From Saprospiraceae bacterium (GTDB lineage Bacteria > Bacteroidota > Bacteroidia > Chitinophagales > Saprospiraceae): DNA of 64,000 bases. The notes beneath the pieces are model-generated. The model was given only the letters and a program-made list of their open reading frames with translations, did no database searches and was not told the origin of the DNA. The stretch is from positions 124,001 through 188,000 of the forward strand of contig JAKVCV010000002.1 of the NCBI GenBank assembly GCA_022448945.1. The letters are read 5' to 3'. Both the position numbers and the translations under genes were made by a program. Below, piece by piece: positions 1 through 64,000 of the stretch; within the stretch, counting starts at the first letter, position 1; each line of letters begins with the position of its first letter.

Positions 1-45
1 CTCAAAAGATCTTAATAAATCAATTGATTCCTAGAGCATATAGTT

Positions 46-1104
46 TTATTGACTTCTTAACCACCGCCAGTAAATTTTAGCATTTCTAAGATGTGTTTTG
101 TGTGTTTTTGCAAAGGCGTGGGTGTTTACTTCACCTTCTTTATCTGGTTTAGCACAGAAGAACATATAATCGTGTTTTTCATAATTTAGCACAGCATCGA
201 TAGAATTTATTGAAGACATGTAGATCGGTCCAGGCGGCAATCCAGGATTAAGATAAGTATTGTAAGGTGATTTAAATTCTAAATGTCGATTCAACACCCT
301 TGTAATAGAAAAATCTCCAATTCCAAAAATAACTGTTGGGTCAGCTTCTAATTTCCAACCTTTCGTTTTTAAGCGATTGAGGTATACCCCTGCTATTCTT
401 GGGCGTTCAGGTTTATATTTAGTTTCAGATTCAACTATGGAGGCTAATATATAGATTTCCGTTTGGCTAAGACCTAATAAATTGGCTTTTTCTTTACGTT
501 CATTATTCCAAAATTTAGCATTTTCTTTTAGCATTCTCTTCCAGAATTCTATTACAGTGCAATTCCAATATAGATAATACGTGTCTGGGATAAACACTGC
601 CATTACAGTTTCAGGGGTGTATCCAAATTGCTTTAGATAATTCGTGTCCTTGAGTAAGTCTATTATTTCTGCAGAATCTGCAGCGATTTTACTGCCTACA
701 TAAGCAGCTAGTTGCTCTTTGACTCTAAAATTGTGAAAGGTTAATTTGATTTCTAGTTGATGTCCTTGAAGTATACGAATTAATTGGCGGTTGTTTTTTG
801 TAGTTTTTGGTATTTTATATTTACCAGATTTTAGATTGTAGGATATGATATATTGTGTAGTTAATAAGAAACTATTACCACTTTTAACAATTTTTTGTTC
901 TTCAAGGATTTCAGATAACTCCTTTAAGCTACAATTTTTTGGAATGGTAAGTAGAGTATCATTATTAAGATTTAGGTTGTTGCCCAAAACTTGTTGGTAC
1001 AAATAAAAACCCGTACTGGCCCCTAAGAGAAAAAGTGCCAATAACGTACCAAAGAAGATAGTTAACCAAGAGCGCACTGTTTTTTCATTGGTCGAGTTTG
1101 CCAT
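46..1104 (-). CDS. mltG: Endolytic murein transglycosylase MltG
   Basis: A membrane-anchored lytic transglycosylase of the YceG/MltG family, which cuts nascent peptidoglycan strands and so limits glycan length. A single N-terminal transmembrane segment lies at about residues 13-36. The YceG-like catalytic domain follows, with the family signature at about 218-265: SIVESET, containing the likely catalytic Glu225, then RPRIAGVYLNRL and LEADPTV. The 352-residue length is normal for the family. It lies 36 nt downstream of panB on the same strand, so the two are probably co-transcribed. The pairing of a cell-wall gene with a vitamin gene looks incidental. The motifs make the family assignment firm; activity is inferred from the family. 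Confidence 0.95.
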   Translation of the reverse strand: MANSTNEKTVRSWLTIFFGTLLALFLLGASTGFYLYQQVLGNNLNLNNDTLLTIPKNCSLKELSEILEEQKIVKSGNSFLLTTQYIISYNLKSGKYKIPKTTKNNRQLIRILQGHQLEIKLTFHNFRVKEQLAAYVGSKIAADSAEIIDLLKDTNYLKQFGYTPETVMAVFIPDTYYLYWNCTVIEFWKRMLKENAKFWNNERKEKANLLGLSQTEIYILASIVESETKYKPERPRIAGVYLNRLKTKGWKLEADPTVIFGIGDFSITRVLNRHLEFKSPYNTYLNPGLPPGPIYMSSINSIDAVLNYEKHDYMFFCAKPDKEGEVNTHAFAKTHKTHLRNAKIYWRWLRSQ

Positions 1105-1140
1105 TTATATTGATGAGTTTAATGTTAAGTATAACAATAG

Positions 1141-1956
1141 TTAGTATTGTTCTTGATTGTTCGGAAAATCTCCCGTCTTAACATCGTTGATATAACGTTT
1201 TGTAGCATCTTTCATTTCATCAAATAATTCTAAATACCTTCTGAGGAAACGAGGTTGAAAATCTTTGGTTATTCCCATCATGTCGTGTGTAACAAGTACT
1301 TGACCATCAACCATTGATCCTGCCCCAATGCCAATTACAGGAACTGAAACCGAATTAGCTACTTTTTGTGCTAAAACAGCAGGGATTTTTTCTAGAATAA
1401 TTGAAAAACACCCTAATTCTTCTAGTAATTTTGCATCTTTAAGAAGCTGGTTGGCTTCAGCTTTTTCTTTGGCACGAACGGAATATGTACCAAATTTATA
1501 TATGGACTGAGGAGTTAAACCTAAATGTCCCATAACAGGTACACCAGCACTTAGAATTCTACTTATTGAATCACTTACTTCGATGCCACCCTCCAACTTA
1601 ACACCATGTGCACCAGATTCTTTCATAATACGAATAGTTGAGGCAAGTGCAAGTGTGGAATTCCCCTGATATGAACCAAATGGTAAATCAACTACTACAA
1701 ATGCACGGTCAACAGCACGGACAACAGATTGTGCATGATATATCATATGATCTAAAGTAATCGGAAGTGTAGTTTCATGACCTGCTATTACATTCGAGGC
1801 TGAATCACCTACTAAGAGAATATCTATACCTGCAGCATCTAAAATTCTAGCCATAGAATAATCATAAGCTGTAAGCATGGAAATTTTCTCCTTACGCTGT
1901 TTCATTGCAATTAAAACATGTGTTGTGATTCGTTTTATTTGTTTATGAATAGACAT
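1141..1956 (-). CDS. panB: 3-methyl-2-oxobutanoate hydroxymethyltransferase PanB
   Basis: Catalyses the first committed step of pantothenate synthesis: transfer of a hydroxymethyl group from 5,10-methylene-THF to 2-oxoisovalerate, giving ketopantoate. The 271-residue protein carries the KPHMT hallmarks: [10 protein letters not shown] near residue 27, the metal-binding Asp of VGDSAS, the DLPFGSY stretch, [16 protein letters not shown], the proton-transfer Glu in ILEKIPA, and GIGAG near the C-terminus. It heads a probable two-gene operon with mltG. The next pantothenate gene, panC, is 13 kb away on the same strand, so the pathway is not clustered here. No panD is seen in the window. Confidence 0.96.
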
Positions 1957-2047
1957 TTTTTTTAGTTTTTAAGCTTTGATTTTGTATTTAGGGGATAATA
2001 CTAAAAATCTAATACAAGTTCATTTTGAATGAATTTTGAACTTTTTC

Positions 2048-2086
2048 TTAACTGCAAAGATGTGAATTAATTATTTAGTTAGCAAA
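2048..2086 (-). promoter_or_regulatory. Predicted promoter of panB-mltG
   Basis: On the minus strand TTTG (2086-2083) is followed after 20 nt by CATCTTTG (2062-2055). This is close to the Bacteroidota primary sigma consensus (TTTG, about 19 nt, TAnnTTTG). The predicted start is near 2048, giving a leader of roughly 90 nt ahead of panB. Pattern match only. Confidence 0.5.
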
Positions 2087-2205
2087 TATTACTCTATTAT
2101 TGCACAATCATGATAGAAACTTCGAAGATATTCATTAGTTTTGTCATTGCATATTTAGTTTCTAAATCTTTTTATAGCTAGACTTAGTCTTATAAATTTA
2201 TATAC

Positions 2206-3315
2206 ATGAAATTTAATTTTTTATTGTGCAGTGCATTGAGTTTTGTTCTGTTTTCACAATATAGTTGTTCTAATGAAGTAGAAGTTATTGGAATATGGAA
2301 GGATATTCCAGTAGTTTATGCAGTAATTAGAAATGAAGATAGCCTTAGTTATATAAGTGTGCAACGTGCATATTTGCCACCTAATCAAAGTGCACTTGAA
2401 GTTGCACAAATTCCAGATTCCTTATATTTTGATACGTCTGAAGTTGATGTCTCATTATTTAAATTAGATCAGGGGGACACTTTGCCCTGGCCTTATCCAT
2501 TAGAATATGTCAACCTAGCAGATGAGGGTGTTAATCGTGACTCTGGTATTTTTGCACATGATCCTGCTTATGCATACAAGATTAGAGGTAATGTAAACAG
2601 AACACTTTTTCTAAAAATTGATAATCAAAAAACAGGAAATACATTTACTGCAACCACGGAGTCAGTCCGATCGACGGTTTCAAATTTATATACGATTCCA
2701 TCATATTATTATATTCCGTATAAGCCTATAGAGTGGCGTGAAATTAATAACCAGGGAGAAGAAGTATATGCTTCTCTTATTGTTGATATGACGGGAAATG
2801 GTTTTGCCTCAATCTATGATTATAAATTCAGGTTTCATTATAAAGAATATCAAGTAGATCTCCAAGGTGATCCTGTCGTAGGTACCGAGGTAAATAAATC
2901 TATAGAATGGAGAGCAGTTAGTGATTTCATCCCAACAGCAGCTAATTTGAATAAACGAACAATTAGTGGAGAAGCGTTTTATCAGTTTATAGCTTCTAAG
3001 TTATCAGATGTTAGTGGCACTAATACCAGGAGATGTGCTGCACATATTGAAGTATATGTTGATGGAGGTTCTGCTAGTTTGAGAGATTATATTAAAGCAA
3101 GGCAAGCAAATGAAGGTTTTGTCGCAGGTCTTTATCCAGCTGAACCCTATTCAAATGTTACAAATGGTTTTGGTGTCTTTGCTACAGCTGGAAGATTAGA
3201 ACGTCAAGATAGGTCAACAGACCCAAGGCTAATGGAAATGTCTTCGCTAACAATTCAGCATATGATAGAAGGAGACATAACAAAACACTTGGGCTTCGAA
3301 TCTTCATGTTATTAA
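2206..3315 (+). CDS. Uncharacterised secreted protein or lipoprotein (369 aa)
   Basis: Function not recognised. The N-terminus has a hydrophobic signal segment ending at Cys21 (YSC). This could be a lipobox, although the residues before the Cys are not canonical. The opening after the Cys (short acidic stretch, 'IPVVYAVI..EDSLSYISVQRAYL', then 'ALEVAQIPDSLYF') resembles a group of Bacteroidota outer-surface lipoproteins related to the DUF4249 type; that is a recollection of pattern, not an alignment. There is no obvious enzyme motif. It stands alone, divergent from panB and upstream of dnaK, with about 320 nt separating it from dnaK. Likely cell-envelope location; role unknown. Confidence 0.7.
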   Translation: MKFNFLLCSALSFVLFSQYSCSNEVEVIGIWKDIPVVYAVIRNEDSLSYISVQRAYLPPNQSALEVAQIPDSLYFDTSEVDVSLFKLDQGDTLPWPYPLEYVNLADEGVNRDSGIFAHDPAYAYKIRGNVNRTLFLKIDNQKTGNTFTATTESVRSTVSNLYTIPSYYYIPYKPIEWREINNQGEEVYASLIVDMTGNGFASIYDYKFRFHYKEYQVDLQGDPVVGTEVNKSIEWRAVSDFIPTAANLNKRTISGEAFYQFIASKLSDVSGTNTRRCAAHIEVYVDGGSASLRDYIKARQANEGFVAGLYPAEPYSNVTNGFGVFATAGRLERQDRSTDPRLMEMSSLTIQHMIEGDITKHLGFESSCY

Positions 3316-3480
3316 ACTGCTTTTCACCTAAATAATTCCACCCTTTTTAGGATTCTTATGCTATTTTAGTTAGATCTATAACTATGGCTAACTGTGTTTA
3401 ATTCACTCATAATATGAATTTCATTACATTTAGTTAGATTTCTTTTCCCACTACTTGTTTTTGTATCCATATAGACATTT

Positions 3481-3590
3481 TGACAGTTTGGCAGAAAAAT
3501 GTCAGACAAAAATTGGTGGAGTTGATGAAATTATGTCAATTTTTCATTTTTGTCAGAATGGTATATCAGTTGATTATAGTGATTTGTCAA
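3481..3590 (+). promoter_or_regulatory. Repeated TGNCAR elements upstream of dnaK
   Basis: Six near-identical hexamers lie in the 160 nt before dnaK: TGACAG (3481), TGGCAG (3489), TGTCAG (3500), TGTCAA (3534), TGTCAG (3551) and TGTCAA (3585). The last four start 34, 17 and 34 nt apart. The rest of the 324-nt gap, 3316-3480, shows nothing else I can support. The position suggests a heat-shock operator or alternative promoter region, which is an inference. Confidence 0.4.
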
Positions 3591-3639
3591 CAGTCTTTTT
3601 TTGACTTATTAGATTTTTTAAAACTTAATAACATAAATT

Positions 3640-5532
3640 ATGAGCAAAATCATTGGTATAGACTTAGGAACAACAAACTCTTGTGTCGCTGTTATGGAGG
3701 GTAATGAACCTGTGGTAATTACCAATAACGAAGGTAAACGTACAACACCTTCAATTATCGGTTTTTTAGATAACGGAGAACGTAAGATTGGTGATCCTGC
3801 AAAACGTCAGGCTATTACTAATCCTAAACATACAATAATGTCTATAAAGCGTTTTATGGGCGTTCGCTACAGCGAAATTGAAGAAGAAGCATCTTTAATG
3901 CCTTATGAGGTTGTTAAAGGTAATAATGATACGGTCCGCGTAAAGATAAGTGATAGAGAGTATACACCTCAGGAAATTTCTGCTATGGTATTACAGAAAA
4001 TGAAAAAAATTGCTGAAGAATACTTGGGCCAAGAAGTGACAGAAGCAGTAGTAACTGTTCCTGCATATTTTAATGATTCACAACGTCAGGCAACTAAAGA
4101 AGCTGGTGAAATCGCTGGTTTGGCTGTGCGTAGAATCATTAATGAGCCTACTGCTGCAGCGTTAGCATATGGTATGGATAAAGGTGATAAAGATATGAAA
4201 ATTGTAGTATATGACCTTGGAGGTGGCACCTTTGATGTATCTGTTCTTGAGTTAGGTGGAGGTGTTTTTGAAGTTAAAGCTACAAATGGAGATACTCATT
4301 TGGGAGGAGATGATTTTGATCGCGTAATTATGAACTGGTTAATGGAGGAGTTCAAAAATCAGGAAGGAGATGATTTATCTGAAAATGCTGAGGCTTTACA
4401 ACGATTAAAAGAGGCTTCAGAAAAAGCAAAAATCGAGCTTTCTTCATCTAATAGCACTGATATTAATTTACCTTATATTTCTTTTGGCCCCTCGGGAGCA
4501 AAACATTTGGTAAGATCGTTGACACGTGCTAAATTTGAACAATTGGCTCATGATTTGATACAGCGTACTGTTGAACCATGTAAACAAGCTTTAGAAGATG
4601 CAGGTATGACTTTAGCAGATATTGATGAGGTGATAATGGTTGGAGGTTCTACGCGTATTCCTGCTATCCTTGAAGCTGTTGAGAAGTTTTTTAATAAAAA
4701 ACCAAATAGAAGTGTTAACCCTGATGAAGTGGTTGCACTTGGAGCAGCTATTCAGGGAGGTGTATTAAGTGGAGATGTAAAGGATGTACTTCTTTTAGAT
4801 GTAACACCTTTGTCTTTGGGAATTGAAACAATGGGTGGAGTATTCACAAAAGTTATTGAGGCTAATACAACTATTCCTTCGAGTAAATCTCAAGTCTTTT
4901 CTACTGCTCAGGATAATCAGCCCTCAGTAGAAATTAACGTGTTACAAGGGGAACGTCCTATGGCTAGAGATAATCGTTCTATAGGAAAATTTAATCTTGA
5001 TGGTATTCCTCCAATGCGAAGAGGTGAGGCTCAGATAGAAGTTACTTTTGATATTGATGCTAATGGTATTTTGAAAGTTTCTGCAAAAGAACAAAAAACA
5101 GGAAAGGAACAATCAATTCGTATTGAAGCTTCAACAGGATTGTCAGATGAAGAAATCCAACGTATGAAAAATGAAGCTGAAGCTAATGCTGAAAGTGATA
5201 AAAAGGCACGTGAAAATGTTGATAAGATCAATGAAGCAGATTCTGTAATCTTTCAAACTGAAAAACAATTGGAAGAATATGGTGACAAAATACCTGCTGA
5301 TGCAAAATCAACTATTGAAGAAGCTGTAGCTAAACTTAAAGAAGCACATCAGCGTCAGGATGTTGATGCCATCAATCGTGAATTGGAAGCTGTAAATGCT
5401 GCTTGGTCTGCTGCTACACAAAACATGGATCCAAATGCTCAAGCAAATCCAAATGGTGAAAATGTAAATGATAATGAAAACTCTGAGAGCGAGGATGTTA
5501 CTGATGTAGAATTTGAAGAAGTTGATAAATAA
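3640..5532 (+). CDS. dnaK: Molecular chaperone DnaK (Hsp70)
   Basis: ATP-dependent cytosolic Hsp70 that binds unfolded polypeptides and works with DnaJ and GrpE. The 630-residue protein is full length. It starts with the phosphate-1 loop [14 protein letters not shown], carries [11 protein letters not shown] and the phosphate-2 motif [18 protein letters not shown] in the nucleotide-binding domain, and the substrate domain including [15 protein letters not shown] lid and an Asn/Glu-rich tail follow, ending in EFEEVDK. It is monocistronic: neither dnaJ nor grpE is adjacent. A hairpin about 40 nt downstream probably ends transcription. The upstream repeat array suggests stress control. Confidence 0.99.
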
Positions 5533-5569
5533 TCTTTTTCACAAAAAACATTCGAAATAAAGTTTCTAT

Positions 5570-5606
5570 GATAGCAGGGTCACTAAATCTGATTCTGCTA
5601 TTGTTT
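5570..5606 (+). terminator. Probable dnaK terminator
   Basis: A 12-bp stem (5570-5581 with 5591-5602), including three G-U pairs when read as + strand RNA, closes a 9-nt loop. It is followed by GTTTTAT. It lies about 40 nt past the dnaK stop codon. The T tract is weak, so confidence is moderate. Confidence 0.5.
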
Positions 5607-5727
5607 TATAATAAACTCCCTATGTACTTCTTTTGTGACTAATGGCAAAAGAATAAATGTATAGTTTAAATTCTTTTAGCTGTAGTTTTTTTTGTTTTAA
5701 AAAAAATGTTTTTTTAAAAATAAATAC

Positions 5728-5735
5728 TATCTTTG
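5728..5735 (+). promoter_or_regulatory. -7 element of the rplS promoter
   Basis: TATCTTTG matches the Bacteroidota -7 consensus TAnnTTTG exactly. It sits 52 nt before the rplS start codon, placing transcription start near 5742. The -33 region is T-rich but has no clean TTTG at the ideal distance. Confidence 0.5.
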
Positions 5736-5786
5736 CGAACAGTTTTAAATGAGTTTACGGAAATTATATAAAAATATAAAAATACA

Positions 5787-6215
5787 ATGAGTAATTTAAT
5801 TAATTTTGTTGAAGAAGAAACAGCCCGGGACTTAAGTAATTTTGATTTCTTTAAGTCAGGAGATACAGTGGCGGTGAGTTATAGAATTATTGAAGGAAAT
5901 AAGCAGCGTCTTCAGGTATTTCGTGGTGATGTAATTCAAATAAAAGGTACAGGAGTTTCTAAAACATTTACTGTAAGGAAAATTTCTCATGGAGTAGGCG
6001 TTGAAAGGATTTTCCCATTAAATTCTCCAGCTATTGCTTCTATCAAAAATTTAAAGAAAGGAAACGTGCGTCGTGCAAGATTGTATTATCTTCGTGAACT
6101 GACTGGAAAATCTTCACGTATTAAAGAAAAGCAATTTACTAAAAAAATTGATGATAAACTTAAAGGCAAGACTCGCAAAATGAGTTGGGTTTGGGAGGAT
6201 AAGGTTTATAAATAA
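5787..6215 (+). CDS. rplS: 50S ribosomal protein L19
   Basis: Large-subunit ribosomal protein located at the 30S-50S interface. The L19 signature is clear: [13 protein letters not shown] near residue 24, [31 protein letters not shown] at 70-92 and [18 protein letters not shown]. The 142 residues include a basic C-terminal tail (after about 115) somewhat longer than the core family, which is common in this phylum. It is transcribed alone, from its own promoter, and is closed by a strong palindromic terminator shared with the convergent prenyl synthase gene. Confidence 0.97.
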
Positions 6216-6227
6216 TTGTAAACTCCA

Positions 6228-6278
6228 ATAACTAAAAATGCTGCATAGAATTTAATTCTATGCAGCATTTTTAGTTAT
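6228..6278. terminator. Bidirectional terminator between rplS and the prenyl synthase
   Basis: A perfect inverted repeat: 25-bp arms (6228-6252 and 6254-6278) around a single central base. The arms carry A/T-rich outer ends that supply U tracts in either direction. It lies 13 nt past the rplS stop and 34 nt past the end of the convergent prenyl synthase gene. Confidence 0.9.
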
Positions 6279-6311
6279 ATACAATAATGTGTATGTTTTT
6301 TTTATACTCGA

Positions 6312-7283
6312 TTAGTACTCACGGTCCATTAAAGATTTTAACAAATCTAATAATTGTACTTTTTTTTGATCAGGTTTTTTCAATTGGTTTAAGCAATTTA
6401 TTGCATTATTGTAATACAATTTTATTATAGTTTCCATTTCATTAGGGATGCCAAGCTTATTAAAAATTGCTGTTACATTTTTAATTTTAGTTGCTTGTTG
6501 GGATACTGGTGAAGAAGTGCTAAGCCAATTTTCTAGTTTTGTCTTTGTTTCCGCATCGGCTAATTCAAGGGCTTTGATAACAAGGTATGTTTTTTTGTTT
6601 TGAAGGATATCGCCACCTATCCGTTTCCCTAATTTTGCCTTCTTACCGTATGTATCCAGAAAATCGTCTTGCATCTGAAACGCAATGCCCATATTTTTAC
6701 CAAATTCTGCAACCAATTCCGATTCGCTTTCTGTTGCCCCGCCAATTAGTGCTCCTATTTTCATTGCTCCATAAAGTAAGATAGATGTTTTTAGTTCGAT
6801 CATACGTTTATATTCATCAATGCTAACTTTGGCTGTGGTTTCAAAATTCATGTCCATTTGCTGACCTTCACAAACGGAAATGGCAACGCTGTTAAAAGTT
6901 GATAATACAGGAGCTAATACCTTAGAAGGTACTTTGTTAAGGTATTTATAAGCATAGACTAACATTACGTCACCAGAAAGAATTGCAGTATTGGTATTGT
7001 ATTTTTCGTGAACAGTTGCCTGCCCCCTTCTAAGAGCAGACTTATCCATAATGTCATCGTGTAATAAAGAAAAATTGTGAAAAATTTCTATAGCATAGGC
7101 AGCTGGGAAAGCAGCAGAAATATCTTCGGAAAAAATTTGACAGGACATTAAGGTTAAAAGAGGTCGAATACGTTTACCTCCTAAAGATAAAATGTAATCT
7201 AAAGGTTCATAGAGTTCTTTAGGATTATATGAAGAAAAGTTATTTTCTTCTAGGTAAATATTGAATTGTTCGTTTAAGTCCAT
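6312..7283 (-). CDS. Polyprenyl (isoprenyl) diphosphate synthase
   Basis: A trans-prenyltransferase that condenses IPP with allylic diphosphates. Both aspartate-rich motifs are present: DDIMD at residues 76-80, followed by RRGQ, and DDFLD at 206-210. The substrate-binding GGKRIRP is at 35-41. The 323-residue length is typical. The first motif lacks the two-residue insertion seen in classical bacterial farnesyl diphosphate synthases (DDxxxxD). A product longer than C15 (geranylgeranyl or a quinone side-chain precursor) is therefore possible, but chain length cannot be read reliably. It lies about 100 nt downstream of the inositol-phosphatase-family gene on the same strand and ends at the shared palindromic terminator. 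Confidence 0.92.
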   Translation of the reverse strand: MDLNEQFNIYLEENNFSSYNPKELYEPLDYILSLGGKRIRPLLTLMSCQIFSEDISAAFPAAYAIEIFHNFSLLHDDIMDKSALRRGQATVHEKYNTNTAILSGDVMLVYAYKYLNKVPSKVLAPVLSTFNSVAISVCEGQQMDMNFETTAKVSIDEYKRMIELKTSILLYGAMKIGALIGGATESESELVAEFGKNMGIAFQMQDDFLDTYGKKAKLGKRIGGDILQNKKTYLVIKALELADAETKTKLENWLSTSSPVSQQATKIKNVTAIFNKLGIPNEMETIIKLYYNNAINCLNQLKKPDQKKVQLLDLLKSLMDREY

Positions 7284-7384
7284 AATTGAATTTTAATTAT
7301 GAAATTTTAAGTTAGTGATCTCTGATAATTTAATGTCACGTTTTTATTATGTATAATACACATAAATAAGTTTCAGGACTATAT

Positions 7385-8176
7385 TTATTTAAAGTTTTTT
7401 ATTGTAGAATCTACAAGATGTCTGTATATCGTTGGATTTCCTGCAACTATTTCTCTTCCATAGATGTAATTATCGCCTCCTATAAAATCACCTACCATTC
7501 CTCCTGCATTTTGAACTATAAATGCACCACCAGCAACATCCCATGGAGATAGACTATATTCAAAATATCCATCAAACCGACCACAGGCTACATAAGCTAG
7601 ATCTAACGCAGCAGAACCAATTCTCCTGACTCCTCTTGTTTCTAGGATTAGTGGTTTTAGCATTTTAAGATAGGATTCAATATAGTCAAAATCATAATAA
7701 GGGAAACCTGTAGCCAAAAGCGATTCTTGAATGGTGTTGGTGGAACTTACTTTGATAATTTTTTTATTTAAAAAGGACTTGTTTGCTCCGTAACTATAAA
7801 AAGTCTCATCCTGCATAATAGAATGGACAATACCCAAAATGGTTTTGCCTTCATGTTGTAAAGCGACAGATATTGCAAAAAATGGTAAATGATGTAAAAA
7901 ATTTGTAGTGCCGTCTAAAGGGTCTATTATCCACTGCCAGTCTTTATATACATGTTTGACTGTTTCCTCTTCAGCAAGAAAAGATGCATCAGGAAGTAAT
8001 TGACCAAGTTTTTCAATGAGTATTTTTTCAGCTGTCTTATCTACGTAACTAACTAAATGATTTCGTTCTTTGAATTCTATCTCTTGAGCACTAACCTTAC
8101 CTAGTTCTTTTTTAAGAAAGGTAGCAGTTTCTTTTATAATCTGGCAAGATTGCATACAAACGTGCTCTATGTTCAT
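7385..8176 (-). CDS. Inositol monophosphatase family protein (SuhB-like)
   Basis: A Mg2+-dependent phosphatase of the IMPase/SuhB superfamily. Metal-binding motifs are visible: the EEET segment near residue 70, WIIDPLDGTTNF near 85-96 and the second signature WDVAGGAFIVQNAGG near 213-227. At 263 residues it matches the family. Members hydrolyse inositol phosphates, histidinol phosphate or 3'-phosphoadenosine phosphate (CysQ); the sequence does not let me choose. Nothing nearby indicates a pathway. It begins about 20 nt after the hppA terminator, so it probably has its own promoter or is read through. Confidence 0.9.
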   Translation of the reverse strand: MNIEHVCMQSCQIIKETATFLKKELGKVSAQEIEFKERNHLVSYVDKTAEKILIEKLGQLLPDASFLAEEETVKHVYKDWQWIIDPLDGTTNFLHHLPFFAISVALQHEGKTILGIVHSIMQDETFYSYGANKSFLNKKIIKVSSTNTIQESLLATGFPYYDFDYIESYLKMLKPLILETRGVRRIGSAALDLAYVACGRFDGYFEYSLSPWDVAGGAFIVQNAGGMVGDFIGGDNYIYGREIVAGNPTIYRHLVDSTIKNFK

Positions 8177-8189
8177 AATGAATATTTTA

Positions 8190-8230
8190 ATTAAAAAAAG
8201 TCCCTAATGCAATAATACAAAAGGGACTTT
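8190..8230 (-). terminator. Terminator after the pyrophosphatase gene
   Basis: Nine-bp arms AAAGTCCCT (8197-8205) and AGGGACTTT (8222-8230) enclose a 16-nt loop. In the minus direction they are followed by a run of seven T. It lies about 50 nt past the hppA stop codon. Confidence 0.8.
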
Positions 8231-8281
8231 AAATAATATTATAATCAAAGAAATATCTGAAAATGATATTTAATTAAGCAT

Positions 8282-10582
8282 TTATTTTATAGTCGTATAA
8301 TCGAATTCTTCGGCTTTATACGCTTCTCCAATCAATTCTTTAGCATTCTCAACAGCACCAGTGTTACTTTCTTCAGAAGGCACTTCTGATTCTGTGTTAT
8401 GCATAGATTCATCGGCCATCAAAGGAGCAATAACTAATCCAACCAAACACGTTAATTTTATTAAGATGTTCATAGATGGACCAGAAGTATCTTTGAATGG
8501 ATCACCTACAGTGTCACCAGTTACGGCAGCTTTGTGTGCATCAGATCCTTTATAAGTCATTTCCCCATTGATCATAACACCAGCTTCAAATGATTTTTTC
8601 GCGTTATCCCAAGCTCCACCAGCATTGTTTTGAAAAATAGCCCACACAACACCAGAAACAGCTACACCAGCCATGTAACCACCTAAAACTTCAGCACCTA
8701 AACTCATGTCACCACTTAGGAAGCCAGTTCCTAACCCAATTAAAATAGGAGTAATAATAGTAAGTGCACCAGGCAAAACCATTTCTTTAAGAGCAGCATT
8801 GGTAGATATTTCAACACATTTTTCATAGTCAGGACGACCTGTCCCTTCCATAATGCCAGGAATCTCTTTAAATTGTCTACGTACTTCCATAACCATTTCC
8901 ATAGCTGCTTTACCAACTGACTTCATTGCAAGTGCCGAGAAAACAACAGGAATCATCCCACCTACAAATAACGCAGCTAATACAGGTGCTTTAAAGATAT
9001 TAATGCCATCTATGCCTGTAAATGTAACATAAGCAGCAAATAAAGCCAAAGCAGTCAATGCAGCAGAAGCAATAGCAAATCCTTTACCTACTGCAGCAGT
9101 AGTATTTCCTACAGCATCCAAGATGTCTGTTCTTTGACGAACATGCTCTTCGCACTCACTCATTTCAGCAACACCACCTGCATTATCTGCGATAGGACCA
9201 AAGGCATCAATTGCTAATTGCATAGCTGTTGTAGCCATCATTGCTGAAGCGGCTATTGCAATACCATAAAATCCTCCTAAAGCATAGGAGCCAGATATGG
9301 CAACTGCAAATAAAATGACAGAAGAAAACGTAGAAATCATTCCAACAGATAGACCTGCAATGATATTAGTAGCAGCTCCAGTAGAAGAATTTTGTACAAT
9401 ATCAGTAACAGGTTGTTTTCCTATTGCAGTGTAGTATTCTGTAAAGGCAGAAATTAAATATCCAACACCCAGACCAACTAGGGTAGAGTAGAAGATGTTG
9501 ATTGAGGGAATATCTCTTGCGGCTTCACCAAAGAATTGCATGCCTTTAATAGTTTCAGGTAGCATCCATTGTACTAAACCATAACAAGCAAAAATTGTAA
9601 TAACAATAGAAGTAATATTACCAATATTTAATGCTTTTTGAACATCGGCTTCTTTTGCATCATTATCTTTAATGCTAATTAGGAAGGTTCCCAAAATAGA
9701 GGCGATGATTCCAACACCAGCAATCATAATAGGTAACAAAATAGCACCCATTCCTTCGAATTCAGTTATTATCTGTCCAGCGGCATTCATATCTCTGATA
9801 ACGTAGTTACCTAACACCATAGATGCCAAGACGGTGGCAACGTAAGAACCAAAAAGATCAGCACCCATTCCGGCAACGTCTCCTACATTGTCACCAACAT
9901 TATCTGCAATAGTTGCAGGGTTGCGGGGATCATCCTCGGGAATACCGGCTTCAACTTTTCCTACCAAGTCGGCTCCAACATCAGCAGCTTTTGTGTAGAT
10001 GCCACCACCAACACGCGCAAATAATGCAATAGATTCAGCGCCTAGTGAGAAACCTGCCAATGATTCTAATACAACAGTCATATTATTGTAGAAATTGCCA
10101 CCCTCTATAATGAACATGCTAACAAAAGTCATGAAGAAAAGACTCAAACCAAGTACAGCTAAACCTGCGACACCAAGTCCCATAACGGTACCTCCGCCAA
10201 AGGCTACTTTTAGTGCTTGTGGTAAACTTGTTTTAGCAGCTTCAGTAGTTCTAGCATTAGCTTCTGTTGCAACTCTCATCCCAATATTTCCAGCAACAGC
10301 TGAGAAAATAGCACCTACAATAAACGCAGGAACAATCATCCAATGTGTTGTTTCTACAGCAATTGAAATCCCAAATAAAGCAATTGAAGCAATTACTACA
10401 AAAATAGCAAGCAATCTATATTCTGCGTTCAAAAATGCCAAGGCACCTTGTTTAATAGATTTAGAAATTTCTTTCATTTTTTCATTACCGGCGTCTTGCT
10501 TTTTGACCCACTGCATTTTTATAAACATAACTAATAGGCCCAAAATTGATAGACCTATTGGTATTAAAATTAGATTATCCAT
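8282..10582 (-). CDS. hppA: Membrane-bound ion-translocating pyrophosphatase
   Basis: An integral inner-membrane pump that couples hydrolysis of inorganic pyrophosphate to export of Na+ and/or H+. The 766-residue polytopic protein contains the core substrate site (GGGIYTKAADVGADLVGK, then DDPRNPATIADNVGDNVGDVAGMG) near residues 190-240. A second acidic cluster, DNAGGVAEM, is near 467, and DTVGDPFKDTSGPS is near the C-terminus. The GNTTAAVGKG segment has Ala where K+-independent enzymes carry Lys, so it belongs to the K+-dependent class, which includes the Na+ pumps. Whether it moves Na+ or H+ cannot be decided here. It has its own promoter and terminator and is monocistronic. Confidence 0.97.
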   Translation of the reverse strand: MDNLILIPIGLSILGLLVMFIKMQWVKKQDAGNEKMKEISKSIKQGALAFLNAEYRLLAIFVVIASIALFGISIAVETTHWMIVPAFIVGAIFSAVAGNIGMRVATEANARTTEAAKTSLPQALKVAFGGGTVMGLGVAGLAVLGLSLFFMTFVSMFIIEGGNFYNNMTVVLESLAGFSLGAESIALFARVGGGIYTKAADVGADLVGKVEAGIPEDDPRNPATIADNVGDNVGDVAGMGADLFGSYVATVLASMVLGNYVIRDMNAAGQIITEFEGMGAILLPIMIAGVGIIASILGTFLISIKDNDAKEADVQKALNIGNITSIVITIFACYGLVQWMLPETIKGMQFFGEAARDIPSINIFYSTLVGLGVGYLISAFTEYYTAIGKQPVTDIVQNSSTGAATNIIAGLSVGMISTFSSVILFAVAISGSYALGGFYGIAIAASAMMATTAMQLAIDAFGPIADNAGGVAEMSECEEHVRQRTDILDAVGNTTAAVGKGFAIASAALTALALFAAYVTFTGIDGINIFKAPVLAALFVGGMIPVVFSALAMKSVGKAAMEMVMEVRRQFKEIPGIMEGTGRPDYEKCVEISTNAALKEMVLPGALTIITPILIGLGTGFLSGDMSLGAEVLGGYMAGVAVSGVVWAIFQNNAGGAWDNAKKSFEAGVMINGEMTYKGSDAHKAAVTGDTVGDPFKDTSGPSMNILIKLTCLVGLVIAPLMADESMHNTESEVPSEESNTGAVENAKELIGEAYKAEEFDYTTIK

Positions 10583-10620
10583 AGAAAGTATAGTTATTGT
10601 TTGAATTAATTGTTAATAAT

Positions 10621-10658
10621 CAAGGTGCAAAGATACATTTTTTTGAAGTTTTTACAAC
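10621..10658 (-). promoter_or_regulatory. Predicted hppA promoter
   Basis: On the minus strand GTTG (10658-10655), 19 nt, then TATCTTTG (10635-10628), an exact -7 match. Predicted start near 10621, leader about 40 nt. Confidence 0.6.
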
Positions 10659-10924
10659 TTTTAACAATTCGAAGTTTTTGAAAATAAAACCTCATGTAAT
10701 AAAGTCTGAGTGTATTTACAAATTAGTTAGAGTTTCTTTTTTGCTTTTGCTTTATTAACTAATTGAAAAACAGATGGTTATTGTGTTTTTGACCTTAAAG
10801 GTAGTTATATATATATTCGCCAATAAATTATTGGTTATGGCTTTACTTTTGGTTATTATTCGGTTAAAGAGTAATAAAAACAAATGTATTGAAAATTGAT
10901 ATATTAAATCCTAAAAAATCAAAT
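10659..10924. other. Intergenic stretch between SNF2 and hppA
   Basis: AT-rich spacer downstream of the SNF2 gene and upstream of the hppA promoter. I see no coding potential. The only structure noted is a 15-nt palindrome (7-nt arms) at 10820-10834. No convincing terminator follows the SNF2 gene. Confidence 0.4.
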
Positions 10925-13900
10925 TTAGTGGTATTTAATTAAGTCTAGTAGATCTTTGGCTGATAATTTAGAACTTGCATCTGTCCCTTTCAATAGAGAA
11001 TCAGCTAACTCGCGTTTGTTGTCATGGAGCTTAATAATTTTTTCTTCGATTGTGTTTTCTGTTATCAGGCGGTAAACAGTAACAGGCCTTTTTTGACCAA
11101 TACGGTGTGCCCTGTCAGAAGCTTGGTCTTCAACTGCAGGATTCCACCAGGGATCCATATGAATGACATAATCAGCAGCAGTTAAATTTAGGCCTGTTCC
11201 ACCGGCCTTTAAGCTGATTAAAAAGAGTGAACCTTGACCGTTTTGAAAAGCATCGATGTGTTGATGACGCTTTTTTAATGGAGTTTGGCCATCTAGGTAT
11301 TGATAAGCAATTCCCTTTTTTTGAACATAATTTTCAATGAGTTGAAGATGACCTACAAATTGACTAAAGACCAATGCTTTATGCCCATTTTCTATTATTT
11401 CTTCAATAATTTTCCCAAACAGCTCCAGTTTTGCACTTTTTAAAGTGGTTGCGGGATTAACTAATTGTGGATTGCAACATGCTCTTCTTAACCTCATGAG
11501 TTGTGCTAATACCTTCAAATGTTTAGTCCCTGCACGATCATCTTTGTTATTTTCTAAGCTCTCAATAGCTTCCTGACGTAAAGCTTCATAAAATGCATTT
11601 TCTTTTTCAGATAATTGTACATTTAAGATTACTTCCGTTTTTGCAGGAAGTTCCTTAAGTACATCTTTTTTATGTCGACGAAGGATAAAGGGTCGGATCA
11701 GTAATTGTAAGTGCGAAAGCGTTTCTTTGTTTTTTTCTCTTTCAATTGGAATTGCAAATCTGGCTCTGAAGTTTTTCGAAGAACCTAATAATCCAGGATT
11801 AATAAATCTGAATAAATTCCATAATTCACCCAAATGGTTTTCTATAGGTGTACCAGTGGTAATAATCTTGAAACTTCCTTTAAGTTTCATAGCGGCTTTA
11901 GAGCGTTTTGCTGTATTGTTTTTGATAGCTTGAGCTTCATCTAGTACAATGGTAGTAAATTCTTTATCACAAAATAGCTCACTTTCAGATTGAAGTAAAC
12001 CATAAGTTGTTATAAGAACTTGGTTTGCTTTTGAATTAAGAATTGTTTCTTTTCTGTTTTGCTCACCGAAAATAATTGGATCAAGACTAGGAGAAAATTT
12101 TTTAATTTCTTTTAACCAGTTTCGGCAAACAGAAGCAGGCGCAACTACCAGACTAGGTCCATTAGTACTTCGTTTAAGAATAATTGCTAATGTTTGAACA
12201 GTTTTACCAAGGCCCATATCATCTGCTAAGCAAGCACCAACACCCCATTCTGCTAATTTTGAAAGCCATTGAAATCCTTCTTTTTGATAGTCTCTCAGTT
12301 TAGCTTTTAGATTATGAGGAACTTTATAGTTTTTATTTTGTATTGTTTTTAAATTATTTATGTGCTTCAGCCAATCCTTGTCAATTGTGATATTGTTCAT
12401 ATTTTCAGATAATTCGTCAATAGCAAATCCTGCTAAAGGATTAATTCTGCCATCATCATCTGAAAGATTATGGATATTATTAAGCTGTTTTCTTAATTTA
12501 CTACTCAATGCCAAAAACTGCCCGTCATCAAGCTCTATGAATTCAGATTTTTGTTCTTGAAGCATTGCTAATAATTGACGCATGTCCAGGACTAATTTTT
12601 CATTTACTTGTACTTTTCCTGAAATACCAAACCAATTGTTTTCTTTTTTTATCGAAAGGTGTAAATTGTTAGAGTCAATATGCTGTTTAATTTTTATTTT
12701 TTCACCTTTAGGCCACTCCACAACAATGCAATCTTTTGATTTAAGAGGTTCCAGATCTCGCATGAGTTCAAGGCACGAAATTGGTCCTTCCAATTGCCAA
12801 AGTCCATCATGGCAACTAGTTTCTTTTAATATAGTACACTTTTCAATTATTTCAAGTGTATCCTTTAATTCTTGTGATAAATTTCGTTGCGTTTGACTAC
12901 GTATACTATCTACTACAGCAATCACAGATGTAGACCCTTTCCCTGGTTTAAAATATGGCGGACAAACTTTAAAGGGTTTCACAAAAAATTCTACATGAAA
13001 ACTATCTCCAACAGGTAATAGATGAATGTATATTCTACTATCAGCATCTATTTTGGGTAGTTTTTTATCATGATATACAAGATCTGACTGTAAAGGAATT
13101 AAATTCGATAAATTTGTTAATGTTTTTTCTAGAAGCTCTTTACCTTTTTTTGGTATAAATAATTTTTCTCCTCCTAATGCTTCGTGTAATTGCAAGTGTT
13201 TTGAATTGATTTCAATATATTTATATCTAGTTGGAGTTTCTTTAAAAATTGTATAACCGATTTGGTTAATATTTATAGAAGGTTTAATTTCATAACCTGT
13301 TTCTATTTCCTTAATTATTAATTCAGGACTGCCAAATTGAAAGTCACAGGCAACTTCTGGGGATTTGTGTAAAAAAAGTAGAGGATGTCCAACTAGTGCC
13401 TTAAGTGTTTTACCCATGTCGTAAAACCCATATGTTCCGTTACCATTCCAGTTAAAGTCCTGACTTAAAGTATTTGCTATACGTTTGTCTTGAAGTGTAA
13501 CTTCTTCGATGTCTCCAACTGCCAATTTTGTCAATGTAGCACTTCTGCCTTTGGACCATTTTCCAATTTTGTTTCTTTTTTGGATCTTAGGTTGAATAAT
13601 TTCCTCTTCAAAATTTACTAACCATATTAATCGATTTTGGTTGTCATGTTTTGAAAGATGAGAACTTCCATTAAGCGATTTAAGTGCATTTAGTGCAATT
13701 TCCCAATCTTCGCGTAATGAAATTATTTCAAGTAAAGAGGGCGCTTTATTAATTTTTTTGTGTAGATCTTTTGCACTTTTTGAGTAATAATCAACTTTAT
13801 CTTTGGAGATTACTTTCATTAAAGCGGCTATGTTATATGCTATCCAAAAGTGGCCATTTTTTAAAGATTTGTAGTGAAGTGTATATGCATATTTTTCCCA

Positions 13901-15049
13901 GTTTGGTGCAAAAATTTGTGTCCAATATTGAGTATATAGATATAATAAACCATCAATATTATAATATATATATTCTTGTTGAAAGAGTTCTTCGGCATAA
14001 CTATTATTGTTTTGAAGCGCATTGACAATTGCTTTTAATAATACAAAGACGTTACCTGCCCCAAAAGAAAACACTTCTTTAAAGTATTTTTTAATTATGG
14101 GGATGTGTTTTGTATTATCATCTTTTAATAGGGCTAGAATATAAATTGCACCATGAAGTCCTGTAAAAAAAGATTTTTTTGAGCCCTCAACATTGCGATA
14201 TACCTTTAGTGCTTTTCCGTAAAATTCAAGTGCTTTATGGTTGTTTCCTTCGGCAAAATTTAGCCAGCCTTTGTGTTGGTAAGCATGTATTGTATTATCT
14301 CCTTTCCATGTTTTTCTAACAGTACTCCAGTCTCCTTTAAGTAATGCATTTAGACTAGTACATTGATTGATAAAATTTGTAATGTTTGGGTCGGTTGGAG
14401 CACTTAATTTTTGGATGTTACTTAGAGGTGCGCTAATGTCTTCTAGACGCAAAAGCATGTTCTCTAAATTAAATTGATAAAATTCTAATTGAAATTCAGG
14501 GGATAATTTCAGAATATTTTCCTTGCCAAATCGATTCACAAAGAAGATGTTATATAAGATATTTATATCAACATTATAATTTTTTAGTACGTACTCTTTA
14601 GCTCTTAAAAAAGTTAAATAGTCATCTGTGTATATCGAAAAACATATATCGCGGTAAAGCGCTTCAGCAGTTCGGTTATAATTAGTGTGACTATTAATGC
14701 CGGGTAATGCTTCTTCAACACTTTTACGCATTATTTTTAATTGACTGTCCTGAACAGCCTGGCGAACGACAAAGTCAAAAGCTTTTGGATTGATTTGGTA
14801 TTTTTGGTCTAAATTTTTTTTAACAAGCCATCTTGATTTTAATGTCTCAAGTTCATGAGCTAACTCGACAGCCGTATAGTTTTGGTTGGATTTGTCTTTT
14901 ATTCTCGATTTTGCACATACCTGAATAATTTTTGTTCTCGTTTGGGGGCTGTCAATAAGGGCTAAAATTTTGATTAAATCCCGCTGATGTTTTTTAAGCG
15001 AAGCATATTTTTCACGGGTTTCATTGTAATTGCTTGTTGTTAAGTTCAT
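10925..15049 (-). CDS. SNF2-family helicase/ATPase, very long N-terminus
   Basis: A 1374-residue Swi2/Snf2-type DNA translocase. The C-terminal third is a full two-lobe motor: Walker A MGLGKTVQT near residue 940, DEAQAIKN (DExx box) near 1038, TGTPIENHLGELW, then the second lobe with VFSQF, GTGLNLTAAD and DPWWNPAVEDQASDRAHRIGQ near 1300. The first 900 residues are helical and mostly unrecognised. A stretch near 255-285 (GWLNFAEGNNHKALEFYGKAL) looks like a TPR unit, and the first 100 residues may hold winged-helix-like segments. Such bacterial proteins are thought to remodel protein-DNA or RNA-polymerase complexes; this one's target is unknown. It is monocistronic. Confidence 0.93.
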   Translation of the reverse strand: MNLTTSNYNETREKYASLKKHQRDLIKILALIDSPQTRTKIIQVCAKSRIKDKSNQNYTAVELAHELETLKSRWLVKKNLDQKYQINPKAFDFVVRQAVQDSQLKIMRKSVEEALPGINSHTNYNRTAEALYRDICFSIYTDDYLTFLRAKEYVLKNYNVDINILYNIFFVNRFGKENILKLSPEFQLEFYQFNLENMLLRLEDISAPLSNIQKLSAPTDPNITNFINQCTSLNALLKGDWSTVRKTWKGDNTIHAYQHKGWLNFAEGNNHKALEFYGKALKVYRNVEGSKKSFFTGLHGAIYILALLKDDNTKHIPIIKKYFKEVFSFGAGNVFVLLKAIVNALQNNNSYAEELFQQEYIYYNIDGLLYLYTQYWTQIFAPNWEKYAYTLHYKSLKNGHFWIAYNIAALMKVISKDKVDYYSKSAKDLHKKINKAPSLLEIISLREDWEIALNALKSLNGSSHLSKHDNQNRLIWLVNFEEEIIQPKIQKRNKIGKWSKGRSATLTKLAVGDIEEVTLQDKRIANTLSQDFNWNGNGTYGFYDMGKTLKALVGHPLLFLHKSPEVACDFQFGSPELIIKEIETGYEIKPSININQIGYTIFKETPTRYKYIEINSKHLQLHEALGGEKLFIPKKGKELLEKTLTNLSNLIPLQSDLVYHDKKLPKIDADSRIYIHLLPVGDSFHVEFFVKPFKVCPPYFKPGKGSTSVIAVVDSIRSQTQRNLSQELKDTLEIIEKCTILKETSCHDGLWQLEGPISCLELMRDLEPLKSKDCIVVEWPKGEKIKIKQHIDSNNLHLSIKKENNWFGISGKVQVNEKLVLDMRQLLAMLQEQKSEFIELDDGQFLALSSKLRKQLNNIHNLSDDDGRINPLAGFAIDELSENMNNITIDKDWLKHINNLKTIQNKNYKVPHNLKAKLRDYQKEGFQWLSKLAEWGVGACLADDMGLGKTVQTLAIILKRSTNGPSLVVAPASVCRNWLKEIKKFSPSLDPIIFGEQNRKETILNSKANQVLITTYGLLQSESELFCDKEFTTIVLDEAQAIKNNTAKRSKAAMKLKGSFKIITTGTPIENHLGELWNLFRFINPGLLGSSKNFRARFAIPIEREKNKETLSHLQLLIRPFILRRHKKDVLKELPAKTEVILNVQLSEKENAFYEALRQEAIESLENNKDDRAGTKHLKVLAQLMRLRRACCNPQLVNPATTLKSAKLELFGKIIEEIIENGHKALVFSQFVGHLQLIENYVQKKGIAYQYLDGQTPLKKRHQHIDAFQNGQGSLFLISLKAGGTGLNLTAADYVIHMDPWWNPAVEDQASDRAHRIGQKRPVTVYRLITENTIEEKIIKLHDNKRELADSLLKGTDASSKLSAKDLLDLIKYH

Positions 15050-15075
15050 TGATTGATTTTATTTGGGAATTTGGC

Positions 15076-15090
15076 CAAAGGGCAAAAATA
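15076..15090 (-). promoter_or_regulatory. -7 element upstream of the SNF2 gene
   Basis: TATTTTTG on the minus strand (15090-15083) matches TAnnTTTG, with predicted start near 15076 and a leader of about 27 nt. The -33 box is poor (GTTC at 15113-15110). Confidence 0.4.
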
Positions 15091-15278
15091 CGCAAAAATG
15101 AATGAAACCGAACTTGTAGAGTAATTTATTTTTCTTTCTTTTAACAATTTCTATTTTTTAGGTGCTACTTTTAAAGATTTAGATATTAAGAAAGACGTTT
15201 CCTTTATTTAAATGTTTTGATAACGTGTATGTTTTTTATAAAGTTAGATCCAATAATTCATATTTTAGCGACCAAAAA

Positions 15279-16133
15279 TTAATCGACTATTTCTTTTATA
15301 ATTATGTTGTCTAGAAGCCTTACCCCATCAATACGGACAGTAGTACACGCGGTTACATAGTCTGATTGGTTAAATGATTCAATTGTTTGTAAAGTGTTTC
15401 CGTCTACTATTTCAAAATAATCAATTTCAATATTATGTGTATTTAGAAAATTAATCGCATTTTCTTTTACTGCTGCAACATTTAGCGTGTTTGCATCTTC
15501 TTTTGCCTGTAAAAGACTAGTAGAAATGAGACTTGCTTTTTTACGACCTTCAATAGATAAACGAATGTTCCTTGAACTCATTGCAAGTCCATCGGGTTCT
15601 CTTACTATTGGAACACGAATTATTTTAACATTTGATTGGATCATTTTGAGCATGTGTTTTATAATCGCAAATTGTTGGTAATCTTTTTGGCCCATATATA
15701 AATTATCAGGATTTACAATATCTAATAATCGATGTACTACCTCAACAACTCCTTTGAAATGTCCAGGTCTATGTAATCCTTCCATTGTTTTATCAAGTTT
15801 GCCTAAATCTAAGTTTAGCATATTATGATCGCATGGATAAACTTCGTTATTGTCAGGTAAAAATAGGACTGTACAATTTAAATTTTCTAGCTTCTCAATA
15901 TCACTTTCAATAGGGTTAGGATAGTTTAACAAATCTTTTGTGTCCTCAAATTGTCTAGGGTTTATGAAAATAGAGCATACAATTATGTCATTCACTAAGG
16001 AGGCTTCATTTAAAAGGGTTAAATGACCAAGATGTAATGCACCCATTGTTGGAACAAAACCAATCTTTTTTTCTTCAAATTGCTTTTGTTTTAGATAATT
16101 CTGAAGATCTGAAACTCTTTTAAAGATATACAT
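15279..16133 (-). CDS. panC: Pantothenate synthetase PanC
   Basis: ATP-dependent ligase that joins pantoate and beta-alanine to form pantothenate. The nucleotidyltransferase HIGH-type motif is seen in VPTMGALHLGH (residues 27-37). Other family markers are SIFINPRQF near 59-67, GLHRPGHFKGVVEVV, NLYMGQKDYQQ and the KMSKS-equivalent MSSRN. At 284 residues it is complete. It is transcribed divergently from the starch-synthase-like gene 300 nt away, an arrangement I recall as frequent in Bacteroidota. panD, often next to panC, is not here. Confidence 0.97.
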   Translation of the reverse strand: MYIFKRVSDLQNYLKQKQFEEKKIGFVPTMGALHLGHLTLLNEASLVNDIIVCSIFINPRQFEDTKDLLNYPNPIESDIEKLENLNCTVLFLPDNNEVYPCDHNMLNLDLGKLDKTMEGLHRPGHFKGVVEVVHRLLDIVNPDNLYMGQKDYQQFAIIKHMLKMIQSNVKIIRVPIVREPDGLAMSSRNIRLSIEGRKKASLISTSLLQAKEDANTLNVAAVKENAINFLNTHNIEIDYFEIVDGNTLQTIESFNQSDYVTACTTVRIDGVRLLDNIIIKEIVD

Positions 16134-16436
16134 GACAAAATAAATAGTGAGATATAATAATATATTTGATTACCAGTATTTAATGCAAAAAAAATGTATT
16201 TCAACAAGCATCAATAAAACATAAGGTGCATTAAAAACATTATGTTGGTGCTGTAAAAGTTACAAATATCAGATAAAGAATAGCAAATTAGAAGAAAAAT
16301 TCGTTAAATGGCACGTAATGAATTAGTTTAATTCGAAAAGTTGGTATTTTTTTTGTAAATTTGCATAGCGAAAGGCAGTTCTGATTTGTGTTTTTCCCTA
16401 AAGATTTTTTCACTAAAATTTAGATGTTATAATTTT
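16134..16436. other. Divergent regulatory region, panC / starch-synthase-like gene
   Basis: A 303-nt non-coding spacer between divergent genes. On the + strand TAAATTTG (16356-16363) fits the -7 consensus, giving a start near 16370, about 67 nt before the ATG at 16437. The -33 match is weak (TTCG). I see no clear panC promoter, riboswitch or hairpin. Confidence 0.4.
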
Positions 16437-17240
16437 ATGGCTGATAAGAAAAGAATATTAATAGTAACTCAAGAGCTAAAACCTTACACGATATTATCAC
16501 AGGTGTCTGATATTGTTAGGCAATATGCGCAATTTGTTCAGGAAAAGGGAATGGAAGTTCGTATTTTGATGCCAAAATTTGGGCCTATTAATGAGAGAAG
16601 GCATCGCCTTCATGAGGTTGTTCGTTTGTCTGGAATGAATATTAATGTTGATGAAGATGATTATCCGTTAATTATCAAAGTAGCCTCTTTGCCTGGAACC
16701 AGAATGCAAGTTTACTTTTTGGACAATGAGGAGTATTTTAAACGTAAACAAATTTTTGAAAATGTTGACGGTAAATTTTTCGAAGACAATTTAGATCGAA
16801 CCCTTTTCTTTTGTAAGGGTGTAGTTGAAACGGTCAAGAAATTTGGCTGGTCACCTGATATTGTTCATTGTCATGGATGGATGACAAGTTTACTTCCTGC
16901 TCTTTTGCGAACTTTTTATATTAATGAACCAATATTTAGGGACGCTCGAGTAGTTTATTCTGCTTATGATGCTCAAGTCGCTAACAGTGCATTTGATGGT
17001 GATTTGAGAACTAAAGCGCTAGACAATGGATTTGGTGATGTTGTCGATTCTTTTTACACTTCTAATGGGCTTGATTTAAATGCTGGAGCTTCAAAACTTT
17101 CAGATGGAACTATTGCTGGGGTTGAGGATGTTGCTTTGGAAAATTTGTCTGGTTTAATACTCGATTATCAGGAAGACCTTTCTGCGAAATATTTAGAGTT
17201 TTATGAAGAACTTTTAGAAGCTACTGAAGAAAAAGTATAA
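16437..17240 (+). CDS. Starch/glycogen-synthase-like protein, N-terminal domain only
   Basis: The 267-residue protein resembles only the N-terminal (GT5 acceptor-side) Rossmann domain of glycogen synthase. It has KRILIVTQELKPY at the start, a VRILMPKFG segment and DIVHCHGWMTSLLP near residue 140. The C-terminal GT-B half, which binds ADP-glucose, is absent. The ATG at 16437 is chosen over an upstream one at 16386 because the preceding 17 residues are not part of the fold and the -7 element fits. It sits between panC and a DUF4270-glmS pair. A regulatory or binding role, or a minimal transferase, are both possible. Catalysis as a complete glycogen synthase is unlikely. Confidence 0.8.
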   Translation: MADKKRILIVTQELKPYTILSQVSDIVRQYAQFVQEKGMEVRILMPKFGPINERRHRLHEVVRLSGMNINVDEDDYPLIIKVASLPGTRMQVYFLDNEEYFKRKQIFENVDGKFFEDNLDRTLFFCKGVVETVKKFGWSPDIVHCHGWMTSLLPALLRTFYINEPIFRDARVVYSAYDAQVANSAFDGDLRTKALDNGFGDVVDSFYTSNGLDLNAGASKLSDGTIAGVEDVALENLSGLILDYQEDLSAKYLEFYEELLEATEEKV

Positions 17241-17255
17241 TTGCTTGATTAAAAT

Positions 17256-17293
17256 ATTGGATGAGACCAACTAAATAGTATTTTTGCAGCGTT
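17256..17293 (+). promoter_or_regulatory. Predicted promoter for the DUF4270-glmS pair
   Basis: ATTG (17256-17259), 19 nt, then TATTTTTG (17279-17286). Predicted start near 17293, leader about 60 nt before the DUF4270 gene. Confidence 0.5.
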
Positions 17294-17354
17294 ATTCTAT
17301 GTGTGTCCCAAAACACATGACCGATATTTTAATTTAAAAATTCTATAATAATAA

Positions 17355-18710
17355 ATGAAAAATAATTTAAAATCCCTACTGTACTTCCTGTTTGCAGTAG
17401 GGTTCTTTTTTTCAGTAGGATGTAGTAAATCAAGCCAGTTGGGTTTATCATTGGTTGAAGAATCACAATCTGAGATACTTACTACTGATACATCAACTTT
17501 AATTCTAACGACTCTTGAAGCCGAACCAACAATAATTTCTAACCGAAGTAGAATGGTATGTGGGAATTATTCAGACTTTAATACAATAGGTGAATGGGGA
17601 GAAGTAAGTGCTTCTATTTACATGAATTTTCGTTTATCAAGTACTGGTGCCGTATTTCCGAATACAGTTTTTGATTCTCTAGTCTTGTCACTTGCCTATG
17701 ATACATTAGATGGACACTATGGTGAAATTTTGGCAACTAATCCAACTACTAAAGTTCAATCTTGGGAGGTTGCAAGATTAATTCAGGATATAGAAGAGAG
17801 TGAGGTTTATGATTCGGATATAGTTTTTTCTACAGGGGATATTTTAAAATCAAGTTTTCTTTTTAATCCGGATCATAAATTAAACGTTAATCTGGGAGGT
17901 GTAGAATACAAACCTCATGTTCGCATAAAATTAGATGATCCTGCTGGTATTGCACTTGGAGAATCCTTGCTGCATCCACAGGGTGCAGATACAGTAATGT
18001 ATGAGAGTAATACTTCTTTTAAAGATTGGTTCAAGGGGGTTAATATAAGGCCAACTTTGGGTGCTAATAACAATAGTATTATCCGGTTTATTTCAAAACA
18101 TGCTTTGACAAAACTTACACTTTATTATACAGATACTTCGAATGGAGGTGCCAATCAGTATTCTTTTGATTTTCTAACAAATGAAGATGCTGAAGTTGTC
18201 TCTGCTTTTTCTCATGTACATCCTAGTTTACTTACTGATAATACAGCTCTGGATACTTTTGTATATGTGCAAGGATTGGATGGTTTGCATACTAAAGTTG
18301 AATTTCCGAACGTTGAAAACCTAGGAAATGTTATTATTAATAAAGCTGAGTTGGTTTTCATGGTTGCAGATACTGGGACTATTGAATTCCCAGAACCTCC
18401 TGTTTTAATGGCTAAGATTAAAAACACAGATGGAGATTTAACGATTATAGATGATGCTTCGACATCTTTGAATAATACAGGAAGTTATTTATTGTTTGGT
18501 GGAGCAATTGAAGAGATTAATAATACTAAAACCTATTTGTATAGAATGAATATAGCGCAGGAAATGCAGTCTATTGTTGATGGATCGTCATATGAAAGTG
18601 CGATTTATCTGACAACACCATCTGCATTGGATCCTGAACGTATAAAGCTTGTAAATCATCAGGGAATAAATAAAGCTAAGCTTTATTTGACATATACAAA
18701 GATTCAGTAA
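17355..18710 (+). CDS. DUF4270 family lipoprotein
   Basis: A 451-residue lipoprotein with a clear signal and lipobox (FSVGC, Cys23). After the Cys come SQLGLSLV and a Thr/Ser-rich stretch, then a beta-rich body with VFDSLVLSLAYDT, matching my recollection of the Bacteroidota DUF4270 family. The C-terminal part (EFPNVENLGNVIINKAELVF, then YLTY at the end) is also typical. Function is unknown. Its place directly upstream of glmS and after a starch-synthase-like gene recurs in the phylum as far as I recall, hinting at a link to envelope sugar metabolism; this is inference. Probably anchored to the outer membrane. Confidence 0.8.
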   Translation: MKNNLKSLLYFLFAVGFFFSVGCSKSSQLGLSLVEESQSEILTTDTSTLILTTLEAEPTIISNRSRMVCGNYSDFNTIGEWGEVSASIYMNFRLSSTGAVFPNTVFDSLVLSLAYDTLDGHYGEILATNPTTKVQSWEVARLIQDIEESEVYDSDIVFSTGDILKSSFLFNPDHKLNVNLGGVEYKPHVRIKLDDPAGIALGESLLHPQGADTVMYESNTSFKDWFKGVNIRPTLGANNNSIIRFISKHALTKLTLYYTDTSNGGANQYSFDFLTNEDAEVVSAFSHVHPSLLTDNTALDTFVYVQGLDGLHTKVEFPNVENLGNVIINKAELVFMVADTGTIEFPEPPVLMAKIKNTDGDLTIIDDASTSLNNTGSYLLFGGAIEEINNTKTYLYRMNIAQEMQSIVDGSSYESAIYLTTPSALDPERIKLVNHQGINKAKLYLTYTKIQ

Positions 18711-18815
18711 ACAAAAAGATTTAGTATAGAATATATAAACAGGAAGGATTAGAAAGTGGTGAATAGGTTCTCTAATTATGCTTTTAGCTCCCTCAAAGAA
18801 AATAAATTTAGTATT

Positions 18816-20654
18816 ATGTGTGGAATTGTTGCTTATATAGGGTCAAAAGATGCTTTCCCAATTCTTATAAAAGGCTTGCAGAGGTTGGAATATCGCGGCT
18901 ACGATAGTGCTGGAATAGCATTGTTAAATTCTGAATTGACTGTATATAAAAAGAAAGGTAAAGTACAGGATCTTGAAGCTTTCACAAAAGAAATGGATGT
19001 TACTGGGAAGGTTGGAATTGGTCATACAAGATGGGCTACTCATGGAGAACCCAATGATACTAATGCGCATCCACATCAATCTGGGAATAAAGATATTGCC
19101 ATAATTCATAATGGAATAATTGAAAATTATGAGTCATTAAAAACTGCATTGGTAAATGAAGGACATGTTTTTTTGTCCGATACGGATACGGAAGTATTGG
19201 TGCACCTTATTGAGGCGATTCAAAATAAAGAAAAGGTAGACGTTGCTGAAGCGGTACGTATTGCTTTAACAAAAGTAGTTGGGGCATATGCAATTGTAGT
19301 AATTAGTAATAAAGAACCTAATAAGATTGTTGCTGCTCGTAAAGGTAGCCCATTAGTTGTAGGTTTAGGGGAGAATGAATTCTTTTTAGCTTCTGATGCT
19401 TCTCCTATAGTTGAGTATACTAAGAATGTTGTATATATAAAAGAAGAGGAAATTGTTATATTAAATTCTAATGGTGAGATGACCATTAAAACAATAGACA
19501 ATGAAATTCAGACACCTTTTATTCAGAGATTAAATATTGAAATTGAAGCAATAGAGAAAGGCGGGTATCAACATTATATGTTGAAAGAAATACATCAACA
19601 ACCTTCAACTGTTGCAGATGCTATGAGAGGGCGTTTGAATGTCAAAAAGGGGTTAATCACCCTTGGTGGGCTTGCTGAATTTGAGAATCGTATTAAAAAT
19701 GCAGATCGACTAATTATTATTGCTTGTGGAACTTCATGGATTGCAGGATTAATTGGGGAGTATCTATTTGAGGATCTTGCTAGAATTCCTACCGAAGTAG
19801 AATATGCCTCTGAGTTTCGATATAGAAATCCAATTATAACTAATAAAGATGTTGTTATAGCTATTTCGCAGTCTGGAGAAACTGCAGATACACTTGCAGC
19901 TCTAGATTTAGCTAATGAGAAGGAAGCGCTTACTTATGGAATCTGTAATGTTGTAGGCTCTTCAATTGCTCGCGTTACAGACGCAGGTTCCTATATTCAT
20001 TCAGGTCCTGAAATAGGTGTAGCTTCAACAAAATCGTTTACCGGTCAAATTACGTTGCTAACTTTAATGGCTTTGCAATTGGCACATAATCGAGGAACAA
20101 TTTCACAATCTTATTATTTTCAATTAATTAATGAATTAGAGGCTTTGCCGGAAAAGATTAAAAAAGTTGTAGAACAGGATGCTAAGATAAAATATATCGC
20201 AAAACTATGGAAGGATGCTGATAATGCTCTATATTTGGGAAGGGGATATAATTTCCCAATTGCTTTGGAAGGTGCATTAAAACTCAAAGAAATTTCTTAT
20301 ATTCATGCTGAGGGATACCCTGCAGCAGAAATGAAGCATGGACCAATAGCTTTAATTGATGAGAATATGCCAGTTGTAATGATTGCAACAAGTGGAAGAA
20401 CGCGTGAAAAACTTATCAGTAATATTCAAGAAGTAAAAGCACGGAAAGGAAAAGTGTTGGCAATAATAACTGAGGGAGATGAACACATTACTCAAATTGC
20501 TGATTATGTAATTGAAATTCCAAAAACTGAAGAACCATTAACACCGCTGTTGTCCGTAATCCCTTTACAATTGTTGGCGTATCATATTGCGGTCCTTAGA
20601 GGTTGTAATGTTGACCAGCCACGTAATTTGGCAAAATCCGTTACGGTGGAATAG
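18816..20654 (+). CDS. glmS: Glutamine-fructose-6-phosphate aminotransferase GlmS
   Basis: Isomerising enzyme that makes glucosamine-6-phosphate from fructose-6-phosphate and glutamine, the entry to peptidoglycan and LPS amino sugars. The start is set at 18816 because the N-terminal nucleophile must be Cys2 (MCGIVAYIG). An in-frame ATG-less extension to 18756 would bury it. The glutaminase domain shows YRGYDSAGIA, GHTRWATHG and NGIIENY. The SIS isomerase half shows ACGTSW, SQSGETADT, GPEIGVASTKSFTGQ and the terminal PRNLAKSVTVE. About 612 residues, as expected. No glmS ribozyme is visible in the 105 nt upstream. It follows the DUF4270 gene closely. Confidence 0.98.
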   Translation: MCGIVAYIGSKDAFPILIKGLQRLEYRGYDSAGIALLNSELTVYKKKGKVQDLEAFTKEMDVTGKVGIGHTRWATHGEPNDTNAHPHQSGNKDIAIIHNGIIENYESLKTALVNEGHVFLSDTDTEVLVHLIEAIQNKEKVDVAEAVRIALTKVVGAYAIVVISNKEPNKIVAARKGSPLVVGLGENEFFLASDASPIVEYTKNVVYIKEEEIVILNSNGEMTIKTIDNEIQTPFIQRLNIEIEAIEKGGYQHYMLKEIHQQPSTVADAMRGRLNVKKGLITLGGLAEFENRIKNADRLIIIACGTSWIAGLIGEYLFEDLARIPTEVEYASEFRYRNPIITNKDVVIAISQSGETADTLAALDLANEKEALTYGICNVVGSSIARVTDAGSYIHSGPEIGVASTKSFTGQITLLTLMALQLAHNRGTISQSYYFQLINELEALPEKIKKVVEQDAKIKYIAKLWKDADNALYLGRGYNFPIALEGALKLKEISYIHAEGYPAAEMKHGPIALIDENMPVVMIATSGRTREKLISNIQEVKARKGKVLAIITEGDEHITQIADYVIEIPKTEEPLTPLLSVIPLQLLAYHIAVLRGCNVDQPRNLAKSVTVE

Positions 20655-20791
20655 GCATAATTATTATCTATAATTTATTAAGTCATAATTTTTTTCAAAT
20701 AAAATATTATCGACTTAACATTATTTTTTATACAAATTGAAAAATTTTATACATTACATTTTAGTTGCTGAAACAAAAATATATTAAACAA

Positions 20792-21487
20792 ATGGCTATT
20801 TATAATACGCAAAAAGACAAACTTTTTATTAGGGAGTATGGGCGGAATACTCAAAACTTAATTAATCACGCTAAGAGCATTGCCGATAAATCTGAAAGAC
20901 AGAAATATTTAGAGGAGGTTGTTAGACTAATAATATCAATGCACCCTTATACAAGAAATGTTGATAATTATAGACTTAAGGTATGGTCTCATGTTCTTAA
21001 AATGGCAGACTACGACTTAGATGTTGATTTACCAGACAATTTGCCTGATGCTAGATTGAGGCGCAAGCCTGACAAAATGTATTATCCTATAAAATCAAGG
21101 AGAATGCGTCATTATGGTAAAAATGTAAAGACAATGATTGAGAAAGCCAAATTGATGGAAGATCCTGAACAACAAGCTGCTTATATCGCTATTATTGGAT
21201 CATATATGAAAATGTCGTATAAATCTTGGAATAGAGAAAATGTAAGTGACGAAGTAATTGCTCAAGAGTTTGCTAAGATTTCTGAAGGAGAACTACAAAT
21301 TCCTGAGGGAACAAATATTGACACTCTATCTTCTCCCAGAAAAAAGAAAACTGGGGGTAACAATAGTAATTATAAGTCAAATAAAAAATCGAATTCAAAA
21401 AGTGGCTCAAATAAAAAAATGCATAAGTCAAAAAATGCAAAAAAGAGACATTCTAATAACAAAAACATACGAAATAAGAACCGTTAA
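20792..21487 (+). CDS. DUF4290 family protein
   Basis: A 231-residue cytosolic protein with no signal or membrane segment. The region MAIYNTQKDKLFIREYGRN, then YRLKVWSHVLKMADYDLD and a MRHYGKNVKTMI segment, matches what I recall of DUF4290, a Bacteroidota-specific family of unknown function. From about residue 180 the tail is low complexity, rich in Lys, Asn and Ser, and likely disordered; it may bind nucleic acid. The ATG at 20792 is preferred to the TTG at 20765. It lies 137 nt after glmS, is probably co-transcribed with it, and ends in a good terminator. Confidence 0.8.
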   Translation: MAIYNTQKDKLFIREYGRNTQNLINHAKSIADKSERQKYLEEVVRLIISMHPYTRNVDNYRLKVWSHVLKMADYDLDVDLPDNLPDARLRRKPDKMYYPIKSRRMRHYGKNVKTMIEKAKLMEDPEQQAAYIAIIGSYMKMSYKSWNRENVSDEVIAQEFAKISEGELQIPEGTNIDTLSSPRKKKTGGNNSNYKSNKKSNSKSGSNKKMHKSKNAKKRHSNNKNIRNKNR

Positions 21488-21532
21488 GGTTTTTTAATCT
21501 TTAATAATGGCTTTTTTTGTCAAAACACACTG

Positions 21533-21562
21533 GCTACTTCATTTCACTGAAGTAGCTTTTTC
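21533..21562 (+). terminator. Terminator after the DUF4290 gene
   Basis: Nine-bp perfect arms GCTACTTCA (21533-21541) and TGAAGTAGC (21548-21556), 6-nt loop, followed by TTTTTCT. It lies 46 nt past the stop codon. Confidence 0.85.
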
Positions 21563-21679
21563 TGTTTTTAACTTGTTTTTCCATTTGTAAATGGTTCACG
21601 GAATTTTAAATTTTACAGTTTTTGAAAAGAAATAAATATTTAATTTTTATTTTAATAGGGTTTTATAATAATTTAATAA

Positions 21680-22966
21680 ATGAAAATAAATATTTCGAAT
21701 TTTGATATAAATTTGCTCAAAAAAAAAGCATTGGGTTGGGCTAATGTGCAATCAGAAGTGTTGTGCTATTTAGATTCTAATGACTATAATCAAGATAAGT
21801 TAAGCAAATACAGTTGTCTTATAGCTGTTGGAGTTCAGGAAGAACTTATCGTTAAGGCTGCGGGGTCTGCTTTTGAACAATTAAAAAGATTTGCAGCGAA
21901 TAATGACAAATGGCTATTTGGTCATTTTAATTATGATCTGAAGTATGAAACAGAACAACTTCAATCAAAAAATGAGGATTTTATTTGTTTTCCTGAACTT
22001 TATTTTTTTGTCCCTTCATATTTGTGTCTCTTTCACGAGAACAAGTATCTTGAAATTTTATCCTCTTCAAAACCCCCTAATCAAATTTGGGAAAGTATTC
22101 AAGCACACAATGTATCTTCAAATCAAAATAATACACCTATAATTGTACAAAATAAAATCTCTCGAAAAGGGTACTTATCGACTATTCAAAAAATTAGAGA
22201 ACATATTATTGAGGGTAATGTTTATGAAATGAATTTTTGTCAAGAGTTTTATGCAAAAAATATTTTATTGGACCCTATTGCTTTATTTAATAAACTTAAT
22301 AATATTGCTCGTGCTCCTTTTTCGGCTTATTACAAATTAAATAAAAAGTACTTATTGTGTGGTAGTCCGGAGAGATTTTTATGTAAACGAGGTAATAAAA
22401 TTATTTCTCAACCTATTAAGGGAACAATCCGTAGGGGTGAAAATTTGGACGAAGATGAGCAGTTAAAATTAAAATTATACAACAGTGTAAAAGATAGATC
22501 TGAGAATGTCATGATTGTTGACCTAGTTCGAAATGATTTAACAAAATCCTGTCAGATTGGAACAATTCAGGTTAAAGAACTTTTTGGGGTATATGAATTC
22601 GAAAAAGTGTTTCAAATGATATCAACTATTACAGGAGAACTCCTGGAAGAAATACATTGGGTAGATGTTATTAGAAGTGCATTCCCAATGGGATCTATGA
22701 CAGGTGCTCCTAAAAGGATGAGTATGGAATTGATTGAAAGCTATGAAAAAACTAAACGAGGGCTCTATTCAGGAACACTAGGCTATGTATCACCTGATGG
22801 AGATTTTGATTTTAATGTAGTTATCCGGTCATTGTTATATAATGAACAGGACCAATATTTGTCATTTCAAGTAGGCGGCGCAATAGTATATGATTCCAAT
22901 CCTATGGATGAATTTCAAGAGTGTTTACTAAAGGTTGAGGCTATTCGTGAAGCATTAGAAGGGTAA
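21680..22966 (+). CDS. pabB: Aminodeoxychorismate synthase component I-like (PabB)
   Basis: A chorismate-binding enzyme of the TrpE/PabB/MenF superfamily. Catalytic-core motifs are present: KISRKGYLSTIQKIREHIIEGN near residue 155-180, SPERFL, PIKGTIRRG near 252, DRSENVMIVDLVRNDL near 280 and GSMTGAPK near 345, followed by GLYSGTLGY. The PIKGT lysine signature is the PabB-type feature, supporting 4-amino-4-deoxychorismate synthesis for folate over anthranilate. Its 428 residues are a typical PabB length. No pabA glutaminase or pabC lyase lies nearby. A DUF547 gene converges from the other strand 16 nt downstream. Confidence 0.88.
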   Translation: MKINISNFDINLLKKKALGWANVQSEVLCYLDSNDYNQDKLSKYSCLIAVGVQEELIVKAAGSAFEQLKRFAANNDKWLFGHFNYDLKYETEQLQSKNEDFICFPELYFFVPSYLCLFHENKYLEILSSSKPPNQIWESIQAHNVSSNQNNTPIIVQNKISRKGYLSTIQKIREHIIEGNVYEMNFCQEFYAKNILLDPIALFNKLNNIARAPFSAYYKLNKKYLLCGSPERFLCKRGNKIISQPIKGTIRRGENLDEDEQLKLKLYNSVKDRSENVMIVDLVRNDLTKSCQIGTIQVKELFGVYEFEKVFQMISTITGELLEEIHWVDVIRSAFPMGSMTGAPKRMSMELIESYEKTKRGLYSGTLGYVSPDGDFDFNVVIRSLLYNEQDQYLSFQVGGAIVYDSNPMDEFQECLLKVEAIREALEG

Positions 22967-22982
22967 ATGGGGTGTGATTTTT

Positions 22983-23648
22983 CTACCCTAGATTAAAATC
23001 ATATTTTTTATATTTTATTCTATATAATTTATACTTGGGAGCATTGTTATAGATTTTTACAAAGTCTTTTTTGTAAAGCCAGAAAATTTTAGAACAGGTA
23101 ATTTCTTTAGCTTCTTCATTTACAATAAATTCCTGTTCTATAAAATTATTTTCCGCCATGGTTAATTGCTGGTCTATCTTATTTTCTGAATAAAAAGAAA
23201 TAGCTGGGCAGGACTTAGCACCACAGTTGAGTGCAAAATGAATGCGATAATCCAATTTGTTTAATTTGAATTTTTTTCGAGTGTCACTTGTAGAGAATTG
23301 TTTAAAAAGTTTGTATTTTGAACGTCTGTTACACCGTAATATACCATGTTCAATATCATCTAAGCTAAACTGAAAACCACCAATATTTATTTTAGAGAAC
23401 ATAACTAAAAAAGGACGTTCTAACATGCTTTTTTTAATTGATTTTTCGATTATCCAATAGTTTATAAGGCCATTATATACATTTATCCAAAAGGGAATTT
23501 TTTCATTATCAGTTTTAAGATTAGTTAAATTGTATTTAGACAAACCATGAATATATTTTCCTATTAATTGTGAATTAGTCACTCCAGATTCCAGATAATA
23601 TTCCTTTAGGATTTTTAGGTCTTGAGAAAATTTTTTGTGGTCAAACAT
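22983..23648 (-). CDS. DUF547 domain protein
   Basis: A 221-residue protein matching the DUF547 family: KIPFWINVYNGLINYWII near residue 45, a GGFQFSLDDIEHGILR segment and the conserved HFALNCGAKSCPAI near 132-145. The last is a Cys-rich motif suggestive of a thiol or metal site. The biochemical role is unknown. I see no signal peptide. It lies 28 nt downstream of the SH3-domain lipoprotein gene on the same strand, so the two probably form an operon. Confidence 0.82.
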   Translation of the reverse strand: MFDHKKFSQDLKILKEYYLESGVTNSQLIGKYIHGLSKYNLTNLKTDNEKIPFWINVYNGLINYWIIEKSIKKSMLERPFLVMFSKINIGGFQFSLDDIEHGILRCNRRSKYKLFKQFSTSDTRKKFKLNKLDYRIHFALNCGAKSCPAISFYSENKIDQQLTMAENNFIEQEFIVNEEAKEITCSKIFWLYKKDFVKIYNNAPKYKLYRIKYKKYDFNLG

Positions 23649-23676
23649 AAATTTATTTATAGGCTTATATGTGAGA

Positions 23677-24939
23677 TTACATAGTAAAAGTGCGCATGAT
23701 TTTTTCTTGTTGCTGTTGTACTTCTATACTGTTTTTCCATTTGCTCTTTTCAAGAACAGATAAATATTCATTGAATGAACGCCCAATTAAAGACTTTGGG
23801 TATTTATCACCAATATAATGATATGCATTTAGGTATTCTGGTATTAAGATATTAGTAGCTTTGTTAAAAGCTGGAGTTTTGTTTAAGCCGAATAATAGTA
23901 TGGTTAAGTTTTCTTTCAACCGTTTTTTTGCTTTTGAGTGCCATATAAATTCAGGGTAAGTAGCTACTAAATAATTCCATGTTAAAACCCACCTTGCTAG
24001 CTTTGTTGGAGGGATTAGAAGTTGGTGGTAATCATGCCAGAAATTTGGTTCCTCCAATTGATATTGATCCATATAAAAGCGCATTTGTGCAGAAGTTTCT
24101 TTATAAAAAATGCGATATATATAGTCTACATCTTCAGCTAAAACAACTTTATTGTTTTTTATTGAAAAATTGAAACCATTTAAGGCCAGCATTTTTGAAT
24201 AATTATTTGTCTGCATTGTTGCTTTTTGGTATCGTTGTATTTCTGGGATTAAATGTTGATAAGCGTTTAGGTTTTTTGTTCTATTTAGATCTAAAACTTG
24301 TTTATAATATTTATCAAAAATAACATAAGCTGCATCACATGTTTGAACGTTACTTATTCCTGAAAAAAGGGAAGTAAATTTGTTTATTGCTAATGTGATT
24401 GATTTAGGATCGTTTTTGTTTAAGGTATTCAAAATATTTTTATACTGGTTAACTAAACTAACATTCACCTGGGAGGGGAGATTATTTTGTTGTATAGGAT
24501 TGACTTCAGAAACATTTGAATTCGAGGTTTCAAGATGTTCAAGTGCTTCTTGCTCAGCAACTACCTTTTTATTTTCTTCATTTGATAAAAATTCTGCAAA
24601 TGCAGAATATACCCAGCCTTCTATTTGATCTTTTGTTTTAACCTTATACCAATTGGAAATGTATTTTTGATTGTTGTATGTAATTTGAGTAGTAAAGAAG
24701 GTGCTGTCGTTAAGGTATTCTATAATCGAATTTGCTAATAGTGTTTTTAAGATTTTTCCATCAAGATCAGGGTTTTGTCTTATGTTTAATTGGATGGATT
24801 TTGTCCGCATAAAAATTCGAGAGGGAGTATTATTTTCTTTTGTTTGAACATTTGTAGAAGATTGTGAAATATCTTCAGAACAAGAAAGTATATGAAAACA
24901 TATCCCCCAAAAAAGGTATTTACTTAATTTCGTTAACAT
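23677..24939 (-). CDS. SH3-like domain lipoprotein
   Basis: A 420-residue lipoprotein with signal and lipobox at HILSC (Cys20). A bacterial SH3-like fold follows at about residues 45-115 (IQLNIRQNPDLDGKILKTL ... WYKVKTKDQIEGWVYSAFAEF), a module often used to bind peptidoglycan or peptide partners. The remaining 300 residues are helical, with no recognised domain. It probably sits in the periplasm or on the inner face of the outer membrane. It is the first gene of a pair with the DUF547 protein. On the minus strand, TATATTTA (25011-25004) about 65 nt upstream may be its -7 element. Confidence 0.75.
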   Translation of the reverse strand: MLTKLSKYLFWGICFHILSCSEDISQSSTNVQTKENNTPSRIFMRTKSIQLNIRQNPDLDGKILKTLLANSIIEYLNDSTFFTTQITYNNQKYISNWYKVKTKDQIEGWVYSAFAEFLSNEENKKVVAEQEALEHLETSNSNVSEVNPIQQNNLPSQVNVSLVNQYKNILNTLNKNDPKSITLAINKFTSLFSGISNVQTCDAAYVIFDKYYKQVLDLNRTKNLNAYQHLIPEIQRYQKATMQTNNYSKMLALNGFNFSIKNNKVVLAEDVDYIYRIFYKETSAQMRFYMDQYQLEEPNFWHDYHQLLIPPTKLARWVLTWNYLVATYPEFIWHSKAKKRLKENLTILLFGLNKTPAFNKATNILIPEYLNAYHYIGDKYPKSLIGRSFNEYLSVLEKSKWKNSIEVQQQQEKIMRTFTM

Positions 24940-25524
24940 CGGAATTTTTGTTTATTTATCTTGTCTATCTTCACTGATTCGTTAAAAGGCGCATTTTGGA
25001 GTCTAAATATACAAAGTTTAAAATGATTTTTATTAGTGATGATAAGTATTGATAAAGAAAGAAGTTGTATGGAACAAACTTATAAGAAATGTGTTATTAT
25101 TAACGATAACGTTGCTCAAGTAGTTTTATTTGATTGGGCGCTCATTCAGTTTGCGAAAACCATAGGTAAAAAATCTAAAATTTGAGATAAGAAATTAAAA
25201 AAACATAGATAGAAATCAATTTTGTAATTCTGATGTTACAAAGTTAAACATAGTTTTAACCTAAGTGTAAAAATGAAAAAAATATAGATTTTGGCAACTT
25301 TTTTCTTTAACAAGCGTTAAACATTGGACCATAAAGCCAAATATGTTTTTCTTTTGACGGATAAACAACAATCCAGAATGTACAAAAATTTTATTTTTGA
25401 AGCGTCTAACATTTGACAATTTTATGTGCAAATCTGGGAAACACTAAAGACATACTTTTAGTGCTATATGTGATGTCTGGCAAGCTGAGTCTCTCTTAGC
25501 TATTTACATATAACTTGATTTCTT
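24940..25524. other. Long divergent spacer with a possible structured leader
   Basis: A 585-nt region without a credible gene between the SH3 lipoprotein (minus) and a T9SS cargo gene (+). The minus side carries two -7-like sites (25011-25004 and TAACTTTG at 25246-25239). The last 85 nt before 25525 contain a 7-bp hairpin (25442-25448 with 25457-25463). An outer 7-bp stem (25465-25471 with 25506-25512) encloses a further 7-bp stem (25483-25489 with 25495-25501, one G-U). Confidence 0.35.
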
Positions 25525-28320
25525 ATGAAACTTCGCAGTGTCTTTCATATTTTATGTGGATGTGTTATTACTGTGTTGAGCAGTAATATAAAAGCACAAA
25601 ATCATCAAATTGGTTCGGGTACAGCTACTACTAGTTCAAATGAGGCATCACCTGTAAATATTTGGTATCGTCGTACGACTTGTCAGATTGTATATACGGC
25701 TTCAGAATTAAATAGTGCCGGAATACAAGGAGCATCTGTTATAAATGCATCTGGATGGTATATGTCTAATATACCTATATATGCTCTGCCGTATTATACA
25801 ATTAAAATTAAGCATACTACAGCAATAGATGTATCTTCGCCATTATCTTCAAACAATTGGACTACGGTAGTAAATCCTTTTGCTTATACTCCGTCTACTC
25901 TAGGCTATGATATGATTAACTATGATACTCCTTTTCAATGGAATGGAGTAGATAATATAGCAATGGAAATTTGCTGGTCTCAGGTTTCGCCTACATATCA
26001 TGCTAGTGGTCAGTGCAGATACTATCCGCAGTTAAATGGATTTCGATATTCTCGTACTGATGCTCCTGGAACATCATGTGGTTCTGTGCCATCAATAGTT
26101 TCTGGATTTAAACCTCAGATTCAGTTTCAATCTAATTCATTAAATAATCCATGTCTGTTGTTTTCTCAAAGTTCACCAGTAACAACAAATACACAAGTTT
26201 GTGCAGGAGATATTGCGACCCTTTCAGCAACAACAAATCATAATGGAGTTTTAAAATGGTATGATGCTCCTGTTGGGGGAAATTTAATATTTACAGGATC
26301 AACTTTTATTCACAGCCCCAATCAACCAACTAGTTATTGGGTTGAAGAGACTTTAGGAACATGTATTAGTAACAGATCAAAGGTAGATGTAGCCATTAAA
26401 ACTATACTTCCGCCACCAATTACAATTGATGATGCAACTTGTACAAATAGCATTATGACTCTTTCTGCTTCTTCTTCTTCAGGTGCTTCTTCTTCAGTTT
26501 TCAATTGGTATGATGCTGCAATAAATGGAAATCTTATACACACAGGTTCATCATATAGTGTGCTTCCTTTTTCAGATAGTACATTTTGGGTAGAAGAGAT
26601 TGAAAGCATTTCTACGGCTAATATGCTTGATCACGGTAATGATGTGAGCTTTTATTCTGGAAGATCAAGAGGATATTTTTTTATTGCACCAACTTCTTTT
26701 ACAATTACTGGACTCAGGGTTCCTACCGATCAGTCCATAGGCAATCAATCAGTTGAAGTTGTTCGTTTTAGCTCAACACCTCCAAATTATCCTGTGAATA
26801 CTAATAATTTTGTTTCTTTATTTCGCGCTACTGATATAGTTGGCGCATCAGTAATTCCATGTAATATTACTGTCAACAATGGTGACAAAATTGCAATAAT
26901 TGGGTCTCGGGGAAACAGTTGTATTAATTCTTATGGATTGGCAAATTATTCTACAACAATTGCTGGAAGTCCTGTAGTTTTAAAACGGTGTGGGATGCAG
27001 GGGAATATTGCTACTACTAGTGCCAGTAATATTTGGAAAGAGGATAATAATCCAATTGGTCGAATTGAAATGTATTATGATGCTTCTTTTGGATGTACAA
27101 GTTCGAGAGTTCCTGTTAATGCTTTTGTTTCACAACCCGATTACGCCCCTGCTGGAAGTACTATTTCAGCTAATTTGTCTTGTGTTGTTAATGAAAATGG
27201 CGTTGATTGGGAATATTATTATAATAATGCAAACCCTGATAATTTATTATTTGCTATTGCTCATGATCCTTACAATTTGGGTAATAACAATTTTGTAGCA
27301 TCTGTGGATATTTCAACTACTGCAAATCCAAACAATCCTGCAGATTTCAATAACGGAATCTATAAGAGTGAGGACTATATAAATCAGAATGCTTATTTTG
27401 CATTAGGTCGTTATTGGAATATATCATATACCGGTACTTTAGTTGATCCAGTAAATATTCGGTTTTATTATAATCCCGATGAACAATTAGCTATTGAAAC
27501 AGCAGCCAGTTCTTGGGCTGCGGCAAGTTATAATGGGGCTAATAATTTAATTGTTAGCAACCTGAAATGGATTAAAACGACTAATGCACCATATGTGCCA
27601 GCCAATACCTTTAATCAGGGAAATTTGATTGGAGGTAGTGTCTTGAATCCTTATACTATTCATAATAATATGACAACTAATTTGGGTGTCAACTATGTTG
27701 AGATTAATAATTTAAATGATCTTTCTGGAGGTACTGCAGCAATTCAAGTATATTCAGGTCAACTAATGTCAGCCGAATTATATTCTTTTGATGTTCAAAA
27801 ACTTGATGATCAGAAAGTTCAATTAAATTGGATAACAGAATCGGAAAATCAACTTAGTCATTTTGAAATCCAAAGGAGTCATGATGGTATTAGTTTTCAC
27901 AGTATTGGGAATAGAATTGCAGAAGGTAGTACAAGTTTTAAAAGGAGTTATTCCATGTTGGACAAGATGCCTCTAAATGGCCCTAATTATTATCGGTTAA
28001 AAATGATAAAAGAAGATGGTGAATTAGAGTTTTCCATTATTAGAGTAGTTGTTTTTAGAAAAGAAAATGTGGATTTAATGGTCTTTCCTAATCCATTTGA
28101 TAAGGAAATAACTATTCGGTTTGAATCAACTAAAAACGATAATTTGCATCTAAATATGTTTAATTCTATAGGACAACAAGTATACGAGAGTGTCTACAGG
28201 ATAAATAAAGGGAATAACAATTTGGATCTGAATATACAAGGAGATTTGTCCAAGGGGGCATATATTATGAGGATTCAGGCTGATAATTACACAACGTTTA
28301 AGAAAATAATAAAGCGATAA
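25525..28320 (+). CDS. T9SS type A sorting-domain cargo protein with Ig-like repeats
   Basis: A 931-residue secreted or surface protein. The signal peptide covers about residues 1-24 (ending near IKAQN). A beta-rich region of about 180 residues comes next. Two tandem Ig-like domains follow at about 205-285 and 290-355, each with the CxxxxxTLSA...W(Y)D...N(L)I.TGS...SYWVEE pattern. The unrecognised middle is followed by another beta domain near 760-845. The last 80 residues are a type A T9SS sorting domain: VFPNPFDKEITIRF, MFNSIGQQV, then GAYIMRI and a basic KKIIKR end. It would leave by the T9SS and be attached or released at the cell surface. Ligand unknown; adhesion is plausible. Confidence 0.85.
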   Translation: MKLRSVFHILCGCVITVLSSNIKAQNHQIGSGTATTSSNEASPVNIWYRRTTCQIVYTASELNSAGIQGASVINASGWYMSNIPIYALPYYTIKIKHTTAIDVSSPLSSNNWTTVVNPFAYTPSTLGYDMINYDTPFQWNGVDNIAMEICWSQVSPTYHASGQCRYYPQLNGFRYSRTDAPGTSCGSVPSIVSGFKPQIQFQSNSLNNPCLLFSQSSPVTTNTQVCAGDIATLSATTNHNGVLKWYDAPVGGNLIFTGSTFIHSPNQPTSYWVEETLGTCISNRSKVDVAIKTILPPPITIDDATCTNSIMTLSASSSSGASSSVFNWYDAAINGNLIHTGSSYSVLPFSDSTFWVEEIESISTANMLDHGNDVSFYSGRSRGYFFIAPTSFTITGLRVPTDQSIGNQSVEVVRFSSTPPNYPVNTNNFVSLFRATDIVGASVIPCNITVNNGDKIAIIGSRGNSCINSYGLANYSTTIAGSPVVLKRCGMQGNIATTSASNIWKEDNNPIGRIEMYYDASFGCTSSRVPVNAFVSQPDYAPAGSTISANLSCVVNENGVDWEYYYNNANPDNLLFAIAHDPYNLGNNNFVASVDISTTANPNNPADFNNGIYKSEDYINQNAYFALGRYWNISYTGTLVDPVNIRFYYNPDEQLAIETAASSWAAASYNGANNLIVSNLKWIKTTNAPYVPANTFNQGNLIGGSVLNPYTIHNNMTTNLGVNYVEINNLNDLSGGTAAIQVYSGQLMSAELYSFDVQKLDDQKVQLNWITESENQLSHFEIQRSHDGISFHSIGNRIAEGSTSFKRSYSMLDKMPLNGPNYYRLKMIKEDGELEFSIIRVVVFRKENVDLMVFPNPFDKEITIRFESTKNDNLHLNMFNSIGQQVYESVYRINKGNNNLDLNIQGDLSKGAYIMRIQADNYTTFKKIIKR

Positions 28321-28484
28321 TTCTTGTATAATACAAAGTAAACGCACTATGCAAAAAAATCTGAAGAATTGATTATTTTACCCATTTATAGTTTTAACAA
28401 TCAGAATAACACATCTGATTGATAATTGTTATTTTTCTATTGTAGATTTAAAATAAAGTTTTTAGGTATTTCGTATCTTGCAAT

Positions 28485-29903
28485 ATGAAAAAAATAAAAA
28501 ATAACATAAATGCTTTTGATATTGGGATATTAGGAAAAATGGATGCTACAGAAATTGCTACCCAAATTCAAAAAAAAAATATTAGCGTTAAAGAGGTTAT
28601 AGAATGTGTAATTGAAAGAGCTCAAAAAGTAAATCCATCGATTAATGCAATTGTTAATGAACGTTATGATTTAGCATTGGAGGAATCAAGTTTAAAAACT
28701 AATGGTTGTTTTGCCGGTGTTCCTACATATATCAAAGATTTGAATGATGTTAAGGGACTTCCAACCCTTCATGGTTCGAATAGTATAGCACATAAACCAG
28801 TTTCTAAAAATGAAAAAATTACGCAACAAATTTTATCAACTGGCTGTGTAATTCTTGGTAAATCTACAACTTCTGAATTCGGTTTGTTACCAGCAACAGA
28901 AACATTAAGGCATGGAGCTACTAAGAACCCATTAAATCTTAAACATTCAACTGGTGGATCTTCAGGAGGGGCAGCTGCTTTAGTAGCTTCTGGTATAGTT
29001 CCTTTTGCTCATGGTTCTGATGGTGGTGGCTCTATTCGGATTCCTTCTTCCTGTTGCGGACTTGTTGGATTAAAACCGAGTAAAGGACGGGATATAGAGT
29101 CTCCTGCAAGTATGCTACCAATAGACATTGTCTGTCAGGGCGTTTTAACTAGAACAGTCCGCGATACTGCTAATTATTTTGCGCAAGTCGAAAAATATTA
29201 TTCGCCAAGTCATATCCCCTCGATTGGACAAGTTAGCAATCCCATCAAGGATAGACTTAAGATTGCAATGTTTTCAGTAAATCCTTCAGGTATTGAGAGT
29301 CATCCTGATGTTGTAAACGCTGTTGTTTCTGCTGGGGAATATTGCCAAAGTCTTGGACACTTTGTTGAATTAGTTCCATGCCCATTTACACAAGAAATAA
29401 AAATAGACTTTTTGGCATATTGGTCTTTTATTACTTATTTGGTAAGGAAATTTGGTAAATTAACTTTTGGATTGGGGTTTAAAAAACATGAGCTTGAAAC
29501 GTTTACTACACAGATGGCAAAAGTATACCCTAAAATGATTTTTAATACACCTGGAATAATAAAACGGTTAAAACAATTTTCAATTTATTATGCAAGTTTC
29601 TTCGATAAATATGATGTAGTTCTTAATCCTGTATTGTCCCATTCACCCCCCGAAATTGGTTATTTTTCCGCAGAAAATAACTTTTTTTCTACCATAGAAA
29701 AACTGAGTAGATATGTAAATTTTACCCCTTTTCAAAATATTACAGGAGCACCATCTATATCTTTACCAATGGGTAAATGTTCAAAAGGGTTGCCTATTGG
29801 CATTCAGTTTTCTACTGCATTAGGTGAAGATAGGAAATTACTTGAATTAGCTTTTGAAATAGAGCAAAGTGGTGGTTTTGTCAATTGGTTTGGAGATAAA
29901 TGA
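28485..29903 (+). CDS. Amidase signature family enzyme
   Basis: A 472-residue amide hydrolase of the amidase-signature superfamily. The Ser-cisSer-Lys triad is intact: Lys84 in TYIKDLND, the cis-Ser in STGGSSGG (Ser159/160), and the nucleophile Ser183 in GSDGGGSIRIP. FGLVGLKPS-like sequence (CGLVGLKPS) follows. The closing PIGIQF and RKLLELAFEIE are also typical. It is not likely to be GatA, because no gatB or gatC is adjacent and the middle is unlike GatA; the substrate is unknown. No signal peptide, so cytosolic. A -7-like TATCTTG lies only 4 nt before this ATG, so the later ATG at 28539 (MDATEIA) could be the real start. Confidence 0.88.
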   Translation: MKKIKNNINAFDIGILGKMDATEIATQIQKKNISVKEVIECVIERAQKVNPSINAIVNERYDLALEESSLKTNGCFAGVPTYIKDLNDVKGLPTLHGSNSIAHKPVSKNEKITQQILSTGCVILGKSTTSEFGLLPATETLRHGATKNPLNLKHSTGGSSGGAAALVASGIVPFAHGSDGGGSIRIPSSCCGLVGLKPSKGRDIESPASMLPIDIVCQGVLTRTVRDTANYFAQVEKYYSPSHIPSIGQVSNPIKDRLKIAMFSVNPSGIESHPDVVNAVVSAGEYCQSLGHFVELVPCPFTQEIKIDFLAYWSFITYLVRKFGKLTFGLGFKKHELETFTTQMAKVYPKMIFNTPGIIKRLKQFSIYYASFFDKYDVVLNPVLSHSPPEIGYFSAENNFFSTIEKLSRYVNFTPFQNITGAPSISLPMGKCSKGLPIGIQFSTALGEDRKLLELAFEIEQSGGFVNWFGDK

Positions 29904-29909
29904 TGGTTT

Positions 29910-29948
29910 AAAATCTATTTTAATTATTTCTTAAAATAACTAGATTTT
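29910..29948. terminator. Bidirectional terminator, amidase / DUF2459 gene
   Basis: Eight-bp arms AAAATCTA (29910-29917) and TAGATTTT (29941-29948), with a nested TTTTAA/TTAAAA pair inside. It occupies the gap between two convergent genes. The stem is AT-rich, so efficiency is uncertain. Confidence 0.5.
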
Positions 29949-29973
29949 CTAAAGTTGTTTTAGGAGAACTTTT

Positions 29974-30633
29974 TTATAAGTGCTTCAGTATTCCTTTGTC
30001 AAAAGGTGACCATAAAGCAGTTTTTATTTTGGCTTTTTTTAAAGCCTGATTAACCCAAACATTACAAGTGTAAAAGCATGTGTAATTTCCGTTAGCTTGA
30101 TAAAAAAAGTCGTTTTCAGTATATCCTGCATTTTTCAGAATTTGGATTTTATTTTGGCTATCTTGAGCAAAGGAAGTTATAATGAAGTTATTTAAACTAT
30201 TTAGTTGATTTTTACAGAGCTTAATGGTTTTCCATTCCGGACTTATATTTTCATAATAAGTAACATGCATTACTGTCGCACTGGGCAAAAATGCAGCTAT
30301 TAATGCAGTGCTGACTTTTAATTCAGCCCAACTAGGTGTATCAAGATAAAAACCTTTGTCACCCCAGCCAATTGCTATATAATCCATCCCTTCTACTATT
30401 TCAAATTGGGTTAATAAAGTAGGAGCCAAATGGTCTTTAAACAAAATTAAATCCATGTGAACACCATTACTTGAGGCATAAATAGTAAAAGGATTTACAC
30501 ATTCTACTTTAGGCGGGTTTGTAGTAAATGTAGATAACAACCTTGCTAATAACAAGTAAAAGAGAACAAAAAGGAAGAAAAGTGCTATAGAAACTATACA
30601 AAACAGCGTTAATTTCCAAAGGATGATTTCCAT
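29974..30633 (-). CDS. DUF2459 / TIGR02117-type membrane protein
   Basis: A 219-residue protein with one N-terminal transmembrane helix (about 5-32). A globular part follows with the pattern NPFTIYASSNGVHMDLILF, a GWGDKGFYLDTPSW segment near 90-103 and NYTCFYTCNVWVNQALK near 183-199. This matches the DUF2459 (TIGR02117) family. The family has His, Asp and Cys residues arranged like a papain-type (NlpC-like) hydrolase, but I know of no demonstrated activity. The domain is likely periplasmic. It is alone on its strand and convergent with the amidase gene. Confidence 0.8.
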   Translation of the reverse strand: MEIILWKLTLFCIVSIALFFLFVLFYLLLARLLSTFTTNPPKVECVNPFTIYASSNGVHMDLILFKDHLAPTLLTQFEIVEGMDYIAIGWGDKGFYLDTPSWAELKVSTALIAAFLPSATVMHVTYYENISPEWKTIKLCKNQLNSLNNFIITSFAQDSQNKIQILKNAGYTENDFFYQANGNYTCFYTCNVWVNQALKKAKIKTALWSPFDKGILKHL

Positions 30634-31050
30634 TCGATAATTTCTTTGTAAAGTAATATAATAACCAAGTTCAGATGACGTATCTTAATATACAATTGTA
30701 ATCTTATTTAATACAAAAGATTAAACATTTCAATTTCAAACACACCAAATATAATCGTTTTATTCGTATTTTAAGCAGCGAATTTTATTGCATTTACGTT
30801 TTCTTATATACAAAACAGCTATTTTTTTACCAACAGAGTTCGGAATTAAATTAGTGTAATTTTTGATTTATTCATATTCTTTGGATTAATACAAAACTTA
30901 ACCTACATACAATAGAGCTGATTTATGATATAAAATTTTACACAGTTATTATTGATTTATAATATCTAATAGTAGGATGAACGGACAAAACTTTGTAGTT
31001 TTGTTTGTATATTAACCTAGTAATTTACTCATATATCAAAACAGTTATTA
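30634..31050. other. Divergent spacer, DUF2459 gene / PorV-like gene
   Basis: A 417-nt AT-rich region without coding potential. A 7-bp inverted repeat ACAAAAC/GTTTTGT (30985-30991 and 30998-31004) lies 47 nt before the PorV-like start codon, followed by TATATTAA (31008-31015). It may be an operator and -7 region. Nothing else stands out. Confidence 0.3.
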
Positions 31051-32196
31051 ATGTTAAGGTATTCATTATTTACAACTATAATGTTTGTAGCTACCTATTG
31101 TCTTCAAGCCCAAAAATACAGTAATGAATTTTTATCGATAGGAGTTGGTGCTCGTGCTCAATCAATGGCAGGCGCTCAATTAGCAAGTGTTAGTGATGCT
31201 ACATCTGGATTTTGGAATCCTGCTGGTCTTGTAGGTGTAGATACAGATCTACAATTAGCAGCAATGCATAATGAATGGTTTGCAAGTATTGGACGTTATG
31301 ATTATATAGGACTTGCTGCACCTATAGCAAATAAATCTCGATATCTTGGGTTTACCTTTATACGTTTTGGTGTGGATAATATTCCGAATACATTGTCTTT
31401 GTATGAAAAAGATGGAACGGTTAACTATAACAATATCACGACTTTTAATGCAGCAGATTATGCTTTTATGTTACATTATGCACAAAGTTTTGATTCTTTG
31501 GGGTTGTCATTTGGAGTTACTCCTAAAGTAGTCCATAGGAAAGTAGGGCCATTTGCTACATCTTGGGGTTTTGGGATTGATATTGGAGCACAATATACTA
31601 GAGGTGATTGGCAATTTGGTTTGATGCTTAAAGATATTTCTACGACTTTTAATGCTTGGACTTTTAACTTTACTGAGGAGGAAAAAGAAACATTGGAATT
31701 GACAAACAATGAAGTTCCGATTAAATCAATGGAAATTACCAACCCCACTATTGGTTTGGGCGTTGCTTATAGTAAAGACTTTAAAATCGGCACACCTAAA
31801 GAAGGTAAAAAACAAAAGTATTTTGGATTACTTGCGGAACTAAATATCAATATGACTACAGATGGCAGGAGAAATACGTTGATTTCTGCTGATCCCATAA
31901 GTTTTGATCCTGTGTTGGGCATTGAGTTGCATTATGAAAACATGGTTTTTTTACGTGGAGGCATTAATAATATACAACAGTTCAAAAACATTAATGACAA
32001 TTTGAAATGGGCAGTACAGCCTAATTTTGGAGTGGGTTTTCGTATTTATAAGTTTTATGTAGATTATGCAATTGGATTGAATGCAGGAGGTGCAATTATT
32101 GATAATATCCAAGGTGCTATTCTTTCACATATTGTCTCTGTAAAAATTGATATTAATTACCAATTCCTCAAAAATGCAATGAAAGACGAGGACTGA
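31051..32196 (+). CDS. PorV/PorQ-family outer-membrane beta-barrel
   Basis: A 381-residue predicted outer-membrane barrel with a signal peptide (about 1-20, ending CLQAQ). The opening IGVGARAQSMAGAQLASVSDATSGFWNPAGL is the PorV/PorQ (UPF0164) signature. Aromatic-girdled beta-strand segments run throughout. Canonical PorV has a different start as I recall it (PFLLI.PDSR..GMGD), so this is better called a PorV/PorQ paralogue. It precedes a C25 sortase gene by 83 nt in the same direction, suggesting that the two act together. In characterised T9SS, PorV shuttles cargo to the sortase PorU. An equivalent partnership here is inferred. Confidence 0.82.
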   Translation: MLRYSLFTTIMFVATYCLQAQKYSNEFLSIGVGARAQSMAGAQLASVSDATSGFWNPAGLVGVDTDLQLAAMHNEWFASIGRYDYIGLAAPIANKSRYLGFTFIRFGVDNIPNTLSLYEKDGTVNYNNITTFNAADYAFMLHYAQSFDSLGLSFGVTPKVVHRKVGPFATSWGFGIDIGAQYTRGDWQFGLMLKDISTTFNAWTFNFTEEEKETLELTNNEVPIKSMEITNPTIGLGVAYSKDFKIGTPKEGKKQKYFGLLAELNINMTTDGRRNTLISADPISFDPVLGIELHYENMVFLRGGINNIQQFKNINDNLKWAVQPNFGVGFRIYKFYVDYAIGLNAGGAIIDNIQGAILSHIVSVKIDINYQFLKNAMKDED

Positions 32197-32279
32197 ATTT
32201 GATTAACCTGTATTTTCTATGCAGTTTAATGATTCTATATAGCTACGTACTTAGCTTTTTTTGAATAATAAATAATATT

Positions 32280-35200
32280 ATGAAAAGAGCAATTATTTAT
32301 TTGATTGTATTATTTTTTATAAATGGATTTTTCTCTACTCTTTTCGGACAAGGTCATGATGGTAAGTTCGGAAACGAATGGATAGATTATACTCCAGGTA
32401 AGCAATATTATAAAATAAAAATCTTTCAGGATGGAATGTATCGTGTTAGCTCTGCTGTTTTGCAGCAAGCAGGTGCAAATATTAGTGCTATAAATTTAAA
32501 TGGTATACAGCTCTTCCATGAAGGTAACGAAGTGCCAATACACGTAGAAAGCTCTTCTGGAGTATTGGACTATGTGCAATTTTATGGAAAAAAGAATACA
32601 GGAGCATATGATGTTAATATGTATAATGATCCTGAACATCACTTCAATGAGCATTATAGTCTGTTTAATGATACCGCAGCTTATTTTTTAACATGGGGTT
32701 CAGCACCTTCAAATAAATATTTTACAACCATAGGTGCTAATCTATCTAGTCTGCCACCTAGTGAACAATATTTTATGCAACGGAAGTCAGTTGTTTTTTA
32801 CGATACATGGAACAAGGGACTGACACATCACATTCAAACAGAAAATCTTTCCAAATCAATATTTGAATATGGAGAAGGCTTTGGCACTTCGTATCTTAAA
32901 ACAAAGACAGCTTCTTTTGATACAGACCATCCATTTACTAGTGGCCCTGATGCGTTAGCAGAAGTTAAAGTTTTTACCCCTGGTGTTAATGGACACTCCT
33001 TAACTATTAAAATAGGATCTACAACATATGCATCTCATAATTTTACTCAAAAAATTGTTGGAAAATTTTCTGCAAATATACCTGCAAGTGATATTTTAAC
33101 TGGAACTACTGATATTACTGCTAGGGGTAATTATAATGCTGTCGATAACTATTATTTTGCCTATTTTAATTTAATTTATCCACGAACTTTCGATTTTGAC
33201 GGTAGTAGTATTTATCCTTTGACAATTGAAGCAAGTCCTAATAGGAAATATTTGATACTTAATGATTTTGATCTAACTAATTCTAGTCAGAATAAATACT
33301 ATTTGTATGATTTGACTAATTCTGTTCGTATTCAATGTTTGTTCGATGGTGCAAATTCAAGAGTATTAACTGATCTGGACTCATCATCATTTGAAAGAGA
33401 GTTAGTTCTAATAAATGAAGGCAATCCAAATAGTTTTTATGATGTAGTCGGTGTTACGCCTGTTTCATTTCGAAATTTTGATGCATGGCCACTTACAAAT
33501 TATATTATAGTTACTCACGCATCATTATATAATAATTCTACTGGCGGGGATCCTATTACTGATTATATTGCTTATCGACAATCAAATGCAGGGGGCAATC
33601 ATATAGTCACTGATGTGGATGTGCAGGAATTATATGATCAATTCTCATACGGTATTACATACCATCCTCTTGCAATTCGACACTTTGGGCACTATATAAA
33701 AACTAAATGGCAGAATCCGGAATATATTTTTCTTATTGGAAAAGGTAGAAATTATTCAAATGTACGGGGTGTACCTTCTAGTTTATTAGTTCCTACTTTT
33801 GGTTATCCACCATCCGATCATGTGTTGATGGGATCTATAAACACGGATGAACCAACTATAGCTGTAGGTCGCCTTTCAGCATTAAATGGTGATCAGGTAA
33901 GTCTTTATCTGAATAAGATAAAAGATATGGAATCAGAACAGGCAGCGGCTCAAACTTTACTCGATAAAGGTTGGACTAAGAATGTTTTGCATTTGGGAGG
34001 AGGGAAAAACAGTAATGAACAAATTATTATTCGCAATCATTTAGATGCGATGAAAACAACAATTGAAGCGCCTAGTTTTGGTGGGAATGTACAGTCGTTT
34101 TTTAAGTCATCAACTAACCCTATTCAAGTAGTTCAATCTGAGTATTTGGATTCATTAATTAATTCGGGGGTATCTATGCTTACTTTTTTTGGCCATTCTT
34201 CAGCTAATAGTTTTGACTTTAATCTAGATCATCCTGAAAACTATACTAATTATAAAAAATATCCTCTAATTATGGCATTGGGATGCTATGGAGGCACCTT
34301 GTTTGAAGCTACACCATTTATAAGTGAAGATTTTATTTTTGAACCTAATGCTGGTGCTGGTGTTTTTATTGCATCAGGTGGTGCTACAGCTCTTTCCTCA
34401 CTTAATATATTTGCGCAATATTTTTATCAAAGTATTAGTACACAACACTATAACGAAGGGGCAGCAAAATCTATAAAACGTTCTATAAATATTATAGAAA
34501 ACAATTTTTTTTCTAATATAAATCAAATGGCTTGTAACTATATGACTTATCATGGTGATCCGGCATTTAGATTATCCAATAATTCAGGCCCTGATTATTA
34601 TATTGATGAAACCTTGGTGAGCCATTCACCAGAAGTTGTTACTGTACAATTAGGTACATTTAACTTAGAACTAGATGTATATAATATTGGAAAAGCTATA
34701 GACACAGTTTTTAATATAACAGTTGAAAGAATATATCCCGATGGAACTACGGCATTTGTCACTTCACAGCAGGTTGATCCAGCTCCTCTCTTCTTATCTA
34801 ATATAACTATTCCTGTTCCAACTGGGAATGCAACAGCACTTGGAATTAATAAATTTAATATATACATAGACTCTGATAATGATGTTGATGAAAGCCCATT
34901 GCCTTCGGCTGAAAACAATAATTCTGTTATTGAATATGTAATTCCAATATTGTCCGATGATGTTGTTCCTGTTCATCCATATGAATTTGCAATTGTTCCA
35001 CACACACCAGTTGTCCTTCAAGCCTCTACGGGTAATACATTTGCAGTTGTTCAAACATATGTTATGCAAATTGACACTACTGAGAACTTTGATAGCCCAT
35101 TAATGAAAGATACTATGATTTCACAAATTGGTGGGCTTTTAGAATGGACTCCATCGATTAATTATATGGATAGCGTTGTATATTATTGGCGTGTTAGTCC

Positions 35201-37295
35201 AGATTCTGTTAGTCCTACATCTGGTTACTACTGGGCCAATAGCTCATTTATTTATCTTGATGGAAGCTATCCAGGTTGGAATCAATCCCATTATTTTCAG
35301 TTTTTAAAAGATAAACATACTAATTTATATATTGATTCAGTCGATCGTAATTTCAAATATATTTCTTCTATTCAGACGGTTTCTATTAGTACAGGGAAAA
35401 CACCTTCAGTAATGCATCCAGAAAACCTTGCTATTTATTTTAATGGCAGTAAATTGGATAAGTGTCGTTGTTCAAGTGAAAATGGAGTCTATGTATCCGT
35501 CATAGAGCCCGGAACTTTAAATTTTTGGGAGCTTTCAGGCCCATTTAATAACCAAAAATATGGAGCATTTAATTGTGATGGTGCAGGAAGGACTACACCT
35601 ATGTTTTTGTTCAAAACGCAAACTGCTCAAGGTAGGGATGCATTAGAGAATTTCATACGTGATACGATTCCTGTTGGACACTATGTTATTGCATTTACTC
35701 TTAATAATGCATATGGCTTTTTGTGGGATTCATTAACTTTGCGTCAGGCATTTAAAGATCAGGGTGCTTTATATATTGATGATTTTGCTACTAATTCTTC
35801 GCCTGCAGATGGACTGCAATGGGCTACATTCTTTAAGAAAGGTGTAAGTTCATATGTACATAACGCTTCAATTATTGGAGCAACTCCTAATACAAAAATC
35901 AACCTAGATGGTTCGTTAGAAGAAAATTGGTATCAAGGTCATCAGACTTCTACAATAATTGGTCCTGCTAGTTATTGGGGGTCAATGGAATGGGATCATG
36001 ATAATTTACCCGATGATGAAGTTTATGTAAACGTTTATGGTATAGATGCCAATCAAAATGTTCGAACACCAATCATTACTCAGTCAACTAATTTAATTAA
36101 TTCCTTAACTGGAATAGATCCAAATCAATATCCTTATTTAGAATTGGTATGGAATAGTTTGGACTCCATTAATAATACTTCGCCACAATTAAAGTTTTGG
36201 AGGGTGCTAGGAGACATGGTTCCTGAAGCTGCTTTAAGACCTGATATGTTTTTGATTTTTGATAGTACTACAGTTCAGCAAGGACAAAAAGTTACCATGC
36301 GTGTTGCTATGGAAAATATTAGTACTATTGATATGGATAGTATGTTGGTTAAATTTGAGATTGTAGGCACTAATCAAAAGGTATATCAACGCTTGGATTC
36401 ATTACGAAGTGGGGATACCTTACATGCTTTTGTTACTTTTCCGACAATAGACTTGCAAGGCAGTACCTATCAACTTCTTGTTGAGATCAATCCAGATAAT
36501 GACCAACCTGAAAAGCACTTTTTTAATAACATTGGATTAATGTCCTTTTTGGTAAAAAAAGATATTATTAATCCTTTGCTTGATGTTACTTTTGATGGTG
36601 TACATATTATGAATAAAGATATAGTATCTGGGCAACCCGAGATAGTTATTATGTTATCCGATGAAAATGAGTATCTGGTCTTGGATGAATTGGACGATTT
36701 TAGTATTATTCTTCGTCATTCAAGCTTTTCCAATGGGGAAATGGCGCTTACTCCTGCAAATACTGATTTGCAGTTTTATCCTTCTGACCCTTCAAAATTA
36801 GGTGTTGAAAATAAAGCTAAATTGATTTTGCACCCAGATTTTGTTGAAGATGGTATTTATACATTATTTGTGAGTGCCGCTGATAAATCTGGTAATAATT
36901 CTGGACAAATGAGTTATAGTGTAGATTTTGAGGTTATTAATAAACCTTCAATTTCTCATTTGGTAAACTACCCTAATCCTTTTTCTACTTCTACACAGTT
37001 TGTATTTACTTTAACAGGCAGAGAATTACCTAATTATATGAAAATACAAATTCTTACAATAACAGGTAAGGTAGTAAGGGAAATTACACAGGAAGAGTTG
37101 GGTACACTAAGAATCGGAATTAACCGAACTGAATATGCCTGGGATGGCAAGGATGAATATGGGGATCAGCTTGCCAATGGTGTTTACTTATATCGTGTTA
37201 TTACCAAAAGAGATGGGGCTGACTATGATATATATAGTAATAGAACAGATTATATGTTCCGACAGGGATTTGGGAAAATGTACCTTATGCGTTAA
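32280..37295 (+). CDS. C25-family T9SS sortase homologue (PorU2-like)
   Basis: A 1671-residue secreted cysteine-protease homologue (gingipain family, C25). After the signal peptide (about 1-24) and an N-terminal beta region comes the C25 domain at about 395-770. It has both catalytic residues: His639 in FFGHSS and Cys669 in ALGCYGG. Two CARDB-like Ig domains follow, near 790-890 and 1330-1430. The C-terminus is a FlgD/T9SS-like Ig domain (NYPNPFSTSTQFVF ... YAWDGKDEYGDQLANGVYLYRV). Classical PorU is about 1100-1200 residues. The extra length and the PorV-like partner fit the family annotated as PorU2. PorU removes sorting domains and links cargo to A-LPS; the same for this protein is inference. 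Confidence 0.85.
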   Translation: MKRAIIYLIVLFFINGFFSTLFGQGHDGKFGNEWIDYTPGKQYYKIKIFQDGMYRVSSAVLQQAGANISAINLNGIQLFHEGNEVPIHVESSSGVLDYVQFYGKKNTGAYDVNMYNDPEHHFNEHYSLFNDTAAYFLTWGSAPSNKYFTTIGANLSSLPPSEQYFMQRKSVVFYDTWNKGLTHHIQTENLSKSIFEYGEGFGTSYLKTKTASFDTDHPFTSGPDALAEVKVFTPGVNGHSLTIKIGSTTYASHNFTQKIVGKFSANIPASDILTGTTDITARGNYNAVDNYYFAYFNLIYPRTFDFDGSSIYPLTIEASPNRKYLILNDFDLTNSSQNKYYLYDLTNSVRIQCLFDGANSRVLTDLDSSSFERELVLINEGNPNSFYDVVGVTPVSFRNFDAWPLTNYIIVTHASLYNNSTGGDPITDYIAYRQSNAGGNHIVTDVDVQELYDQFSYGITYHPLAIRHFGHYIKTKWQNPEYIFLIGKGRNYSNVRGVPSSLLVPTFGYPPSDHVLMGSINTDEPTIAVGRLSALNGDQVSLYLNKIKDMESEQAAAQTLLDKGWTKNVLHLGGGKNSNEQIIIRNHLDAMKTTIEAPSFGGNVQSFFKSSTNPIQVVQSEYLDSLINSGVSMLTFFGHSSANSFDFNLDHPENYTNYKKYPLIMALGCYGGTLFEATPFISEDFIFEPNAGAGVFIASGGATALSSLNIFAQYFYQSISTQHYNEGAAKSIKRSINIIENNFFSNINQMACNYMTYHGDPAFRLSNNSGPDYYIDETLVSHSPEVVTVQLGTFNLELDVYNIGKAIDTVFNITVERIYPDGTTAFVTSQQVDPAPLFLSNITIPVPTGNATALGINKFNIYIDSDNDVDESPLPSAENNNSVIEYVIPILSDDVVPVHPYEFAIVPHTPVVLQASTGNTFAVVQTYVMQIDTTENFDSPLMKDTMISQIGGLLEWTPSINYMDSVVYYWRVSPDSVSPTSGYYWANSSFIYLDGSYPGWNQSHYFQFLKDKHTNLYIDSVDRNFKYISSIQTVSISTGKTPSVMHPENLAIYFNGSKLDKCRCSSENGVYVSVIEPGTLNFWELSGPFNNQKYGAFNCDGAGRTTPMFLFKTQTAQGRDALENFIRDTIPVGHYVIAFTLNNAYGFLWDSLTLRQAFKDQGALYIDDFATNSSPADGLQWATFFKKGVSSYVHNASIIGATPNTKINLDGSLEENWYQGHQTSTIIGPASYWGSMEWDHDNLPDDEVYVNVYGIDANQNVRTPIITQSTNLINSLTGIDPNQYPYLELVWNSLDSINNTSPQLKFWRVLGDMVPEAALRPDMFLIFDSTTVQQGQKVTMRVAMENISTIDMDSMLVKFEIVGTNQKVYQRLDSLRSGDTLHAFVTFPTIDLQGSTYQLLVEINPDNDQPEKHFFNNIGLMSFLVKKDIINPLLDVTFDGVHIMNKDIVSGQPEIVIMLSDENEYLVLDELDDFSIILRHSSFSNGEMALTPANTDLQFYPSDPSKLGVENKAKLILHPDFVEDGIYTLFVSAADKSGNNSGQMSYSVDFEVINKPSISHLVNYPNPFSTSTQFVFTLTGRELPNYMKIQILTITGKVVREITQEELGTLRIGINRTEYAWDGKDEYGDQLANGVYLYRVITKRDGADYDIYSNRTDYMFRQGFGKMYLMR

Positions 37296-37447
37296 AAAAT
37301 ATTGTTTTAAATAATTCTTGGCCTTTCTAATTGCTTCTCCGAAAAACAACTTTTTAAACGATAGATTAATTTAAATAACAGACTATATTGAAGCGTATTG
37401 TTTTGTGATAGTTTCTTTTGTAGTCAGTTATCATGTTTTAGTTCCTC

Positions 37448-37486
37448 TTTAAAATATATCAATAAATATACTATCTTTACCAGTGT
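37448..37486 (+). promoter_or_regulatory. Predicted promoter of the crotonase gene
   Basis: TTTA (37448-37451), 20 nt, then TATCTTTA (37472-37479), one mismatch from TAnnTTTG. Start predicted near 37486, leader about 85 nt. Confidence 0.45.
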
Positions 37487-37570
37487 AAATATTAATTAGA
37501 TGCTTTTGTAAATCTTTGTTTATATTAATTTCATAGATTTATTATAAATAGTGTTTTAAAATTAAAGAAT

Positions 37571-38353
37571 ATGAATTATAAAAATTTAATTACTACATAT
37601 AACGATGGGATATTAATCGTGACAATTAATCGTCCTAAAGCATTAAATGCATTAAATCAGCAAACGCTAGAGGATTTAAGACAGCTATTTGGAAATGACG
37701 CTTTACTTTTAGACGACTTAAGAGGTGTTGTATTGACAGGTGCTGGGGAAAAAGCATTTGTTGCGGGCGCTGATATTACTGAATTTATTGGTTTAGATGC
37801 TCATGAAGGATTGGATATGTCACAAAATGGACATGATATTTTCTTTCGGATAGAACGTTTCCATAGGCCTGTTATAGCTGCTGTGGGAGGTTATGCACTT
37901 GGCGGAGGTTGTGAATTGGCAATGGCTTGTCATCTTCGAGTTGCAAGTGAGAAAGCACTATTTGGACAACCTGAGGTTAATTTGGGTTTAATTCCTGGTT
38001 ATGGTGGTACACAGAGATTGGTTCAATATGTAGGTAAAGGACGGGCATTGGAAATGTTGATGACAGCTGATATGATAGATGCTCAAAAAGCTTTGGAATG
38101 GGGTTTAGTTAATCATGTTGTTCCTCATGGTAGTCAAGTTGACAAATCTGTTGAAATATTGAAAAAAATTGCAAAAAAAGCTCCCGTTGCTGTTGCTAAA
38201 ACTATTGCTGCAGTAAATGCTTATTTTGATAATAAAAAAGATGGTTTTTCTCAAGAAGTTATAGAATTTGCACAAACTGTAAAAACAGATGATTTTAAGG
38301 AAGGTGCATCTGCTTTCCTAGAAAAACGAAAGGCAATTTTTAAAGGAAACTAA
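37571..38353 (+). CDS. Enoyl-CoA hydratase/isomerase family (crotonase)
   Basis: A 260-residue crotonase-fold enzyme. The oxyanion-hole segment AGADITEF (65-72) and GGGCELAMACHLRVA (111-125) are present. Both acidic residues needed for hydratase chemistry are kept: Glu115 in GGGCELA and Glu135 in QPEVNLGLIPG. This favours a genuine enoyl-CoA hydratase (beta-oxidation or 3-hydroxybutyryl-CoA type, short substrates) over an isomerase. No other fatty-acid gene lies nearby. It is a single-gene unit with its own promoter and a strong terminator. Confidence 0.92.
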   Translation: MNYKNLITTYNDGILIVTINRPKALNALNQQTLEDLRQLFGNDALLLDDLRGVVLTGAGEKAFVAGADITEFIGLDAHEGLDMSQNGHDIFFRIERFHRPVIAAVGGYALGGGCELAMACHLRVASEKALFGQPEVNLGLIPGYGGTQRLVQYVGKGRALEMLMTADMIDAQKALEWGLVNHVVPHGSQVDKSVEILKKIAKKAPVAVAKTIAAVNAYFDNKKDGFSQEVIEFAQTVKTDDFKEGASAFLEKRKAIFKGN

Positions 38354-38364
38354 ATATATTTTTC

Positions 38365-38400
38365 AAAAAAAACCGGACATATCAAATGTCCGGTTTTTTT
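38365..38400 (+). terminator. Crotonase terminator (bidirectional form)
   Basis: GC-containing stem CCGGACAT/ATGTCCGG extended by A8 on the left and T7 on the right (38365-38380 and 38386-38400), 5-nt loop. It lies 12 nt past the crotonase stop and 18 nt before the end of the convergent Omp28-like gene, so it can serve both. Confidence 0.9.
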
Positions 38401-38417
38401 ATTTTTATTTCAAGATA

Positions 38418-39251
38418 TTATTTAAGATGGATTTCAATAGCTTGTTGAATAGATTTGTTGTTGTCTCCTTTATAGTGAATAAAAGCAATTATATAACAAT
38501 TGTCAGGATCCCATCCAGCTGGTATTTTGTAATCGCTTATTGTTTTTTGTTGAGGACTTAATACATTCCCTTTTGTAATTAAAACGTCCCCTGTATAATC
38601 AGTTGTGATTATGTCACGCAAAACATGTTTGTGTACATAGTTTGAGTCTGGTCCACTTGGGGTTAATTGATATCCAATAATATTATTTTCAGTTATCATG
38701 ATTGTTAAAGCTAAATTTTCAGGTAACGCATCAATAAAATAAGTACTAGGTGTCATGTTTACTGTTACAGATGCCGTACTGTCCTGACTGTTATACGTGC
38801 TGGTTGCAGATAATTCAGCAATGGGGCGGTTACAGATTTCAGTGTTAATATATCCAGCCCATTTCGTAAGATTTGTCGGTAATTCGTTTTCCCCATCAAA
38901 TATTTTTCTGTTGATAGTAGCTGAAGGATAACCTGAAACAGGACCTAAATAAGTAGCTTCGAGATTTATTCCATCTGCGCATCTCAATTCATGATAAAGA
39001 TTGGTGCTACTAGGTGTAGAAAAGTAGCCTGCATGTATTCCCACAGATATTATTTTCCCAGGGTTTTGAGTTGAAAGCAATTCAAGTTTATCTGCTCCCG
39101 TAGGACAATTAACACAAGATACTCCAGTGAATTCTTCAACGAGAACAACTCTGTTAGTTTGACAAGGAGTAATTGTGGGAGGTATTTCCTCACAACTTAC
39201 AAGAGAGATAATGATGATAACTAACCCTATTATTTTTTTTATATTTTCCAT
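38418..39251 (-). CDS. Omp28-like lipoprotein with a thioredoxin-type CxxC
   Basis: A 277-residue lipoprotein (lipobox SLVSC, Cys20). The segment VVLVEEFTGVSCVNCPTG (about 36-53) carries a CVNC pair (Cys46, Cys49). The thioredoxin-like stretches that follow (GKIISVGIHAG, GPVSGYPSATINRK) resemble Omp28-related proteins of Porphyromonas and relatives. The family is usually described as outer-membrane associated; a redox role is suggested by the CxxC but not shown. It stands alone on the minus strand, convergent with the crotonase gene and separated by about 95 nt from the CDF exporter upstream. Confidence 0.85.
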   Translation of the reverse strand: MENIKKIIGLVIIIISLVSCEEIPPTITPCQTNRVVLVEEFTGVSCVNCPTGADKLELLSTQNPGKIISVGIHAGYFSTPSSTNLYHELRCADGINLEATYLGPVSGYPSATINRKIFDGENELPTNLTKWAGYINTEICNRPIAELSATSTYNSQDSTASVTVNMTPSTYFIDALPENLALTIMITENNIIGYQLTPSGPDSNYVHKHVLRDIITTDYTGDVLITKGNVLSPQQKTISDYKIPAGWDPDNCYIIAFIHYKGDNNKSIQQAIEIHLK

Positions 39252-39346
39252 TGTTATCTGAAATAATGAATAATCTATTTAACTATTTTATAGTAAGAGA
39301 AAAATCCAAATTTTCATTAAAGTTCTTTAATTAACAAAAGTTTATA

Positions 39347-40285
39347 TTAATGATTGTGATCTTCCTTTTCATTAATTATTGTGCAATCTAGAGCTGAGCA
39401 ATGTTCACCTTCTTTTTCAAGCTCGAGCGTAACATGATGTATCTTTTCATGCTCTAATATATGTTTAATTTTCTTTTTGATGACAGCGGCCTCAGCAAAA
39501 GTATTATTATGACTGATTACTAAATGAGCTGTCATTGCATTTTCTGTTGTACTTAAAGCCCAAATATGAGTATGGTGGATCGACTTAATACCATCAACAA
39601 GTAGTATCTTTTGTTGAATAGAAGATATATCAATGTCTTTTGGGACGCCATCCAAACTAAGATGAATACTGTCTTTTAGTAAGTTCCAAGTCGACAAAAT
39701 AATTATCACAATAATTATCCAACTCATAACGGTGTCAACCCAGTACCAATTTGTAAACAAAATAATAATACCGCTTATCAAAACACCGATAGAGACCAGC
39801 ATGTCAGCGATCATATGTAAATAAGCACCTTTAATATTTAGGTCTTTGTCTTTGTCTTTTACAAAAAGCCATGCAGTAAAACCATTAATAAGGATACCTG
39901 CGCCCGCAACAAAAGCAGTGGTTTTGCCATCAACTATTAGAGGAGTAGACCACCGATCAAGGCTTTCCCAAAATATCATTCCCACAGCTACTAAAAGTAT
40001 AATAGCATTAATTAAAGCTGCCCAAATTGTTGTCTTTCGGTAACCATAAGTATATTTTTTATTCGGGGCAATTGATAATAATTTAAATGCAAATAATGCT
40101 AATAAAAGTGCTATAACATCACTAAAATTATGACCAGCATCAGATAGTAAAGCTAAAGAGTCATACCAAAATCCTGCTACCATCTCTATACAAACAAATA
40201 GCATATTCAGGACAATACCAAAGACCAATGCCCTGCTAATATCAGATACCTGTAATTCATGATGATGGTGATGGTCGTGTCCCAT
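39347..40285 (-). CDS. Cation diffusion facilitator, zinc exporter type (CzcD/ZitB-like)
   Basis: A 312-residue inner-membrane metal/proton antiporter. The N-terminus is His-rich (GHDHHHHH). Six transmembrane helices are expected. The helix II metal site reads SDAGHNFSD (His52 and Asp56), and helix V has HMIADMLVS, the His/Asp pattern typical of zinc-transporting members. The cytosolic C-terminal domain has VDGIKSIHHTHIWAL and further His residues near the end (HCSALDC, EDHNH). It probably protects against Zn2+, possibly Cd2+ or Co2+. No metal regulator is adjacent. Confidence 0.94.
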   Translation of the reverse strand: MGHDHHHHHELQVSDISRALVFGIVLNMLFVCIEMVAGFWYDSLALLSDAGHNFSDVIALLLALFAFKLLSIAPNKKYTYGYRKTTIWAALINAIILLVAVGMIFWESLDRWSTPLIVDGKTTAFVAGAGILINGFTAWLFVKDKDKDLNIKGAYLHMIADMLVSIGVLISGIIILFTNWYWVDTVMSWIIIVIIILSTWNLLKDSIHLSLDGVPKDIDISSIQQKILLVDGIKSIHHTHIWALSTTENAMTAHLVISHNNTFAEAAVIKKKIKHILEHEKIHHVTLELEKEGEHCSALDCTIINEKEDHNH

Positions 40286-40474
40286 AGTCTTTGTAAAAGG
40301 TATATCTAGTGGTCAATTACATTACTAAAATACAATAAAAAAGCCAATCATAAAGCCTTATTTATATAATTTTATAGTCATTTTCATACTATTGTACAAT
40401 TCTGTCATGTATTAAACTTTAAATTTTAAGTAAGATATTTGACTAATTAAACCCCCTAGTCTTTAATTATACAT

Positions 40475-41164
40475 CTAAGACATAGATATCTCTCCTGAAC
40501 ATTCTAGTTTAGTTATAGTTTCTTTTTTCTCAAATTGGAGCATTTTTATTGAAATAATAAAAATCCATGATGTTAATGCGAAGAAGATAAGCCACTCCAT
40601 GAAGGGTAGCCACCAAATTTCAGGACGCGAGAAAAAAGGACCTTCAGTACGTTTTATAGCCATTAATCCCTTTGGCATACACAAGAAAAGGATAAAAAAA
40701 AGTGTAACAAAAAAACCATAGATACCCGTGTATTTAGGGAAGGGGTTTTGTTCTTCTTTTAATATACTCCATGAAAACAAAGTTGCTGATATCGTCATTA
40801 GACAGAAGAAACTAAAGGCAAGGATTAAATGTGGCCATCTATAATCTTCAGGAACAAGGCCTACACCGATACACAAAAAAGATGAAATAACTCCTGTTAT
40901 TACTGCGATTTTTGTCAGTGGGGTTTTTACATATGACAAAAGACCAAATGTGAAAAGGCCAAAGCCTATTGCTGAAAAAATCACTCCTGAGTTGTAGGTC
41001 ATATGGTTGACTGAAAAATGCGTACTACCCAATTCTGAAATAAAATGATTGAAAATCGAATAGGTTTCTCCTTGTTGACCAATATACGGGGTTGCAGCAA
41101 TAATGATAACTGAATATAGAATTATACAGGTAGCCAGTCCTGCAAAAGGAGCTATTTTTTTCAT
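40475..41164 (-). CDS. DUF998-like polytopic membrane protein
   Basis: A 229-residue protein with six or seven predicted transmembrane helices. The segment between helices 1 and 2 (YSIFNHFISELGS) and the overall layout fit the DUF998 family as I recall it, whose function is unknown. The ATG at 41164 is preferred; a TTG four codons upstream would add MAYI. Single gene, no recognised partner. Confidence 0.65.
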   Translation of the reverse strand: MKKIAPFAGLATCIILYSVIIIAATPYIGQQGETYSIFNHFISELGSTHFSVNHMTYNSGVIFSAIGFGLFTFGLLSYVKTPLTKIAVITGVISSFLCIGVGLVPEDYRWPHLILAFSFFCLMTISATLFSWSILKEEQNPFPKYTGIYGFFVTLFFILFLCMPKGLMAIKRTEGPFFSRPEIWWLPFMEWLIFFALTSWIFIISIKMLQFEKKETITKLECSGEISMS

Positions 41165-41445
41165 TATGTATGCCAAATATTTAAAAAAAATGAAAGTATT
41201 AAGATATTAATATTCTTGCTAAGATATATAGCAAAAAACAGACCATTTTTTATTTAACAGTTAAAAACCCTAATAGCTAGGTAAGCAATACAGTAATTTT
41301 TTAGTTTATATTTCGATTTGCTGTTAGTGTGCAATTGGTTATAATTTATGAAGTTTTAATTTCCCATCCACAAATTTCTTTAGATTAGATCGTGAGATAA
41401 TATTTGAATTATGGTTTAGGCGGCTGTCGAAAAAAGTAAAGCACT

Positions 41446-41883
41446 TTATTTGTCTGATAATAAAAAATCCAAAACATTCTGCCAGTTATTGAAGGGAGTT
41501 TGTCCAATACGAATTTGATGTCCTTCAAATTCTGGATATTCATAGTCATCAATTAAATAATCACCTTTAAGAAGTCCTTTTCGCTTGCAAATAATCAGAT
41601 TTTGGGTCGTTTCTAAACCTAGATGTTTTTCGACCCAAACTCTTTTTTCAGTATAACAAAGTGGGTTTTTATATGATGGCGCAGTTAGTATGTATACTTC
41701 AAAATACTCTTCCAGTTTTTTGTAGGCTTCAATAGCACCTGGCAGAGGTTCGAGACTGCTAAAAAAGCCATATCTTGATTGAGGATAAGGTACTTCTGTG
41801 CTACTTTTTTTTCTGATTTCATTGACTTTCCCCGAGTAATCGCAGAGGGTGTTATCCATGTCTATATAAATCCTTTTTTTCAT
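41446..41883 (-). CDS. 5'(3')-deoxyribonucleotidase-like HAD phosphatase (NT5C)
   Basis: A 145-residue HAD-superfamily phosphatase. Motif I is DMDNTLCDY (nucleophile Asp8, acid/base Asp10). Motif II is LTAPS near residue 68. The Lys-containing KRVWVEKHLG segment near 80 and motif III DYLIDDYEYPEF near 110 follow. The size and the motif III pattern match the small bacterial NT5C/YorS-type nucleotidases, which remove phosphate from deoxynucleoside monophosphates. This could balance dNTP pools; specificity is inferred. It stands between membrane proteins and diverges from the DUF819 gene. Confidence 0.85.
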   Translation of the reverse strand: MKKRIYIDMDNTLCDYSGKVNEIRKKSSTEVPYPQSRYGFFSSLEPLPGAIEAYKKLEEYFEVYILTAPSYKNPLCYTEKRVWVEKHLGLETTQNLIICKRKGLLKGDYLIDDYEYPEFEGHQIRIGQTPFNNWQNVLDFLLSDK

Positions 41884-41965
41884 ATTTTATCTTTTTATTA
41901 CTTTTAAGTCTATCAAAATAGGTTTTTGATTCTAAATAATAGTATTATTATTAAAATTTAATAAA

Positions 41966-43147
41966 ATGATTTTTTTAGTATACACTCTATTTGCAATCTT
42001 TTTTGTTTTTTTTCCACTGTTATTGAGAAGACTTAGTATTTGGTTAAATTTGTCTCATATTCTAAGTGATCTGGTAATTTGTTTTGGGGTAGGTATATTA
42101 TTGGGAAACACGCAACAATTTTGGATGCCATACCCTGTCATTCAGGAGTCTGTATTTTCAGTAGTGGAAATTTGTTCTGCTTTGCCTGTACTGATAGCGA
42201 TACCACTATTGTTAATGACTAGCGACATTAGGGCTAGTTTTTCATATGCCCCCAAGTTGTTTCTTTCCTTTTTTTTATGCGTTGCATCTGTCTTTTTTTC
42301 TGTTTTTATTGTTATAAATGTGTTTTCTGGAATTGAAAATATTAACAAGGCAATTGGGTGTTTGGTAGGTGTAAATGTAGGTGGCACTCCAAACATGATG
42401 GCTATTGGTTATGCAGTCGATATCCCTAGGGAATTGTTTTTAATACTTAATGCTACTGATGTTCTATGTTCAGGATTGTATTTTCTTTTTCTATTATCAG
42501 TAGCTAAAACGGTTTTTGGTTTTTTTCTGCCTCCCTTTTCCGCTGTACAAATGGAGCATGCCAAGAATATAACTAAGCTTCCGGATGAAACTAATTTTAA
42601 ATTAAATTCGTTGACATTAGGAGAACTATTACCTTTAGTGAAAGCTTCATTCTGGGCATTTATTGCAATTGGTATTTCTTCTGCTATTGCTTTGTTGATA
42701 CCTGACAAAGAAGGGAATTTGAATGAGATGGTTTTGATGGTGTTACTCACAACAACTAGTATTGCCTTTTCATTTAATTCAAAGATACAAACTTTGAAAG
42801 GTGTTTATGAATATGCCCAGTATCTGTTGCTTATTTTTGCTCTTGCTGTTGGCTTTATGGCGAATTTTTCGAAACTGGCAAATGAAGGAGGGAGTTATCT
42901 TATTTTTAATGCTGTATTTGTAATTGGACTCATTCTTATTCATCTGATATTATCTATTGTTTTTAGGATTGACAGAGACACATTTATTATAACTTCTACT
43001 GCTTGTGTTTTTGGGCCTCCATTTATTGGTCAGGTATGCGATGTCATTAAAAACAAGAAATTAGTTGCACCTGGAATGGCATTGGGAATTTTGGGGTTGG
43101 TAACGGGAACCTATCTGGGTATAATAGTTTCTAGTTTAATTGTTTAA
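41966..43147 (+). CDS. DUF819-like polytopic membrane protein
   Basis: A 393-residue integral membrane protein with about ten helices in two similar halves. Segments such as GVGILLGNTQQFW, a Gly-rich GVNVGGTPNMMAIGYAV near 138-154 and CVFGPPFIGQVCDVIKNKK near the end fit DUF819 (YjcL type). This family has a transporter-like architecture but no proven substrate. It is followed 40 nt later by a coiled-coil protein gene in the same direction, and the two probably form an operon. Confidence 0.7.
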   Translation: MIFLVYTLFAIFFVFFPLLLRRLSIWLNLSHILSDLVICFGVGILLGNTQQFWMPYPVIQESVFSVVEICSALPVLIAIPLLLMTSDIRASFSYAPKLFLSFFLCVASVFFSVFIVINVFSGIENINKAIGCLVGVNVGGTPNMMAIGYAVDIPRELFLILNATDVLCSGLYFLFLLSVAKTVFGFFLPPFSAVQMEHAKNITKLPDETNFKLNSLTLGELLPLVKASFWAFIAIGISSAIALLIPDKEGNLNEMVLMVLLTTTSIAFSFNSKIQTLKGVYEYAQYLLLIFALAVGFMANFSKLANEGGSYLIFNAVFVIGLILIHLILSIVFRIDRDTFIITSTACVFGPPFIGQVCDVIKNKKLVAPGMALGILGLVTGTYLGIIVSSLIV

Positions 43148-43187
43148 AAATGGGATGTTTTAAAGACTATATTTTAAAAAACTTGAC

Positions 43188-43973
43188 ATGGGAATAGTTT
43201 TTGGTATTTTGGTTGGAATAGCTTTATGTGTTGTTGCCTTGTTTTTCTTTATTAAAAGAGAGGTTGACATTCATGAAACGATTGTTTCTCACGATATGCT
43301 CGAGGAAGATGAATTAATCGATTTGACAGTGCCTCTAGAAAAAAAATTGCGAAATTCTATTTACGATTGTGAACAAAACATAATTGCTTGTAAACGGCAA
43401 ATAAAATTTATCTGTGATGAGCAATTGGATTTATTGAAAGATGTGGGGAAGATTTCTCATATAGCGATTAAGGGTAAACCATTATATTTTGAATTTCATA
43501 ATCCTGTTTCTGGAGAAAGGCATTTTTACTTTGAAAGAGACTTGTCTAAAGATATTGCTCCTGAAGTGCTTGAGAATGCTCGACAAATAGCTATAAAGTA
43601 TTCAAAACAAATTGAATTATTGACTACTCAACAAGATCTTTTTGAAAAATTAATTATATCACATAAAGAAAACCTTGAACGAATCAATGGTGTAAAAAAT
43701 GAGGGAAAACAATCTCAAAAGAACATGTTGCACAAAGAAAAATTATCTGAGCTAGATCAAAATACAACCATTGAAGAAAAAGCAATTTATAATCAATTGC
43801 TAATATCAGGGATCGCTGAAGAATTGGAACATCAGGAAGAGTGCATGAGACAATATATTGAACTAAACGAAAAATATGATAAACCTCATGATGAAAAGTT
43901 AGAAGAGAAATTTAAAATTGGAATTAAAGAAATTATAAAACAATTGGAAATAGAGGATCCTGGAAATATTTAA
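43188..43973 (+). CDS. Orphan membrane-anchored coiled-coil protein
   Basis: Not recognised. The 261-residue protein has one N-terminal transmembrane helix (about 2-23) followed by FFIKREVDIHE, then long charged helices with heptad-like spacing (about 50-80, 125-180 and 190-255). A short beta-like insert near 92-118 reads KGKPLYFEFHNPVSGERHFYFE. It probably faces the cytosol as a scaffold or adaptor. Its tight spacing after the DUF819 gene suggests a functional pair. It converges on the SDR gene with a gap of 21 nt. Confidence 0.7.
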   Translation: MGIVFGILVGIALCVVALFFFIKREVDIHETIVSHDMLEEDELIDLTVPLEKKLRNSIYDCEQNIIACKRQIKFICDEQLDLLKDVGKISHIAIKGKPLYFEFHNPVSGERHFYFERDLSKDIAPEVLENARQIAIKYSKQIELLTTQQDLFEKLIISHKENLERINGVKNEGKQSQKNMLHKEKLSELDQNTTIEEKAIYNQLLISGIAEELEHQEECMRQYIELNEKYDKPHDEKLEEKFKIGIKEIIKQLEIEDPGNI

Positions 43974-43994
43974 TTATGTTATCAGATTTTAAGA

Positions 43995-44801
43995 TTATAC
44001 ATCTCTTTTTAATTTATTAATCATTGTATTTAAATAGACTTTTGGAAAGAAACGATATAAGAAATACGATATTATACCTGTTTTACCCGAAACGAGAAAA
44101 GGTTTGTTTTTTTTGCAGCAACTGACTATATCTTTAGCAATTCTATCAGGTGAAATGTTTTTCCCAATAGTTTTTTTGTTCCTGTAGAAGGAATTTTTTT
44201 CAGGTGAAATATCAATTTCTCTTGGTGCTTGAATAAAAGAGGGACAGACCATTAAACAATGTATTCCTTCTTCTTTAACTTCGCTATATAAGGACTCAAA
44301 GAAGCCATGCAAGGCATGTTTGCTTGCAGAATAGGCAGTTCTCCCTAATAAAGGCGCAAATCCTGCAACACTTGATATGCTTACTATTAGACCTTTGTTT
44401 TTATGAATGTCATTCAAAAAAGCCTCTGTACAATTTACAGCACCAAAGAAATTAATTTCCATAACTTTTCTGGTTATTTCTATCCTTTTGTCCATTTTGA
44501 TAAATCTTTCAATGTGTGTAATACCCGCATTATTTACAAGTCCGTCTATACGTCCCCATTTATTATAAATTTTGTTTCTGGCCGTTTGGCAAGCGTTTTT
44601 GTCTGTAATATCACATTCAATCGTATAAATTTCTATGTCTTCTTTACCTAAGTCTTTTTTTAGTTTTATCAATGCAATAGAATTGATATCTAATGCAGCA
44701 ATTAGACTTCCTGATTTTGCAAATTGCTTACATATAGCTTTCCCCAAATTCCCAGAAGCTCCTGTTACCACTATTACATTATTCTTGATTTTTCGTGCCA
44801 T
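43995..44801 (-). CDS. Short-chain dehydrogenase/reductase (classical SDR)
   Basis: A 268-residue NAD(P)-dependent oxidoreductase. The cofactor motif TGASGNLG is at 13-20 and NNAGITH near 90. The catalytic Ser is in SISSVAG, and Tyr157 and Lys161 are in YSASK. The C-terminal tail (FLVSGKTGIISYFLYRFFPKVYLNTMINKL) is amphipathic and may touch the membrane, as in SDRs that act on lipid substrates. It lies divergent to the flavin monooxygenase 295 nt away. A shared pathway is possible but unproven. Confidence 0.9.
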   Translation of the reverse strand: MARKIKNNVIVVTGASGNLGKAICKQFAKSGSLIAALDINSIALIKLKKDLGKEDIEIYTIECDITDKNACQTARNKIYNKWGRIDGLVNNAGITHIERFIKMDKRIEITRKVMEINFFGAVNCTEAFLNDIHKNKGLIVSISSVAGFAPLLGRTAYSASKHALHGFFESLYSEVKEEGIHCLMVCPSFIQAPREIDISPEKNSFYRNKKTIGKNISPDRIAKDIVSCCKKNKPFLVSGKTGIISYFLYRFFPKVYLNTMINKLKRDV

Positions 44802-45095
44802 TGATATATTTTGAATTAATAAAATTTATTACCAATACTAATGGGTGTTTAATTCAGTTCAAAAGTAAGTAAAATGGTAAAAAAATATTTATAATTTGAC
44901 TTGTATAGTGTTTTATCACTACATTTTGAAATGTAATTAAAAATGCTAAATTAATGTATAATTTTAGTTTATAATACAATTATAATAAAACTAGAAATGT
45001 AATTTATTGTTTTTTTTGATACAAAAATAGCTATTTTTTTTTATTAAATATTCCGTTCTTTGTTTTATAACATTAAAAAAAATAAATTTTAAAAA

Positions 45096-46499
45096 ATGGA
45101 GAATGAAAATATAGTTACTAATTCACCTTGTTGTCAAGATCCTAGAAAAGGTTTGTCATTGTCGGAAGATTTTGGTAACAAAACTTTATCACCCTGTAAT
45201 ACAGAAACAAAATATGTTGTGATTGGAGGAGGTCCAGCAGGGCTTTCAGGTGCAAAGGCATTAAAGGAATTGGGAGTGAATTTTGATGGTTTTGAAATGG
45301 GTAGTGATTTTGGAGGATTATGGAATATTGATAATCCTTTGAGTACAATGTATGAGTCAGCGCATTTAATTTCATCCAAAACTACTACAGAATTTTTAGA
45401 TTTTCCTATGTCTGATGACACTCCTGATTATCCAGGACACAAAATGATGTATAATTATTTTGTTGACTATGCTAAAAATTTCAATCTGTATGACCATTAT
45501 TATTTCAACACTAAGGTTCAGAAAATCGAAAAACATGGAGAAAAATGGAAGGTTACAGTTATAAACCCTGATTTTGGAACTTTAACTTATATCTATAAAG
45601 GAATAATAATAGCTAATGGCACGCTTTCAAAGCCTAATATCCCGGTTTTTAAGGGGCATTTTACTGGTGAAATAATACATTCTGCTGAATATAAAAAAGC
45701 TTCTGTTCTTCAAGGGAAGAAAGTATTGGTAATTGGAGCAGGGAACAGTGGATGTGACATAGTAGTAGATGCTGTACATTATGCAAAAAAAGCAGATATT
45801 TCAGTACGCAGAGGATATTATTTTGTGCCTAAATATGTATTTGGTAAACCTTCTGATACTGTTGGTGGTAAGATAAGATTGCCTCGCAGGATCAAGCAAA
45901 AATTTGATCATTTTCTATTAAAGTGGTTTACTGGAGATCCACAACGTTTTGGATTTCCTAAGCCTCAATATAAAATGTACGAATCTCACCCTGTGGTAAA
46001 TACGCTGATTTTGCATCATATTGGTCAGGGGGATATTAAAGTACAAAAAAATATTGATTATTTTGATGGGAAAATAGTTCACTTTAAAGATGGACATTCA
46101 GAAGAATATGATACGATTGTTTTGGCAACAGGGTACAAACTGGATTTTCCTTTTATCGATAAAGAACATCTTAACTGGACGGGGATGGCACCTGAATTGT
46201 ATCTCAATATTTTTCATCCCGAATATGATAATCTTTTTATTCTGGGAATGGTAGAAGCAGCCGGACTTGGTTGGGAAGGCCGTTATGAACAAGCAAAATT
46301 AATGGCCAGGTATATTAAAGGGATTGAGAATAACACGTTGAAAGCCTTAGCATTCAAAAAGAAAAAATCAGGAAAACAACCAGACTTAAGTGGAGGATAT
46401 AATTATTTAAAGCTTGAGCGCATGTCTTTTTATGTACACAAAGATACATACCGTAGAATTGTTACCAAAGAAGCAAAGGGAATGAAAGATGAAAATTAA
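45096..46499 (+). CDS. Flavin-containing monooxygenase
   Basis: A 467-residue FAD/NADPH enzyme. The FAD motif VIGGGPAGLSG (Gly44, 46, 49) comes after a 40-residue N-terminal extension with Cys12-Cys13. GLWNID marks the FMO flavin site. The class motif appears as FKGHFTGEIIHSAEY, the NADPH motif as VIGAGNSGCDIV (about 212-223), and the ATGY motif near 345. Such enzymes oxygenate amines, sulfides or ketones (Baeyer-Villiger type); the substrate is unknown. The epimerase-like gene follows after 56 nt in the same direction, probably as an operon. Confidence 0.92.
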   Translation: MENENIVTNSPCCQDPRKGLSLSEDFGNKTLSPCNTETKYVVIGGGPAGLSGAKALKELGVNFDGFEMGSDFGGLWNIDNPLSTMYESAHLISSKTTTEFLDFPMSDDTPDYPGHKMMYNYFVDYAKNFNLYDHYYFNTKVQKIEKHGEKWKVTVINPDFGTLTYIYKGIIIANGTLSKPNIPVFKGHFTGEIIHSAEYKKASVLQGKKVLVIGAGNSGCDIVVDAVHYAKKADISVRRGYYFVPKYVFGKPSDTVGGKIRLPRRIKQKFDHFLLKWFTGDPQRFGFPKPQYKMYESHPVVNTLILHHIGQGDIKVQKNIDYFDGKIVHFKDGHSEEYDTIVLATGYKLDFPFIDKEHLNWTGMAPELYLNIFHPEYDNLFILGMVEAAGLGWEGRYEQAKLMARYIKGIENNTLKALAFKKKKSGKQPDLSGGYNYLKLERMSFYVHKDTYRRIVTKEAKGMKDEN

Positions 46500-46555
46500 T
46501 ATACAAGTTTTCTAATTTTAACTAAATATATTTATTTAAGGTCTAATATCATTTA

Positions 46556-47551
46556 ATGGAAAATATATTAATTACAGGTGCACTTGGCTATCTCGGGCAA
46601 TCAGTTTTGAATCGACTCCACAATGATATGAAGGAGGGAAAGATTAATAGTCTAACAGCAATGGATGTAAGGTCTGTAAAAGATTCAGAAAGATTAAAAA
46701 ATGTTAACTATGTTGAATTAGATATTCGCGACGAAAATTTGTGGAAACATCTGCAAAAAGAACAAATTACTACCGTCATTCATCTCGCCGCTATTATAGA
46801 TTCTCAATCCAGTCCCAGAGCGTTTCAGTACGAAGTGGATGTTATGGGTACCCAAAATATATTGGATGCCTGTCTGAAAGTTGCAGTAAATCGCATTATA
46901 ATCAGTTCTAGTGGTGCAGCCTATGGATATCATGTTGATAATCCTGAATGGCTTCAAGAAAATGATGCTATAAGAGGCAATGAAATATTTCCTTACTCGG
47001 CCCATAAACGTATGGTTGAGGAAATGATGTGCGAATACCGGGAAAAATATCCTCAGCTCCAACAAACTATATTCAGGATCTGTACTATTCTTGGAAAAAC
47101 TACAGATAATTTGATTACTAATTTATTTGAAAAAAAACACATTCTTGGTATTAAAGGCTATGATAGTCCATATGTTTTTATCTGGGATGAAGATGTTGCT
47201 GATTGTATTCAGCAGGCTGTTTTTTCAGAGAAATATGGTGTTTATAATCTGGCAGGTGATGGAGCAATTTGCAATTCGGACTTAGCAATTTTGCTAAATA
47301 AACGATACCTTTCCATTCCAGTTTCATTACTTAGATGGGCATTGAGAGTCGGTAATAAATTAGGATTGACCCAATATAGCCCCGACCAGATTTTGTTTAT
47401 CCAGTACAGGCCTGTATTGGATAATAGAAAATTAAAACGTGAATTTGGTTTTGTTCCTCAAAAAACTTCTTTGGAGACATTTTTATATTACCTTAATTCA
47501 AGAAATAAAACTATAGGTGATATCAATAATATCAATATTTTAACTCCCTAA
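46556..47551 (+). CDS. NAD-dependent epimerase/dehydratase (extended SDR)
   Basis: A 331-residue extended SDR with the N-terminal NAD motif TGALGYLG (7-14), DIRD and HLAAIID cofactor contacts, and catalytic SSSGAAYG followed by Tyr147 and Lys151 in YSAHK. The family covers sugar-nucleotide epimerases and also steroid or lipid-type 3-beta dehydrogenases. With a flavin monooxygenase upstream and no sugar genes near, a non-sugar substrate is at least as likely. It converges on the GT39 gene with only 14 nt between stop codons. Confidence 0.88.
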   Translation: MENILITGALGYLGQSVLNRLHNDMKEGKINSLTAMDVRSVKDSERLKNVNYVELDIRDENLWKHLQKEQITTVIHLAAIIDSQSSPRAFQYEVDVMGTQNILDACLKVAVNRIIISSSGAAYGYHVDNPEWLQENDAIRGNEIFPYSAHKRMVEEMMCEYREKYPQLQQTIFRICTILGKTTDNLITNLFEKKHILGIKGYDSPYVFIWDEDVADCIQQAVFSEKYGVYNLAGDGAICNSDLAILLNKRYLSIPVSLLRWALRVGNKLGLTQYSPDQILFIQYRPVLDNRKLKREFGFVPQKTSLETFLYYLNSRNKTIGDINNINILTP

Positions 47552-47565
47552 ACTATAAAGGATAT

Positions 47566-49311
47566 TTATAAAGGGGTTCTTATTTCTATACGTTTATTTT
47601 GATAGATTATTTTGGGGTAATATGCTTCAAGCCATTTGATCTCATCTATTAATGGTATTCTATCTTCTTTGTCCCATAAAACAGATTCATATATTTTGGA
47701 ATCAACAAAGGGCTTAAAACTTTTACTATCCTTGAAAATCATAGCAGTCTTAAGTTTTTTTCCTGCTCTTAGATAATAACATTCAATTAAGGGTTTATCA
47801 TAATTGGAAAAGAAATAACATTCATTTATTTTATTGCTTAATAATAGTCTGCTTAATTCTATTGCTTGTTTGTCTATAACTGCACTCCAACGGACTGCAT
47901 AATGCACTTCTGTTCTCCAAAAATTAAATATGATTAGTGCTAAAGCGATTGGAATTGCAATTTTGTTTTTGGGAAACATATAACTTCCAAGCAATCCAAT
48001 AAATAAACCTATAAAAAGTGTAATGAAACACCATACACGATAGGGGGGTTGTGTTCCAGTAATAAGATTAAGAAGAGAGGGCAACATTAGGAATAAAATA
48101 GTGATTACAATAGGATTTCTTTTTTTAGGAATATTCCAGTTTTTTATCAATAAAAAAAACAGTAAAAAGGTAGATAATAGAAAAATCCAATATACAGAAG
48201 TTAATCTTCCAGCCCCGAATAGTAACCAATCTGCAACTTTATCCTGATAGGAAATAAATTGTTCACCATGCGGCGCACCATCAGAAGCAATGTGCATAAG
48301 TATTTCAAAACCATTTGTTATAAAAAAAGAAAAATATAGTATACTTGTAAAAAGTACTACCACTAGGTTTGATGTAATCCAACTTTTGAAAGTTTCAAAT
48401 TTTTGAATCAAAACACTAATAAATAATACACAATTAAAGATTATTAATACATAGATATGTGTGGGGACACTATATATGCCTAAAATGTTTGCTATTGACC
48501 ATATTGTCCAATAATAATTATTATTATTCGATAAGACTTTAAGTGTTGCCCACAGGTTAATAATAGTAAAAAGCAATTGCAATATGTACCCTCTGGCATA
48601 CATCGAATAAAAAACAATCCCTGGAGAAAAAGCAAACCAAGCCAAAGCTACTAATGCCCATCGCCACCCACAAATGCTTCGTATTAGATAATAAAAGAAA
48701 AAGCAAGTTACAATGCCTACCAAATAAACAGGTAATCTAAGGGTGTACTTAGCTTCCAGTGGTAAATAATCTGTAATGCAAGCGAAAAGACTATACAAAA
48801 TGTGATTGTTATTTGGACTAATGGCAGACACAATAAATCCTTTAGATATAAAATGATTGTATGTCCATGCTTCATCGTATTGTAATTCATAAGAGTAGAT
48901 TTGCCAAAACCCTCTTAGGGCAAAAGCAATCAAAATAGTATATAAGATAAGTTTTTCTTCCTTATTTGTTTTTTGGATTTGAACAGTTAGTGTGTTTTTG
49001 GTTTTTATTATAAACTCATTGATTATTCTACTGAAATACAATATCTTATTATGAAGCCAATAAGTACAAAGGGTCCAAATAACAATACTAATGAGGATTA
49101 TATATTTCATTGATTTAAATCGTTGAGGAGGGAGTACAGATTCCTCAAAATAGGATTGAAACGCTTGTTTATCACTCAGGTCAAGTACTATATTTGCAAA
49201 CGAGTTGTAATCAATTGACCAAAGCCATATACTAGTGCCCCAAATGCAAAACCCTATTATTGCCCATGCAGCCAATAATAGGATTTTTATACGTAAGACG
49301 GAGTTTGCCAT
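47566..49311 (-). CDS. GT39-type membrane glycosyltransferase
   Basis: A 581-residue polytopic inner-membrane protein of the PMT/ArnT-like (GT39, GT-C fold) class, with a dozen or so helices. The first periplasmic loop carries the catalytic Asp-Glu pair: Asp146-Glu147 in ELQYDEAWTYNHF. The expected ISPNNNHILYSLF segment follows. The pair usually sits near residue 50-60. Here about 90 extra residues, including two helices and a soluble loop (DKQAFQSYFEES), come first. It would transfer a sugar from a polyprenyl-phosphate donor in the periplasm; the acceptor is unknown. Its ATG overlaps by one base the stop of the PspB-like gene upstream, indicating translational coupling. Confidence 0.85.
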   Translation of the reverse strand: MANSVLRIKILLLAAWAIIGFCIWGTSIWLWSIDYNSFANIVLDLSDKQAFQSYFEESVLPPQRFKSMKYIILISIVIWTLCTYWLHNKILYFSRIINEFIIKTKNTLTVQIQKTNKEEKLILYTILIAFALRGFWQIYSYELQYDEAWTYNHFISKGFIVSAISPNNNHILYSLFACITDYLPLEAKYTLRLPVYLVGIVTCFFFYYLIRSICGWRWALVALAWFAFSPGIVFYSMYARGYILQLLFTIINLWATLKVLSNNNNYYWTIWSIANILGIYSVPTHIYVLIIFNCVLFISVLIQKFETFKSWITSNLVVVLFTSILYFSFFITNGFEILMHIASDGAPHGEQFISYQDKVADWLLFGAGRLTSVYWIFLLSTFLLFFLLIKNWNIPKKRNPIVITILFLMLPSLLNLITGTQPPYRVWCFITLFIGLFIGLLGSYMFPKNKIAIPIALALIIFNFWRTEVHYAVRWSAVIDKQAIELSRLLLSNKINECYFFSNYDKPLIECYYLRAGKKLKTAMIFKDSKSFKPFVDSKIYESVLWDKEDRIPLIDEIKWLEAYYPKIIYQNKRIEIRTPL

Positions 49312-49607
49312 TATTTTTTCAAATTCTTAATAATAGATTTTAATTCAGTTAGTTCGGACTTTAGATTAATGGCTTCCCGTCCAGAGCTTTCAGTAAACTT
49401 AGTATCTGTGACAATCATTTCTACATTTGTAAGCCTTTTTTCCAAACTATTTAATTGTTCTTGAACTATAGTAAGCTTGTTCTGTATCTCATTATGTGTT
49501 TTTTCAAGAACTAATTCTTTTTTTAAATTTTTTCTTGATGAACTGATTACAAAACCAGTTATAAGGATAATTATAGTGGCGAGAAATATATAGAATATTG
49601 GATGCAT
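49311..49607 (-). CDS. Small membrane/coiled-coil protein, PspB-like copy 3
   Basis: A 98-residue protein with an N-terminal transmembrane helix (about 4-22) and a charged coiled coil. The segment LNSLEKRLTNVEMIVTD (about 54-69) lines up with the ERLxxIExILxDE core of its two upstream neighbours and of PspB. It is the most diverged of the three and has an extra C-terminal heptad stretch. Its stop codon overlaps the GT39 start by one base, and its start is 2 nt from the end of copy 2. Function inferred only from the resemblance. Confidence 0.75.
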   Translation of the reverse strand: MHPIFYIFLATIIILITGFVISSSRKNLKKELVLEKTHNEIQNKLTIVQEQLNSLEKRLTNVEMIVTDTKFTESSGREAINLKSELTELKSIIKNLKK

Positions 49608-49609
49608 AA

Positions 49610-49894
49610 TTAACGTTTATTTTCTTTATCTAATCGAATTTGCTCTTTTTCGTATTCAAGGTTTATACGTCTATCTTCATCGGTAAGAATATATTCTAGG
49701 TTTTTCAGGCGCTTTTTAATCTCTTCATTCTCAGCCAAAAGGTGACCAATTTGTTTTTTTAGTTCACTACTATTCTCGTTGTAGTTGCTATTCATTTTCA
49801 TTTTTTGCAATTTAATATAATATCCACCCAGGATTGCAGCAAGCGGAACAGAAAAGACCATAATAATAGAAACAAGACTAATTAGAGCTGCCAT
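49610..49894 (-). CDS. Small membrane/coiled-coil protein, PspB-like copy 2
   Basis: A 94-residue protein: a transmembrane helix (about 3-25), a short basic linker, then a coiled coil with AENEEIKKRLKNLEYILTDE. This resembles the conserved core of enterobacterial PspB (RIQALESILDAE). A C-terminal INLEYEKEQIRLDKENK follows that is almost identical to copy 1. The ATG at 49894 is preferred over a TTG three codons earlier. It sits 36 nt after copy 1 and 2 nt before copy 3. PspB in enterobacteria signals envelope stress together with PspC; no PspC domain is seen in this window. Confidence 0.78.
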   Translation of the reverse strand: MAALISLVSIIMVFSVPLAAILGGYYIKLQKMKMNSNYNENSSELKKQIGHLLAENEEIKKRLKNLEYILTDEDRRINLEYEKEQIRLDKENKR

Positions 49895-49930
49895 AAAAAT
49901 CAATTTTGATATTCAGTTGTTGTCAAGGAA

Positions 49931-50197
49931 TCAATCGCGTCCATATTTATTCTTATTGTCTAAACGAATTTGCTCTTTTTCATAATCAAGGTTAATCTGT
50001 TTCTCCTCATCAGATAAAATATATTCTATATTTCTTAAACGTTCTTTTAAATCTTCATTTTCAGCCATTAATTCACTGATTTGAAGTTTGATATCTTTAG
50101 AGGTTGTTCCAATTTTTTTATCCTGTTTAAGTTTTGATTTTTGAAGGTCAAAATAAAATGACCCAATTACTATGATGACGATTGCTGCCCAAAACAT
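49931..50197 (-). CDS. Small membrane/coiled-coil protein, PspB-like copy 1
   Basis: An 88-residue protein with a short N-terminal transmembrane helix (about 2-15), a Lys-rich linker and a coiled coil containing AENEDLKERLRNIEYILSDE. It lines up without gaps with PspB's core helix: the Glu-Arg, Ile-Glu, Ile-Leu and final Glu positions are shared. The 40-residue tail is nearly the same as copy 2, so a recent tandem duplication is likely. It starts 114 nt downstream of the 266-residue orphan gene, probably in the same transcript. Confidence 0.78.
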   Translation of the reverse strand: MFWAAIVIIVIGSFYFDLQKSKLKQDKKIGTTSKDIKLQISELMAENEDLKERLRNIEYILSDEEKQINLDYEKEQIRLDNKNKYGRD

Positions 50198-50311
50198 AAA
50201 ATTTATTTATTGATTAAAGACTAATTATAAATTATACTCTAATATAACAAATTTGAAATTCTTTTCAGTTCCTCAAAAAATAATATAATTTAGGAATGTC
50301 GATGTTTTTAA

Positions 50312-51112
50312 TCAAAAACGACCTAAACGGATATTTGGTATTGATAAAACTACACCATTATTCTTTAAAATTTGTTGAATTAGTCGAAACTCCTGCCATA
50401 AGTCGTTCATTGCACCTTGATTTGAGACTAATCTTTGATATTCTGCGATAATTGGGCTGAATATATTTAGCAACACTTTTGAAGGCAAGTTTTTTTCGTT
50501 TTGCATAGAATAAAGTGTATGGAACCGCATCTTGGGATTTGTGCAGTGATTAGCAAAAGTGATAATAGATTTTTGAATTCCTGAAGGTATTTTAGACAAT
50601 AAATTCATAGCAGCTTTTGCTAATTCAAAATCTGGGTAATTTGCATAAGCATCAATCCTGGACCATAAAGGCTCTAGCTCTCTTCCGAATGGTAGTAATA
50701 AAATTAATAACGATTCTATTATTTCTAGTTCTGAAGAAGCCACTACATCTAATAATTGTTTTAGACGTTCAATTCTTGGGGCTCTTCTAAAATTTTTGAG
50801 TTTAGGGAGTGTTGCTGTATCAATAGTAAATGGTATCCCTTTTTCAAGTTGCTTTACGATTTTACTGTATGCTTTGTTGGGGCAATACCAATTTAGAATT
50901 TGTTGGAGTAAATATAATTGTTCTTCTTTGTTTTTAGAATTTTTAAATTTTTCAATTAAATCATCTACATTTATTTTTGGTTGAACCAAGTAGAACAAGG
51001 CTTTCCTAACATCTCTTTTAGCTTTTTTTGTGAAGATTTCTTTACAGGTGTTTTCTTCAACATCTGGAAATACTTCAATCAAAAACTTTAAATGTATATC
51101 ATATTTGTCCAT
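50312..51112 (-). CDS. Orphan helical protein with a CUE-like N-terminus
   Basis: Not recognised as a family. The 266-residue protein has no signal or membrane segment. Residues 10-45 (FLIEVFPDVEENTCKEIF ... DVRKALFYLV) follow the CUE-domain pattern: a Phe-Pro pair, then a hydrophobic pair 26 residues later preceded by Asp-Val. CUE domains are ubiquitin-binding in eukaryotes, so convergence is likely. The rest is all-helical and could be a HEAT-like repeat solenoid (about 95-250). It is the first gene after the sigma-54 promoter and hairpin, and it heads the PspB-like/GT39 group. Confidence 0.7.
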   Translation of the reverse strand: MDKYDIHLKFLIEVFPDVEENTCKEIFTKKAKRDVRKALFYLVQPKINVDDLIEKFKNSKNKEEQLYLLQQILNWYCPNKAYSKIVKQLEKGIPFTIDTATLPKLKNFRRAPRIERLKQLLDVVASSELEIIESLLILLLPFGRELEPLWSRIDAYANYPDFELAKAAMNLLSKIPSGIQKSIITFANHCTNPKMRFHTLYSMQNEKNLPSKVLLNIFSPIIAEYQRLVSNQGAMNDLWQEFRLIQQILKNNGVVLSIPNIRLGRF

Positions 51113-51137
51113 AGCAATTTTAATATAATGTCATATA

Positions 51138-51170
51138 TAAATCTACAAAAAAGGACTTTAGGAACTCAAT
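51138..51170 (-). promoter_or_regulatory. Weak second promoter before the orphan gene
   Basis: On the minus strand ATTG (51170-51167), 21 nt, TAGATTTA (51145-51138). It is an imperfect match to the primary sigma consensus, 26 nt before the start codon at 51112. If real, it would give expression that does not depend on the upstream terminator being bypassed. Confidence 0.3.
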
Positions 51171-51288
51171 ATTTAATCATTAATCTCTAATTCTAATATT
51201 TATACATTATAAAATGCTGGCAAGAGTGGTTTCAGTCTTTTAGACGGCAGTTTATTCTAAAGGCTTTTAGACCATAAACAAAAACAAT

Positions 51289-51323
51289 AAAAAAAGTCCC
51301 GCCTCTTAAAAAAGAAGCGAGAC
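51289..51323 (-). terminator. Intrinsic terminator or attenuator downstream of the sigma-54 promoter
   Basis: In minus-strand RNA, 12-nt arms (51323-51312 with 51307-51296) pair fully, counting two G-U pairs, around a 4-nt loop, and are followed by seven U (51295-51289). The same DNA read on the + strand has two mismatches and no T tract, so it works only in the minus direction. No minus-strand gene ends just before it. It therefore ends either a small RNA or a leader. Confidence 0.75.
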
Positions 51324-51364
51324 ACACACTATAAGAACACCCAATTAAAACCTTTATTTTTTTA
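51289..51364 (-). ncRNA. Candidate sigma-54-dependent small RNA or attenuated leader (about 76 nt)
   Basis: Bounded by the predicted sigma-54 start near 51364 and the U tract of the hairpin at 51289. The stretch has no ATG and no credible ORF. The 5' part is A/U-rich and single-stranded, followed by a UGUGUGU run and the terminator stem. Either a discrete regulatory RNA or the leader of the operon beginning at 51112. Confidence 0.5.
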
Positions 51365-51373
51365 TTATTAGTA

Positions 51374-51391
51374 TCGCAACATTTGTGCCAA
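51374..51391 (-). promoter_or_regulatory. Sigma-54 (RpoN) promoter, -24/-12 type
   Basis: Minus strand reads TTGGCAC, 5 nt, TTGC (51391-51376). It matches the consensus TGGCAC-N5-TTGC at every fixed base, with the GG and GC at the required 12-nt spacing. Transcription would begin near 51364 and run toward the orphan/PspB-like/GT39 genes. No enhancer site or activator gene was recognised nearby. Confidence 0.75.
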
Positions 51392-51441
51392 ACTTAATAT
51401 AGTTGAAATATTTTAGTTAAATAGGCCAAAAATTACTTTCA

Positions 51442-51480
51442 TTTACTATTCCGCTTCAAATGTTGTATATTTGAGCGAGA
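51442..51480 (+). promoter_or_regulatory. Predicted dnaG promoter
   Basis: TTTA (51442-51445), then TATATTTG (51466-51473), an exact -7 match. Start predicted near 51480, 16 nt before the dnaG ATG. Confidence 0.6.
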
Positions 51481-51495
51481 AAAATAATAGAATTC

Positions 51496-53529
51496 ATGAT
51501 ATCCCAAAAAACAATCCAAACAATATTCGAAACGGTCAAAGTGGAGGATATAATTGAGGATTTTATTAAATTAACACGTAGAGGGGTCAATTATATTGGT
51601 CTATGTCCTTTTCATAACGAGAAGACACCTTCTTTTACTGTTTCTCCTGCAAAGAACATATATAAATGTTTTGGATGCGGAGAGGGTGGGAATGCAGTGA
51701 ATTTTATTATGAATCTGGAGCAAATGACTTATCCTGAAGCATTGCGATATCTTGCAAATAAGTACAATATTGAAGTAGAAGAGGATCAGATGACGGATGA
51801 ACAAATGGCTCAAATAAAACTTTCAGATAGTTTATATGTAGTCAATCAATTTGCACAGGAACATTTCGTGAAACAGTTATTTGAAACTGATTATGGCAAG
51901 GGTGTAGGATTAAGTTATTTTAAACAACGTGGTTTTCGTGAGGAAACCATCAGAAAATTTGGATTGGGTTTCGCCAATGGTGGAGCCAATGATATGATGC
52001 AAGAGGCCCTGCAAAAAGGTTACGAAGAAGAGGTATTGGAAAAAGCAGGATTAATCAAAAATAAGAGAGACTTCTTCAGAAACAGGGTTCAATTCCCAAT
52101 CCATAATGTATCAGGTAAGGTTATAGGCTTTGGTGGCCGTATTCTTACTACTAACAAAAAAGCCCCCAAGTATTTAAACACCCCTGAGTCTGATATTTAT
52201 AATAAGAGAAAATCTCTGTATGGCGTATATTTTGCCCGTAAAGAAATTGTCAAACAGGATGAGTGTTATATGGTAGAAGGATATACCGATGTTATATCTT
52301 TACATCAGGCTGGAATTCAAAATGTAGTTTCTTCTTCAGGTACCTCTCTAACTGCAGAGCAAGTGCAATTGGTTAAACGCTATGCTCCTAATATCACTAT
52401 TTTGTATGATGGTGACAAAGCTGGTGTCAAAGCTGCATTACGTGGTTTGGATATTGTTATCGAACAGGATGTAAATGTCAAAGTTGTTTTGTTGCCAGAA
52501 GGTGAAGACCCTGATTCCTACCTTAAAAAAGTTGGAACAAAAGCATTCAGGGATTATATACAAAATGAAGCTAATGATTTTATATTGTTCAAGATCAATT
52601 TACTTCTAAAGGATTCGGAGGGTGACCCAATTAAAAAGTCAGAAGTACTTAAAGATATTGTTGGTTCTATTTCTAAGATCCCCGATCCTTTAAAACGCTC
52701 AATTTATGTCAAAGAATGTGCTCAGCGTATGGACATGAATGAACAGTTATTGCACAATGAAATTAACAAGAGACTACAAATTAATTTACAAAAAAAGCAG
52801 AAAGAACAAAAAAGAATTAGAAGCAAACACAATGCTTCAGATTATGTAGATCCTTATGCACATATTTCTCATGAAGATCAAAATATGTCTGATTCCGCAA
52901 TTGATTATGAAACAGGTAAAGATTCAACTGGTGAAATCGCTGAGAAAGATGATAATATTATTCAAAAGAGCTCCGATTCATATCAGGAAATTGATATCGT
53001 TCGTATTTTGATCAATTTTGGAGATAAAATAATAGAAGAAAAAACAACTGTTGCAGAATTTATTTTACTTGATCTAATAGATTTGTTTGATTTAGATTTA
53101 TTGAGTGAGTTTGATCATACAATTTGTTCTAAAATTTTTAGCGAATATCTCGAACAATTGAAAGCAAACAAACAAATTGGAAATAATTATTTTGTTAACC
53201 ATAGTGACCCTCAGATTGCAAAATTAGCTGTTGATTTAGTTGCATCTATGGAAGAATATGAGTTTTCTTCTGGGTGGGAAAAATTAAATGTTTTCCTCAA
53301 TACCCAGGTTTTACCCGGAGTTAACCATGTAGCAGATGCTAAAAGTGGTATTTTGAGATTTAAACTTAAAAAGATCGAACGTATGATCTCAAAAAACCAT
53401 AAAGAACTTAAATTGTTGCAATCCAATAATGAAGATACAGATATGTTGATTCTAATGACTGTGCATCAACGATTGATGGACAAAAGAACTGAATTGGCGA
53501 AACAATTAAATACAGTAGTTTTACGGTAG
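51496..53529 (+). CDS. dnaG: DNA primase DnaG
   Basis: Synthesises RNA primers at the replication fork. The 677-residue protein begins with the zinc-binding domain: Cys37 and His40 in CPFHNEKTPSF, Cys58 and Cys61 in YKCFGCGEGG. The primase core follows with FGGRIL and a Toprim domain from about 255 (MVEGYTDVISLHQAG, VSSSGTSLT, LYDGDKAGVKAALRG with the metal-binding DGD, LPEGEDPDSYL). The C-terminal helicase-binding region (about 450-677) is divergent and includes a Ser/Asp-rich linker. The gene is monocistronic here, without rpoD or rpsU. Confidence 0.97.
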   Translation: MISQKTIQTIFETVKVEDIIEDFIKLTRRGVNYIGLCPFHNEKTPSFTVSPAKNIYKCFGCGEGGNAVNFIMNLEQMTYPEALRYLANKYNIEVEEDQMTDEQMAQIKLSDSLYVVNQFAQEHFVKQLFETDYGKGVGLSYFKQRGFREETIRKFGLGFANGGANDMMQEALQKGYEEEVLEKAGLIKNKRDFFRNRVQFPIHNVSGKVIGFGGRILTTNKKAPKYLNTPESDIYNKRKSLYGVYFARKEIVKQDECYMVEGYTDVISLHQAGIQNVVSSSGTSLTAEQVQLVKRYAPNITILYDGDKAGVKAALRGLDIVIEQDVNVKVVLLPEGEDPDSYLKKVGTKAFRDYIQNEANDFILFKINLLLKDSEGDPIKKSEVLKDIVGSISKIPDPLKRSIYVKECAQRMDMNEQLLHNEINKRLQINLQKKQKEQKRIRSKHNASDYVDPYAHISHEDQNMSDSAIDYETGKDSTGEIAEKDDNIIQKSSDSYQEIDIVRILINFGDKIIEEKTTVAEFILLDLIDLFDLDLLSEFDHTICSKIFSEYLEQLKANKQIGNNYFVNHSDPQIAKLAVDLVASMEEYEFSSGWEKLNVFLNTQVLPGVNHVADAKSGILRFKLKKIERMISKNHKELKLLQSNNEDTDMLILMTVHQRLMDKRTELAKQLNTVVLR

Positions 53530-53592
53530 TTTATCTTTTATGTCATCATATAAAAGATCATTTCATTATTATAATAACCTCAAGTTTTATCA

Positions 53593-54909
53593 ATGAACGT
53601 TCCTTTCATCTGTTTAATTCTATTTTCACTCAATTTTTATGCATTTAAATCCTCTGCGCAATCAGACAACCCTTTTGTCAAATTCATGGGAGCTAATTGT
53701 TATATTGGCTTGTTAAATCAATATAATAAAGAAATATTGCCAGCATCATTTACAAATATCACTATTGCTCCAGTTGGCAATAACTGGCTCATTTCTGCTG
53801 CTGTTAAAAATCATTACAGTTATCATTTCCAGATAGAGAATGAGTTGATTAAATTACCATATAACCACGTAGAAATATTGAATGATAGGTTGTTAAAGGT
53901 TGGTTCTCCAGGAGCTTATGGTATTATAAATACTACTGGGGCAGGGGTTCTTCTCATGAACTATGAAAACATTTTACCTGCGGGCACTGAATTTGCAATT
54001 ACTTTGTATAAAAAATTGTATGGTTGTGTTGATTTGGATGGGAACTCTGTTATTCCAAATCAATATGATTTGTTATTGCATTGGCAAGCAGCTGGTTTTT
54101 GGGCATATAAATACAGTCAATTCCATTTGATAGATCATAATGGAATGAGCGTATTAGGGCTGAAGTATGATAAAGTTTTAATTCCTGATGTTGATTTACC
54201 TATATGTGGAGTTGCTAAAAATGGGCAATGGGGTGCTGTTAACCAACAGAATGAATTGGTGTTAAATATTGATTATGATGAAATCATGATTTTAGATATG
54301 GGTGTTGTTGCAGTAAAGGATAGAGAACTTAAATGGAAGTTGACAGACTTGAATGGCAAATTGAAAAACAAGGAAGAATATGATGCAATAGTAGGCCTTG
54401 GTAATAAAGGAATAGTTGTTACAAAAGATGGTAAAAAAGGACTTTTGGATTATCAAGCTAAGTCTTTAATTGATGTAAAATATGATGATTTACAATACCT
54501 TGGCAATAATTGGGTTTCAGTCAATAACAATAAAGAAGTTTTAATATATAGTATTAAAGAAAATAAATTTTTGGATTTTATTTTTGAGGATATTAAAACA
54601 ACAGATTATACACAAAGATGGGAAGGTGTATTGATTAAAAAAGACAGTAAGTGGGGATGGCTTGATTTTAATATGAATTTAAAAATCAAGCCTATTTACA
54701 CGAATGTCAGGTTAAATTATACTAATATAATTATTGTAGAAAATGAGAATAAAAAGATAGGGATTTTAGACAAAAATGGCGATGTTGTTATTCCCGATGA
54801 GTATACTGAAATTGTTCCTCAAAATGAATACTTTAAAGTAAAAAAAGAAGGAACAGACTGGTATTATGTAAATAAGAAAAATAAAAAAGTAAATTGTCAG
54901 GTTTTTTGA
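53593..54909 (+). CDS. WG-repeat secreted protein
   Basis: A 438-residue protein with an N-terminal signal peptide (about 1-22, ending KSSAQ). A body of repeated WG-type units follows, each with the pattern K.G.(W/K)G(A/L/I)(V/L/D)....(L/V)..YD.I. Clear examples are KNGQWGAVNQQNELVLNIDYDEI (about 215), DGKKGLLDYQAKSLIDVKYDDL (about 280), KDSKWGWLDFNMNLKIKPIYTNV (about 348) and KKIGILDKNGDVVIPDEYTEI (about 390). WG repeats form beta structures of unknown binding role. Likely periplasmic or surface. It follows dnaG by 63 nt but is probably separate in function. Confidence 0.8.
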   Translation: MNVPFICLILFSLNFYAFKSSAQSDNPFVKFMGANCYIGLLNQYNKEILPASFTNITIAPVGNNWLISAAVKNHYSYHFQIENELIKLPYNHVEILNDRLLKVGSPGAYGIINTTGAGVLLMNYENILPAGTEFAITLYKKLYGCVDLDGNSVIPNQYDLLLHWQAAGFWAYKYSQFHLIDHNGMSVLGLKYDKVLIPDVDLPICGVAKNGQWGAVNQQNELVLNIDYDEIMILDMGVVAVKDRELKWKLTDLNGKLKNKEEYDAIVGLGNKGIVVTKDGKKGLLDYQAKSLIDVKYDDLQYLGNNWVSVNNNKEVLIYSIKENKFLDFIFEDIKTTDYTQRWEGVLIKKDSKWGWLDFNMNLKIKPIYTNVRLNYTNIIIVENENKKIGILDKNGDVVIPDEYTEIVPQNEYFKVKKEGTDWYYVNKKNKKVNCQVF

Positions 54910-54994
54910 ATTAGGAGTAAAAGATTTAAGAAAAAACACTTGATTTAGAAATTATATTATTTCAATCTAAATTCCTTAAAGGAATCATCGCAGC

Positions 54995-57900
54995 TTAGAA
55001 ATCAGTCCCTATTGCTAAATACAAAACAGGTTTTTGTACTTGCCCTGTTTCTACACCCCAGGCATAATCTAGTCTGAAATAATGACCAAGCAATACAGTA
55101 CGAATTCCAAATCCATACCCGAAAAGGATAGGTTGCCTGTAATAATTAATGGTTACTTTTACAGGTGAAACAACATTTGGTGCATTGTTGTCTATAATAG
55201 TTGTGTTTAAAGGGTTCTCTGTAGAGAAAGGAGAAGTACCATGCCATGCTGTTCCAATGTCTAAGAAAGCTACAAGTTGCAAGGTGCGTAACATTGCATT
55301 TCTTGGTGAGTTCCTCGAAATATATTCCATGATTGGAATTCTCATTTCAATATTAGCAGCGACAAAAGAACTGCCATTTCTAGCATTCCCATTGAAGCCT
55401 CGCATATTTGCGGCTAATGTTTGTAAGCCATAATCATTGGAGTTAGGTAAGGATATTGTTGTACTTGTAACAGGTAAAATCCAGTTTTCTACACCACCAA
55501 GTGAATATAGAATTTTTTGTTCTCCAAATGAGGATGCAGCAGCTAAGCGGAACGCAAAAATAGTTTTATTGTCAAAGGATAAATATTGACGGGCATCAAA
55601 ACCTAATGCTGCAGTGATGCCACCTTCAAATCCAACCCTAAATTTATCTTGTGTTTCTACGGAGAAGGGTTTGTATAAATCTAGAAATCCTTTGAATTTT
55701 GTACCCTTTTTAGCATTTAAGTTTAAATCAAAACAATTATCAAAAACATATTCAAGACGAAAACCCAATCTGTTTTCGTAATAAACAGGAATTTGTAAAC
55801 TTATAGGTTCCTCTGCCAAGATAGCTACCTTATCCAACTGAAGACTAATTATGCTTCGAATGCTTTGAAATTTAGTTATCGAGTATTTCAGTTCATTTTG
55901 TAATAAATGTTTGATAGTTCGTCCTTTGACTTCAATGGAGAAGTTTGTACTAGTATCTTCTACTATATAATTATTAACTCTTCCTCGTCTGTAAAATGAA
56001 TATTTTTGGTCAATAGGGCCTTTTTTGTTTTCTACATTTATAAAATATTCTATGCCATTAAAATCAAAGGGTAAACGAATCCCTAAATCAAAGTAAAAGT
56101 TTTCAAATATATCCATAAAACCAGTCTTCAAAGCAAAACCCAACGGTTGGAACTGGTAATAATTCCCCAAGTACATATTCATTCCATTATATAGGGGAGT
56201 ATTATCCATTTGGAAAGTAATATGATCCAACTTGAATATACTTTTATATTTATTCGCATGCGTGTAATTCCACTGAACGACTTTAGTTTCAGGTTCTGTA
56301 TTTATAGATTGCCTTATAGGCTTTTTCTTTTTTTGTGCTTTGAGATTATCACCATCTTCTATTAATACAATAGGAGTTGTTTCATCTGTATTTTCTTCTT
56401 CATTGTCAGAACGTGGTTCTTTTAAGTCTTGATATTCGCTTTGAAATTTATAGTTATCAATGTCTATTTTACTACTGTCTTCTGGATTTAAAGAATCCTT
56501 TTTGTTTTTGGCAATATTTGAGAGTTTTAAATTGGAAGGCTCTCCTTTAGTTTTGTTTTGATTTGATAAAGGTTGTATAGCTGGCGTACTGAGTGCCAAT
56601 TTTTTCATACCATTTGCTTTCTCAATTAGTTTTCTATACGATGTTGTTTTAACATTTTTCATTACACGCTCGGGTTTTGCATCACGTACAAAAATGTGAT
56701 ATTCACCTTTGCGATAAATCAAATCAGCAATTTTGTTGATTGTAGCATCTTGCTCCAAAATATTTCGGGAATAATCTGTATTAGCATGCTCTATTCCTGT
56801 TTCAATATAAATGGGTTTGATATAAGAGCTATCAACAGGCAAATGGCTAAAGGAAGCTCCCTGCTCTATATTCATAAGTGTTCCATCTTCTAAAATAAGA
56901 ACACGTTCTTTTCGGACTAATAATGTATCAATAAAAGCCACATAGCGATTGTATAATCCATTTACATCACTTAAATAAGAAAAGAGATTTTTCTTCCCCA
57001 TTGGAATTGGACATCGTTCATTAGCAAATGGGGTACGGGTCAATTGAATCAGTTGTTTTGATTTGGTTTCTAGATTATAAAAATATAAATCAAAATTTTC
57101 TGAGGGTAATTCATTTGTGAATCGTTTAGAATTAAGGATTGGGATTGGTCTGTTAGAAGAGAATATAATTCCTTTTTGATCTTTTAAAGTAACAATTGAT
57201 AATTCTTTCTCATCCCAAAAGTCATTCGTAATTTTTCTTGCAGGCCCTCCGTTATAGGTATAGATATCAGAATGTCCATTTTTAATGCCGATAAGTATCA
57301 AAGAAGTGCCTTTGTTCACATCAAAGTCAATCACTCGCTCTATCCCTGTAATTGTTTTATCCTTTATTTTCTTTTTTTTCTTGTTAATAGAATGGTAATG
57401 GATTTTTACTTTATTATGTTTTTCATAAATAATAATCACCGTTTCACTATTATTAGTCCATCCTATCAAGGGGTAATTTTTTTCATATTTCCCTGAAATG
57501 TCACGCGCTCCTTGTCTGTATAAAACTTGTTGGGTGTTATTTTCCAAATTATATATAATTGCCTTTCTGACACCTTCATTGTGCTCTACATAAGTTAAAA
57601 ACTTGGCATTTGGGCTCAACTTAATATTTTTAATACGAGCATTTTTTGGGGTTTTTAGTTTTAATTCACCTTTATTGGGGAATCGGCGTTTTTTATTATC
57701 TGAATTATAGCGATTGCTATAAAAATTAAACCAATCAGAACCTACAACCTGATAAAATGTTTTTCCAAAAACATACAAAAATCCATTTTCAACACTCCTA
57801 TTTATACGTGTTAAATATAATAGGTTTGATACAGTGGATTTGTTGTAAGCCTTAGATACAAAGTGAAAAAGAGAATGTCCTGCGAGTAAAGGCTCTTTTT

Positions 57901-58537
57901 TAGAAAATTCAACAAAATTGTCATATTTTCCACTAAGTAGTACATCCCTTAGTCTATTATCTAGGTCCGTATTCCAGTTTTCAGTTGCATAAGCAATGGC
58001 TCCTTTAATAAACCATTGGGGTAAATTCATTAATACTGAATTTTGGACCATTTCTTGTAAATTGGTTCCTATTAATATCTTACCTAATAACACATTAGCA
58101 AGCCCTTTGCGAATCTGTTTTCTAAGATTTGAATGATCCCCATTAAAATAAACTTCTATTTTAGGTGTTATCAGCCGAGTTACACCACCCTGATTGACAT
58201 TATGTCTAGACAACCCAATATTACTCTGAAGGTAATTGCCATAATTACTATGAATAATTATTTCGATGCGTTTTTTTAATTGATGTTCAAATAATCTGCT
58301 TAGTTGGATGTAATCCAATTCCGTAACAGGCAAAACATATTGAGCTAATTGAATGTCTTTTTCAGCATAGGAGAAAGCAAAATTTATCGTTTCATATCTG
58401 TACCATTTCTTTTGTTCATATTGCATTCGATTTTGACCAAATTCTGTACTTACAACCTGACTTTGAAGCAATGGTGAAAGAAGAAGGAAGAATAAAATTG
58501 AAACAACAAAAGAAAAGTTTGATTTGAGATAAATCAT
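54995..58537 (-). CDS. TolB-type propeller fused to an outer-membrane barrel
   Basis: A 1180-residue exported protein; the ATG at 58537 precedes a good signal peptide, whereas a TTG six codons upstream does not. Residues 40-280 resemble a zinc-peptidase-like (gluzincin) domain, but the place for HExxH reads IRKGLANVL and the WFIKGAIAY helix remains, so it is probably inactive. Residues about 290-560 hold PD40/TolB-like blades (KNARIKNIKLSPNAKFLTYV, IIFSSNRP). A low-complexity linker (about 660-760) leads to an Omp85-like barrel (about 780-1180) ending in Phe. Probably an outer-membrane component; function unknown. Confidence 0.75.
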   Translation of the reverse strand: MIYLKSNFSFVVSILFFLLLSPLLQSQVVSTEFGQNRMQYEQKKWYRYETINFAFSYAEKDIQLAQYVLPVTELDYIQLSRLFEHQLKKRIEIIIHSNYGNYLQSNIGLSRHNVNQGGVTRLITPKIEVYFNGDHSNLRKQIRKGLANVLLGKILIGTNLQEMVQNSVLMNLPQWFIKGAIAYATENWNTDLDNRLRDVLLSGKYDNFVEFSKKEPLLAGHSLFHFVSKAYNKSTVSNLLYLTRINRSVENGFLYVFGKTFYQVVGSDWFNFYSNRYNSDNKKRRFPNKGELKLKTPKNARIKNIKLSPNAKFLTYVEHNEGVRKAIIYNLENNTQQVLYRQGARDISGKYEKNYPLIGWTNNSETVIIIYEKHNKVKIHYHSINKKKKKIKDKTITGIERVIDFDVNKGTSLILIGIKNGHSDIYTYNGGPARKITNDFWDEKELSIVTLKDQKGIIFSSNRPIPILNSKRFTNELPSENFDLYFYNLETKSKQLIQLTRTPFANERCPIPMGKKNLFSYLSDVNGLYNRYVAFIDTLLVRKERVLILEDGTLMNIEQGASFSHLPVDSSYIKPIYIETGIEHANTDYSRNILEQDATINKIADLIYRKGEYHIFVRDAKPERVMKNVKTTSYRKLIEKANGMKKLALSTPAIQPLSNQNKTKGEPSNLKLSNIAKNKKDSLNPEDSSKIDIDNYKFQSEYQDLKEPRSDNEEENTDETTPIVLIEDGDNLKAQKKKKPIRQSINTEPETKVVQWNYTHANKYKSIFKLDHITFQMDNTPLYNGMNMYLGNYYQFQPLGFALKTGFMDIFENFYFDLGIRLPFDFNGIEYFINVENKKGPIDQKYSFYRRGRVNNYIVEDTSTNFSIEVKGRTIKHLLQNELKYSITKFQSIRSIISLQLDKVAILAEEPISLQIPVYYENRLGFRLEYVFDNCFDLNLNAKKGTKFKGFLDLYKPFSVETQDKFRVGFEGGITAALGFDARQYLSFDNKTIFAFRLAAASSFGEQKILYSLGGVENWILPVTSTTISLPNSNDYGLQTLAANMRGFNGNARNGSSFVAANIEMRIPIMEYISRNSPRNAMLRTLQLVAFLDIGTAWHGTSPFSTENPLNTTIIDNNAPNVVSPVKVTINYYRQPILFGYGFGIRTVLLGHYFRLDYAWGVETGQVQKPVLYLAIGTDF

Positions 58538-58612
58538 AATTTTATAACAATGCAATTGGTGTTATCTAAAATAACGTATTTGAACAATAAACTCAATGAT
58601 TTTTTATACTGT

Positions 58613-58652
58613 TTTGCTAATTATATTAATAATAACGTATTTTTGCAGTTCA
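58613..58652 (+). promoter_or_regulatory. Predicted promoter of the MBL-thiL pair
   Basis: TTTG (58613-58616), 21 nt, TATTTTTG (58638-58645). Start near 58652, giving a leader of about 150 nt in which I see no known riboswitch. Confidence 0.5.
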
Positions 58653-58804
58653 AGGTTAATTTATATAAATTTTTTTGGTTCAAATTGCTTTTTTTATTTT
58701 TGAAATCAAACAGAGATTGTATAAAAAGCCAAGTCAATCACCGTAAGAATACCACTACAAACATAGCGCCACATTCTTATTTTAAAAGTTAAAACATAAA
58801 AAAA

Positions 58805-59464
58805 ATGGCACAAGTTCATTATTTCGCATTTAATCCATTTTCAGAGAACACATATATTATTTATGATGAAAGTAATGAATGTGTGATTTTAGATCCGGGC
58901 TGTTATACAGAGGCAGAAAGACAAACATTAAGCAATTATATTAATGATAATAACCTGAAGCCTGTTCGATTGATAAATACACATTGTCATATAGATCACG
59001 TTTTGGGCAATTATTATGTTGCTGAAAAATATCAATTATCCTTGGAAATACACGAAGGGGAGATTCCAGTTCTTGAATCTGTAGAGATGGTTGCTCAAAT
59101 GTATGGTATTCCTCAAGTAAAAAAATCACCAGACCCCGATCCTGAAAAATTTATAAGTGAGGGAGATCTTATTGAATTTGGGAATACCAAGTTAGAAGCT
59201 TTGTTTACTCCAGGGCATTCCCCAGCAAGTATATCTTTCTACTGTGAAGAAGATAATTTTTTGATAGGTGGAGATGTATTATTTCAGGGAAGTATTGGTC
59301 GAACCGACTTGCCTGGTGGGAATTTTGATACACTTATGAAAAGTATCACAGATAAATTTATGTCTTTACCTGACAATGTAGTTGTTTATTCAGGACATGG
59401 TAACCCTACTACAATTGGAGTTGAGAGGAAAACAAATCAATTTATATTAAATTATTGTTCTTAA
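58805..59464 (+). CDS. MBL-fold metallo-hydrolase (glyoxalase II-like)
   Basis: A 219-residue metallo-beta-lactamase-fold hydrolase. The dinuclear metal motif is THCHIDHVLG (His60, His62, Asp64, His65). The remaining ligands lie in TPGHSPASISF (about 140), GGDVLFQGSIGRTDLPGG (about 155) and VYSGHGNPTTIG near the end. The arrangement matches the short glyoxalase II-like proteins that hydrolyse thioesters such as S-lactoylglutathione or equivalents. The thiol partner in this organism is unknown. thiL starts 17 nt after its stop, so the two are co-transcribed. Confidence 0.9.
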   Translation: MAQVHYFAFNPFSENTYIIYDESNECVILDPGCYTEAERQTLSNYINDNNLKPVRLINTHCHIDHVLGNYYVAEKYQLSLEIHEGEIPVLESVEMVAQMYGIPQVKKSPDPDPEKFISEGDLIEFGNTKLEALFTPGHSPASISFYCEEDNFLIGGDVLFQGSIGRTDLPGGNFDTLMKSITDKFMSLPDNVVVYSGHGNPTTIGVERKTNQFILNYCS

Positions 59465-59481
59465 TTTATAACATTCAAAAT

Positions 59482-60504
59482 ATGGTTCGTACAGAATTAA
59501 GTGATTTAGGAGAGTTTGGACTTATAGAACACCTTACAAAAGATGTTAAACTTATTAATACCTCTTCTTTAAAGGGAATTGGAGATGATGCAGCAGTTAT
59601 TGACCATGGGAGTCTTAAAACAGTTGTATCTACTGACTTAATGGTCGAAGGGATTCATTTTGATTTGGTTTATACACCATTAAAACACCTTGGATATAAA
59701 GCAGTAATTGTTAATTTGTCTGATATTTATGCTATGAATGCTAAGCCAACTCAGATAACTGTTTCAATAGCTGTTTCTAATCGATTTTCTGTTGAAGCGG
59801 TTAATGAATTGTATAGTGGAATTCATTTAGCTTGCCAAATTTATGGTGTAGATTTAATAGGAGGGGATACTACTTCCTCTATTAAGGGTTTGACAATCAG
59901 TATAACTGCAATAGGTATGGCAGCAGAAAATAAATTGGTATATAGAGATACAGCAAATATTGGCGATCTTTTGTGCGTAAGTGGGTTTCTCGGAGGTGCT
60001 TATGTTGGTTTGCAGTTGTTAGAACGAGAAAAACAAATTTACTTGGAAGATAAAAATATGCAACCAGATTTAGAAAACAAAGACTATATAGTTGGCAGGT
60101 TGTTAAAACCTGAAGCGAGAAAAGATGTATATGAGTTTTTTCAAAAATGTGACTTAAAACCTACTGCAATGATTGATGTGTCTGATGGGTTATCATCAGA
60201 TCTCCTGCATATTTGTCGCCAGTCCAAAGTAGGTGCTTTTGTCGAGGAAGGTGCACTTCCTATAGCACAAGAGACATCTCTTAAAGCAATGGATTTCAAA
60301 TTGCCTCCAAGTACTTGTGCATTGCATGGTGGAGAAGATTATGAATTACTTTTCACAGTAAAACCTAAAGATGCTGACAAACTAAAATATGCACTTGATA
60401 TTAGAATAATAGGAGAAATAACTAAGCCTGAAGATGGCATTTATTTGCATACTACAGGTGGTAAAAGGCGAGAATTGATTGCTCAGGGCTGGCAACACCA
60501 TTAA
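59482..60504 (+). CDS. thiL: Thiamine-monophosphate kinase ThiL
   Basis: Phosphorylates thiamine monophosphate to the active cofactor thiamine diphosphate. The ATG at 59482 (MVRTELSDLGEFGLIEHL) matches the family start; an in-frame TTG at 59455 inside the previous gene is rejected. Of 340 residues, the N-terminal half has GIGDDAAVI (about 40), STDLMVEGIHFD (about 58) and GGDTTSS (about 131). The C-terminal half has RLLKPEAR, MIDVSDGLSSDLLHI (about 231) and HGGEDYELLF. No other thiamine genes or TPP riboswitch are seen. Confidence 0.96.
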   Translation: MVRTELSDLGEFGLIEHLTKDVKLINTSSLKGIGDDAAVIDHGSLKTVVSTDLMVEGIHFDLVYTPLKHLGYKAVIVNLSDIYAMNAKPTQITVSIAVSNRFSVEAVNELYSGIHLACQIYGVDLIGGDTTSSIKGLTISITAIGMAAENKLVYRDTANIGDLLCVSGFLGGAYVGLQLLEREKQIYLEDKNMQPDLENKDYIVGRLLKPEARKDVYEFFQKCDLKPTAMIDVSDGLSSDLLHICRQSKVGAFVEEGALPIAQETSLKAMDFKLPPSTCALHGGEDYELLFTVKPKDADKLKYALDIRIIGEITKPEDGIYLHTTGGKRRELIAQGWQHH

Positions 60505-60578
60505 TTAATTTTATTTTCAGTTATAATTATAGTTTGTCTGCAAAGAGTAATAATTCCTAAAAAACAGAATAAGTAATT

Positions 60579-61037
60579 ATGTGTGTGTTTAGAGTGTACA
60601 GCAAGAATACTTCTTTTAAACAATTTTTAGATAACAATCCTGAATTGCCTGTATATCAATTGTATGAAAAGGGAGAACGCCCAGAAATAGGTAATGAGAA
60701 TTCTGTCTATGAAGATTATAGTTTTTCTTGTGATGTTAGTGATAGAGAATGGAATGATTTAGAAGGACAAATAATAGACATGATTAGTTTTCTGGAAGTC
60801 TATAGTCCGCTCTTGCAAAAATTAAAGAGCACACATGATATAGATGATTGGAGATTTGATTTGCCATATGAGTGTAGATTAAATCAAATAAATTTTTCGC
60901 AATTTGATTATTTACCACCCAAATTAATTCAATTGTCAGGTAAGTTGGCGATAGGAATTGAGCTTTCCTTGTATTGGCCTAGTCAAGGAGAAACACTAGA
61001 AGAAGAAATATCAGCTGATTCGGATACCGACAATTAA
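60579..61037 (+). CDS. Small uncharacterised protein (possibly DUF4279-like)
   Basis: A 152-residue acidic protein without signal or membrane segment. The layout (an N-terminal strand, a YQLYEKGERPEIG segment, a helix DLEGQIIDMISFLEVYSPLLQKL and a final LPPKLIQLSGKLAIGIELSLYW) is reminiscent of DUF4279-type proteins. I cannot confirm it. The end is an acidic tail. It lies 74 nt after thiL in the same direction and may be in the same transcript. Confidence 0.6.
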   Translation: MCVFRVYSKNTSFKQFLDNNPELPVYQLYEKGERPEIGNENSVYEDYSFSCDVSDREWNDLEGQIIDMISFLEVYSPLLQKLKSTHDIDDWRFDLPYECRLNQINFSQFDYLPPKLIQLSGKLAIGIELSLYWPSQGETLEEEISADSDTDN

Positions 61038-61108
61038 ATGTTTTTTTAAACTATCCTGTTTTATGGTGTGTTTTGTTGTATGCAAAGCATTTAGATTTGT
61101 ATTTCATT

Positions 61109-61489
61109 TCATTTTGCTTCTTTAAAATAAAACAACAATTGTAATAGCCCCAAAGATTCTGTTGCAAGAAAGAAAAACATAAAAGAGAGACCATGAAAAC
61201 AGTAATATCCCATTAAGATTAATACAAAGCATCTAGCGATACAATCATATTTAGCTTGCCATTGCTCAGTATGATTAATTCTGATAACTCCCCATAGAAT
61301 AATTGTAATTCCCAATAATGCCATAAGAAACATATGGTATTCATCTATCAAATGTTCTTGTTGAGTAAACACTGAATGCATGAATTTAACTATATTTCCT
61401 GAGAGTGGAGATATAAGAATGATGCCTAGAAAGATATCCATATAGGCAAATAGTTTTATAATATTATTAAGTGTTAGTAGGGATTTCAT
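61109..61489 (-). CDS. Small polytopic membrane protein
   Basis: Not recognised. The 126-residue protein has four predicted transmembrane helices (about 8-28, 48-68, 82-98 and 100-120), with short polar loops. There are no catalytic motifs. It is a single gene, convergent with the preceding small gene, and has a long upstream non-coding stretch. Confidence 0.6.
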   Translation of the reverse strand: MKSLLTLNNIIKLFAYMDIFLGIILISPLSGNIVKFMHSVFTQQEHLIDEYHMFLMALLGITIILWGVIRINHTEQWQAKYDCIARCFVLILMGYYCFHGLSFMFFFLATESLGLLQLLFYFKEAK

Positions 61490-61917
61490 CAGTCTATTAT
61501 TTTAAATACAAAAATGACAAACAGGACAATATAACTGCCTAATTTATTTTAATTTTTACTGTTTTATATATATATTATATTAATACAAAAAAATTACAAT
61601 TACAAGATTAAGATAATAATATTTGTCAGAGCCTTTCTGATTTATACGGGTTAAACAAATAAAATACCTTTGATTTTATTTTAAGTATATTGCTACGATA
61701 AAAATTATCTTTAAAATATAAATTACTAGTATGGGGGCCGTTTTTTATGTTATACTATTTTTTTTCTTTTATAGCAATTTAATATGCTTATGCTCGCCGA
61801 AAAAATATATACGAAACACAATAACACATGTAAGCATAGGATGTTCTTTTTAATTTAGGTGTTGCTTCTTTTGTTTTTTTAATCAAACATGGCGAAGGAT
61901 ATAATCCAGTGCTATAT
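61490..61917. other. Intergenic region with possible RNA structure
   Basis: About 430 nt with no ORF I trust. On the + strand a promoter-like pair, TTTA (61641) and TACCTTTG (61665-61672), is followed by two stems: 61689-61703 with 61767-61778 (12 bp with a 3-nt bulge) and 61783-61790 with 61831-61838 (8 bp). It ends at the strong hairpin at 61918. No gene on the + strand would use this promoter. Confidence 0.35.
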
Positions 61918-61954
61918 AAAAAATAGGTTTGCAACCATTGCAAACCTATTTTTT
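61918..61954. terminator. Terminator downstream of the M43 protease gene
   Basis: Perfect 17-bp arms (61918-61934 and 61938-61954) around a 3-nt loop, with A6 on the left and T6 on the right, so it can stop transcription in both directions. It lies 21 nt past the stop codon of the protease gene. Confidence 0.92.
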
Positions 61955-61975
61955 AAAATATATTTGATTTGATAG

Positions 61976-64000
61976 TTATTTTAGAAGCACTTTTTTGGAC
62001 ATTGTTTCATCATTTACAACTACCTTAATTTGATAAATACCCTTAGATAGGTCAGACATATTTATTTTGTAATTACCAGTTACTACATCTGATTCTATTA
62101 TTTGAGTGATTTGTTGTCCGAGAGCATTAAAAACCATAACTTTTACATTTTCTTTTTCCGCAAGCTCTAAGTCAATGTTTAAAATTCCAGAAGTGGGATT
62201 TGGATAAACACGTAATATGTTTCTTTCTTTATCAGCTATGGTAGAAGATGTAATAGGGGTACTAGTAATATTAATATCATCTATATAAAGATTGTTTTCA
62301 TAGTCGCATACATGTTCAAACCTAATTAATACATCAGGAGAATTTGAATACGCTGTTAAGTCAATCGTTTCCATTCTCCAATTATTTGAATTAGGTATAA
62401 ATTCTGTTGTTTGTAGACTAGAAATAGTTGTAAGGTCACTATCAAATTTTTCGTAAAGTTCTGTCCAGGTTTGGCCGCAGTCGTCAGATCCCCATATTCT
62501 TAGTGTGTCGCTATATCCAGTTGCAGAATAAAGAGCATAAGCTAATTCAAATGTCATGGTAACAGATGAAGACCCACTCATATCTATGGAAGGTAAAATA
62601 ATATAATCAGGTTCACCATTGACTGGATAGTCCCAATTATCCATAAACATAGATGCTGAACCAGTTTTTGAAGCAATTGTAGTTCTAGCCCATGTAATAT
62701 CACCATCTGGGTTTATAGCTGTCCATCCTGTTCCAGGAAAAGTAGTTCCTTCAAATCCTTCTTGGAAGGGTAGAGGTATGCCACCTCCTGAAATTGAAAA
62801 TGAACTATTAGTGGCGTCATTCGAATTATCCCCATCTGCATTTCCATTCGGCAAAGTTGTCCATGCTTCAAAGGTATGTGTGCCTTGTGAAACCGTTTGT
62901 TGAGGTAATTGTACCAAGTCAGTTTGAGCAGTAGTTAGGTTGCCTGTCCAAGCTTGAGTATTTGTAGTTCCTCCATCAATTCTGTAATTAATAGTTACTG
63001 AAGTTAAAGGAGATCCTCCATGATTTTTTAATGTCACCTCTGGTATAAAAGTTAATGCGCATATTGTGCCTGAAGGGCTATTTATTTCTGAAATTCCTGC
63101 ATCATCACCAGCAGATACACATGCTTGAGATGTTAAAAGACCAGGACGGGCAACTGTAATGGCATTTCTCATTCTAGTCTTCTGCCCACTAGTAAAAGAG
63201 TTCATGCAATTATCATTTACGTAATCCATATAGTTCATAAACATGTCATTTGAGCTACATGAACTTTGAGGATGACTAGGGCATCCACCATAGCTCGATG
63301 TTTGGACAGGTGTATCATTAACATAATCATCTTGATTACAACCTCCATTCCCTGCTCCCCATACATGTTCTAAATTAAGCCAATGGCCGACCTCATGGGT
63401 TGTAGTTCTTCCGCGATTGAATGGTGCAGATGCGCCGCTTTTCCCAAAATACTGATATCCAATCACAACGCCGTCGGCACCATTAGGTGCATTTCCTGGC
63501 GTATAAGTAAAACCTAAAATTCCTCCTCCCATTTCACAGACCCAAATATTGAGATATTTACTTGGATCCCATATTGTTTTTCCACCGGCTGCAGTTGAAT
63601 AATATGCATTCGTCTGACCTATGGAATTGACAGATGTTTGAGTTCTAGTTATACCAGTTGTGCTATTATTAGAAGGGTCTTTAGTTGCAAGGCAAAACTC
63701 TATTTCGCAATCAGCAACAATTCCTGCAAAAGTAGAGGGGGTGTTTCCTGCATCAGCATTTGTTCTACGATAGTCTTCATTAAGAACTTGAATTTGTTCA
63801 TATACTCTGGTATCAGAAATATTGTGGTTATTTGTGCGGTATATTATATGTACGACTACCGGAATTGTATAAACTGGTAAAATGTTTTTTGCATCTTCAA
63901 AATGTTTATTTCGCTCTGAATATTTTTTAATCTTAGTATTTAATTTTGTTCTTCGTTCAATAATATCAGGATTTTGCAATCTCGCTTCTTCAATTTTTTC
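61976..64000 (-). CDS. M43-family metalloprotease, T9SS type A cargo (5' end outside window)
   Basis: A secreted zinc protease of the pappalysin/cytophagalysin family (M43). The reading frame stays open to the right edge, so the signal peptide and start lie beyond 64000; a TTG at 63979 is not the true start. The zinc site HEVGHWLNLEH (about 63365-63397) is complete, and MNYMDYVND provides the Met-turn. A CARDB-like segment and a MAM/anchor-J-like domain (FQEGFEGTTFPGTGW ... SGSSSVTMTFELAYAL) follow. The C-terminus is a type A sorting domain: RVYPNPTSGILNIDL, MVFNALGQQ, GIYQIKV and a KKVLLK end. Probably degrades extracellular protein. Confidence 0.93.
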   Translation of the reverse strand, partial: EKIEEARLQNPDIIERRTKLNTKIKKYSERNKHFEDAKNILPVYTIPVVVHIIYRTNNHNISDTRVYEQIQVLNEDYRRTNADAGNTPSTFAGIVADCEIEFCLATKDPSNNSTTGITRTQTSVNSIGQTNAYYSTAAGGKTIWDPSKYLNIWVCEMGGGILGFTYTPGNAPNGADGVVIGYQYFGKSGASAPFNRGRTTTHEVGHWLNLEHVWGAGNGGCNQDDYVNDTPVQTSSYGGCPSHPQSSCSSNDMFMNYMDYVNDNCMNSFTSGQKTRMRNAITVARPGLLTSQACVSAGDDAGISEINSPSGTICALTFIPEVTLKNHGGSPLTSVTINYRIDGGTTNTQAWTGNLTTAQTDLVQLPQQTVSQGTHTFEAWTTLPNGNADGDNSNDATNSSFSISGGGIPLPFQEGFEGTTFPGTGWTAINPDGDITWARTTIASKTGSASMFMDNWDYPVNGEPDYIILPSIDMSGSSSVTMTFELAYALYSATGYSDTLRIWGSDDCGQTWTELYEKFDSDLTTISSLQTTEFIPNSNNWRMETIDLTAYSNSPDVLIRFEHVCDYENNLYIDDINITSTPITSSTIADKERNILRVYPNPTSGILNIDLELAEKENVKVMVFNALGQQITQIIESDVVTGNYKINMSDLSKGIYQIKVVVNDETMSKKVLLK

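Follow-up and report, generated by a model that had tools for sequence, protein, structure and literature searches.

A sigma-54-type promoter element of a Saprospiraceae bacterium, on the minus strand at positions 51376-51391 of the window (the whole 64,000-nt stretch of DNA that was analyzed), most likely serves a small noncoding RNA gene of about 75 nt and not a protein operon, a reading to which we assign a probability of roughly 0.8. The element, TTGGCAC-AAATG-TTGC, was recognized by its motif match and by its conservation within the genus Aureispira. The start of the predicted small RNA (51290-51364, minus strand) was placed 12 nt past the -12 base, the usual distance from a -12 element to the transcription start, and its end in the T tract of an intrinsic terminator. 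This terminator (51289-51323, minus strand) consists of a 12-bp stem with a 4-nt loop (51323-51296) and a tract of seven Ts (51295-51289). The fold of 51285-51365 has a z-score of -4.65, and the terminator hairpin is the sole folded part of the predicted transcript. It is preceded by a leader and a near-invariant core, GGUGUUCU(C/U)AUAGUGUG, which comparison of copies delimits as TTGGGTGTTCTTATAGTGTG (51325-51344, minus strand) with a minimal form GGTGTTCTYATAGTGTG (51325-51341, minus strand). Within the genus, the unit is intergenic, has its own promoter and intrinsic terminator, and holds no conserved ORF, as expected of a trans-acting small RNA gene. Transcription of the unit, the role of sigma-54 in it and pairing of the core with RNA are inferred. 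RNA polymerase with sigma-54 would bind the -24/-12 element; once an enhancer-binding activator fires, leader, core and terminator would be transcribed, with a stop near 51290, and the single-stranded core of 17-20 nt would let the RNA act in trans, base pairing with other RNAs being the most likely mode.

The first-pass annotation of this DNA had reported an exact match to TTGGCAC-N5-TTGC with about 0.03 matches expected by chance, and our counts agree. TTGGCACAAATGTTGC (minus strand, 51391-51376) is the sole exact match to TTGGCACN5TTGC in the window, against an expectation of 0.04 that leaves aside how many motifs a reader could have chosen, and four of 100 dinucleotide shuffles held one. 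Matches to a shorter motif with up to two mismatches were at most slightly above chance in the window (44 vs 35.4 expected, sd 5.2). GG at -25/-24 and TG at -14/-13 at the fixed spacing, by which sigma-54 promoters are defined, are present at the site, as is the C at -12 (GC box).

The 151-bp region around the site matched all eight remaining Aureispira genomes, of which G004 and G008 are near-identical; among 31 further relatives it was matched in two only, by short matches, and that in G022 appears to be a chance one. An alignment of nine distinct Aureispira copies from eight genomes, with G008 left out as a duplicate, revealed a conserved block upstream of the leader, TTGGCA-N-A-N-A-NN-TTG, in which TTGGCA and TTG are invariant and exactly spaced in all nine copies. 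The leader AAAG-N-TTTTAA, nearly the whole core and the terminator arms are also kept, and in G002 two tandem units each carry their own -24/-12 element. Conservation in close relatives, on which the first-pass annotation had staked its promoter, is therefore partial: the unit persists across the genus between diverged flanks and GG and TTG are kept in 9/9 copies, whereas the -12 C is lost in eight and is unique to the copy in the window. Family-wide, this C occurs in 6 of the 20 sigma-54-class copies. A functionless chance match to the consensus could be imagined, with 0.04 matches expected per window and many windows read; given a block upstream of the RNA that is kept in every genus copy amid diverged flanks, it deserves next to no credence.

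Which sigma factor reads the element is a separate matter. In favor of sigma-54, the window's genome encodes one rpoN and four enhancer-binding proteins in which the sigma-54 interaction domain is complete (E<1e-60), plus five weak matches, so that both the sigma factor and its activators were found, and the -24 GG and -12 TTG keep their spacing in 9/9 copies; the -12 C, present in 1/9, is the exception to this conservation. rpoN was also found in 50 of 50 other carriers of the small RNA tested; since every genome tested has it, its co-occurrence is uninformative, and it was discarded as a discriminator between promoter types. The pattern TTGGCAYR-N4-WTG has 18 matches in the window's genome vs nine for the reversed pattern, whose matches were not inspected. 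Intergenic positions were assigned to six of these 18, five of which precede an ORF start by 46-252 nt. Five intergenic TTGGCAYR-N4-TTG sites upstream of ORFs, the one in the window included, carry A, T, A, C or G after TTG, which suggests that the -12 C is relaxed in this genome. The genus-wide excess of the sigma-54 motif is small (85 vs 63 for the reversed control). Overall, we consider the sigma-54 identity of the -24/-12 element likely, not proven.

Another sigma factor, for example sigma-A, might instead transcribe the same small RNA gene, the TTGGCA/TTG block then being a promoter of a different type. Eight of nine genus copies without the -12 C would fit this, as would a sigma-70-like match, TTGGCA-16-AATAAT, that overlaps the site, and TAAGTTTG, a sequence of the TAnnTTTG form that shares positions with the window's -24 box. 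However, GG-N10-TG keeps its geometry without exception, TATGC forms occur in other lineages, most relatives do not retain the TAnnTTTG form (by eye), and the five intergenic sites of the genome point to a relaxed -12 C; we regard a different sigma factor as unlikely, while giving it some weight. At four other loci of the window's genome (L247, L248, L249 and L256), a TTGGCAYA-N4-TTG site lies in intergenic DNA, 46-100 nt ahead of an ORF with a signal-peptide-like start; together these are a possible sigma-54 regulon of surface proteins.

The terminator at 51323-51296, overlooked in the first-pass annotation, lies between the promoter and all downstream ORFs, about 40-70 nt past the inferred start and ahead of any same-strand gene-sized ORF. 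The first such ORF (ORF266, 266 aa; 50312-51112, minus strand) starts 264 nt from the site, lies outside the small RNA unit and has no Pfam match at E<=1. It is to this ORF that the distance of about 250 nt, previously given as that to PspB-like genes, leads; the nearest PspB-like ORF start (50197) is 1.18 kb from the promoter. Both PspB-like ORFs, of 88 aa (49931-50197, minus strand) and 97 aa (49610-49903, minus strand), are likewise outside the unit and score 15.6 and 19.9 bits, respectively, vs the Pfam PspB cut-off of 25.6, and a scan of five downstream ORFs revealed no PspA, no PspC and no cut-off-level PspB. Because the terminator precedes the first ORF, and the PspB-like ORFs are distant and below the cut-off, the promoter most likely serves its own short RNA. 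Tandem small ORFs (88, 97 and 98 aa) at 49311-50197 on the minus strand have a hydrophobic start and a coiled-coil-like rest, two of them being the PspB-like ones below the cut-off; they stay with the 266-aa ORF in G007 (L129).

The enterobacterial psp operon is a sigma-54 system with PspF. The window resembles it in having a sigma-54-type promoter on the same strand as PspB-like ORFs, here sub-threshold, and differs from it in the intervening terminator, the 1.2-kb gap and the lack of a cut-off-level PspB; the proposed tie to a Psp-type operon with shared regulatory logic finds no support here. It is accordingly quite unlikely that the site is a sigma-54 promoter of an operon of ORF266 and the PspB-like genes, as first read, with the terminator as a leaky attenuator. 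ORF266 is on the same strand and only 264 nt off, and the order of ORF266 and PspB-like ORFs also recurs downstream of the unit in G007 (L129). Against this, the terminator in between is strong and the PspB scores are low. Only one other genus genome, G007 (L009, L129, L283), yielded such orthologues of the ORFs downstream, the loci spanning about 1.5 kb on that side in most; the other genus loci have other genes there, and no orthologue of ORF266 or the PspB-like ORFs was found in them. The core-terminator unit is nevertheless retained in all eight other genus genomes, and family-wide the downstream neighbor varies while the upstream dnaG is constant.

The core might also be translated, as a leader peptide (MGVLIV..) of an attenuator. 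It can be read as ATG/TTG/GTG-GGT-GTT-CTN-ATA-GTG because none of the 180 tabulated copies has a core that starts with C, the first base being A, T or G. This highly improbable reading was rejected in view of diverged members that lack a start codon (TTAGGGTG, AAAAAGGTG) or have a stop shortly after it, by 2-nt deletions that shift the frame in L032, L062, L070 and L086, and by a stop codon in L008. Moreover, the wobble positions except that of CTN are nearly fixed (partly by construction, the copies having been chosen by their core), and no constant gene lies downstream.

The predicted small RNA extends well beyond the genus. Searching named genomes for exact matches to TGGGTGTTCTYATAGTGTG gave at least 116 stretches, and among the matches listed, 80 titles were those of Saprospiraceae, Lewinella-like and other Bacteroidota records or metagenome-assembled genomes, the exceptions being one ‘bacterium’ and one archaeon, whose match (L106) lacks the hairpin. 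We take the named genera of the carriers to belong to the family Saprospiraceae. A covariance model of core and terminator, built from 32 copies, matched 56 of 120 Saprospiraceae genomes and 50 of 112 genera. In the order, the 17-nt core was found in 23 of 248 genomes, namely 23/62 Saprospiraceae and 0/186 others; a class-wide scan gave 4/395 genomes, of which G348 (another family, no hairpin) is probably a chance match. Copies are single or tandem, with up to five per array and six matches in one genome. Of 200 distinct copies, 187 have a core followed by hairpin and T run. Two of the other 13 are N-masked, six have a hairpin that lacks a T run and leads on to another hairpin (by eye), and five are without any hairpin (L026, L071, L106, L144, L319). 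The stems vary: each of the six terminator pairs in the model has changed on both sides and is broken in 1-6 of the 32 sequences, and four weak pairs predicted within the core show no such two-sided changes in these 32 sequences.

The neighbor conserved across the family is the divergent dnaG (DNA primase, 677 aa; 51496-53529, plus strand), identified by Pfam and synteny. The core lies divergently upstream of it in 153 of 155 loci holding both, loci that overlap and number several per genome; 60 further loci, many of them short or cut, hold the core without dnaG. Before dnaG, TATATTTG (51466-51473, plus strand) is by motif match its likely -7 element, of the form TAnnTTTG that we take to be the Bacteroidota -7 motif. 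Among 30 loci of the order, of which one was truncated and 29 were read, the core was found upstream of dnaG in L313 alone, a member of the family; the best match elsewhere (12/17) was within the shuffle range. Rfam gave no match at the gathering score in the window or in eight loci; sub-threshold hits to BTnc201 (25.5 bits vs 105) and CyaR were rejected, since what aligned was the terminator plus scattered positions. A separate core class with a longer tail (AAAATTCCAGGGTTTG or AAACTTCCAGGG) was observed beside a PyrR-like phosphoribosyltransferase gene (by eye) in L038, L044, L048, L074 and L133.

Promoters of the family were compared with motifs picked after inspection of the sequences. TGGCAY-N5-TTG was present in 13 of the 180 copies with 130 nt available upstream (control windows 0.2%), and these 13 are all those with the Aureispira/Saprospira leader: nine from Aureispira, one from Saprospira grandis (L069), and L108, L138 and L139. 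An ECF-like motif was found in 18/180 copies (control windows 0.13%). A looser scan of the 187 terminator-bearing copies gave 20 of sigma-54 type, 20 ECF-like (ACTTTT-N-GTCT), five of sigma-A type and 143 with none, one copy falling into two classes (control windows 0.8%, 0.5% and 1.2%, respectively); a promoter of the three types scanned was thus recognized in only 44 copies. The sigma-A type, at 5/187 against a 1.2% background, is unconvincing and was dropped. The -12 C is present in L192, L195, L196 and L198, as TGGCAY-N5-ATGC (TATGC). In Lewinella/Neolewinella-type loci, the ECF-like element stands in place of the sigma-54-type element. From this comparison, the locus beside dnaG appears to have switched between promoters of the sigma-54 type and ECF-like ones. 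A pair of anti-sigma and ECF sigma genes (by eye, no profile run) is convergent to the small RNA in eight loci (L024, L033, L042, L056, L077, L085, L091, L121), and the ECF-like motif was matched in six of them, not in L033 and L085. ECF autoregulation was considered for the Neolewinella-type loci and rejected: the motif is upstream of the small RNA in 10 of 13 loci and nowhere else in those loci, therefore not upstream of the neighboring sigma gene within them.

Seven viral contigs hold the core. L145 and L148 share one stretch, behind tail genes (PHROGs), with core and hairpin; in L145 the core (5729-5745) sits about 5 nt downstream of a tail-fibre (assembly) gene, and this copy is therefore perhaps a 3'UTR-derived RNA. 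Core and hairpin (-19.7 kcal/mol) are likewise found at 4306-4322 of L320, a contig classed as viral, and in L146, where only a DNA methyltransferase was matched among three proteins scanned. The core matches in L144, L147 and L319 look like chance. The GenBank phage and PLSDB plasmid collections gave no match covering >30% of the query.

Searches for targets gave no enrichment of core-like matches with up to three mismatches, either in the window's own genome (7 vs 16 in the control) or in the nine genus genomes (142 vs 210 for the reversed pattern). Being rarer than the reversed pattern in the genus, such matches do not point to a general target class, and no convincing full-length target was found in the own genome. 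A recurrent intergenic element was found whose other strand reads CACACTAYAATAACAYC, with a terminator directly behind. This anti-core element occurs in six of the nine genus genomes (G001, G003, G004, G005, G006 and G008, of which G004 repeats G008; loci L329, L330, L331, L332, L336 and L350), and none was found in the window's own genome at the cut-off of three mismatches. Its copies were joined as one locus by neighbors shared pairwise, namely a threonine-dehydratase-like protein, a 158-162-aa protein and a PAS-like protein (by eye), and ACACACTAYAATAACA is its best-kept block in an alignment of five of the six genomes. The duplex of anti-core and core has one central mismatch; its energy is -17.4 kcal/mol for one 17-nt form and -20.0 kcal/mol for another.

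Of the 142 genus places, 129 were read and gave 126 distinct matches, nine being the small RNA itself. Among the 117 others, a terminator lies right behind the antisense reading in eight (five of them the anti-core element) and behind the sense reading in one, compared with 16/4000 random positions. With up to four mismatches, 9/154 anti-core matches had a terminator behind vs 12/2080 for shuffled anti-cores, at loci pre-picked for such matches. As the orthologues are not independent and the test was post hoc, we treat the association as a lead and the anti-core element as a candidate partner of the small RNA. The two 17-nt elements, each directly before a terminator, are complementary save for one central mismatch, which raises the idea that one RNA sponges the other. 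We offer as a tentative hypothesis that the sigma-54-controlled RNA and the unlinked anti-RNA form a regulatory pair, and that phage copies of the core tap this circuit. In L406, L413 and L343, too, a near-complement of the core was noted immediately ahead of a hairpin, one of them just behind efp (by eye, G002).

Sigma-54-dependent small RNAs, such as Qrr, GlmY and CrcZ, are known from Proteobacteria. Like these, the Saprospiraceae RNA is short and intergenic, with its own -24/-12 promoter and an intrinsic terminator, often in several copies; unlike them, it belongs to another phylum, has another sequence, is dnaG-linked, and apparently differs in promoter type between genera. The closest parallel, as far as the published description goes, is FopS. 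FopS/GibS is a multicopy small RNA family of Bacteroidaceae with a conserved seed, also reported in a Caudovirales phage; the FopS promoter is of the sigma-ABfr type and that of GibS has a PM2 motif, and FopS, which has multiple genomic loci, is bound to RbpB and acts close to the start codon of SusC mRNA to repress it (PMC11697453). Multiple copies in one Bacteroidota family, a shared conserved stretch, phage copies and differing promoter types are common to both. The Saprospiraceae RNA was set apart from FopS by this description: it lies mostly at a dnaG-linked locus or in a tandem array, with sigma-54-type or ECF-like promoters, in contrast to the multiple loci of FopS.

Literature searches did not find the core sequence as text in six written forms, nor anything joining Saprospiraceae, small RNA and sigma-54. 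By titles and abstract openings, Saprospiraceae with noncoding RNA gave a draft-genome note and an unrelated review, and nothing on the core RNA; the main text of a sigma-54 regulon survey, in the part consulted, mentions neither small RNA nor Saprospir- (PMC12316311). The dnaG-linked small RNA family of Saprospiraceae is thus apparently previously unrecorded. What began as a note on a promoter becomes a small RNA family whose 17-nt core is more rigid than either its promoter or its terminator. If the locus beside dnaG has been rewired between promoter types, it would provide a test of how small RNA regulons change their inputs in Bacteroidota, and the possible anti-RNA and the phage-borne copies would offer direct entry points to function.
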